39,442 nucleotides of DNA from Planctomycetota bacterium (GTDB taxonomy: Bacteria > Planctomycetota > Phycisphaerae > FEN-1346). Location of the stretch: the NCBI GenBank assembly GCA_016872895.1, contig VGYT01000005.1, positions 1-39,442 of the forward strand, in the 5' to 3' direction. Made by a program: the position numbers and the translations under genes. The notes under the pieces were generated by a model. The model saw only the letters and a list, made by a program, of their open reading frames with translations, was not told where the DNA came from and made no database searches. Shown in pieces: positions 1 through 39,442 of this stretch. Every line of letters starts with the position of its first letter. Position 1 is the first letter of the stretch.

Positions 1-1
1 G

Positions 2-85
2 GGCAAACATTTTCAGGCGTTTCACGATCTGGCCGCCAGCATCATTTGCTTCAACCGCCTCCGGCAAGTGACCGGAGGGCTGTGA
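2..85 (+). pseudogene. 3' end of a DDE-type transposase ORF (5' part outside window)
   Basis: Frame 2 reads GKHFQAFHDLAASIICFNRLRQVTGGL* from the window edge to TGA at 83-85; resembles the C-terminus of IS4/IS5-type transposases. Short, so tentative. Confidence 0.45.
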
Positions 86-121
86 AACAGCTTCTTAGCG
101 CCGGCCGCGCCTCCGGGCGTC

Positions 122-580
122 GTGGAGGCGCGGGGGTTCCGCCTGCTGGACGACGCGGGCAAGACGCAGGCCGTCCTGGACGCGACGGTCCTGGGGGCTC
201 GCCTCCGCCTGTACGACGCGGCGGGCGAGATGCGGGTCGGCCTGACGGTGACGGCCAGCGGGTCTGGCCTGGCTCTGTGCGACGCGGCGGGCGAGGTGCG
301 GGCCCAACTGGGCGTGACGGCCAGCGGGTCTGGCCTGGGCCTGTCCGACGCGGCGGGCGAGACGCGGGTCGAACTGAACGAGTCCACCAACGGCCCCGCC
401 CTGGGCCTGTACGACGCGGCGGGCAAGGAGCGGGCCGCCCTGAGCGTGAGGGCCGACGGGGCTCGCCTGATCCTGCGGGACGCGGCGGGCGAGCCGCGGG
501 CCGGCCTGTTCGTGAGGGCCGACGGGCCTGTGCTGACCCTGTTGGACGCGGCGGGCAAACCCGTGGCGCGGCTGCCCTGA
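122..580 (+). CDS. 22-aa tandem repeat protein (beta-solenoid-like 'LYDAAGK.RA.L.V...G..L' repeats), probably N-terminally truncated
   Basis: ORF with about six 22-residue (66-bp) repeats: LYDAAGEMRVGLTVTASGSGLA / LCDAAGEVRAQLGVTASGSGLG / LSDAAGETRVELNESTNGPALG etc. No signal peptide or TM segment, which I would expect from full-length relatives. Confidence 0.6.
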   Translation: MEARGFRLLDDAGKTQAVLDATVLGARLRLYDAAGEMRVGLTVTASGSGLALCDAAGEVRAQLGVTASGSGLGLSDAAGETRVELNESTNGPALGLYDAAGKERAALSVRADGARLILRDAAGEPRAGLFVRADGPVLTLLDAAGKPVARLP

Positions 581-642
581 CGACGCCGGGCAGAGTGTCG
601 TTCCAGGCAAAGGCTCCCGACGGGCCTTCGGCCGCCGCAGGG

Positions 643-658
643 CTACGGCCCGCCGTAG
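643..658. repeat. GC-rich palindrome CTACGGC-CC-GCCGTAG
   Basis: Perfect 7-bp inverted repeat with 2-nt spacer in the intergenic region, followed by GGGCTTCAGCCC. Confidence 0.6.
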
Positions 659-771
659 GGCTTCAGCCCGCAGGCGGGCAGGCCGACACGGCAAGCGCAA
701 TCGGGGACAACCGAGCGCGCCGGGCACATCTTCAAGCGGAGAAACGGAGAGCCGAAGAAAGGGGCGAAGGG

Positions 772-1359
772 ATGAGAACCTTTCAGCCGACGTACCGCGA
801 CCGCACGGGGAACCTGCGGCGCGCGGCCAAGTGGTACGCGGAACTCCGCAACGCCGCCGGAGTGCTGCGGCGCGTGCCGTGCTTTACCAACCGGCGGGCG
901 AGCGAGGACTTCGGGCGGCAACTGGTGCGGCTCGTCAACTACAGGGCCGCCGGCCAGTTGCCCGACCCGGCCCTTGTCGCGTGGCTTGAAGGGCTGCCGG
1001 GCCGCCTTCAAGCGCTGCTTGCGCGGCAGGGCTTTCTTGACGGGCGGCACTCGGCGGCCATGAAGCCGCTGGTTGAACACCTGGAAGGCGCGCCCGATGC
1101 GCCGGGTTTCCGCCAGGCGCTTGCGGCGCGCGGCGCGACGCCCCGCCACGCTGACCTCGTAGTCGGCCGGGCGCGGCGCGTTCTGGAAGGCTGCGGCTTT
1201 ACGTTTTGGAGGGACATTTCGGCCAGCGCACCTCGCCGACCTGCGGGCCGACTCGGTGGACGCCGAAGCGGGAACGGGCCGCAGGCCGGTTCCGGCACAG
1301 CAGGCGGCAAGCGGCGTTTTGGGATATTTTGGATTGACGGCATGGGGCGTGCGGCATAA
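772..1359 (+). pseudogene. Decayed tyrosine recombinase/phage-integrase-like gene (N-terminal and SAM-like part only)
   Basis: MRTFQPTYRDRTGNLRRAAKWYAELRNAAGVLRRVPCFTNRRASEDFGRQL...RHADLVVGRARRVLEGCGFTFWRDISAS resembles the N-terminal half of planctomycete integrases; homology-like text (ADLRADSVDAEAGT) continues in another frame after ~1226; no catalytic domain. Confidence 0.45.
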
Positions 1360-1407
1360 GTTGGGGCGGATGCAGGGCCGTCGTTGTCGACAAAGAAAGG
1401 AGCAACC

Positions 1408-2160
1408 GTGAAAGCCCGGTCGCTGCTGTTCGTCCTGGCCGCTGCGCTGCTGGCGTGCGGCGTGAACCTGGGCGGTGCGGAGCAGGCGCAGGAACCGAAC
1501 ACCCTGACGGAGGCGGAGAAACAGGCGGGCTGGAAGTTGCTGTTCGACGGCAAGACGACGGCCGGGTGGCGCGGCTACAAGATGGAGACGCTGCCGCCCG
1601 GCTGGAAGGCCATCGACGGGGTGCTTGCCCGCGTCAGCGGCGGGGCGGGCGGCAAAGGGGCAGGCGGCGGCGACGACGTCGTCACGACCGAGGAGTTCGA
1701 GAACTTCGACCTCTCGCTGGAATGCAAGATCACCGCCAAGGGCAACAGCGGCGTGCTGTACCACGTGTCGGAGGAGCCCATCACCGCGTGGCACTACGCG
1801 CCCGAAGTGCAGATACTGGACAACTCGGCCTGGCCTACGCGCAACCCGAAGCAACTGGCCGGCTCGTGCTACGACCTCTATGCGCCGGCGAAGGACGTTA
1901 CCAAGCCGCCCGGACAATGGAACCAGATGCGCATCCTGGTCAGCGGCGCGCACGTGGAGCACTGGATGAACGGCGAGAAGGTGGTGCAGTACGAACTGTG
2001 GAGCGACGACTGGAAGCAGCGCGTGGCGGCGAGCAAGTTCAAGGTGCACCCGAAGTTCGGCACGTTCAAGAAGGGCCCGATCGCGCTTCAGGACCACACG
2101 GACCGGATCGAGTTCCGCAGCATCAAGATTCGTCCGCTGCCGGCGACCCCGGCCCGATGA
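1408..2160 (+). CDS. DUF1080 (3-keto-disaccharide hydrolase-like) secreted protein
   Basis: RBS AAAGGAG 5' of GTG at 1408; signal peptide; GWKLLFDGKTTAGWRGYKMETLPPGWKAIDGVL ... FENFDLSLECKITAKGNSGVLYHVSEE typical of DUF1080. Confidence 0.85.
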   Translation: MKARSLLFVLAAALLACGVNLGGAEQAQEPNTLTEAEKQAGWKLLFDGKTTAGWRGYKMETLPPGWKAIDGVLARVSGGAGGKGAGGGDDVVTTEEFENFDLSLECKITAKGNSGVLYHVSEEPITAWHYAPEVQILDNSAWPTRNPKQLAGSCYDLYAPAKDVTKPPGQWNQMRILVSGAHVEHWMNGEKVVQYELWSDDWKQRVAASKFKVHPKFGTFKKGPIALQDHTDRIEFRSIKIRPLPATPAR

Positions 2161-2180
2161 TCCGTCGGCCGGGCAACGGC

Positions 2181-3167
2181 TCACCTCGGCACGACCGCGA
2201 ACAGGGTCAAGCGGTGGCACATGCCCCCCAGCAGATACACCAACCAGCGGGCGGCCGCGAGTTTCAGGACGGTCTTAAGGTCGCCCCTGCGCCTGGCCTC
2301 CGCGAAAGGGTGCGGGTCTATCAGGAACTTGGGACGGCGCAGAAGCCCCGCCCTCCGCAGCATCCGCCGCAGCGTGTCCGCCGTGAAGAAGTTGATGTGG
2401 TCCCAGGCGTGCCAGGAATTGGAGCCCCAGTAGGGGTAGATGCGCGGCCGAAGGTCTTCCTCGGGGATGCCCGCCTCCCTCTGAATCCAGCGATGGAAGT
2501 TGGGCGTCTTCAGGACCAGGACCCCGCCCTCGGCCAACAGGCCGGCAATACGCCTGAGGGAAGCAAGGGGGTCGTCCAGGTGCTCGGGCACGTCCCAAAG
2601 AGTGACGATGTCAAAGGTCCCCTCAAGGGCAACCGTTTGCAGCGTGCCGCAGGAGACGTCAAGGCCGAACTCCCTCCTGGCCCGCTCCACCGCCAGGGGG
2701 TGCGGCTCCAAACCGGTTACCTTGTAGCCTTTGTCGCGGGCGAGCACCAGGAACCTGCCCTCGGAGCAGCCCACATCAAGAATTGACGCCGACGGGGGAC
2801 GGCGGCGCGACAAGTGCCGAAGCGCAACTTCGTAGGCCGGGCGGTCCACCAGGTCGGCGTGCTCGTAGGTGTCAACGCTCGCTCTGCCTTCCGCCCGCAA
2901 TTCGGGGTTCCAGGCAGGGTCCTTGTACCGGGCGAGCCACTCGGGCGACAGGATGACCGGCGAGTAGGCAAAAGAGCATCGCCTGCACAGGCCCACCGAG
3001 AAAACGTCGTGAGTGTACCAGGAATCGGTGGCGGCGTGTTCCTTGTGAAACAGGCGGCAATCGTCTGCACCGCAGAGCGGGCAAGGCCGCCTTCGCAGGG
3101 GGGCCTGGAAATCAACCCTGATGCGCGTTCCCGCGTCGGCCGGCACGGCTGAATCGGCACTGGCCAT
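2181..3167 (-). CDS. Class I SAM-dependent methyltransferase with N-terminal zinc-finger-like Cys cluster
   Basis: RRRPCPLCGADDCRLFHKE...LCRRCSFAYSP then ILDVGCSEGRFLVLARDKGYKVTGLEPHPLAVERAR motif I and FDIVTLWDVPEHLDDPLASL; start ATG at 3167. Confidence 0.85.
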   Translation of the reverse strand: MASADSAVPADAGTRIRVDFQAPLRRRPCPLCGADDCRLFHKEHAATDSWYTHDVFSVGLCRRCSFAYSPVILSPEWLARYKDPAWNPELRAEGRASVDTYEHADLVDRPAYEVALRHLSRRRPPSASILDVGCSEGRFLVLARDKGYKVTGLEPHPLAVERARREFGLDVSCGTLQTVALEGTFDIVTLWDVPEHLDDPLASLRRIAGLLAEGGVLVLKTPNFHRWIQREAGIPEEDLRPRIYPYWGSNSWHAWDHINFFTADTLRRMLRRAGLLRRPKFLIDPHPFAEARRRGDLKTVLKLAAARWLVYLLGGMCHRLTLFAVVPR

Positions 3168-3232
3168 AAGGGCGGCTCCGAAGTTTGCGGTATCGTGCCC
3201 GCAGGCACGGCCCAAAGTCCAGAAGAAATGCA

Positions 3233-3323
3233 GGCATGGTTCAAAGCCCCCGGCACCGCCGGGGGATGATCGGCCCGCACCATCCATCCCCACGCGGTGC
3301 GTGGGGCTTGTTTGAACCATGCC
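3233..3323. repeat. Composite palindromic element: outer 13-bp stem enclosing two 8-bp hairpins
   Basis: GGCATGGTTCAAA (3233-3245) / TTTGAACCATGCC (3311-3323); inner CCCCCGGC-ACC-GCCGGGGG (3247-3265) and CCCCACGC-GGT-GCGTGGGG (3288-3306), all perfect. Confidence 0.85.
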
Positions 3324-3337
3324 GCGTCCCGCGTGGT

Positions 3338-6300
3338 TCATCGGCCGCCCGCGGCTGCGTCGCCCATGCAGAGGAGGCGTCCGTTTTCCAGGGAGATGTA
3401 CAGCCGGCCGCCGGCTGCGGCCATGCCGTCGAAGACGGGGGGCGAGTCGAGCGGGCATCGCGCCAACTCTGCGCCGTCTGCGGCGGAGAGGGCCAGGAGC
3501 AGCCCGCGGCAGCCTGAATCGCCAGCGGCAGTGCCTCCCCGGGCGTCGGCAGGGGGCGCGGCTTCCCGCGGCGGCGCCGGCGCGGGACCGGCCACCAGCA
3601 GCACCTTGTCGGCCAGGAGCATCGCGCGGACCTGGATGGCCGGCGGCCTGGCCCACTGCTCCCGCCCATCGGCGCGGCCTAGCGCGAACAGCCGGTACGG
3701 CCCGTCCTGGAGCATGTTCGACCAGTGGACGCTCGCCCGCCCGTAGCCGTACACCGTGGATGCGTCGAACGCGAGCAGCCTGCCGAAGACCAGGTTCTTG
3801 TCGCGCTGGCTACAGCCGGTCGAAAGCGAGCAGCGGGCGCCGAGAATCCAGTACGAGCGGTGCGGCCACGTGTCGTCCAGAAAGCCGGTCAGGGTGAGCA
3901 GGTGGGGATTGCCTGCGGGCCGGACGGCGGCGGACTTGTCGAAAACGTTGTCGCGCAGGTACACGTACTGGTCGTCGGCGGTGAGGATGTCGGCCAGCGC
4001 TCCCGGCATCTCGCAGGGGCCGTAGTGCCTGGGCTGCCTGCCGGTGGCGGGGTCGGGGCTGTAGATGGGGGTCCTGGCGAGAATCTCGCCCGTTTCGGGG
4101 CGGACGCGGCAGAGGTCAATGCCGCCGTCCAGGTAGGACGACCTGCCCGCCGCGAAGTAGGCGGCGCCGTCCTGGACCAGGACGCTTCCGTGGACGGGCG
4201 ATGGTGACTCAAGTTGTCCGCAGGCGGCTATGAGCCTGTCGTCGCGGGCCGCGCGCAGGCGCCAGGCAGGTGCGCCGTCGGATGCCCGTACGCTGTAAAC
4301 GCAGCCGTCGCGGCAGCCGAAGATCGCACGGCCGGCGTACAGGGTGGGCGGCGAGTCGATGCGTGCGCCCGCCGTGAAGCGCCACGCGGGGCGGCCCGAA
4401 TCGGCATCCATCGCCGAGAGCGCGTGCTCGTCCACCGAGGCCACGAACACCTTGCCCTCGGCAACGGTGGGGCTGGTGAGCCGTCCTCCGACTTCGGCTT
4501 GCCACCTGGGGCGCAGCGCAGCGGCCACGGCCAGCGGCGAAGCACCGCTTCTCTGGGGGTCATGCCGGTAGGTGGGCCAGTCGTCGGTGCGGAGCGCGGC
4601 CTGCGGATTTCGAGCGGCGTCGGCGCGGGCCGGGCCTGCCCCGGCGTCGCCCTGATAGGCCGGGCCGCGCTCAAGGCGGCCGTCCGGGGCTTGAGCGACT
4701 TGCGGCCTTGAAGGGCCTTGCGCCGCCAGCGCGTAAAAACCATCCAACTTTGCGGTGACGTAGCACCCGCAGGCATGAGGCGGCGCATAGAGAAGGCCGT
4801 TGGCCGGCATGACGCCATATCGGCAGACGCCGCGCACCCAACTGTGCCACAAGACGTCGCCGCTGGCCAGGTCAATGAACTCGACGCCCCGCCTGCCGCC
4901 CAGGATGTACTGCTCGGTGGCCTTGTTGCCGTAGCAGCGATGATGGTGTCCGGGGTTTTCCGGCTCGATGCGCTTCAGGACCTTGCCGGTTGCCAGGTCG
5001 TGCTGGGTTGCGAAGTAGGGTCCCCACTCAGGCCCTCTCTTTTCGGGGAACGGCTTGAATCCGCCCAGCCACACCGCGTTCTTTATAACGAAGGCGTCGC
5101 GCACCCGTGCAAGGGTGGAGGGCTGGGTCCACAGCGTCTTGCCGGACTCCGGCGACAGGAGCGTCACGGCCTGGCCGTCGGCACAGACGATGCCGGCATC
5201 GGATGCCACGGAGAGGGGTGCGTCGGGCGCTGACCACCGCTGCCGGCCAGTCCGCAGGTCGAGGCAGACGACGTCGCCGGCCTTCTGAAAGATGGCGCGG
5301 TCTGCGATTGCGCAGAGGCTGCCGGGGCGGAGGCCGGCGGCGTCGGGGCCCGCCTTCCGCCAGAGGACCTGGCCGGATGCGGCATCGAGGGCAACAATGG
5401 CCTGCTCCCCCCTGCTCTCTGTCGCGCGGAGTTGCTTAACGAGCGGGTCGGCGGTTTCCCGGACGTAGAGGGGGGATTTTTCCTGCCTGACAAGGCCGGC
5501 CCATTTCTGGAGTTCGGCGGTGCGCTCCGCGGTTACGCTTCGGACGGCCAGGAGAAGCACGCCCTGGCACCAGAGTATCTGCTCCGTGCCCTCGGTCCGC
5601 TCGAAAACCCTGACGGTCTGCCCCGTTGCCGCATCCAGGACGCTGACGGGTGCGTGCAGGCCCAGGGTGACGTACACGCGGCCGCCGGCGGCAACCAGCC
5701 TGGTCTGAAGTTGCGGGGGCGTCTGTCCCCAGTTGACGATGTGCGGGAACCAGGGGCTGAAGGGCCGCTTCCAGAGCAGTATGCCGTTGTAGGCGTCGCG
5801 CGCGACAAGATGCCACTGCGGCGGCTCGCGGAGCGAGGCGATGGGCCCCTCGTCGGCCACGTAGAAAATCCGGCCCGCGGCCGAGACAAGGGCGTTGATG
5901 CTGGGAATATGCTCGTGGCTGCGAGTGTGCCGCGGGTCGGCAATCCACTGGACGCGGCCAGGGGGTCCGACCAGCGAGTCGCGGGCCACCGCGTTTCCGC
6001 TCGCGTCGTGCAGGTAGTGGGTCCACTCGTCAACTTCCTTCGGCCGCGGCTTGACGGCCACGCTCCACGCGCCGCCGGATTTCACGTATGCCGCGCCCTG
6101 GGGCGCCACGACGCGCATCGCCTCCTGCACCGGTATCCTGCCGAGGTCGGCCGACACGAGAAGGTTGACAAGGTTGTCGGCATACGGCAGGCGATCGGCG
6201 GTCCAGCGCTGGGCGGAGACCTTGCCGGAGAGACCGAGCGACTGGATGTGCTTGCGAGCCCGCTCGACGTTGGCGGCGTCCGGGTCGAGGCCGTGGATCA

Positions 6301-6559
6301 GGAACGAGTCGTTCGCCCGCAGCGCGGCCGTCAGCCTGCCGTCGCCGCAACCGACGTGGACGACCAGGCCGCCCTGGATGCGCGTGGCCTGGAGTATCTC
6401 CTGCGCCGACGGCTCTCCAGCGACAGCGGCGGCGGCGCCGGCGGCGCCCGCAGCGGGGGCGCCGGCGGCGGCGCTTGCGCCTGCGGCGGCGGCGAACGCC
6501 AGCGTCAGCAGAAACGGGGCCGATGAAATAAGCCGAGTCGCCCGCCCAAGAGAGATCAT
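3338..6559 (-). CDS. Secreted methyltransferase-like domain fused to PQQ-binding-like beta-propeller
   Basis: Signal peptide; LVVHVGCGDGRLTAALRANDSFLIHGLDPDAANVERARKHI (MTase motif I-like); repeated PQQ motifs (ILLWKRPF, VLWRKAGPDA, TLWTQPS, PAWRFTAGARIDSPPTLYAGRAIFGCRDGCVYSVRASDGAPAWRL). Confidence 0.85.
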   Translation of the reverse strand: MISLGRATRLISSAPFLLTLAFAAAAGASAAAGAPAAGAAGAAAAVAGEPSAQEILQATRIQGGLVVHVGCGDGRLTAALRANDSFLIHGLDPDAANVERARKHIQSLGLSGKVSAQRWTADRLPYADNLVNLLVSADLGRIPVQEAMRVVAPQGAAYVKSGGAWSVAVKPRPKEVDEWTHYLHDASGNAVARDSLVGPPGRVQWIADPRHTRSHEHIPSINALVSAAGRIFYVADEGPIASLREPPQWHLVARDAYNGILLWKRPFSPWFPHIVNWGQTPPQLQTRLVAAGGRVYVTLGLHAPVSVLDAATGQTVRVFERTEGTEQILWCQGVLLLAVRSVTAERTAELQKWAGLVRQEKSPLYVRETADPLVKQLRATESRGEQAIVALDAASGQVLWRKAGPDAAGLRPGSLCAIADRAIFQKAGDVVCLDLRTGRQRWSAPDAPLSVASDAGIVCADGQAVTLLSPESGKTLWTQPSTLARVRDAFVIKNAVWLGGFKPFPEKRGPEWGPYFATQHDLATGKVLKRIEPENPGHHHRCYGNKATEQYILGGRRGVEFIDLASGDVLWHSWVRGVCRYGVMPANGLLYAPPHACGCYVTAKLDGFYALAAQGPSRPQVAQAPDGRLERGPAYQGDAGAGPARADAARNPQAALRTDDWPTYRHDPQRSGASPLAVAAALRPRWQAEVGGRLTSPTVAEGKVFVASVDEHALSAMDADSGRPAWRFTAGARIDSPPTLYAGRAIFGCRDGCVYSVRASDGAPAWRLRAARDDRLIAACGQLESPSPVHGSVLVQDGAAYFAAGRSSYLDGGIDLCRVRPETGEILARTPIYSPDPATGRQPRHYGPCEMPGALADILTADDQYVYLRDNVFDKSAAVRPAGNPHLLTLTGFLDDTWPHRSYWILGARCSLSTGCSQRDKNLVFGRLLAFDASTVYGYGRASVHWSNMLQDGPYRLFALGRADGREQWARPPAIQVRAMLLADKVLLVAGPAPAPPREAAPPADARGGTAAGDSGCRGLLLALSAADGAELARCPLDSPPVFDGMAAAGGRLYISLENGRLLCMGDAAAGGR

Positions 6560-6584
6560 CGTGAAGATCCTCCTTACAGTTCTC

Positions 6585-7997
6585 CTACTTCAGTTCCTCG
6601 CGGCAGCGTGCGACGCGCCCGCGAAGGTCTGCCAGCACCGAGGCCGAGGCAGGGTCGGCGGCCAGGTTGCGCACCTGGCGCGGGTCGTTCTCGATGTCGT
6701 ACAGCCACTCGGCCTGGTGGTCCTGCTCAAGGTACGTCCAGTATGACCATCGCCGGGTGCGGACGCCCTCGGACTTCGGGATAATCCTGTTGGGGAACAG
6801 GTGCTCGTAGAACCAGTCTTCCCGCCATGCGGGCGACTGGCCGCGAAGAAGCGGCCCGAGGTCGCACCCCTGCGTGCGCGGCGGGACGGCGGCCCCGGCC
6901 AGGGCGAGCATCGTGGGCGCAAGGTCGATGTTGAGGGCCATCTCCCGGCGCCGCCTGCCGCGCAGGGACGCCGGCAGCCGCGGGTCGTACACCACCAGGG
7001 GCACGCGGATGGATTCCTCGTGCATGAACCACTTGCCGGCCAGGCCGTGCTCGCCCAGGTAGAAGCCGTTGTCGCCCGTCAGGATGATGACGGTGCTCCC
7101 GGCCGCGCCCTTCTCCTTGAGCGCGGCCACGATTGTTGCGACGGCGTCGTCCACGCCCGTGACGAGGCGGAAGTAGCCCTTGACCATCTGCTGGTAGAGG
7201 TCGGGGCTTGAGAAGCGGATTTGCCAGCGGCGGCGGGCCTCGCTCTCGCGCACGTAGTCGGGCAGGGCCTCGAAGTACTTCGGGTCGGCCGTGGGCGGCA
7301 CGGGGACGGCGACGTCGGCGTACAAGTTCTCATATTTAGGTGCATACAGGAATTGTCGCGGGTCGCCGTCCTGGCAGTGGGGCGCCTTGAAACTGACGGA
7401 CAGGCAGAAGGGGCGGCCGGCAGGCGCGGCCCGCAGGAACTCCGCCGCCTGCTCGGCCATCAGGTCCGTCAGGTGGACCTCGCGGCCGAGGTCCTTGGGC
7501 CAGTAGTGGCCCTGGCCGGGGAAACCCTTCCAGTAGTCGAACGCCTCGGGCGACGGCGGCGCGTTGTCGCCCACGCCGTACTTGCCGATGAAGCCCACGT
7601 GGTAACCCGCGCGGCGGAGGACCTGGTGGTACGTGTCGGCGAACTGCTCCGGCGTAAAGGGCGTGTTGAAACCGTGGACGCCGTGCCGCCGGGCGTACTG
7701 GCCGGTGAAGATACTCGCGCGGCTGGTGCAGCAGATGGAGGTCGTTACGAACATGTTGCTGAAAACGACGCCGGCGGCGGCCAGGGCGTCGACGTTGGGC
7801 GTGCGGATGACAGGGTTGCCCATGCAGCCGAGGGCGTCCCAGCGATGGTCATCGGTCAAAAGGAAGACGATGTTCGGCCGCGTGGGGGCGGCGGGCGCAT
7901 CGGCGGCGCGGCCGCTGGTGCGTGCGGCGGCAACTGTGCCAGCGGCCAGGGCGGCGGACCGAAGAAACGTGCGGCGAGACACGCGTGCAGCGGTCAT
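6585..7997 (-). CDS. Sulfatase with Tat-type signal peptide
   Basis: MTAARVSRRTFLRSAALAAGTVAAA; PNIVFLLTDDHRWDALGCMGNPVIRTPNVDALAAAGVVFSNMFVTTSICCTSRASIFTGQYARRHGVHG; TGDNGFYLGEHGLAGKWFMHEESIRVPLVVYDPR. Confidence 0.92.
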   Translation of the reverse strand: MTAARVSRRTFLRSAALAAGTVAAARTSGRAADAPAAPTRPNIVFLLTDDHRWDALGCMGNPVIRTPNVDALAAAGVVFSNMFVTTSICCTSRASIFTGQYARRHGVHGFNTPFTPEQFADTYHQVLRRAGYHVGFIGKYGVGDNAPPSPEAFDYWKGFPGQGHYWPKDLGREVHLTDLMAEQAAEFLRAAPAGRPFCLSVSFKAPHCQDGDPRQFLYAPKYENLYADVAVPVPPTADPKYFEALPDYVRESEARRRWQIRFSSPDLYQQMVKGYFRLVTGVDDAVATIVAALKEKGAAGSTVIILTGDNGFYLGEHGLAGKWFMHEESIRVPLVVYDPRLPASLRGRRRREMALNIDLAPTMLALAGAAVPPRTQGCDLGPLLRGQSPAWREDWFYEHLFPNRIIPKSEGVRTRRWSYWTYLEQDHQAEWLYDIENDPRQVRNLAADPASASVLADLRGRVARCREELK

Positions 7998-8051
7998 TTG
8001 TTCGGCCCCTTTCGGCGCGGCGGGTGCGCAGGCCCGACGTGCACAACGCAT

Positions 8052-8057
8052 ATTATA
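8052..8057 (-). promoter_or_regulatory. Candidate -10 element (TATAAT on minus strand) for the sulfatase
   Basis: Reverse complement of 8052-8057 (attata) is TATAAT, about 55 nt upstream of the start at 7997; no convincing -35. Confidence 0.35.
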
Positions 8058-8081
8058 TCCTGACGCGGCGGCCACGCGGAA

Positions 8082-8099
8082 CCCCGCCATTTGGCGGGG
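8082..8099. repeat. Palindrome CCCCGCC-ATTT-GGCGGGG next to the lon 3' end
   Basis: Perfect 7-bp stem, 4-nt loop, just downstream of the lon stop; may help terminate lon transcription. Confidence 0.55.
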
Positions 8100-8108
8100 C
8101 ACCCGGCG

Positions 8109-10565
8109 TTAACCTCGGTCGAAGGCTTCGGCCTCGCGGCCGCGGACGTGCGTCTCGGCCCGCGCGCGGAACTGGCTGCGAAGGGCCGGCACGACCTCGC
8201 GCAGGCAGTCTTCCACGCGTTCGACGCAGGTGAATCGGACCTCGCGGCGGACCTCCTCGGGGACCTTCTCCAGGTCGTCGGCGTTCCCCTTGGGTATGAA
8301 GATATGCGTTATGCCTTCGCGGTGGGCCGCGAGGACCTTCTCCTTGAGGCCGCCGACGGGCAGGACGCGGCCCTGGAGCGTGATCTCGCCGGTCATGGCC
8401 ACGTCGCGCCGGGCGGGGCAGCCGGCCAGGGCGCTCGCCAGGGCGCAGACCACGGGCAGCCCCGCGCTGGGGCCGTCCTTGGGCGTGGCGCCCTCCGGCA
8501 CGTGGACGTGCAGGTCAACGGTGTGCCTGGCGGGGATGACGCCCGGCCGCGCGCACCGCGCCCGGACCCACGAGAGGGCGGTCTTGACGGATTCCTGCAT
8601 GACCTCGCCGAGTTGGCCGGTGAGCGTCAGGTCGCCCTTGCCAGGCATGCATGAGACCTCGATGACCATGCTGCGTCCGCCGGCCTCGGTCCAGGCGAGG
8701 CTGGTGACGGTTCCGACGCTCTCCTTCGGACCGGCGGCCTCGCGGCGGTAGGGGGCGGGGCCGAGGTACGCCCGGACGAGTTCCGGGGCGACGGTCCTGG
8801 GGCCGGCGGGGGGCGGGTCGGCGGCGGCCAGTTCGGCGGCGATCTTCCGCAGGACCTTGGCGAGGAACTTGCGGAGGTTCCGCACGCCGGCCTCGCGCGT
8901 ATATGACTCGATTATCTGCCGCAACACCTCTTCCGCAAAGACCGCCTGCCCCGGCGCCAGGCCGTGCGCCTGCATTTCCCGCGGCAGGAGGTGGCGCGCG
9001 GCAATCTGCACCTTCTCTTCCAGCGTGTAGCCGGCCAGTTCGATGACCTCCAGGCGGTCCAGCAGGACGGGCGGGATGGCGCCGCCGACGTTCGCCGTGC
9101 AGACGAACAGGACCTCGGAAACGTCGTACTCCACCTCCAGGTAATGGTCGCTGAAGGCGTAGTTCTCGTCGGGGTCCAGGACTTCCAGCAGCGCGCTGGC
9201 CGGGTCGCCGCGCGCATCCTGCCCCATCTTGTCGATTTCATCGAGGAGAAAGACGGGGTTGCGGACGCCGGCCTTGCGGATTGACTGGATGATGCGTCCG
9301 GGCAGGGCGCCGACGTATGTGCGTCGGTGACCGCGGATTTCGGCCTCGTCGCGGACGCCGCCGAGGCTCTTGCGGACGAACCGCCGCCCGAGCGCGCGGG
9401 CGACGCTCTTGGCGAGGCTCGTCTTGCCTACGCCTGGCGGCCCGACGAAGCACAGGATGGGCTCGCGCAGGCTGCGCGTGAGTTTCTTGACGGCCAGGTA
9501 CTCAAGGATGCGCTCCTTCGGCTCCTGGAGGCCGAAGTGGTCCTCATCCAGTATCCGCCGCACATGCCTCAGGTCCAGGTTGTCCTCGGTGCGGGCCTGC
9601 CAGGGCATGTGCACGAGCCAGTCGAGGTACTCGGTGATGACCACGGACTGCGGCGTGAGGGGCATCATGCGTGCCAGGCGTGCCTGCTCGCGGAGGGCGA
9701 TCTTGCGGACCTCGTCCGGCATGCCTGCGGCGAGGATTTTGTCCCTGAGTTCGGCCGCGCCGCCGGCCGCGGAGTCGGTGTGCCCCAGTTCCTCCTCGAT
9801 GGCCTTGAGTTGCTCCTTGAGGAAGTACTCCTTCTGGGTGCGCGACAGCCGCGCCCGGACCCGCTCGCTGATGCGGCGCTGGATTTCCAGCAGGCCGATC
9901 TCGTTCTCCAGGATGTCGGCCAGGGCGCGCAAGCGCTCCTCCGGGTCGATCATCTCAAGCAGGCGCTGCTTGTCGGCGAACGGGATGGCCGTGAATGCGG
10001 CCACGACGTCGGCCAGTCGCCCGCCCTCCTCCGCGGCGGCGGCCTGCTGGCCGATGCTCTCGGGCAGCGCAGGCTGAAGTTGCAGGTACGTGAAGAAGCG
10101 GGCCCGGACGGTGCGCGCGAGGGCCTCGGCCTCCGGGCCGTCGAGCGGCGGCTCGGCCACCGCGGCCGCGTCGGCCCACAGACACCCGCCCTCCTTGGCC
10201 ACGCGGGCGACCAGCGCACGGGCCGTCGCCTCGACGATGACCTTGTGCGTGCCGCCCTCGCCCTTGAAACACTGGAGACAAGAGCCCAGCGACCCCATCT
10301 CGAAAACGTCCTCCGGGCCGGGGTCAAGGACGGCCGGGTCGCGCTGCGCCACGAGGAGGATGCGGCGGTCCTTGCCGATCGCCTCGTGGACGGCCGTGAC
10401 CGAGGCGTCGCGGCCCACCTGGAGGGGCATCGCCAGCCCCGGAAACACGACCAGCCCGCGCAGCGGCAGCACGGGCAGCCGCTGGGCGGCCGCGGCGCAG
10501 CCCGCGGCCGCGCAGGGGTCGGCGGCCGGCGGAGGCGGCGAGGTTTGCGGGTCGTTTTCTGCCAT
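8109..10565 (-). CDS. lon: ATP-dependent Lon protease (endopeptidase La)
   Basis: LPVLPLRGLVVFPGLAMPLQVGR N-domain; CFVGPPGVGKTSLAKSVARALGRRFVRKSLGGVRDEAEIRGHRRTYVGALPGRI; catalytic PKDGPSAGLPVV and GGLKEKVLAAHREG. Confidence 0.97.
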   Translation of the reverse strand: MAENDPQTSPPPPAADPCAAAGCAAAAQRLPVLPLRGLVVFPGLAMPLQVGRDASVTAVHEAIGKDRRILLVAQRDPAVLDPGPEDVFEMGSLGSCLQCFKGEGGTHKVIVEATARALVARVAKEGGCLWADAAAVAEPPLDGPEAEALARTVRARFFTYLQLQPALPESIGQQAAAAEEGGRLADVVAAFTAIPFADKQRLLEMIDPEERLRALADILENEIGLLEIQRRISERVRARLSRTQKEYFLKEQLKAIEEELGHTDSAAGGAAELRDKILAAGMPDEVRKIALREQARLARMMPLTPQSVVITEYLDWLVHMPWQARTEDNLDLRHVRRILDEDHFGLQEPKERILEYLAVKKLTRSLREPILCFVGPPGVGKTSLAKSVARALGRRFVRKSLGGVRDEAEIRGHRRTYVGALPGRIIQSIRKAGVRNPVFLLDEIDKMGQDARGDPASALLEVLDPDENYAFSDHYLEVEYDVSEVLFVCTANVGGAIPPVLLDRLEVIELAGYTLEEKVQIAARHLLPREMQAHGLAPGQAVFAEEVLRQIIESYTREAGVRNLRKFLAKVLRKIAAELAAADPPPAGPRTVAPELVRAYLGPAPYRREAAGPKESVGTVTSLAWTEAGGRSMVIEVSCMPGKGDLTLTGQLGEVMQESVKTALSWVRARCARPGVIPARHTVDLHVHVPEGATPKDGPSAGLPVVCALASALAGCPARRDVAMTGEITLQGRVLPVGGLKEKVLAAHREGITHIFIPKGNADDLEKVPEEVRREVRFTCVERVEDCLREVVPALRSQFRARAETHVRGREAEAFDRG

Positions 10566-10591
10566 GTCACGTCACGGCGATTGACGGCCTG

Positions 10592-10693
10592 ACGGCTGCC
10601 ACTGGTCATTCGTCACTGGCCACTTGTAAGGGCCAAGACAACTGATAGCGTGTGGCACGGCCGGCTTGCCCGGCCGTGGCAAGTGGCAGCCGT
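10592..10693. repeat. Composite palindromic intergenic element between smc and lon
   Basis: Outer ACGGCTGCCACT (10592-10603) / AGTGGCAGCCGT (10682-10693); inner CACGGCCGG-CTTGC-CCGGCCGTG (10656-10678); GTCACTGGCC motif also present near 30003-30012. Confidence 0.75.
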
Positions 10694-10721
10694 TCGGCTT
10701 GTGCGACGGCGCCTCGCAGGG

Positions 10722-13700
10722 TTATCCTCGCTCGGCGGCCTCGGCGACGGCGGCGGGGGCAACCGCCTCCGCGGCGGGCGTAACCGGCCCGGCGGCGGCC
10801 GGCTCGGCGGCGGCCGGCCCGGCCTGTTTGTCGTCCGTCACGTAGCCGGCCTGGTGTATGTCGGAGAACTTGACGGAGACCTTGCGCGAGACGCCCGGCT
10901 CGCCCATCGTCACGCCGTAAAGGACGTCGCCGATGCCCATGGTGCGCTTGTTGTGCGTGATGATGACGAACTGCGAGCGGTCGAGGAACTCGCGCACGAG
11001 GCCGGTGAACCGGTCGATGTTCGCCTCGTCGAGGGCGGCATCGACCTCGTCGAGGATGCAGAACGGGCTGGGCCGCGCGCGGAAGATCGCCAGCAGGAGG
11101 GCGACGGCGGCCATCGTTTTCTCTCCGCCCGACAGCAGGCTGATGCGCTGGAGTTGCTTGCCTGGGGGGCGTGCGACCACCTCGATGCCGCTTTCCAGGA
11201 CGTCGGCCTCGTTCTCGAGGTACACGTCGGCCTTGCCGCCGCCGAAGAGTTTGCGGAAGAGTTCCTGGAAGTGGCCGCGAATTGATTCAAATGTTTTCAT
11301 AAATCGCTCGCGGCTCTCGCGGTTGATGCGCTCAATCAGGGCGGTCAGCGTGTCGCGTGCCTTCACCAGGTCGTCGCGCTGGCCGCGAAGGAACCCCACG
11401 CGGGCCTCCAGGGCGTCCTGCTCCTGGATGGCCTCGAGGTTCACCGCGCCGAGCCGCTCGATCTTGCCCTGGAGCGCGCGGATTTCCTCGGCCACGGCGT
11501 CCCAGTCGACCGCCTCGGGCTGCCAGGCGGCATATCGCTCGGCCAGGTCGAGGGCGAAATCGTCGCGGACGCGCTGCACCAGTTCGTCGCGCTTGGTCTG
11601 GAGGGTCCGCCGCTCAAGTTCGCGCTCGTGGATTTGCTGCTGGAGCGCATCGGACTCGGCCTCGACGGCGCGGGCCTTCTCCGTAAGGCCCTCCAGGCCC
11701 TCCGTGCGGGCCGCGCGCTCGGCCACGAGCCGGCGGACCTCCGCCTCGGCCTGCTCCTTCTGGTGAAAGAGCGTCGCCAGTTCCGACGCCAGTCGCAGCA
11801 TGGTGCGCTCGGACTGGCGGATGCGGTCGAGGCACTCCGCGAGGTCGGCGCGGGCCTGCTCGATGCCCTCGCGCGTGGCGGCCAGGTCGCGCTGTGCGGC
11901 GGCCACCTGGTCCACAAGGGCGGCCTGCTTCTCGCGGAGTTGGGCCAGGGCGATGCGGGCCTGGGTGCGGGATTCCTCGCAGGCGGCGCGGCGTGCGGCC
12001 AGGGCGTCCTGCTCGGCCGCGAGGACGGCGATGGATGCCGCCTGGTCGGCCTCGCGGCGCTCCAGGTCCTCGGCCTGTGCGCGAATCGCATCGCGCTGGT
12101 GGGCGGCCTGGTCGCGCTCGCGTGCGGCGGCCTGAAGTTCGCTCTCCACGACGGGGGCCTCGGCCTCCAGGGCGCGGCGCGACTCGGCCGCGCGCCGCTG
12201 CCGCCCCTCGGCCTCGACCCTGGCCATGGAGCCCTCGTAAATCTCCTGGCGCAGGACCTGCTGGTCGGCGTCGAGGGCGCGGAGTTCCTCGGCCGCCCGG
12301 GCGCGGTGCGCGGCCAGGTCGTCGATACGCCGGCCGAGGGCCTCCCGCTGGAGGGCCAGGTCCCGCAATTCCGACCTGCGGCTGATGAGGCTCGTCTCCG
12401 GCCCGGGCGGGCCGATGGCCACCGACCCGTCGGGTTCCAGGACGTTGCCCGCGAGCGTAACGAAGCGGCAGCCCGCCAGCGGGCCGCACGCCAGTTCGGC
12501 CGCGCCCTCAAGCGACTTTACGACAATCGTGCGGGCCAGCAGGTGCGCGATCGCCGGCCGCACGGCCTCGGCGGCACGCACGTAGTCCATCGCCCAGCAC
12601 ACGGCCTCGGGGTAAGCCGAGAGATCCCGCGCTGGCCCTGCCGGCGCGGACGTGGCACGGCCGGCTTGTCCGGCCGGTGAAGCCCCCGGCACTGCCGGGG
12701 GGTGCGGCTCATCGCCGCGCCCGGACACGGCGGCCGTGCCGCCCCCGTCGGCGGGGGACGGGAGGGCGTCGAGCGCCAGGAGGCGCACCTGGCCCGAGAG
12801 TTGGCCTTCGAGCGTGCGGGCGAGCGCCAGGACGTCGGCCAGGCGGTCGGCCACGAGGAGTTTCTCGGCCGGGCCGAGGGCCGACTCGATGACCACGGCA
12901 TGGGCCACGTCGACCTCTATCAGGTCGGCCACCATGCCGCGCCAGCGCTCCGGGGCGCCGGCGGCGGCGATGGCGTCGCAGGTGCGTCGGACGGCGGCCG
13001 GGATGCCCTCGCCGCGTCGCTGCATGTCCTGAAGGAGTTCGCGGCGGCTGTCGAGGGCGGCGGCATCCTGCCTGTCGCGCGCGAGGCGTTCGCCGAGGTC
13101 CTCGACTTCCTTCTGCCTGGCCTCGGCCTCGTGGCGTTTCTGTTCGAGGCGGCCGCGGCGCTCGACGACGGCGGCGTCAAGGGCGGCCTTCTCGGCGTCC
13201 AGGGCGGCCTGTTCCTGGGCCAGTTGCCGGAGTGCCCCGGCTATTGCATCGCGGCGTGCCCGGAGTTTGGCGGCCTGCGCCTCCAGGGTCTCCAGGCGAA
13301 GGTCAAGTGCGCCTGCGCGGCTGGTTCGCTCGCTCTTCTGCTGGGCGAGGTCAAGCAGGGCGCCCTTGGCGGCCTCGACGCGGGCGGCCAGGGCCCGGGC
13401 CTGCTCGCTTACGTCCGCCAGTTGCGCCTCGACGGCCTGGACGGCCTCCTCCTGGCGGCGGGCGACCTCGACCATTTCGGCCTGGGCTGCCAGGCGCGAC
13501 GCCACCTGGTCCTCGGCATCCCGCAGGTGGGCGGAGAGGTCGCCGATCTTGCTGCGGTCGCGCTCGACAACCTGGCCGAGTTCCTCCGCGCGGGTGCGGT
13601 GGAACCCGATCTCGGTCTCGCGCGTGGCGATGCCCGAGCGGCCGTCGGAGAGGCGGGCGTCAACGGCGCGCAGGCGGCCGTCGAGGTCCATCAGGCCGCC

Positions 13701-14519
13701 CTCGAGCCGCGCCCGCTCCTGGTCGAGGCCCGCGAGCGCCGCCGCGCGGGCCGACCGCTCGTTCTGGAGCGACTCGACGGCCGCCTGGTGCCCCAGGAGG
13801 GCCTGCGTCTGGTGGTGGTACTGGCTGAGGGCGTAGGAGAGGCGGAGGTCCTTCAGGCGTGCGTTGTATTCGACATAATTACGCGCTTTGCCGGCCTGGT
13901 ACTTGACGCTGCGCAGGCGGCGCTCGACCTCTTCCAGGATGTCGCCGAGGCGCAGGAGGTTCTGCTCGGTGCGTGCGAGTTTGCGCTCGGCCTCGCGGCG
14001 CTTGGCCTTGTACTTGGAGATGCCGGCGGCCTCCTCGAAGATGAGGCGGCGCTCGAGGGGGCCCGACTGGAGCAGGACGTCGACCTTGCCCTGCTCGATG
14101 AGGCTGTAGGCGTCGGCGCCGACGCCGGTGTCCATGAAGAGTTCGCGGACGTCGCGCAGGCGGCAGGGCTTGCGGTTGAGCACGTACTCGGACTCGCCGC
14201 TGCGGTAGAGGCGGCGGCTGACCTCGACCTCGGTCGCGCCGATGGGCAGGAGGCCCCGCGAGTTGTCGAACACCAGGGTGGCCTCGGCGAAGCCGAGGCT
14301 GCGGCGGGACTCGGACCCGGCGAAGATTACGTCGGCCATCTCGCGGCCGCGAAGGCTCCGGGCGCTCTGCTCGCCCAGGACCCACTTGACGGCGTCGACC
14401 ACGTTCGATTTGCCGCACCCGTTCGGGCCCACGATGACGGTGATGCCCGAATCGAACTCGAACCGCGTGCGGTCGGCGAACGATTTAAAGCCGAACAGTT
14501 CAAGGCGCTTCAGTTCCAC
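10722..14519 (-). CDS. smc: Chromosome segregation protein SMC
   Basis: MELKRLELFGFKSFADRTRFEFDSGITVIVGPNGCGKSNVVDAVKWVLGEQSARSLRG; long coiled coils; C-terminal LLSGGEKTMAAVALLLAIFRARPSPFCILDEVDAALDEANIDRF. Confidence 0.97.
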   Translation of the reverse strand: MELKRLELFGFKSFADRTRFEFDSGITVIVGPNGCGKSNVVDAVKWVLGEQSARSLRGREMADVIFAGSESRRSLGFAEATLVFDNSRGLLPIGATEVEVSRRLYRSGESEYVLNRKPCRLRDVRELFMDTGVGADAYSLIEQGKVDVLLQSGPLERRLIFEEAAGISKYKAKRREAERKLARTEQNLLRLGDILEEVERRLRSVKYQAGKARNYVEYNARLKDLRLSYALSQYHHQTQALLGHQAAVESLQNERSARAAALAGLDQERARLEGGLMDLDGRLRAVDARLSDGRSGIATRETEIGFHRTRAEELGQVVERDRSKIGDLSAHLRDAEDQVASRLAAQAEMVEVARRQEEAVQAVEAQLADVSEQARALAARVEAAKGALLDLAQQKSERTSRAGALDLRLETLEAQAAKLRARRDAIAGALRQLAQEQAALDAEKAALDAAVVERRGRLEQKRHEAEARQKEVEDLGERLARDRQDAAALDSRRELLQDMQRRGEGIPAAVRRTCDAIAAAGAPERWRGMVADLIEVDVAHAVVIESALGPAEKLLVADRLADVLALARTLEGQLSGQVRLLALDALPSPADGGGTAAVSGRGDEPHPPAVPGASPAGQAGRATSAPAGPARDLSAYPEAVCWAMDYVRAAEAVRPAIAHLLARTIVVKSLEGAAELACGPLAGCRFVTLAGNVLEPDGSVAIGPPGPETSLISRRSELRDLALQREALGRRIDDLAAHRARAAEELRALDADQQVLRQEIYEGSMARVEAEGRQRRAAESRRALEAEAPVVESELQAAARERDQAAHQRDAIRAQAEDLERREADQAASIAVLAAEQDALAARRAACEESRTQARIALAQLREKQAALVDQVAAAQRDLAATREGIEQARADLAECLDRIRQSERTMLRLASELATLFHQKEQAEAEVRRLVAERAARTEGLEGLTEKARAVEAESDALQQQIHERELERRTLQTKRDELVQRVRDDFALDLAERYAAWQPEAVDWDAVAEEIRALQGKIERLGAVNLEAIQEQDALEARVGFLRGQRDDLVKARDTLTALIERINRESRERFMKTFESIRGHFQELFRKLFGGGKADVYLENEADVLESGIEVVARPPGKQLQRISLLSGGEKTMAAVALLLAIFRARPSPFCILDEVDAALDEANIDRFTGLVREFLDRSQFVIITHNKRTMGIGDVLYGVTMGEPGVSRKVSVKFSDIHQAGYVTDDKQAGPAAAEPAAAGPVTPAAEAVAPAAVAEAAERG
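12654..12740. repeat. Palindromic element inserted in-frame in the smc hinge-encoding region
   Basis: Outer 20-bp stem with 2 mismatches (12654-12673 / 12721-12740); inner perfect CCCCCGGC-ACT-GCCGGGGG (12683-12701). Near-identical segments at 3243-3265 and 10652-10677. Confidence 0.75.
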
Positions 14520-14540
14520 GGTGCGATGGCTCCTTGAGGT

Positions 14541-14640
14541 AATTGCGGACTGCGGATTGTGAATTGCGGATTGGAAGGGCGCGTGGCCGAGGCCGGCCGC
14601 GCCGCTTTCCGTTCAATCCGCAATTCGCAATTCGCAATCC
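14541..14640. repeat. Long hairpin built of (GAATTGCGGATTG)-type units between the FlgI-like gene and smc
   Basis: GAATTGCGGATTG (14561-14573) / CAATCCGCAATTC (14614-14626) perfect 13 bp; additional direct iterations of attgcgga / caattcg on both sides. Confidence 0.7.
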
Positions 14641-14649
14641 GCGATTTTT

Positions 14650-16377
14650 TCATGGCTCGTCGCCGATGGGGCGGGCGACCGGCCTCTCGCCGCCGATGCG
14701 GTACTGAAGCGGCTGAAGCACCAGCGGGGCCGACAACGCCTTCTTGCGCGACATCTCGTACAGGAGGCCGACGACGTCGCTGTAACCGAGGTCGAGGCCC
14801 TGGTTTGCGGCCGCCTGCCCTTCTTCGCCGCCCATCGGGGCCGCGACCTTCTCCACCATGCCAGGGACGTCCAGCGGCGCCGCCACGCGCCAGTCCCGCC
14901 CGTGCCACCGGGCGATGAGCGTCACTTCCGCGGCGCCCGCCTGGGCGGTGGCCACCGCCCGCCGCGTCTCGGCCAGCATCGGCGGCCGGACCGCCACGTC
15001 GCCGAAGATCGCCACCTGGGGTTTGAGGGTCCGCGAGACGTACACGAACGGCTCGCCGCGCGTCGCCACGATGCTCAGGATGAACTTGTCGGGGAACGCC
15101 TTCGCCACGAACATGCGCGGGGCGATGCGTGCCATGGCCTGCCACGCGGCCACGCGGACGCGGGCGTTCTTCACGTTAAGCGCGCGTCCGAGCACGCCCA
15201 GGCCGATGCCGCTCCGGAGCCGCCCCAGGGCCTCGACCGCCGACTCCTGGAACTCCGAGGCATCGCTCATCAGGACCGGCTCCAGGATTGACACGGCCTG
15301 GGCGTCCTGGAGGTTGGCCAGGGTCCGGCCGACGTAGAAGCGGACCGCCTCGCTGGGATGGGATGCGAGCGGCCGCAGTCGCGGCACGATCGACGCCCCC
15401 ATCGCCTCCAGGCCCAGCGAGACGCGGTCCAGGTCCCGCCCGGCCTGGAGCGCTTCGACCAGGAGGCCGACGCGCTGGTCGCGCGCATCGGGGCTCTCGC
15501 GCAGGAAAACCGCCCCTACCAGGTCCAGGAAGTGAATCTTGTCGTCCTGGTGCTCGCGGGGCACTTCAAGGTCCACGCGGCCGGGGTCGGTGGTGCCCTT
15601 GGCCGCGCCGGGAAACCGGGCGTTGACGAGGCGGATGATCTGGTCGGCGGTGCGTGCGGAGGGCGTCAGAAGGATGAGTCGGAAGTTGAGGCCCTTCAGG
15701 GCCCGTCCGCCCCCCAGGACCCGCCCGATGCGCGGGTCCGCCGCCACGGCACCGCTCCCTGACGGTCGCGGCTCCGACGCGGGCGACTTGTCATCCCCCG
15801 CAAACGGCGAGACGAAGATGCTGCCGCGACCCAGCGCCGCCACCTCGCCGCGGGCCGCCACCCCGCGCGACGCCACGACCTGCGCAAGGTCGCATTCCAG
15901 GAGGAACCCGCCCTCCAGGCTGGTCGTCTCGGTCGTCGGCACGGCCCGGACTTCCAGGTCGAAGACCTCTCCCTTGCCGATGCCGGGCGCAAGGACGCCC
16001 ATGACCATGACCACGGCGTTGTCGGGGCTGGTAAGGACCTCCTCGGGCTTGTCAACCTTGTGGCGGCGCATCATGTCCAGGACCTGCTGGCGGACGCCGG
16101 GGGGCATGACCTTCGTGCCCGTCCCGTCGAGGCCCGTGACGAAACCGTAGCCCTGGACGGCGAGTCCCTCGCGGCCGGCGAACCTGGCCACCTCGCCCAC
16201 GGTGTCCTTCAGGTAGGGGGGCACCTGGACATCTCGCGGCAGTCGCGGCTCGGCCGGCTTGGGCTTGCCGCACGAGAGGCCCGGCGCCAGCAACACGCTT
16301 GCCGCGCAGACTATCAGCGCCGCCGCCGGCAGACAGGCCTGGCGGCGAAGATGCGTTATCGCCCTGGCGGCGCGCAT
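14650..16377 (-). CDS. FlgI (flagellar P-ring)-like lipoprotein with HEAT-like repeats
   Basis: Lipobox-like APGLSCGK; GYGFVTGLDGTGTKVMPP ... DNAVVMVMGVLAPGIGKGEVFDLEVRAVPTTETTSLEGGFLLECDL (FlgI-like); then VRFYVGRTLANLQDAQAVSILEPVL... ALGRLRSGIGLGVLGRALNVKNARVRVAAWQAMARI (HEAT-like). Confidence 0.75.
   Translation of the reverse strand: MRAARAITHLRRQACLPAAALIVCAASVLLAPGLSCGKPKPAEPRLPRDVQVPPYLKDTVGEVARFAGREGLAVQGYGFVTGLDGTGTKVMPPGVRQQVLDMMRRHKVDKPEEVLTSPDNAVVMVMGVLAPGIGKGEVFDLEVRAVPTTETTSLEGGFLLECDLAQVVASRGVAARGEVAALGRGSIFVSPFAGDDKSPASEPRPSGSGAVAADPRIGRVLGGGRALKGLNFRLILLTPSARTADQIIRLVNARFPGAAKGTTDPGRVDLEVPREHQDDKIHFLDLVGAVFLRESPDARDQRVGLLVEALQAGRDLDRVSLGLEAMGASIVPRLRPLASHPSEAVRFYVGRTLANLQDAQAVSILEPVLMSDASEFQESAVEALGRLRSGIGLGVLGRALNVKNARVRVAAWQAMARIAPRMFVAKAFPDKFILSIVATRGEPFVYVSRTLKPQVAIFGDVAVRPPMLAETRRAVATAQAGAAEVTLIARWHGRDWRVAAPLDVPGMVEKVAAPMGGEEGQAAANQGLDLGYSDVVGLLYEMSRKKALSAPLVLQPLQYRIGGERPVARPIGDEP
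15751..15775. repeat. In-frame copy of a candidate dispersed repeat (GAGCCGCGACCGTCAGGGAGCGG on minus), translated SEPRPSGSG
   Basis: Encodes a low-complexity insert PASEPRPSGSGAVAADP inside the FlgI-like domain; from memory this motif is a recurrent planctomycete repeat, needs a search. Confidence 0.45.
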
Positions 16378-16493
16378 AGCGACCCCGCTCTCGCTTCCGT
16401 TTGGTATCGGCAGCCGCAGTTATCGGACTTTAGCAAAAAGCCCCTGATGCCGCAATGCGGCGCGCTATTACGCAGCAACCCTGCGCCGCCGCA

Positions 16494-16521
16494 CGTCGCC
16501 GTACCGGCGACGGCTAAACAA
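16494..16521. repeat. Palindrome CGTCGCC-GTACC-GGCGACG with GGCTAAACAA tail at nrdG 3' end
   Basis: Perfect 7-bp stem; tail CGGCTAAACAA also found at 18155-18165 after a different palindrome; the nrdG stop (TAG, minus 16516-16514) lies in the tail. Confidence 0.6.
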
Positions 16522-17266
16522 CAGGGGCGCGGCCGCAGCACCGCTCCGGCTGGCCGCGAACCAGGCACCGGGCAACGTACCGGCGGCCGATGGCGGCCAG
16601 GCTCTCCATGACGGGCGGGTCGTACGGCCTGACCGTGCGGAGCGCCGGGTCAAGCGCATGGGCCGGCTCGAAGCGCTGGAGGATCCACCGCCGGGCGCCG
16701 GCGATGCGCTCGCCCATTGCGCGGACCTCCGCCTCGCCGATGAAGGCCGGACACACGGTCGTGCGGAACTCGTAATCCACGGCGCTCGACATCAGCAGGT
16801 CGATGGAGCGCCCGACGGCGTCAACGTCGGCCGCATCGCCGCAGACCTGCCGGTACCGCCCGTCCAGCGGGGCCTTCAGGTCCATCGCGACGGCGTCAAC
16901 CAGGCCCGCCGCCAGGAGGCCCGCCAGGCAGTCCGGGTGCGTGCCGTTGGTATCGAGTTTGACGCCGAGGCCGCGGCCGCGGAACACCTCGCACAGCGGC
17001 GCCAGCGTGGGCCAGACGGTCGGCTCGCCGCCGCAGATGACCACGCCGTCGAGCCAGCCCCGCCGCTCGTCCAGGTGCGCCAGGATGGACTCCAGCGGGA
17101 TCGCCTCCTGCGGCGGGGCGAGCATGGCCGAGGCGTGGCAGAAGCGGCACCGCAGGTTGCACTGCGGCAGAAAGACGATGGCCGCAAGCCGGCCAGGCCA
17201 GTCGATGAGCGTCGTCGGGTGGTACCCGGCGATGGGCGGAAGCGTTATGGCCGCCTGCGTGCTCAT
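16514..17266 (-). CDS. nrdG: Anaerobic ribonucleoside-triphosphate reductase activating protein (radical SAM)
   Basis: AIVFLPQCNLRCRFCHASAMLAPP (CxxxCxxC), CGGEPTVWPTL, GVKLDTNGTHPD; adjacent to nrdD cluster. Confidence 0.9.
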   Translation of the reverse strand: MSTQAAITLPPIAGYHPTTLIDWPGRLAAIVFLPQCNLRCRFCHASAMLAPPQEAIPLESILAHLDERRGWLDGVVICGGEPTVWPTLAPLCEVFRGRGLGVKLDTNGTHPDCLAGLLAAGLVDAVAMDLKAPLDGRYRQVCGDAADVDAVGRSIDLLMSSAVDYEFRTTVCPAFIGEAEVRAMGERIAGARRWILQRFEPAHALDPALRTVRPYDPPVMESLAAIGRRYVARCLVRGQPERCCGRAPVV

Positions 17267-17550
17267 GCCGTCGGCGCCGCCCTGGCGGCGCCCAGGAACG
17301 CCTGGACCTCGACGGAGGGGGGCACGTGGCCGTCCCAGCGGGCCAGCGGCGACCCCGTCTCGGACCAGAGGATGGTGGTCGGGACCTTGCGGACGTCGCG
17401 GAAGGCCCCCTCTGCCCGGCCCTCGATTGTGTTCATATCAACAAACGCCACCTGGGCCGGGGCCGCCGCCTTCGACACGAGGTGGCGCAACTTGTCCTTG
17501 GTGCTCTCGCACATCGCGCAGCCGACTTTGCCGAAGACCTCGAACTTCAT
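17263..17550 (-). CDS. Glutaredoxin/thioredoxin-like redoxin with CAMC motif
   Basis: MKFEVFGKVGCAMCESTKDKLRHLV...FVDMNTIEGRAEGAFRDVRKVPTTILWSETG; stop overlaps nrdG start (ATGA). Confidence 0.8.
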   Translation of the reverse strand: MKFEVFGKVGCAMCESTKDKLRHLVSKAAAPAQVAFVDMNTIEGRAEGAFRDVRKVPTTILWSETGSPLARWDGHVPPSVEVQAFLGAARAAPTA

Positions 17551-17631
17551 GGCTTCCCTGGCCTCCCGCGCTGCCGGAGGACGCGCCTCGCGGCGGGGCG
17601 CCCGCGCGGGCGCCCTCCGGTCCGCCCCGCG

Positions 17632-17970
17632 CTACACGTCCACCTTGTCCGTCGGATTGTAGGACGACTTGATGAAGACCGCCTTCAGCGGCGCCGCCGT
17701 GTCGTTGATGATGTTGTGGATCTCGCCCGGCTCGATGCGCACGGCCATGCCGGCGCGGATGGGGTGCTCCTGCCCGGCCACGGTGATGCGGCCGCCGGCG
17801 CCCTCGACGAAGAAGAACGTCTCCTCGACCTGGCGGTGCACGTGGCGGCCGAGTTCCTCGCCCGGGGCAAAGAGGATGACGCCCCAGTCGATTCGCGGGC
17901 CGCGGAAGAGGTACTTCACGCCGCTCGCGCCGCCGCGATAAGCCTTCTCGGCCTCGTAAACGATTTCCAT
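17632..17970 (-). CDS. Cupin-domain protein
   Basis: MEIVYEAEKAYRGGASGVKYLF...APGEELGRHVHRQVEETFFFVEGAGGRITVAGQEHPIRAGMAVRIEPGEIHNIIN. Confidence 0.85.
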   Translation of the reverse strand: MEIVYEAEKAYRGGASGVKYLFRGPRIDWGVILFAPGEELGRHVHRQVEETFFFVEGAGGRITVAGQEHPIRAGMAVRIEPGEIHNIINDTAAPLKAVFIKSSYNPTDKVDV

Positions 17971-18019
17971 CGTCCGCCTGCCTTGCGCGCCGCACGGCCC
18001 CGCGCCGGGCACTAACCTC

Positions 18020-18039
18020 CCGCGGCTTTACAGCCGCGG
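18020..18039. terminator. Hairpin CCGCGGCT-TTAC-AGCCGCGG upstream of the cupin gene
   Basis: Perfect 8-bp stem; no T-run, so it may be a repeat rather than a terminator. Confidence 0.35.
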
Positions 18040-18133
18040 CTCGATGCGACCAGTCAAAAACGACGGGGAGCCGGGACGGCGAATCGTTGCCTTTCCGGCG
18101 CCCGGCTCCTCCGTCAACAAGGGGTCCGCGTCG

Positions 18134-18330
18134 CACGCGCCCCGCAAGCGGGGCGGCTAAACAAACGCCGCACACGCGCCTAAACAAACGCCGCACACGC
18201 GCCCCGCAAGCGGGGCGGCTGAACCCGCGCCCGGCAAACGGCGCCGCTGAACTCGCGCCCGGCAACGGGGGCGGCCCCCCAACCGCGCTCGGTTGCACCG
18301 CGGGTCTCCCGACCCGCCGCGAGCCGCGCG
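18134..18330. repeat. Cluster of tandem and palindromic repeats (GCCCCGCAAGCGGGGCGGCTAAACAA family and GCGGGTCTCCCGACCCGC)
   Basis: Perfect 23-bp tandem duplication TAAACAAACGCCGCACACGCGCC at 18158-18180 and 18181-18203; GCCCCGCAAGCGGGGCGGCT around 18139-18157 and 18201-18220; degenerate copies after that. Confidence 0.8.
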
Positions 18331-18334
18331 TCCG

Positions 18335-20785
18335 TCATCCCGCCGCGGTGCCCAGTTCCACGCCCGTAGCGGGCGCCGCCGGCGGGAACGAACCGGCAAC
18401 CGAGTAGTTGCCCTTGTGCCGGTCCTTCAGTTCGCCCAACTTCGACTTGTTCCAGTTCGTGATGCGGCTGAAGTAGCCGACGATGCGCGACACGCCGTAC
18501 ACGCTGTGCGACTGGCAGAAGTCGCAGTGGTCCTGGAGCCTGGGCGTCCACTTGTGGCAGTCGTTGCAGATGGTGAACTCGGGGCTGATGGTGATCTGGG
18601 CCGCCTCGGTGTTCTCGTACGTGCGGCGCACCAGGGCCAGGATGCTCTCGGCCGGCGGGCGCTCTTCGCCGACGAAAGCATGGATGATGGCCCCGGACTC
18701 GATCATGCCGTGGAACTTGGCCTGCTTCTGGATGCGCGTCAGCAGGTCCACGGGCGCGTCGGCCCGCAGGTGGATGGAGTTGGTGTAGTAGGCCTCGTCG
18801 GCGGCGAGGTCGCCCTTCAGAAGCGCCCTGCTCTGCGGCCACTCGCGGAAATCGACCTTCGCGAAGCGGCGGGTGGCGCTCTCGGCGGGCGACTCTTCCA
18901 GGCTCACCTTCAGGCCGTGCCGCTTCGCGTACTGGGCGGCCCGGTGGTGCATGTACGAGACCGCCAGGAGGCCCTTGCGCAGGGCCTCGTCGCTCTCGTG
19001 CAGTTCCTGGCCCAGCACGTACTGGACGCACTCATTCAGGCCGATAAGGCCGATGATGTACGTGCACTTATCCAGGTCAACGTACGGCCGGCCGTCCTTG
19101 GCGTCCTTGCCGATCTCCCACAACGGCATCGCGGGGCCCGACATCATCCTGCGGATGAACTCGCGCTTCTCCAGGTGGGCCGTCATGGCCAGGTCCATGG
19201 CCGCCCCGACTTCCTCGAGCAGCCGCTGCCAGTTGCCCGGCCCGGCCCGGTAGGCGCACTGCGGCAGGTTGATCGTAACGTTCTGGAACCCGCAGAACCG
19301 CATGCTCTCCGGGTGGCGGATCATGTGGTCGTCGGTAATGGTCGTCCGCAGCCGGCAGCACGCGCTGAGCGTCACCGCGTCGCGGTCGAAGACGAAGTAC
19401 GGCACGCCGTTCTCGGAGGCGATGCGGCACGCCTGGTCCAGCAGTTCCCGCTGCGCAGGGTCGGTGAACGACTCGGCCGTGACGTGGAAGTCGCACTTCG
19501 GGAACGCGAACAGGTGGCCGTCGCGGTCGCCGGCGCGCCAGACTTCGAGCATTGCGCGGCAGAAGCGCTGGGCGGCCTTCTCGTAGGAGCCGTAGGTGCG
19601 GCCCATGTACTTGCCCCCCGGGCCGATCGCCTCGATGTCCCTGAGGTACGGCGGCACGCCCGTGTGCACGTTGAAGTCCAGGAACAGCGTCTGCCCGCCC
19701 CGGCTGAACGCCGACTGCGAGCACGAGAAAATGAGGTGCTGCGCCTCCTGGAGCACCTCGCCGTCCGCCATCGACTCGATGTACGGCGCGTACATGATGT
19801 TGATGTAGCCGACGCCCAGCGCTCCCGCGTAGTACGCCTGCATCGACGCCAGGAACGTGTTGAGGTGCCCCGTGAGCGTCCGCGCGTGCCTGGCCGGGCC
19901 GCTCTTGGTGTCGAGGTTCTGGAGGTCCAGCCCGTACTTCTTCAGGTACTCCAGGCTGTGGCTGGAGCAGTAGACGCGGGTGGGGTAGCCCAGGTCGTGA
20001 AGGTGGACGCGGCCGGTCAGGTGCGCTTCGGCCACGGGGCGCGAGAAAATCTCGCCCAGGGCGAACTGCTTCAGCACCGTCTCGGCGATCGACAGGTTGA
20101 TCGCCTCCGGGTTGTTCGACGTGATGTTCGAGTTCTCCTGGCTCTTGGAGTAGATGAGGTTCTTCAGGTCGAAACTCGGCATGCCGATGACCTTCTGGCG
20201 CTCCAGCCGGCACGTCAGGCCGCGCTCGAACAGTTCGTTGTCCACCAGTTCCCGCACGAGGGCCGTCGAGATGCGCGCGAGGCCCGAGGCCAGGACGCGC
20301 TCTTCGACCGCCGTGGCAACCTTGCGGGCCGTCGCGGGCTCAAGGTACGATTCCTTTTCGAGCGCCTCGGCGATGCGGGCCTTGTCCCACGGCACCAGCG
20401 CGTCCTTGGCGCCCGTATCGACCAGAAGGGCGCTGTCGGTGGTGCTGCGGCCCTTCTCCTGGAGGGCCTTGCGGACGGTCATCGCGCGGCGGGCCTGGGC
20501 GCGACGGTCGCGGTAGAGGATGTACGCCTTGGCCGTCCTGGCATGGCCGGTTTCTATGAGGACCTTTTCGACCATGTCCTGGATGTCTTCGATGCCGGGG
20601 GTCTCGCCCTCGTAATGGCGGTTCAGGTAGTCGGTGACGGCCGAGGCGAGTTCCTCGGCGAGGAACCGGTCCTCGCCGCCGACTGCCCGTGCGGCCTTGA
20701 AGATGGCGTCGGCGATCTTCGACTTGTCGAAGGGCATGAGCCGCCCGTCGCGTTTGCGTACGTGGCTGATGGCGTGCCGAGTCAT
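18335..20785 (-). CDS. nrdD: Anaerobic (class III) ribonucleoside-triphosphate reductase
   Basis: N-terminal ATP-cone; KNLIYSKSQENSNITSNNPEAINLSIAETVLKQFALGEIFSRPVAEAHLTGRVHLHDLGYPTRVYC; C-terminal CNDCHKWTPRLQDHCDFCQSHSVYGVSRIVGYFSRITNWNKSK glycyl-radical/zinc region. Confidence 0.95.
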   Translation of the reverse strand: MTRHAISHVRKRDGRLMPFDKSKIADAIFKAARAVGGEDRFLAEELASAVTDYLNRHYEGETPGIEDIQDMVEKVLIETGHARTAKAYILYRDRRAQARRAMTVRKALQEKGRSTTDSALLVDTGAKDALVPWDKARIAEALEKESYLEPATARKVATAVEERVLASGLARISTALVRELVDNELFERGLTCRLERQKVIGMPSFDLKNLIYSKSQENSNITSNNPEAINLSIAETVLKQFALGEIFSRPVAEAHLTGRVHLHDLGYPTRVYCSSHSLEYLKKYGLDLQNLDTKSGPARHARTLTGHLNTFLASMQAYYAGALGVGYINIMYAPYIESMADGEVLQEAQHLIFSCSQSAFSRGGQTLFLDFNVHTGVPPYLRDIEAIGPGGKYMGRTYGSYEKAAQRFCRAMLEVWRAGDRDGHLFAFPKCDFHVTAESFTDPAQRELLDQACRIASENGVPYFVFDRDAVTLSACCRLRTTITDDHMIRHPESMRFCGFQNVTINLPQCAYRAGPGNWQRLLEEVGAAMDLAMTAHLEKREFIRRMMSGPAMPLWEIGKDAKDGRPYVDLDKCTYIIGLIGLNECVQYVLGQELHESDEALRKGLLAVSYMHHRAAQYAKRHGLKVSLEESPAESATRRFAKVDFREWPQSRALLKGDLAADEAYYTNSIHLRADAPVDLLTRIQKQAKFHGMIESGAIIHAFVGEERPPAESILALVRRTYENTEAAQITISPEFTICNDCHKWTPRLQDHCDFCQSHSVYGVSRIVGYFSRITNWNKSKLGELKDRHKGNYSVAGSFPPAAPATGVELGTAAG

Positions 20786-20915
20786 GCTTCCCGTCTCCCT
20801 GCCCGTGCACTGCGATTAACGGATACTCTTCAGCGGCCTGGCGGCCGCGCGGTTGGTTTGTCGGGGGCGGCCCTCCGCCGCCCCCCGGCGGCGCCCGGCC
20901 GGCGCGGACGATCCC

Positions 20916-21437
20916 TCACGTGCCGGAGCCCGGCCGCGGCTCCGGCGCTGTCCGCGGCCCTCCCTTTCCGGGGGCCGGCGCCGCGCCGCCCCGTTTCAGC
21001 ATCGGCTCCACCTCATGCACAAATTCCGATACGTCCTTGAAGTTGCGGTACACGCTGGCGAACCGCACGTACGCCACCTGGTCCTCTTTCCGCAACTTCT
21101 CCATCACCAGGTCGCCGATGGCGCGGCTGGGGATCTCCTGCTGGCCGCGCGCCGTCAGTTCGTCCTCGACCTCCTGGAGCATCTCGTCGATGCGGCTGGT
21201 GGGGACCGGGCGTTTATGGAGCGCCAGCAGCAGTCCGCGGCGGAGTTTCGCGCGGTCGTATGCCTCGCGCGACCCGTCCTTCTTGATGACCCGCAGGCGC
21301 GGCTCGCTCTCGGCCCGCTCGTACGTGGTGTAGCGGCGGCCGCAGGCCAGGCACTTGCGCCGGCGGCGGATCGCCGGCCCGCTCGCCCGCGAGTCCACCA
21401 CCTTGTCGTTGTCCTGACGACAGAACGGACATTCCAT
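20916..21437 (-). CDS. nrdR: Transcriptional repressor NrdR (zinc ribbon plus ATP-cone)
   Basis: MECPFCRQDNDKVVDSRASGPAIRRRRKCLACGRRYTTYERAESEPRLRVIKKDGSREAYDRAKLRRGLLLALHKRPV. Confidence 0.96.
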   Translation of the reverse strand: MECPFCRQDNDKVVDSRASGPAIRRRRKCLACGRRYTTYERAESEPRLRVIKKDGSREAYDRAKLRRGLLLALHKRPVPTSRIDEMLQEVEDELTARGQQEIPSRAIGDLVMEKLRKEDQVAYVRFASVYRNFKDVSEFVHEVEPMLKRGGAAPAPGKGGPRTAPEPRPGSGT

Positions 21438-21927
21438 CGCTTCACGCCCCCTGCCCGAGGGTTCCGCAGAGATGCAGGCCGCATCCCACCCCCCCGGGAG
21501 CCCCCATCCGGACACAAGATGTTGGGCTTCCCGGCGTCCGCCTACGTCGGCATTTTGGCTCTATGTTAATCAGAAAAAAGTTGAGAAAGTGCGAGTTCAG
21601 CCCCGCCATCTAGTTGGCGAGCATGTTAAGAACCCATTATATGGGGTGTCAAGAGGGATGTTCCGCCGCGGGGTTGGCACGAAGGTTAGTCACAGGGCGG
21701 GAAGCGCCTAACACGCGCAAATACAACATGTTGGGGCCGACATCGGCCAGTTATCCACCGGAAAGAATTTTTTTTCAACAGGATTTAACATCGTCCTTCA
21801 CAGCCCCAACACGCAGGGGTCGCACCGGCCGCACCACAACCGCTGGGACATTCATTCTTTCTGCCGGTCCCATGCTTTCGCAACGGCGCGAGAGCATGGC
21901 ACCCATCGTTTGACCTGACATAGAGCG

Positions 21928-22395
21928 CTAATCTTCCTCGGCAGCCCCGCCCGGCGCAAACACCTCCAGGCGCACCCCTCCCTGCCTGAGGAGCGACTTG
22001 CCGAGGTCGTCCGGGTAATCGTGGCGGCTGACGATCCGCCGGATGCCTGCGTTGATGCACACCTTTGCACACATGGAACAAGGATGATGTGTCGTGTACA
22101 GCGCGGCGCCGTCGATCCGCACGCCGTGCTTGGCGGCCTGGATGATGGCGTTCTGCTCGGCGTGCAGGCCGCGGCACAGTTCGTGCCGCTGCCCCGACGG
22201 CACGGCCATCTGCTCGCGCAGGCATCCCGTCTCGGAGCAGTGCGGCACGCCGCTCGGGGCGCCGTTGTAGCCGGTGGCCAGCAGGCGCTTATCGACCACG
22301 AGCACGGCGCCCACTCGCCGCCGCAGGCACGTGGATCGCGTCGCCACCTGCTCGGCGATGGCCATGAAGTATTCGTCCCAGGTCGGCCGGTTCAT
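21928..22395 (-). CDS. dCMP (deoxycytidylate) deaminase family protein
   Basis: [53 protein letters not shown]...GLHAEQNAI...[20 protein letters not shown]. Confidence 0.93.
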
Positions 22396-22447
22396 GGTGC
22401 ACAAGGGTATTCGCGCGGGCGAGCCCTGTCAAGCGAGCGAGGCAGCG

Positions 22448-24001
22448 TTACGGAAGCAAGACCACGCCACGGTGGCCGCCGAGGCGGACGGGCAGGAAGC
22501 GGCGGACGGCATCGGCCGCGGGCCCAGCCGGCGGCGGCGCGAGCACCACGGCTGCCGGGTCGGCCCCGCCGCGGATGCCCGCCACGGGGTACGCCCGCGC
22601 CAGGAGCGCCCGATGCACCTTCAGCCACTCGGCCGCCGCACGCGTGTCAACCGGCCCCTCGCCCTCGGCCAGCAGGATGGCCACGAGCGTGCCGTCATCG
22701 CGGACGGCGGCCAGCGCCGGCGCGCCCGGCTCATCGACCTCCACGCGGAACACCTGCCGCGCACCCCCGCCCACGAGCGCCGCCCCTTGCGCCTCGAGGG
22801 CGGCCAGGAGCGCCTCGCGGCTATCCGGGCGCCACACGGAAAAGATGGAACACGGCTCCGACGCGGGGGAGGCGGGCATCGCGGCGGCCCCGCGCGCTGC
22901 GGACGCCCCCGCCGCGGACGACAGGACGGGCACGCCGGCCGCGCACGACGCCGACGGCGAGGCGAGCGCGGACGGCGCGGCGGGCGGGCCCGGCGCGGCA
23001 GCGGCGGGCGCCGCTTCACGGGCCGGCCCTGAGGCGGGGCCGGCGGGATAAGGTCCGGCGGCCGCCCCGGCCGGCCCCGCACCCGCCGCGGAGGGCAGGC
23101 ACGCGCCCTCCGCACCGCCGCGAGGGGCGCCGCGGCCGCGGGCCTGCGGCTCCGCGGCGCCGCCGGGGGGCATCTCTGCATCCATATATGACCATACGCT
23201 CTGAATCGGCGCCTGGGCAACGAGCCGCGGCGGCTCAGGATGGTCCGGCCCCGCACCCGCCGCGCCCCGCCCCAGGAAGCCCTGGCCGGCCAGGTCGAAC
23301 GCCAGGAAGGCCCGCGCCGCCCGGCGCAGGCGTGCGAGCAGGCGTCCGGCCTCCTGTGCGCCTTCGGCGCCGACCACGAAGACGGCGGCCGGCCCGGCCG
23401 GGCCGCGGAGGCGCCACGCCTTCAGCCCGCGGTAGGTTTCAACGGCGCTCTCGGCGTCGGCCGCCGCGATGAACACGGTCCGCCCCGCGCGGGCCGCCAG
23501 CCTCGCGGCCGCAACGCCCGGCGATTCCAGCAGCACCAGCGCCGCCTGGTCGCACCGGCCGACGAGTTCGGCAATGGCGCGGCCGGCGTCGGCGGGGGCC
23601 GCCAGGTGCTCCGGGCCGAGTCGCCCGCACGCCGGCTCGCCCAGGACGAGGGCGTCGGCCCGCCCGCGCTCCACCAGGAGCACGGCCGCCGTCCCGTCGC
23701 GAGGCGCCAGGTGCGCCGCCACCACCAGGGCCGTCCGCCGGCGCTCGGACGCCTCGATGCCCGCCGGAACGAGAAGGTACAGGCCGCGAGGCGGGCCGAG
23801 TTGGACGGGCGGCAGGTCATTGCCTGAGTCCGGCAAAGCGGGCTGCGCCCCCGGGGAGGCAACCGCCCCCTGCGCCGCGGCAGCCGGGGCGCCCGACAGC
23901 AGCGCGTCGGCGACGGCCGCCATGTCGTCGTCTCGCGGGCCGGCATCGGCGCGGCTGCCCGCAAAGCGGCGCTTCGGCGCTGACAGGGGGGTCGGTCCCA
24001 T
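22448..24001 (-). CDS. Degenerate MinD/ParA-superfamily-like protein without Walker A, with long Ala/Pro/Gly linker
   Basis: RGLYLLVPAGIEASERRRTALVVAAHLAPRDGTAAVLLVERG...CDQAALVLLESPGVAAARLAARAGRTVFIAAADAESAVETYRGLKAWRLRG; no GKT motif; C-terminal FSVWRPDSREALLAALEAQGAALV domain. Adjacent to a true ParA. Confidence 0.55.
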   Translation of the reverse strand: MGPTPLSAPKRRFAGSRADAGPRDDDMAAVADALLSGAPAAAAQGAVASPGAQPALPDSGNDLPPVQLGPPRGLYLLVPAGIEASERRRTALVVAAHLAPRDGTAAVLLVERGRADALVLGEPACGRLGPEHLAAPADAGRAIAELVGRCDQAALVLLESPGVAAARLAARAGRTVFIAAADAESAVETYRGLKAWRLRGPAGPAAVFVVGAEGAQEAGRLLARLRRAARAFLAFDLAGQGFLGRGAAGAGPDHPEPPRLVAQAPIQSVWSYMDAEMPPGGAAEPQARGRGAPRGGAEGACLPSAAGAGPAGAAAGPYPAGPASGPAREAAPAAAAPGPPAAPSALASPSASCAAGVPVLSSAAGASAARGAAAMPASPASEPCSIFSVWRPDSREALLAALEAQGAALVGGGARQVFRVEVDEPGAPALAAVRDDGTLVAILLAEGEGPVDTRAAAEWLKVHRALLARAYPVAGIRGGADPAAVVLAPPPAGPAADAVRRFLPVRLGGHRGVVLLP

Positions 24002-24014
24002 CGGACGACCCTCG

Positions 24015-25154
24015 CTAAGGCACTTCCACCACGCTGTTCAATTCACCGTATGGATTGCTCTCGACATAAGGATTGGCCGGGTCGCTCGTCCAGCGGCCGT
24101 CGATGATAAGGCGGTAGGCGTACCGGCCGGCTGGCAGGCGGACTTCCTTGGTCCAGACGCCAGGCTGGTCGGTGGAGGCCATGTCGGCGTCGGGGGTGGT
24201 GGCCCACTGGTTGAAGTCGCCCGCCACCTGGACGCGCGCGGCGCCCGGCGCGTTGCAGACGAAGCGGACGCCGTCCTCTATGGGGATGGCGCCGTAAACC
24301 ATTTCGATTTTTTTATCGACCGCCTTCTCGCGGGCCTGGTGGTCGCGGACCTCGCGGCGTGCCATTTCCTCGTACTCCAGTTGGAGGCCGGCGGCCAGGA
24401 GTTCCTGGGCCAGCGTCCGGTAATCCTCGTGGCCGCGCGAGTTCGGGCTGAACTCGGCGATGGGGCTGCCCATGGCGGCGGCCTCGCGCAGGCCCACGTG
24501 GAACCGGATGACCGTCTCGAGCATCGTCGGGCCGTGCTGGTTCCGCAGCGCCGCCAGCGCCCGGCGCATGGTCCGCGCCCGCGTGTCGTACATCGTGGCG
24601 AGGACACGCACGACGGGCTGGCGTCCGATGCGTTCGGCCACCGTCTCGATCGTCTCGACCGTGCGCGCGAGGCCGTACGTGCTGAAGAAGCCCAGGTCCA
24701 CCGGCACGAGGACTTCGTCGGCGGCCACGATGGCGTTCATCGAGAGGATGCCCAGGCCCGGGCCGCAGTCCACCAGCGCGACGTCGTAGCGCTTGGCGGC
24801 CTGGTCCAGCGCCCCGCGCAGGCGCAGTTCGCGGCCGTCGGTGCCGGCCAGCGTCTGCTCGAGGCTGGCCAGGCCGACGCTCCCGGGCGCGAGGTAGAAA
24901 CCGTCGACGACTTCCCAGGCGATGTCTGGAAGGCCGAGCGGCCCGCTCTCGCCGCCCTCGCCTCGCATGACGTGCCACGTGCTGAGTTCCACTTCGTCTT
25001 CGCGGACGCCGCAGCCGATGGTGGCGTGCGCCTGCGGGTCAAGGTCCACCAGGAGCACCCGCCGCTTGGCCCCGGCGAGCGTGGCAGCCAGGTTGATGGC
25101 CGTCGTCGTTTTGCCGCATCCTCCCTTATGATTGAATATGGTGATAACGCGCAT
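24015..25154 (-). CDS. ParA-family ATPase fused to C-terminal glycogen-binding AMPK1_CBM/CBM48-like domain
   Basis: MRVITIFNHKGGCGKTTTAINLAATLAGAKRRVLLVDLDPQAHATIG and ALVDCGPGLGILSMNAIVAADEVLVPVD; C-terminus GVRFVCNAPGAARVQVAGDFNQWATTPDADMASTDQPGVWTKEVRLPAGRYAYRLIIDGRWTSDPANPYVESNPYGELNSVVEVP. Confidence 0.9.
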   Translation of the reverse strand: MRVITIFNHKGGCGKTTTAINLAATLAGAKRRVLLVDLDPQAHATIGCGVREDEVELSTWHVMRGEGGESGPLGLPDIAWEVVDGFYLAPGSVGLASLEQTLAGTDGRELRLRGALDQAAKRYDVALVDCGPGLGILSMNAIVAADEVLVPVDLGFFSTYGLARTVETIETVAERIGRQPVVRVLATMYDTRARTMRRALAALRNQHGPTMLETVIRFHVGLREAAAMGSPIAEFSPNSRGHEDYRTLAQELLAAGLQLEYEEMARREVRDHQAREKAVDKKIEMVYGAIPIEDGVRFVCNAPGAARVQVAGDFNQWATTPDADMASTDQPGVWTKEVRLPAGRYAYRLIIDGRWTSDPANPYVESNPYGELNSVVEVP

Positions 25155-25387
25155 GGCCCGCCTCCCGCCCGCCGGCACGGCGAACAGCCGCGCGGCAGTC
25201 ATCCCCTCGCATTATCAATATTGAAAACGGACGTGTACATTCCCAAGTACGTGCTTCGGTCCATGGCCGGCGCCTTCTTGGGAGAACTTATCGGAGGCCG
25301 AAACAGAAGTCAACAACAATCTGTTGGGGGCTGGCAGGAATCGCGCCATACGGCCGCGAGAGGGCCCGCACTCCCGGGGCCCGGCCG

Positions 25388-25432
25388 GGTGGCATGCCCG
25401 CGCCGCCGCATGCGTGGGCATGCCGCCCGCCC
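25388..25432. repeat. Palindrome GGCATGCCC ... GGGCATGCC within a GC-rich repeat
   Basis: gggtGGCATGCCCgcgccgccgcatgcgtGGGCATGCCgccc; perfect 9-bp arms. Confidence 0.6.
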
Positions 25433-25734
25433 CGGACGGAAGGAGAAGAGGCACATGCGGGGCCTATCGCGAGGCTTTTCCGCAACGTCAGTCTCCGTCA
25501 GGCAACGTTGGCGCAACTGCCTGCAAATACAGGCTTTACGCGGTGCTCATTCTCCGATGCTCTTCGGGCTGTTGCCAACCGTAAACGTGGCGGGAAAACG
25601 CCGGGCTGGGCGCGAGAAATCCCCGGAGATTCTCAGGCCGGTAAACCCTTGATTTTGCGCGAGTTACGCGAGCGCGCTCGAAAAGCCGGTCGCCGGCGAC
25701 CTGTTGGCACGGCGATTGCTCAGATTCGGATATC

Positions 25735-25850
25735 TGGCTCGTTCTTTACAAGGCATCGCTTGTGACTTTCCGCACAGCCCTCCCCCGGGTGCGACAAGTC
25801 TCCAGGCGCTTTGCCACACAACCCCCTTAACTCCCATAAAGAACGAGCCA
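25735..25850. repeat. 116-bp segment bounded by 14-bp perfect inverted repeats
   Basis: TGGCTCGTTCTTTA (25735-25748) / TAAAGAACGAGCCA (25837-25850). Confidence 0.8.
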
Positions 25851-26007
25851 CTTGCGAGGAATCGCCCCGCAAGGGGCGTTGCGGGCGGTTAGACGGGTTT
25901 GTTGCGGGTCAAAGAAGTTGCGGGATAGTGGAGGGTCTACAGGTCAGACCAGCATGCCGAGTGCCAAGCCAACCGTTCCACACACAGAACGTTCGGCGGC
26001 ACAGGCC

Positions 26008-26111
26008 TGCGGGGATCAGCGGACCCGAAAATTGACGGATGTAGATCTCAAGTAGCCGTCTATCCCCGCAACACGGGCAGGGCCTCCCCTCCGGGCCTTG
26101 CCCATTTTTTT
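26008..26111 (+). ncRNA. Candidate structured RNA or leader ending in an intrinsic terminator
   Basis: TGCGGGGAT (26008-26016) / ATCCCCGCA (26062-26070) closing an inner GACGG...CCGTC hairpin, followed by the 26075-26111 terminator; no ORF upstream on this strand. Confidence 0.35.
26075..26111 (+). terminator. Rho-independent terminator-like hairpin with T-run
   Basis: GGGCAGGGCC...GGGCCTTGCCC followed by ATTTTTTT. Confidence 0.65.
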
Positions 26112-26144
26112 GGCACCCCGGCGGGGATACTCGCATGCCCGCGC

Positions 26145-26166
26145 ACCTGCCTGCCGGCAGGCAGGT
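26145..26166. repeat. 22-bp perfect palindrome ACCTGCCTGCCGGCAGGCAGGT
   Basis: Uninterrupted self-complementary 22-mer; flanked by GCATGCCC / GGCATGC. Confidence 0.85.
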
Positions 26167-26276
26167 ACAGCGCCGTCGGCATGCCCACCGTCCTCCCCTC
26201 TTCTTTCCGGGAACCTCCGGGCGCACGGCAAGTCTAACCCTTCGGACGACACAGGCTGCGGTTGGAGGGTTCGGCG

Positions 26277-27467
26277 ATGGCCGGGCTACGGGTGAGGCGG
26301 CTGGGATGGCTGGCCGGCGTTTGCGTGGCCGCGACGGCGGCCGCGGCGCTAGTTGCGTGCGCAGCATGGGGTTCCTACATTGAGGAGGAGTTCCGAGGCG
26401 GAACGTCGGTTGTCCGCCCGCCGCCAGCGCCTCCGCCCCCATCGCCGCTCCCGCCGACCCACCGCCGGCCGCCGCCCAGCCATCACGTGCCGGAACTCGC
26501 GCGGCTGCTGGAGCGGCTTGAGCCGCGGCGGCCGCTCGTCTGCGGCCGGCTGGCGGTGTATCCGATTGCGGCGCGGGGGGGGAGCGACCTGGGCGGCCGC
26601 TGGCTGACCATGGACGCCGCCCTCGCGCGGGGCCTGCTGGCCGTCACGGAGCGCGACGGCGGGGGCAGCGTGCCCGTCATCCGCCTGGAGAACCGCAGCG
26701 GGGCCGACTACATCTTCGTCATGGCCGGCGAAGTTGCCGCCGGAGGCAAGCAGACCCGTACCCTTCGCCAGGACGTCATCCTGGCGCCGAAGCAGCGCAT
26801 CGAGGTGCCCGTCTTCTGCGTGGAACAGCACCGCTGGAGCGGCAAGGCCGAGTTCAGCGCGGGGGGCATGCTCGTGCCGCAGTCCATCCAGCGCGAGATG
26901 CGCAGAGGGGCCGACCAGGCGTCGGTGTGGTCCGAGGTCGACCGCGCGGCAGGCGCGCTGGGCGCGCGCAATCCCACGAGCAGCCTGGAACTGGCGATGA
27001 AGGCCGCGCCGGTGCAGCGGGAACTGGACGAGGTGCGGCGGATAATCATGCCCGAGGTCCCGGCCGACAGCATCGGCTTCGTGCTGGCCGACCGCTGGAC
27101 CGGCCGCGCGCTGGGCGGCGAGTTCTTCGGGCGGTCGGACCTGGCGCTGGCGCTTCTTCCGAAACTTCTGGACGCCTACGCGGTGGACCTTGTGCTGCCT
27201 CACGGCCGCGAGCGGCCGGCCGGACGCCCGCCCGACGAGACGATCGCGTGGGACTTCATCGGCCGCATACGCGCCGCAGGCAGCCACCGCACGGGCACGC
27301 CCGGCTCGGGCGAGGGCATCGGGATGCGGGCCGGCGGGCTGGTGGGCGACGGCGTGGGGCTGGGCGGCGTGCTCGTCCACTTCGGATGTCAGGCCGAGGA
27401 CCAGATCGTGCCGATGCCGATGCCGATGCCGATGCCCGGGCCGCGGCCGCCGGCGTACCGCGAATAA
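26277..27467 (+). CDS. ARPP-1-like domain protein, exported (signal peptide/lipoprotein-like N-terminus)
   Basis: RBS GGAGGG; GRLAVYPIAARGG...RWLTMDAALARGLLAVTERDGGGSVPVIRLENRSGADYIFVMAGEVAAGGKQTRTLRQDVILAPKQRIEVPVFCVEQHRWSGKAEFSAGGMLVPQSIQREM matches the ARPP-1 pattern as I know it. Confidence 0.6.
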   Translation: MAGLRVRRLGWLAGVCVAATAAAALVACAAWGSYIEEEFRGGTSVVRPPPAPPPPSPLPPTHRRPPPSHHVPELARLLERLEPRRPLVCGRLAVYPIAARGGSDLGGRWLTMDAALARGLLAVTERDGGGSVPVIRLENRSGADYIFVMAGEVAAGGKQTRTLRQDVILAPKQRIEVPVFCVEQHRWSGKAEFSAGGMLVPQSIQREMRRGADQASVWSEVDRAAGALGARNPTSSLELAMKAAPVQRELDEVRRIIMPEVPADSIGFVLADRWTGRALGGEFFGRSDLALALLPKLLDAYAVDLVLPHGRERPAGRPPDETIAWDFIGRIRAAGSHRTGTPGSGEGIGMRAGGLVGDGVGLGGVLVHFGCQAEDQIVPMPMPMPMPGPRPPAYRE

Positions 27468-27562
27468 CCGCCCTCGACAGGCCGATTCAGCCGCCGGGCT
27501 TGCCCGGCGCGAGTTCTCAGGTGCAGCGGGACAGAATGGGTCTCCACTGAAAGGCGCAACAG

Positions 27563-29977
27563 ATGAAGAAGGCACGGCTGCTTGAGGCGTTGGCGGCGGG
27601 GCTCATTGCCGCGGCGCTGGCTCATCCGGCGTGCGGCCAGGGCCTGCTGGTGCCGAAGGACGAGGGCCTGCCGCCCTTGGCCGTCAAATACCTGCGCGTC
27701 GATGCATCGATCGACAACCAGGCGGCCACGACGCGCGTCGTCCAGGAGTTCCAGAACTCCACCGGCCGGGACCTGGAATGCACGTACGTCTTTCCGCTGC
27801 CGAAGGGCGCGGCCATACGCGACTTCGCCATGTACATCGGCGGCAAACGCATGAAGGGCGAACTGCTGGAGAAGGACAAGGCCCGCTCCGTGTACGAAGA
27901 CATCGTCCGCCGCGCCAAAGACCCCGGCCTCCTGGAATACGTGGACGGGCAGATACTGCGGCTGCGCATTTTCCCCGTGCCCGCGGGCGGCACGCAGAAG
28001 GTGGAACTGGAGTACGCGGAACTCCTGCCGGTGGACGGCGGGCTGGGCGAATACGTCTTTCCGCTGCGCGTGGGCGAGAAGGCATCGCGGACGCTGGAGG
28101 ACTTCACCGTGGCCGTGCGCATCAAGAGCGCCTCGCCCATCAAGAGCGTGTACAGCCCGACGCACGAGGTCGGCGTGGCCCGGCCGTCGGAGCACGAGGC
28201 CGTGGCCGGCGTGGAAACCCGGAAGGCCCTCCTCGACCGCGACTTCCACCTTTTCTGGACGCTGAGCGAGAAGGACTTCGGCCTGGCGCTGATGACGTAC
28301 CGCCCGGACCCGTCGCGTCCGGGGATGTTCCTGGCGCTGATAAGCCCGAAGAGCGTCATCAACGACGACCGCCGCACGCCGCGAGACGCGGTGTTCGTGC
28401 TGGACACGTCCGGTTCGATGAAGGGCGAGAAAATCGAGCAGGCCAGAAGGGCGCTTAAGTTCTGCCTAGACAAACTGGACCCGAAGGACCGCTTCGCCGT
28501 GGTGCAGTTCTCGACGTCGGCCCAGGCGCTGGCCGAGGGGTGGGCGGATGCGTCGGCCGAGAACGTCGAGAAAGCGCGAAAATGGGTCGATACGTTCGAG
28601 GCCGCCGGCGGCACGAACATCGCCGAGGCCCTCCAGAAGACCTTCGCCCTGCCCTGCGACGATGCGCGGCCGGCCACCGTCATGTTCCTGACGGACGGGC
28701 GGCCGACGGTCGATTTCACCGACACCGAGGCCCTGCTGAAGATCGTCAAGGACTCCGGCAGGCGATCTCGGATGTTCACCTTCGGCGTGGGCGACGACGT
28801 AAGCACGCACCTTCTTGACCGCATGGCGGGCGAGACCGGCGGCCTGCCGGAATACGTCAGGCCCGGCGAGGCCATTGACGGCAAGGTCACGCGGCTGTTC
28901 TCGAAGATGACGCACCCCGTGCTTACGGACCTCGTGCTGGAAGTGCCCGGCGTGCGGGTGACCGAGATGTATCCGAAGCGGCTGCCGGACCTGTTCCGCG
29001 GCGGGCAGATCGTGATCGTCGGCGCCTACGAGGGCGACGGCGACTCGGTTCTGCGCCTCAAGGGCCGCGTCGCCGGCAAGGCCGAGGAACTCGTGTACGA
29101 GGGGACGTTCCCCAAGAAGACGGCCGAAAAATCGTTCATCGGCCCGCTCTACGCCAGCCGCAAGATCGGGTTCCTCCTGGACCAGATACGCCTGCACGGC
29201 GAGAACAAGGAACTCAAGGACGAAGTCGTGCGCCTGAGCCTGGAGTACGGCATCGAGACTCCGTACACAAGTTACCTCGTCCTCGAGAGCGAGGAGCAGT
29301 ACAAGCAGTTCGGCGTTACGCGAAGCGGCGTCTTGCCGTATCCTTCGGCGGACCGTCGCGGCGGCGCGGCGGGCGGCGCAGCGACGAGCGCCCAGCCGTG
29401 GGCCGCGCCGCAGGCCGACGGCGAGCGCCATGCCCGCGCAGCCGAACGCGTGCAAAGCCTGTACAAGGAGAGCGGCCCGGCTGCGGCCCCTGCGGCGCCC
29501 GGCTTCGGCATGCGCCTGGGGCCGAGCGCTGCCGAGCCGCCGGCGCCCCCCGCCCGGCTCTACGCCGACGCCTACGGCCTTCGCGCCGACGAGAAGGACC
29601 TCCGCCAGGCCGAGACGGGCAAGACGGCCATCGACATCGCCCAGCAGATTCAGCGCCTGCGCCAGAGCGAGCAGGTGGCCAAGGCTGCCCGCAAGGTGCA
29701 GAACCGCGGCGGCAAGACGTTCGTCGAATACCGCGGCGTGTGGGTGGACCAGGCGTTTGAGGGGACAGAACGGCTCACGCGAATCAAGTGGGGCTCCGAG
29801 GCGTTCTTCCGCCTGGCCCGCGAGAAGACTGAACTCGTGGGCGCACTCGGCCTGGGCCAGCGCGTGGTCGTGATCACGGCGCGCGGCGTCGGCGTAGCAG
29901 TGGACCCCGACGAGGGCGCAGAGAAACTATCCGACGAGGAACTCCAAGGCCTCTTCACCGACGCGCCGGCGAAGTAG
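27563..29977 (+). CDS. VIT domain plus von Willebrand factor A domain secreted protein
   Basis: Signal peptide; VIT-like NSTGRDLECTYVFPLPKGAAIRDFAMYIGGKRMKGELLEKDKARSVYEDIVRRAKDPGLLEY; VWA MIDAS VFVLDTSGSMKGEKIEQARRALKFCLDKL ... MFLTDGRPTVDFTDTEALLKIV. Confidence 0.92.
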   Translation: MKKARLLEALAAGLIAAALAHPACGQGLLVPKDEGLPPLAVKYLRVDASIDNQAATTRVVQEFQNSTGRDLECTYVFPLPKGAAIRDFAMYIGGKRMKGELLEKDKARSVYEDIVRRAKDPGLLEYVDGQILRLRIFPVPAGGTQKVELEYAELLPVDGGLGEYVFPLRVGEKASRTLEDFTVAVRIKSASPIKSVYSPTHEVGVARPSEHEAVAGVETRKALLDRDFHLFWTLSEKDFGLALMTYRPDPSRPGMFLALISPKSVINDDRRTPRDAVFVLDTSGSMKGEKIEQARRALKFCLDKLDPKDRFAVVQFSTSAQALAEGWADASAENVEKARKWVDTFEAAGGTNIAEALQKTFALPCDDARPATVMFLTDGRPTVDFTDTEALLKIVKDSGRRSRMFTFGVGDDVSTHLLDRMAGETGGLPEYVRPGEAIDGKVTRLFSKMTHPVLTDLVLEVPGVRVTEMYPKRLPDLFRGGQIVIVGAYEGDGDSVLRLKGRVAGKAEELVYEGTFPKKTAEKSFIGPLYASRKIGFLLDQIRLHGENKELKDEVVRLSLEYGIETPYTSYLVLESEEQYKQFGVTRSGVLPYPSADRRGGAAGGAATSAQPWAAPQADGERHARAAERVQSLYKESGPAAAPAAPGFGMRLGPSAAEPPAPPARLYADAYGLRADEKDLRQAETGKTAIDIAQQIQRLRQSEQVAKAARKVQNRGGKTFVEYRGVWVDQAFEGTERLTRIKWGSEAFFRLAREKTELVGALGLGQRVVVITARGVGVAVDPDEGAEKLSDEELQGLFTDAPAK

Positions 29978-30062
29978 GCTGAACGGCTGTCATTTGTCAC
30001 TTGTCACTGGCCGCTTCTTGTTCCCGTTACAAGTGACCAGCGGCCAGTGGTAGCCGTTCAGC
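29978..30062. terminator. Complex inverted repeat between convergent genes, putative bidirectional terminator/dispersed element
   Basis: GCTGAACGGCT (29978-29988) / AGCCGTTCAGC (30052-30062); inner CACTGGCCGCT / AGCGGCCAGTG and GTCACTTGT / ACAAGTGAC. Confidence 0.7.
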
Positions 30063-32520
30063 GCAAAGAGGTTTGCACCGAAGAGCAGACACGTGCCCTG
30101 CGCGGCTTGCGCGCCAGGAGGTCGGCCACCGTCACGTCGCCCGTCCCGCCAAGGCGCTGCCGCACCCGGCAGACCCACTGGATAAGGGCGTCTACGACCA
30201 GGGGGTCGAACTGCCGCCCGGCCTCCTCCAGGAAGACCTGGAGGGTCTCGGGCACGGGCCGGGCCGCGCGATACGGGCGGTCGGCGGTGATGGCGTCAAG
30301 GGCGTCGGCGGCGGCCAGGATGCGCGACCCCAGCGGGATGGCCTCGCCGGAGACGTTGTCGGGATAGCCCCGGCCGTCGTACCGTTCGTGATGATGGCGG
30401 ACGATGGGGATCTCTCGCTCCAGGAACCGCATCTGGTCAAGGATGCGCACGCCGGCGACGACGTGTTCCTGCATGAGCCGGCGCTCGGCAGGCGTGAGCG
30501 CGCCGGGCTTCCAGAGGATGCCGTCGGGCACGCCGATCTTGCCGACGTCGTGGATGAGGGCCGCCCGCCGGATCGTGGACACCTGCTGCGGGTCGAGGCC
30601 CATCGTGCGGGCGATGCCGACGGCGAAGCGGGCCACGTTCTCGGAATGGCACTTTGCGAACGGGTCGCGGGCCTCCTGGGCGTGCACAAGGCCGCGTATG
30701 CTGCGCACGAACGCCTCGCGGGAGCGCCGCGACAGGGCCAGAACGCGGCGGCGAAGACGCTCGACCGCCCGGAGGTTTATGCGCGGGTCGGCGGGACGGT
30801 CGCGGACGGCCTGGCTGAAGGTGCGGGTGCAGTCGCGGCCGGAGTGCTTGGCGGCGTAGAGGGCCTCGTCGGCGGCGCGCACGAGGCCATCGGCGTCGGC
30901 CGGACCGCCGGGTTCCAGGGCGCTGATGCCGGCGCTGACGGTTATTCGCATGGTGCGGCTGCCATCGGATATGCGGCGCCCGTCGAGCGCCTTGCGGATG
31001 CGCTCGGCGGCGCTGGCGGCCTCTTCGGCCGACGTGTCGGGCATGAGGACCATGAACTCGTCGCCCCCGTAGCGGGCAACGATGTCGGTGGACCGCGCCC
31101 CGCCCTGGAGCGCTTTTGCCACCCCGCGCAGCACCAGGTCGCCGAAGGCATGGCCGCAGGCGTCGTTGATGGACTTGAACTGGTCGATATCGACCATGGC
31201 CAGCGCGAGGCGGGCGCCGGTGCGTCGGGCGCGGTCCAGCTCGCGGCCAAGCATCTGGGTGAACTGGCGGCGGTTCCACAGGCCCGTCAGTTCGTCGACC
31301 GTGGCGAGTTCTTCCAGGCGGCGGTTGGCCTCGCGCAGGGCTTCCGCGGACGCCTTGCGCTCGGTGATGTCCCAGAATATCCCCAGGACTCCCACGATCT
31401 GGCCGCTGTCGTCCCTTACGGGGGTCTTGAGGGTCTGGACCCAGGTTTCTCTGCCGTGCTGCACGTACCTTTCTTCAAACTCATCGGTCTGCCCGGTTTC
31501 CATGACCCTCTTGTCGTCGGCGCGGTACTTATCCGCGAGGTCCCGGGCGAAGAAATCGTAGTCCACTTTCCCCACGGCATCCGCGGGCCGGATGCCGAGG
31601 TCCCGCGCGTAGTTCTCGTTTATCGACGCGTAGCGGGAGTCTCTGTCCTTCATGAATATCTTCTGCGGGATGCTCTCCATGAGCGTTCTGTACCTGGCCT
31701 CGCTCTTGCGCAGGGCGTCCTCGGACGCCTTGCGCTCGGTGATATCGACATTCACTTCAGCAACCAGCCATTCGCCGCCGGCGGTCTGAAACGGCTTCGT
31801 CGTGACCTGGATAGGCCGGTTGTTCTCGCGGACGAGCACCTCTTCGGAAACGATGACCTCCTTGGTTTGCAGAGCCTTCGTAATGCCGCACCCCGGACAG
31901 GCGCAGTCGCGACCCATGAAATACTCATAACACTTCCTGCCCGTGGGGTCGCCGTAAACCTTCTGCCACTCCGGGTCAACGTAGCGAAGGTTGAACTGGC
32001 AATCAATTACGTCCAGGCCGGTGTGCGTGGCGCCGAGGATGAACTCGATTTGCTGCTTGAGCGCCTTGATCTCGCCCTGGGCGCGAAGTCCTTCGATGAT
32101 TCTGCCGAGGCGTCCCGCTATTGCGTTGACCCGCTCCCGCAGGCGGGGGCCGGCCGCCGACGGTCCCGCCGCCGGCCGCCGCGACTGCGCCGTCCGCGCG
32201 TGGCGCCGCACAATCGCGTACAGCGCGGTCCCGACGGTCAGAACGGCGCCACAGCAGAGGGTCAGATCCAGGAACGACACCGCGCCAGCCGCTGCGGGGG
32301 CCCCGGCGGCCTCGGGGGGCGGCGGCTCTCCTCCTTCGGCGCGCTCCGCCGGCGCCGCCAGGCAGGCGCAGAGAACGAAGAGGATGCGGACATTCTGACG
32401 CACGCTTCTTGCCTCCCAGCGCAATACGGCGAATCCCAGCGGGTTCTTATCGGTCCAAAGGACCGACAACTTCCTGTAAACCTTGCCTGCGGCGAGCCCC
32501 AGGGACCGCTCCGGCGGCAC
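30058..32520 (-). CDS. PAS-PAS-GGDEF-HD-GYP protein (c-di-GMP synthesis/degradation); true start may be internal
   Basis: FLGATHTGLDVIDCQFNLRYVDPEWQKVYGD PAS; RYGGDEFMVLMPDTSAEEA; HD-GYP motifs ALIHDVGKIGVPDGIL and HHHERYDGRGYPDNVSGEAIPLGSRILAAADALDAIT. Confidence 0.93.
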   Translation of the reverse strand: MPPERSLGLAAGKVYRKLSVLWTDKNPLGFAVLRWEARSVRQNVRILFVLCACLAAPAERAEGGEPPPPEAAGAPAAAGAVSFLDLTLCCGAVLTVGTALYAIVRRHARTAQSRRPAAGPSAAGPRLRERVNAIAGRLGRIIEGLRAQGEIKALKQQIEFILGATHTGLDVIDCQFNLRYVDPEWQKVYGDPTGRKCYEYFMGRDCACPGCGITKALQTKEVIVSEEVLVRENNRPIQVTTKPFQTAGGEWLVAEVNVDITERKASEDALRKSEARYRTLMESIPQKIFMKDRDSRYASINENYARDLGIRPADAVGKVDYDFFARDLADKYRADDKRVMETGQTDEFEERYVQHGRETWVQTLKTPVRDDSGQIVGVLGIFWDITERKASAEALREANRRLEELATVDELTGLWNRRQFTQMLGRELDRARRTGARLALAMVDIDQFKSINDACGHAFGDLVLRGVAKALQGGARSTDIVARYGGDEFMVLMPDTSAEEAASAAERIRKALDGRRISDGSRTMRITVSAGISALEPGGPADADGLVRAADEALYAAKHSGRDCTRTFSQAVRDRPADPRINLRAVERLRRRVLALSRRSREAFVRSIRGLVHAQEARDPFAKCHSENVARFAVGIARTMGLDPQQVSTIRRAALIHDVGKIGVPDGILWKPGALTPAERRLMQEHVVAGVRILDQMRFLEREIPIVRHHHERYDGRGYPDNVSGEAIPLGSRILAAADALDAITADRPYRAARPVPETLQVFLEEAGRQFDPLVVDALIQWVCRVRQRLGGTGDVTVADLLARKPRRARVCSSVQTSLR

Positions 32521-34740
32521 TCACCGCGAATCCGGCCGCGTCGGGGTCTCCTTTTCCGCGTCCGCCGCCTGATCGTCGCGCCGGGTCGTGTTCCGGCCGG
32601 CGTGCTTTGCGGCGTAGAGGGCGGCGTCGGCGGCGCGCAGCAGCCCGTCGCGCGTCAATGTGCCACGCGGCCCGGAGGCCGCGATGCCGACGCTCAAGGT
32701 CACGGCCACGGCCGACCGGCCGTCGGTGACCGGCTGGGCGGCCAGCCGGCGGCGGATGCGGTCGGCGGCCCGCTCGGCCTCGGCCGCCGACGTGTTCGGC
32801 ATGAGGATCATGAACTCGTCGCCAGCGTACCGGGCGGGGACGTCGCCGGCACGCACCTCCTGCCGGAGCACCGCGGCCACCGCCATGAGCACCTTGTCGC
32901 CGAACGCGTGGCCGTGCGTGTCGTTGAACGCCTTGAAGTGGTCCACGTCGAGCATCACCAGGACCAGGGACGTCGCATAGCGGCGGACGCGCTCGACCTC
33001 GACGTCCAGGAGTTCCATGAACCGGCGGCGGTTCCACAGGCCGGTCAGTTCGTCGGTGGTGGCCAGTTCGTTGAGGCGGCGGTTGGCCTCTTCCACCGCC
33101 TGGCGGGCGCGCACCAGTTCCGTCACATTGATGACGTTCAGCAGGACGCCGTCGTAGCGGCCGTCGCGGCAGATGGGCTGTATGCGCAGGATGACCTCGG
33201 TCGCCTCGAACGTTTTCTGGACCGAGACGGCCGGCGCGCCCGGATTGGCGCGGAACGTGGCGATGCAGTCGCGGACGAGCCGCGCGAGGTCGCCCTGGTG
33301 GAAATCCTCCAGTCGCGCCCCCACGATGGCCTCTCGCGGCTTGTGGACGAGGCGGCAGAAACAGGCGTTCGCCTCGACGATGACGCCGTCGGCGTTGGCA
33401 AAGACGACGCCATCGTCCATGCCGCTTATCATGGCCGAGAGTTTGGCGTTTTCGCGCTCGGCTGCTTCCTGCGCCTGCCTGCGCTGCGTGACGTCGAGGG
33501 CGTAGATGCGGATGGCGCGGAACTCCACGGCCGTGGAGATGTGCTCGGCGAACGTGTGGTCGCGCACCTGGACCTCGCAGCGGGTCTCCAGCGCGTGGCC
33601 CTGGCGCAGTGCGTCGAGCAAGGACGGCAGTTCCGACGGCAGAAAGACCCGCGCATCGGGCGGGGCGCCCATCGCCTTCAGCGTCCGCACGGCGGCAGCG
33701 TTGAAGTACGTGATTTCCCCCGACGCATCGACTTCAACCACGGGGTTCGGGTTCAACTTCGGGAACGACGACAGGCGCCGGATTTCCTCCTCCTGGCGCT
33801 TGCGGTCCGTAACGTCCTCGATGACCTCGATGACGGCGCGGGACCGGCCGTCCGGGTCGATAATCGGAAATGCCTGGGTGCGCACAGTGAACCGGGTGCC
33901 GTCGTCGCGGACGGCCTCGCGGTCGGCCTCGGCGGGGCGGCCTGTCTCCAAGGCAATCCGCGAAGGGCATCCAGGGCATTCCAGGTCGCGCCGCTCGAAC
34001 ATCCGGAAGCATTCCTGCCCGACGAACTCCTCGGGCCGGCGCCCGAACAGCCGCGCTGCCGCCGCGTTCACCATGATGATCCGGTGCCGGTCGTCCGTCA
34101 GCGTGATTCCCAGGTGGATGTTCTCCACCAGGGCGCGGTGCCGCTCTTCGCTGGCCCGAAGTTCCGCCGTCATGCGCTCGACTTCGCGGGTGGTGACGGC
34201 CGCCACGCGGGCCGACAAGAGGCCCCCGAACAAGAGCACCGCCGCGCCAAGGCCCAGGATCTTCCAGACTGCGCCGAGGGCCGTGGCATCCACCTGGCCG
34301 CGCGACAGGCCCAGGTGCAGCACGGCGCCGGGCGGTTCAACGTGGTGGGCCACGTCGTAGAAGACGGCCCCTTGCGTGTCGCGGTACTCGGCCGTCCGCG
34401 GCACAGGCGGGGGCACGCGGTGCAGGGCCAGCAGCACGGTGGGAACACCCTCGCCGAAGGTGGAAGCGCAGACCCTGCCGCGACGCTCGACGAAGGCGTA
34501 GGCGGCCGGTCCGCCGCCGGAAGCCGCGCCCGAAACCAGTCGAGCCAGGCCGGCCTCGTCGCCGCGCAGGAGCATGTCGGCCACGCGGTCCGACAGCGCC
34601 AGGACCTTCGCCTCGGCCAGTTGGCGCGCGTTGCGGCGCTCCCCTGCCACCACCAGCACCGAGAAAGCCGCGCAGACGCCGAGCACGAGCACAGCGAACG
34701 GGCCGATGGACCGGAGGAACGTCCGGGCTCGAAGCGTCAC
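32521..34740 (-). CDS. Membrane-associated multi-PAS diguanylate cyclase-like protein (AGDEF)
   Basis: GTG start at 34740 with GAGGAG RBS; TM segment SIGPFAVLVLGVCAAFSVLVV; PAS domains; RYAGDEFMILMPNTSAAEAERAADRIRRRL. Confidence 0.9.
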   Translation of the reverse strand: MTLRARTFLRSIGPFAVLVLGVCAAFSVLVVAGERRNARQLAEAKVLALSDRVADMLLRGDEAGLARLVSGAASGGGPAAYAFVERRGRVCASTFGEGVPTVLLALHRVPPPVPRTAEYRDTQGAVFYDVAHHVEPPGAVLHLGLSRGQVDATALGAVWKILGLGAAVLLFGGLLSARVAAVTTREVERMTAELRASEERHRALVENIHLGITLTDDRHRIIMVNAAAARLFGRRPEEFVGQECFRMFERRDLECPGCPSRIALETGRPAEADREAVRDDGTRFTVRTQAFPIIDPDGRSRAVIEVIEDVTDRKRQEEEIRRLSSFPKLNPNPVVEVDASGEITYFNAAAVRTLKAMGAPPDARVFLPSELPSLLDALRQGHALETRCEVQVRDHTFAEHISTAVEFRAIRIYALDVTQRRQAQEAAERENAKLSAMISGMDDGVVFANADGVIVEANACFCRLVHKPREAIVGARLEDFHQGDLARLVRDCIATFRANPGAPAVSVQKTFEATEVILRIQPICRDGRYDGVLLNVINVTELVRARQAVEEANRRLNELATTDELTGLWNRRRFMELLDVEVERVRRYATSLVLVMLDVDHFKAFNDTHGHAFGDKVLMAVAAVLRQEVRAGDVPARYAGDEFMILMPNTSAAEAERAADRIRRRLAAQPVTDGRSAVAVTLSVGIAASGPRGTLTRDGLLRAADAALYAAKHAGRNTTRRDDQAADAEKETPTRPDSR

Positions 34741-34961
34741 GGCTCCTCGCTTGCTTGGCCGGGGCGGATGACAGGTTCGCCGCCGCCGCTCGCAACGGGC
34801 GCAGAAACAGACATCCCGTCGCCGCGGCATCGGCGCGCTGTGGGGTGATTACACGATGACCGCAGCATTTATCGACCCGCGGCCCCCGGCGTCTGAAGCG
34901 ATTCTCGCTGCGCACCGCCCGCGGGTGTGCCAGCGGATCCTGGCATCCGGACGCCCCGCGA

Positions 34962-34990
34962 TTGCCGGCGCGCGCGCGGCCTGCTATAAT
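34962..34990 (+). promoter_or_regulatory. Sigma70-type promoter TTGCCG-N17-TGC TATAAT directly before smpB
   Basis: -35 34962-34967, 17-bp spacer, -10 34985-34990 with TGn extension; smpB GTG is at 34997. Confidence 0.7.
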
Positions 34991-34996
34991 CCGGCC

Positions 34997-35461
34997 GTGG
35001 CCGAGAAGACACCGCGAATCCGGAACAAGAAGGCCCGCCACAACTTCGCCATCCTGGAGACCATCGAGGCGGGCCTCGTGCTTGAAGGCTCCGAGGTCAA
35101 GGCCCTCCGCGAGGGCAAGGCCAACATCGACGATGCCTTTGCGCGCCTGCGCGGCGCCGAAGTGTGGCTCTATAACATGCACATCGGCCCGTACAGCCAG
35201 GCGGGGCAGTTCGGCCACGACACGCGCCGGGCGCGGAAACTCCTCCTGAGGCGGCGCGAAATCAACCGCTTCCTCGCCCGCGCGGTCGAAAAGGGCCACA
35301 CGCTGGTGCCCCTGGCGGTGTACTTCAAGCGCGGCTGGGCGAAGGTTGAACTGGGCGTGGCTCGCGGCAAGCGCGAATTCGACAAGCGCGAGGACCTCAA
35401 GCGCCGCCAGGCCCAGCGCGACATCGACCGCGAACTTGCCCGGCGAAGGCGCGGCGGGTGA
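34997..35461 (+). CDS. smpB: SsrA-binding protein SmpB
   Basis: RNKKARHNFAILETIEAGLVLEGSEVKALREGKANIDDAFARLRGAEVWLYNMHIGPYSQAGQFGHDTRRARKLLLRRREINRF. Confidence 0.95.
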   Translation: MAEKTPRIRNKKARHNFAILETIEAGLVLEGSEVKALREGKANIDDAFARLRGAEVWLYNMHIGPYSQAGQFGHDTRRARKLLLRRREINRFLARAVEKGHTLVPLAVYFKRGWAKVELGVARGKREFDKREDLKRRQAQRDIDRELARRRRGG

Positions 35462-35521
35462 GAAACTGTTTCATCAACCGCAGCACTTGAGAACAACGGG
35501 CTGTGGCTGTAGTATGGCGCC

Positions 35522-35768
35522 ATGAGCCCGACGGTGTCCAGGTGGAAAGGATACAGCTTCTTCTTCTCGCGGGAAGAGGTGCGCCCGCATGTGCACGTCA
35601 GTTGCGCGGACGGCGAGGCGAAGTTCTGGCTTGAGCCGCGCCGCCGCCGCAGCCAAGAACTACGGCCTGTCGGGCGCGCAATTGTCGCGACTGCAAGAGG
35701 TCGTGGAGGATCGCAAGGATGAAATACTCGGTGCGTGGCAAGAGCACTTCCGAGGTGGAAGTCACTAA
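35522..35768 (+). pseudogene. DUF4160-family gene, apparently frameshifted in a GCC/CGC run
   Basis: MSPTVSRWKGYSFFFSREEVRPHVHVSCADGEAKFWLEP in frame of 35522, continuing as AAAAKNYGLSGAQLSRLQEVVEDRKDEILGAWQEHFRGGSH* in another frame, stop TAA 35766-35768. Confidence 0.7.
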
Positions 35769-36033
35769 CGTTGATACATTTGGATTCTGGCTCCTCGTGC
35801 ATGGCAAGGAGTACTTCCTGCCCTACGAGCAGTACCCCTGGTTACGCGACGCCCGCGTGCGCGACATCCTGAACGTGGCTCTTGTGCACGAGGAGCACCT
35901 GCACTGGCCGGCCTTGGACGTCGACCTGTCCGTCGAATCGCTTAAGCGCCCCGAGGCGTTTCCCTTGACCTACGAAGGTCGAGCCATGCCGCCCCCGCGC
36001 CACCGAGCACGAAGCGCGCGGCGGCCCTCCTGA
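35719..36033 (+). CDS. DUF2442-family protein (partner of DUF4160)
   Basis: MKYSVRGKSTSEVEVTNVDTFGFWLLVHGKEYFLPYEQYPWLRDARVRDILNVALVHEEHLHWPALDVDLSVESLKRPEAFPLTYEG; C-terminal tail encoded by repeat DNA. Confidence 0.8.
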   Translation: MKYSVRGKSTSEVEVTNVDTFGFWLLVHGKEYFLPYEQYPWLRDARVRDILNVALVHEEHLHWPALDVDLSVESLKRPEAFPLTYEGRAMPPPRHRARSARRPS

Positions 36034-36043
36034 GCCGCCGCGC
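36016..36043. repeat. Palindrome GCGCGGCGGCCC-TCCT-GAGCCGCCGCGC
   Basis: 10-bp perfect arms (36016-36025 / 36034-36043); same 28-nt layout as 38593-38620. Confidence 0.8.
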
Positions 36044-36069
36044 ATGGGGCTCGCCTCGCGCCCCAGGAG

Positions 36070-36103
36070 ACGCGGGCCGCCAATTGGGGAGGGCGGGCCG
36101 CGC
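36070..36103. repeat. GC palindrome CGCGGGCCGCC-AATTGGGGA-GGGCGGGCCGCGC
   Basis: Related to the longer hairpin in the rplM leader (38655-38689). Confidence 0.6.
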
Positions 36104-36168
36104 ACCGTCCTTCGGCCCTTGAGAGGCCCTTAAGTCGGCCCGCGGATTGTGCCGATTTAACGAGGGCC

Positions 36169-38457
36169 ATGACAACGCTTACGATGCCTCCACACGCGAC
36201 CACTCCGGCCCCCGGCACGCCGCCCGATGGGGCCGCCGCCGCCATCACCACCCCGTACGTGGCGGTCGCCCTGCCGCTGGGCGTGGACCGCACGTTCACC
36301 TACGCGCTGCCCGAAAAGTTGCGCGGCCGCCTGCGTCCGGGGCAGCGCGTAAGCGTCCCCTTCGGCAAGGGCAACCACATGGCCACGGGCTGGGCCGTCT
36401 CGGGCCAGGAGGCGACCGACCTTCGGGAGGTGAAGCCCGTCGCCGAAATCCTCGACGCCGCGCCGCTCCTGACGGAAGACCTGCTGGACCTGGCCTTCTG
36501 GATCAGCCGCTACTACGTGACGCCCCTGGGCCAGGTCTTCGAGGCCATCCTGCCGGCCGCCGTCAAGCGCGGCGCCGGCTTCAAGACCGTCCAGATCGTC
36601 GTGCGGACCGAGAAGGCCGAGTCCGACGTCGGCCGCATACTCTCCAAGCAGCGCCGCGTCCTTGACCGCCTGGCCGAGGGAGGGGCGGGCCTTGCGCCCA
36701 GGGAACTTGCGCGCCAGGCCGGATGCACCGTGGCCGTCATTAAGAGTCTCCAGGAGAAGGGCCTCGTCCGCATCGAGACCCGCCAGATGGACGAGTTCGC
36801 CCGCGACCTTTTCCTTGAACTGGAGGAGCCGAAGGCCGTGCACCTGACCGCCGAGCAGGGCCTGGCCCTCCAGCGCGTCAAGAACCTCATCGCCGCCGGC
36901 AAGTTCGGCGTGGTCCTCCTGGCGGGCGTTACAAGCAGCGGCAAGACCGAGGTGTACCTGCGGGCCATCGCCGAAGTCGTGGATGCCGGCAGGCAGGCCA
37001 TCGTCCTTGTGCCCGAGATCGCCCTGACGCCGCAGACCATCCGAAGGTTCCGCGAGCGGTTCACCCAGGTGGCCGTCCTGCACTCGAACCTGTCGGACGT
37101 GGAGCGCCACCGCCAGTGGCGAGACATCGCCGAGGGCCGCGCCGACGTGGTCATCGGCGCGCGCAGCGGCGTCTTCGCCCCCGTGCGCGACCTGGGCCTG
37201 GTGGTCATCGACGAGGAGCACGAGAACTCGTTCAAGCAGGACACCGCGCCGCGCTATCACGCCCGCGACGTGGCCATAATGCGCGCCAACCTCGTCGGCG
37301 TGCCCGTCGTCCTGGGCTCCGCCACGCCCAGCCTGGAATCGTACCAGAACACGCGGTCGGTGGAGCATTACCAGGAAGCGCGGCTGACGCAGCGGATCGG
37401 GGGCCGGCCCCTGCCGCCCGTCCGCATCGTGGACATGCGACTGGAGGCCGCCGAACGCAAGGGCCACCACGTGCTGTCGCGCCCGCTGGAGGCGGCCATC
37501 GCCGAGGCCTGGCGAAAGCAGGAGCAGACCATCCTGTTCCTGAACCGCCGAGGCTTCGCCACGCACCTGTTTTGCGTCAAGTGCGGCCACGCGGCCCGCT
37601 GCCCCGACTGCGACGTCGGCCTCACGTACCACGCCAAGCCCGGATACCTCCAGTGCCACTACTGCGGGCGGCGGACGCCCCCGCCCCGCCAGTGCCCCGC
37701 CTGCTCAGCCGAGACCGTCAACTACTGGGGAACCGGCACGCAGCGCGTCGAGGAAGAGGTGCGGCGGAAGTTCCCCGACATCCGCGCCGCGCGCCTCGAC
37801 GCCGACGCTGCGGCTGCGCGCGGCGGGCACGAAAAAATCCTCGCCGCCTTCCGCGACGGCGAAACCGACGTCCTCATCGGAACGCAGATGGTCGCAAAGG
37901 GGCTGGACTTCCCGAACGTCACCGTGGTCGGCGTCATCAACGCCGACGTGGCCCTCAGCCTGCCGGACTTCCGCGCAAATGAGCGCGCCTTCCAACTCAT
38001 CACGCAGGTCGCCGGACGCGCGGGCCGCGGGCCGAAGGGCGGCCAGGTCTTCGTCCAGACGTTCCAGCCCGAACACCTGGCCATCCAGCAGGCCGCCCGG
38101 CACGACTACGAGGCGTTTGCTCGCGACGAACTGGAGTCGCGCCGTGTGCGCGGCTACCCGCCGTTCGGGCGGCTGGCGCGGATCATCGTCCGCTCGCCCA
38201 GCCGCCAGAAGGCCGCCGAGGCCATACAGGCCCTCGCCGGACGCCTGCTTGAGCCGGCGCGCGTCGCCGGCGTCCACATCCTGGGGCCGCAACCGTGCCC
38301 CATCGCCAAACTCAGCCGCTTCTGGCGATACCACATGATCCTGAAGGCCCCGACGGCCAAGGCCCTCCTGTTTTTCTGGAACCGCGTGAGGCCCGATTTG
38401 ACGCCGCCCGGCGGCGTCCAGATGGCCATCGACGTGGACCCGCAAGCCACGCTCTAG
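36169..38457 (+). CDS. priA: Primosomal protein N' (replication restart helicase PriA)
   Basis: VLLAGVTSSGKTEVYLRAIAEVV; GLVVIDEEHENSFKQDTAPRYHARDVAIMRA; zinc-binding CVKCGHAARCPDCDVGLTYHAKPGYLQCHYCGRRTPPPRQCPACSAETVNYWGTGTQRVEEE. Confidence 0.97.
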   Translation: MTTLTMPPHATTPAPGTPPDGAAAAITTPYVAVALPLGVDRTFTYALPEKLRGRLRPGQRVSVPFGKGNHMATGWAVSGQEATDLREVKPVAEILDAAPLLTEDLLDLAFWISRYYVTPLGQVFEAILPAAVKRGAGFKTVQIVVRTEKAESDVGRILSKQRRVLDRLAEGGAGLAPRELARQAGCTVAVIKSLQEKGLVRIETRQMDEFARDLFLELEEPKAVHLTAEQGLALQRVKNLIAAGKFGVVLLAGVTSSGKTEVYLRAIAEVVDAGRQAIVLVPEIALTPQTIRRFRERFTQVAVLHSNLSDVERHRQWRDIAEGRADVVIGARSGVFAPVRDLGLVVIDEEHENSFKQDTAPRYHARDVAIMRANLVGVPVVLGSATPSLESYQNTRSVEHYQEARLTQRIGGRPLPPVRIVDMRLEAAERKGHHVLSRPLEAAIAEAWRKQEQTILFLNRRGFATHLFCVKCGHAARCPDCDVGLTYHAKPGYLQCHYCGRRTPPPRQCPACSAETVNYWGTGTQRVEEEVRRKFPDIRAARLDADAAAARGGHEKILAAFRDGETDVLIGTQMVAKGLDFPNVTVVGVINADVALSLPDFRANERAFQLITQVAGRAGRGPKGGQVFVQTFQPEHLAIQQAARHDYEAFARDELESRRVRGYPPFGRLARIIVRSPSRQKAAEAIQALAGRLLEPARVAGVHILGPQPCPIAKLSRFWRYHMILKAPTAKALLFFWNRVRPDLTPPGGVQMAIDVDPQATL

Positions 38458-38484
38458 CCCCCGCCCGCCGCCAGTTCAGCCCCC

Positions 38485-38506
38485 CGCCTGCCCTGGCAGG
38501 CGTTTT
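38485..38506 (+). terminator. Rho-independent terminator downstream of priA
   Basis: CGCCTGCC-CT-GGCAGGCG followed by TTTT. Confidence 0.75.
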
Positions 38507-38511
38507 CGATG

Positions 38512-38539
38512 TTGACAGTCCGGCCCGAAGGCTTATACT
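38512..38539 (+). promoter_or_regulatory. Sigma70-type promoter TTGACA-N16-TATACT for rplM-rpsI
   Basis: -35 38512-38517, -10 38534-38539, 16-bp spacer, immediately after the priA terminator. Confidence 0.75.
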
Positions 38540-38592
38540 ACCGCCTCTGCCGCGGGGCGGTTTTTGCCCAGTACGGATGCCGCCCGTGCTTT

Positions 38593-38689
38593 GCGCGGTG
38601 GGTCTCCTGACCCACCGCGCCGGAACCTGTGATTTCGGCCCCGTGGCGTGGGCTCGCGCGGCCCGCCGATACGGAGGGCGGGCCGCGCG
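38593..38689 (+). repeat. Two perfect hairpins in the rplM 5' leader
   Basis: GCGCGGTGGGTC-TCCT-GACCCACCGCGC (38593-38620) and CGCGCGGCCCGCC ... GGCGGGCCGCGCG (38655-38667 / 38677-38689). Confidence 0.8.
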
Positions 38690-38705
38690 AAGTGCGAGCG
38701 ACAGG

Positions 38706-39140
38706 ATGAACACGAAGACGGCGTTCCTCAAGACCGAACAGGTGGACCGCAAGTGGTGGCTCGTGGACGCCACCGACCAGGTGCTCGGGCGACTGGCCGC
38801 CAGAATCGCGCGGGTGCTCCAGGGCAAGCACCGACCCACGTTCACGCCGAACCACGACGTGGGCGACTTCGTCGTGGTCGTCAACGCCGAGAAGGTCCGC
38901 CTGACGGGCTCAAAGGCCCGCACCAAGCAGTACGACTGGTACACGTATCACCCCGGCGGCCGCAAGGTGCTCTCGTTCGAGAAGATGCTCCAGCGGCATC
39001 CCACGCGGCCGGTGGAACTTGCGGTGCGGCGGATGATGCCGAAGGGCCGCCTCGGCCGCCGCATGTTCGCCAAGATGAAAGTCTACGCCGGGCCGGACCA
39101 TCCGCACGCGGCCCAGCAGCCGGAGCCGCTGAAACCGTAG
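38706..39140 (+). CDS. rplM: 50S ribosomal protein L13
   Basis: KWWLVDATDQVLGRLAARIARVLQGKHRPTFTPNHDVGDFVVVVNAEKVRLTGSKARTKQYDWYTYHPGG. Confidence 0.97.
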   Translation: MNTKTAFLKTEQVDRKWWLVDATDQVLGRLAARIARVLQGKHRPTFTPNHDVGDFVVVVNAEKVRLTGSKARTKQYDWYTYHPGGRKVLSFEKMLQRHPTRPVELAVRRMMPKGRLGRRMFAKMKVYAGPDHPHAAQQPEPLKP

Positions 39141-39178
39141 GCCCCGGGCGGCCGGCCGCGCCGCCGAAGGAGACGATT

Positions 39179-39442
39179 GTGACCCAGGCGCCCAGCGAAA
39201 TCGTGAAGCCCGCCCCCATCTGGGGCACAGGCCGCCGCAAGACGGCCATCGCCCGCGTCCGCATCCTGCCGGGCTCGGGCAAGTTCCTCGTCAACGACCG
39301 CGAGGTGGACCAGTACTTCACCGAGGACAAGGACCGCCAAAGCGTCCGCAGCCCGCTCGCGGCCACCAGCCAGGCGGCTACGTACGACATTTTCGTGCGC
39401 GTGCAGGGCGGCGGCCCGACCGGCCAGGCCGATGCCGTGAAA
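39179..39442 (+). CDS. rpsI: 30S ribosomal protein S9, 5' part (truncated by window end)
   Basis: WGTGRRKTAIARVRILPGSGKFLVNDREVDQYFTEDKDRQSVRSPLAATSQAATYDIFVRVQGGGPTGQADAVK; start GTG 39179. Confidence 0.93.
   Translation, partial: MTQAPSEIVKPAPIWGTGRRKTAIARVRILPGSGKFLVNDREVDQYFTEDKDRQSVRSPLAATSQAATYDIFVRVQGGGPTGQADAVK

Follow-up and report, generated by a model that had tools for sequence, protein, structure and literature searches.

A candidate sigma-54-controlled regulatory RNA with C-rich loops in one order of planctomycetes

LhrC of Listeria monocytogenes is an RNA of several copies that is induced by envelope stress via a two-component system, and each of its UCCC sites is able to pair with a target at the G-rich Shine-Dalgarno region (PMC4132741). 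Exposed UCCC loops also have a part in target binding at Shine-Dalgarno sequences in the large multi-domain RNAIII of Staphylococcus aureus, as cited in the same paper (PMC4132741). Among sigma-54-dependent RNAs, Qrr1 is an sRNA under an enhancer-binding protein (PMC10162802), and CrcZ and CrcY of Pseudomonas and Azotobacter are free-standing regulatory RNAs (PMC6296734, PMC6292655). Tandem palindromes are typical of sigma-54 activator sites, and the subsites of CbrB are non-palindromic (PMC6296734). Regulatory sRNAs of planctomycetes seem to have received little published attention, and we found no dedicated study.

We analysed a 39,442-nt stretch of planctomycete DNA (the window), an intergenic part of which very probably belongs, judged from its sequence, to the gene of a large free-standing regulatory RNA under sigma-54 control. 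This RNA resembles LhrC in carrying C-rich motifs in an apical loop, a linker and a terminator loop, from which we propose that it may also pair. It differs from LhrC in having no sequence relation to it (no Rfam match), in its much larger size, in its sigma-54 dependence and in its restriction to planctomycetes. RNAIII shows no homology to the planctomycete RNA, is under the control of a different system and has a peptide-coding function as well. CrcZ is similar in length to the RNA gene described here (~380 nt) and shares with it the sigma-54-dependent, free-standing arrangement. However, the planctomycete gene has 27-bp dyads where CbrB has non-palindromic subsites, and while CrcZ acts on Hfq/Crc with A-rich motifs, the planctomycete RNA is C-rich and Hfq was found in 0/8 genomes. 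Qrr and GlmY/GlmZ, which are Hfq-linked, are likewise sigma-54-dependent sRNAs under an enhancer-binding protein, but they are shorter and unrelated in structure and targets.

Extent, structure and distribution of the RNA gene

The sequence-only reading had proposed a structured RNA at 25850-26111. The structure is real, with folds better than those of dinucleotide shuffles (z = -3.68 for 25850-26111 and z = -5.63 for 25910-26111), but its start had been set too far downstream by ~120 nt. Conservation is highest in a domain that precedes that interval; the gene begins with this 116-nt domain and closes with the terminator (Table 1). The +1 is expected near 25731, about 12 nt past the -12 element, and the RNA end is at 26111.

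Table 1. Features of the RNA gene and its surroundings, in window positions.
Feature	Position	Strand	Basis or remark
Upstream activator-type site 1, 27-bp dyad GCAACTGCCTGCAAATACAGGCTTTAC	25513..25539	+	Start lies 192 bp upstream of the -24 element
Upstream activator-type site 2 GTAAACCCTTGATTTTGCGCGAGTTAC	25641..25667	+	Starts 64 bp before the -24 element
Sigma-54 (-24/-12) promoter TGGCACGGCGATTGCT	25705..25720	+	TGGCA[CT]-N5-TTGC[AT] at the equivalent place in 8/8 genomes
RNA gene, ~380 nt	25731..26111	+	Conservation, fold, promoter and terminator; 5' end placed from the promoter
Domain I: 14-bp outer stem TGGCTCGTTCTTTA/TAAAGAACGAGCCA, inner stems, apical hairpin	25735..25850	+	Covariation; model R1
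Invariant CCCTCCCCCGGGTGCG with apical loop UCCCCC at 25781-25786 (C motif 1)	25778..25793	+	Identical in 9/9 copies
AACCCCCUUAACUCCC, long single-stranded stretch within domain I (C motif 2)	25820..25835	+	AACCCC invariant
Small hairpin CGCCCC-GCAA-GGGGCG	25863..25878	+	CGCCC/GGGCG-type hairpins with differing short loops in the 5 other f1 copies
Variable 3' domain closed by GUUGCGGG (25917-25924)/CCCGCAAC (26066-26073)	25917..26073	+	Fold; relatives
Intrinsic terminator: 3' hairpin, whose C-rich loop UCCCCUCC (26085-26092) is C motif 3, then T-run	26075..26111	+	
ECF-like promoter GGAACC-N16-GTCTAA of ARPP-1, outside the RNA	26210..26237	+	Same type in G003, G004 and G005

The order sample comprised 8 genomes with 9 copies, draft or metagenome-derived as far as they are named. 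The 9 copies of domain I aligned with more than 50 invariant positions, and CCCUCCCCCGGGUGCG was identical in all of them. The outer stem, a perfect 14-bp inverted repeat in the window (25735-25748/25837-25850), changes freely between copies with compensation. With the structure given, 94.8% of domain I cells were paired compared with at most 44% when the partner was slid, and 19 compensatory cells (both sides changed) were counted against 5.8 in shuffles. Inner helix 3 paired fully only in family f1 under the alignment used. The covariation rests on few independent changes because only these 8 genomes (9 copies) exist. Conserved structure in relatives, the lack of which the sequence-only reading had named as refuting it, was found as covarying stems across the order.

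The three C motifs were predicted to be exposed. The unpaired probability of C motif 1 was 1.0 in 8/8 RNAs, that of C motif 2 (the AACCCCCUU linker) was 0.89-0.99 in 7 RNAs, with G006 half open at 0.46, and that of C motif 3 (the CCCCUCC loop) was 0.88-1.0, including 1.0 for the loop run CCCCCC of G004. These values were mostly far above the whole-RNA mean of 0.36-0.41. In the predicted fold, C-rich motifs are thus accessible at several places in loops and linkers, and the sequence gives an independent gene with its own promoter and terminator, both of which characterise C-rich-loop sRNAs of the LhrC/RNAIII type.

The 3' domain is less constant, being much shortened in G004 and replaced in f2, the second family of the order. 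A 9-bp stem TGCGGGGAT/ATCCCCGCA (26008-26016/26062-26070) had been described here; the pairing exists, but in the window only. The partners of CCCCGCAAC in relatives, as in the minimum-energy fold of the window itself, are instead upstream copies of GUUGCGGG, further copies of which lie at 25878 and 25901. The 3' strand UCCCCGCAAC has several possible upstream partners GUUGCGGG(G), the 9-bp stem being one alternative. The GACGG/CCGTC pair of the earlier description is present in the sequence.

The intrinsic terminator was read correctly, with a stem at 26075-26103 and a T-run. It is unremarkable alone, since a simple scan of the region found 1 terminator-like site against 2.4 expected by chance, and becomes remarkable because it is conserved in relatives. 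Its stem covaries (8 compensatory cells versus 3.2 shuffled). The T-run was present in 6/6 f1 genomes, while in f2 the hairpin and loop are kept and the T-run is absent, which suggests that the C-rich loop is kept for more than termination.

The sequence-only reading had seen no credible ORF on the plus strand here. The intergenic ORFs showed no conservation as protein, and the few tblastn hits were antisense to the conserved terminator hairpin. A conserved peptide was rejected on the same antisense hits and on the GGAGGG of five f1 copies, which is followed by no conserved start codon. This GGAGGG, present in the 3' domain of 5/6 f1 copies, could pair with the C motifs.

Window DNA matched 5/5 family relatives (E 1e-29 to 1e-40) and, weakly, 2/2 other-family genomes of the order. 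The domain I covariance model R1 matched all 8 genomes of the order (E 1e-17 to 1e-29). Outside the order, R1 matched 0/389 class genomes and 0/391 genomes of a phylum sample under the stricter filters used for searches across more than 40 genomes, and 0/38 class genomes under looser filters, an empty result that is not proof of absence. The carriers in a GTDB pattern scan were planctomycete metagenome bins; pattern matches outside Planctomycetota had no R1 match and were attributed to chance. A plasmid search gave no match. By sequence, the RNA is so far seen in one order of planctomycetes only. In one genome (G007, locus L007/L044 on C47) two complete units stand in tandem behind a single sigma-54 promoter, followed by a third, degenerate 3' hairpin, and the array ends in a strong hairpin GGGTCGTCCGG/CCGGACGACCC with a T-rich tail.

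The Rfam covariance models, suggested earlier as a check, gave no family at the curated threshold anywhere in the window. The best score in the region was 17.5 bits against cut-offs of 38-100, a chance match whose own cut-off is 80, and no credible family appeared in seven relatives at permissive and curated thresholds. We also rejected 6S RNA (RF00013), as 6S scores elsewhere in G001 and G002, both of which also carry the RNA. In G001 a sub-threshold match to Acido-Lenti-1 RNA (28.8 bits, cut-off 37) was seen at L004:1313-1369, about 250 nt past the RNA gene.

Promoter, upstream dyads and the signature shared with groES-groEL

The -24/-12 element sits 71-94 bp before the invariant CCCUCCCCC in 8/8 genomes, and the variation of its flanking and spacer bases suggests that the element itself is under selection. 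Searches with positive controls found RpoN encoded in 8/8 genomes of the order and Hfq in 0/8. Tandem upstream dyads are the usual layout of sigma-54 activator sites, and two are found here. Site 1 had a strict match at -192 to -196 in 6/8 genomes, and the best-scoring site 2 lay at -64 to -67 in 8 genomes. In G001 the two sites are both weak, and G007 has a weak site 2 and no recognisable site 1. Eleven strict dyad sites were counted in 8 x 420 bp, compared with 0.29 in shuffles. The consensus is close to GTAAsnCnTTG-N5-CAAnGnsTTAC with palindromic position weights, and the dyads are candidate binding sites of a putative sigma-54 activator.

We searched the 8 genomes (31 Mb) for promoter and proximal dyad together, using a relaxed pattern and, as control, the reversed pattern. 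The 15 matches were 8 RNA genes, 6 groES-groEL operon promoters and 1 other gene, and the reversed control gave 0. The six operon promoters (G000, G001, G002, G005, G006 and G007) have the dyad at -65 or -66. The groES count leaves aside G004, where the operon is near a contig end, and G003, which has only the other groES copy; second groES copies do not carry the signature. The operon encodes a stand-alone receiver-domain protein, then GroES (both identified by Pfam in G000), then a GroEL-like frame (G000).

Because the signature is shared with the groES-groEL operons, we read the RNA as a sigma-54 stress-regulon sRNA. It appears to be switched on together with GroES/GroEL, and a promoter and dyad type in common with the response-regulator-groES-groEL operon suggests that it is probably made under protein-folding or similar stress. 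Sigma-54 control of GroES/GroEL has been predicted in Planctomycetota (PMC12316311); this agrees with the protein half of the regulon, and the main text of that paper has no sRNA. A sigma-54 coupling of a chaperonin operon to a non-coding RNA was not described in the literature that we searched. In two genomes of family f6 in the same class (G020 and G029; L104, L106) the signature stands before groES with no receiver-domain gene between, and the lack of an R1 match in these two genomes suggests that the chaperonin regulon arose before the RNA.

With terminator-like sites at chance frequency in the region, the structure might be taken for a functionless accident of GC-rich intergenic DNA. We give this reading a negligible probability, since conservation, covariation and promoter architecture over 8 genomes stand against it, and the R1 searches and the signature census refute it in practice.

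Three further observations concern these sites. The one other gene with the dyad and sigma-54 promoter (G007:C27:218689-218767, L070) encodes a protein that is predicted to be secreted and begins with MKYALLAVAALVVLSS; it may be a third regulon member, peculiar to G007. At L065, L072 and L073 a conserved palindrome CTGCCA-N2/3-TGGCAG, then TTTTGGCAC, lies about 140-165 bp upstream of the groES-operon sigma-54 promoter and probably gives the chaperonin operon a second regulatory site. In family f10 (G015 and G024) the dyad plus sigma-54 pattern occurs 20 and 8 times per genome, far more often than elsewhere in the class, which would reflect either a larger regulon or another activator that recognises a similar site.

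Possible modes of action

We propose that a putative activator on the two upstream dyads would let sigma-54 RNA polymerase transcribe the RNA. The rigid domain I would then present the apical UCCCCC loop and the single-stranded AACCCCCUU stretch, and the 3' hairpin the CCCCUCC loop. These three C-rich sites may pair with G-rich (Shine-Dalgarno-like) ribosome-binding regions of mRNAs, whose translation would be repressed while chaperonin is raised. Repression by pairing is proposed because the three exposed C-rich sites match the layout of LhrC, and we moderately favour pairing with mRNAs as the mechanism. Pairing of a C-rich motif with a Shine-Dalgarno-like sequence would be near-trivial, and it would take conserved targets to make it decisive. 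Most likely the RNA acts by repressing translation at G-rich ribosome-binding sites, and it probably represents a family absent from Rfam, a trans-acting regulator about 380 nt long whose C-rich sites pair with mRNAs.

The same three sites, multiplied in the tandem units of G007, could instead titrate an RNA-binding protein, as CrcZ and CrcY do with Hfq. The sigma-54 control, the size (~380 nt) and the repeated short motifs do resemble CrcZ, and the tandem units would raise binding capacity. We consider such a sponge unlikely, however, as Hfq, on which a CrcZ-type sponge depends, was recognised in 0/8 genomes, the motifs are C-rich and not of the A-rich Crc/Hfq type, and no candidate C-binding protein has emerged.

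Less likely still is a structural or scaffold RNA in which the fold rather than the loops is functional, for example as a partner of a stress protein or the ribosome. Domain I is very stable and its apical hairpin is invariant including the stem side GGGUGCGA, which speaks for such a role. Against it, the invariant positions gather in the apical hairpin and in C-rich segments that are exposed, the outer stem varies freely with compensation, and the RNAs of G004 and f2 can dispense with the 3' domain.

Returning to mRNA pairing, we tentatively suggest that an order-specific stress RNA was recruited into an older sigma-54/chaperonin regulon, where upon misfolding GroES/GroEL would be made and a three-armed C-rich RNA would simultaneously act, independently of Hfq, to reduce translation from many mRNAs whose ribosome-binding sites are G-rich. 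If true, it would be the RNA arm of a sigma-54 proteostasis response. The gene is lineage-wide and well delimited, and because its promoter, activator-type sites, co-regulated operon and candidate loops are all identifiable from sequence, the signal, activator and targets are directly testable.

Neighbouring genes

The RNA of f1 is flanked by a ParA-like gene and ARPP-1, and the sequence-only reading had left two options, a terminated small RNA or a riboswitch or attenuator controlling the ARPP-1 gene at 26277. The same strand, the terminator between RNA and gene, and the conserved f1 neighbourhood would all suit a leader. However, a separate ECF-like promoter follows the terminator: a GGAAC-N16/17-GTCTAA type site was found by pattern between RNA and ARPP-1 in the window and in 3/4 relatives with ARPP-1, so the gene probably has its own promoter. 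In f2 the RNA is kept while its 3' neighbour is a convergent gene on the opposite strand, which from its sequence we take to be endonuclease III (nth), and a fixed same-strand link with a downstream gene is thus missing. This change of neighbour between families excludes a leader role; with no Rfam riboswitch match, and with the RNA's own regulated promoter in common with groESL, we hold a leader very improbable. The small-RNA option is the one borne out, by the sigma-54 promoter, the terminator, the conserved covarying structure and a conservation that does not depend on which gene lies next to it.

A short repeat-like palindrome CCTGCCTGCCGGCAGGCAGG (26147-26166) follows the RNA terminator and precedes the ARPP-1 promoter. 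The ParA/MinD-type ATPase gene on the minus strand (24015-25202) encodes a C-terminal fusion to a glycogen-binding module (AMPK1_CBM/CBM48, Pfam E 4e-11), and near full-length homologues, with about 70% identity, were found in G002, G004 and G005.
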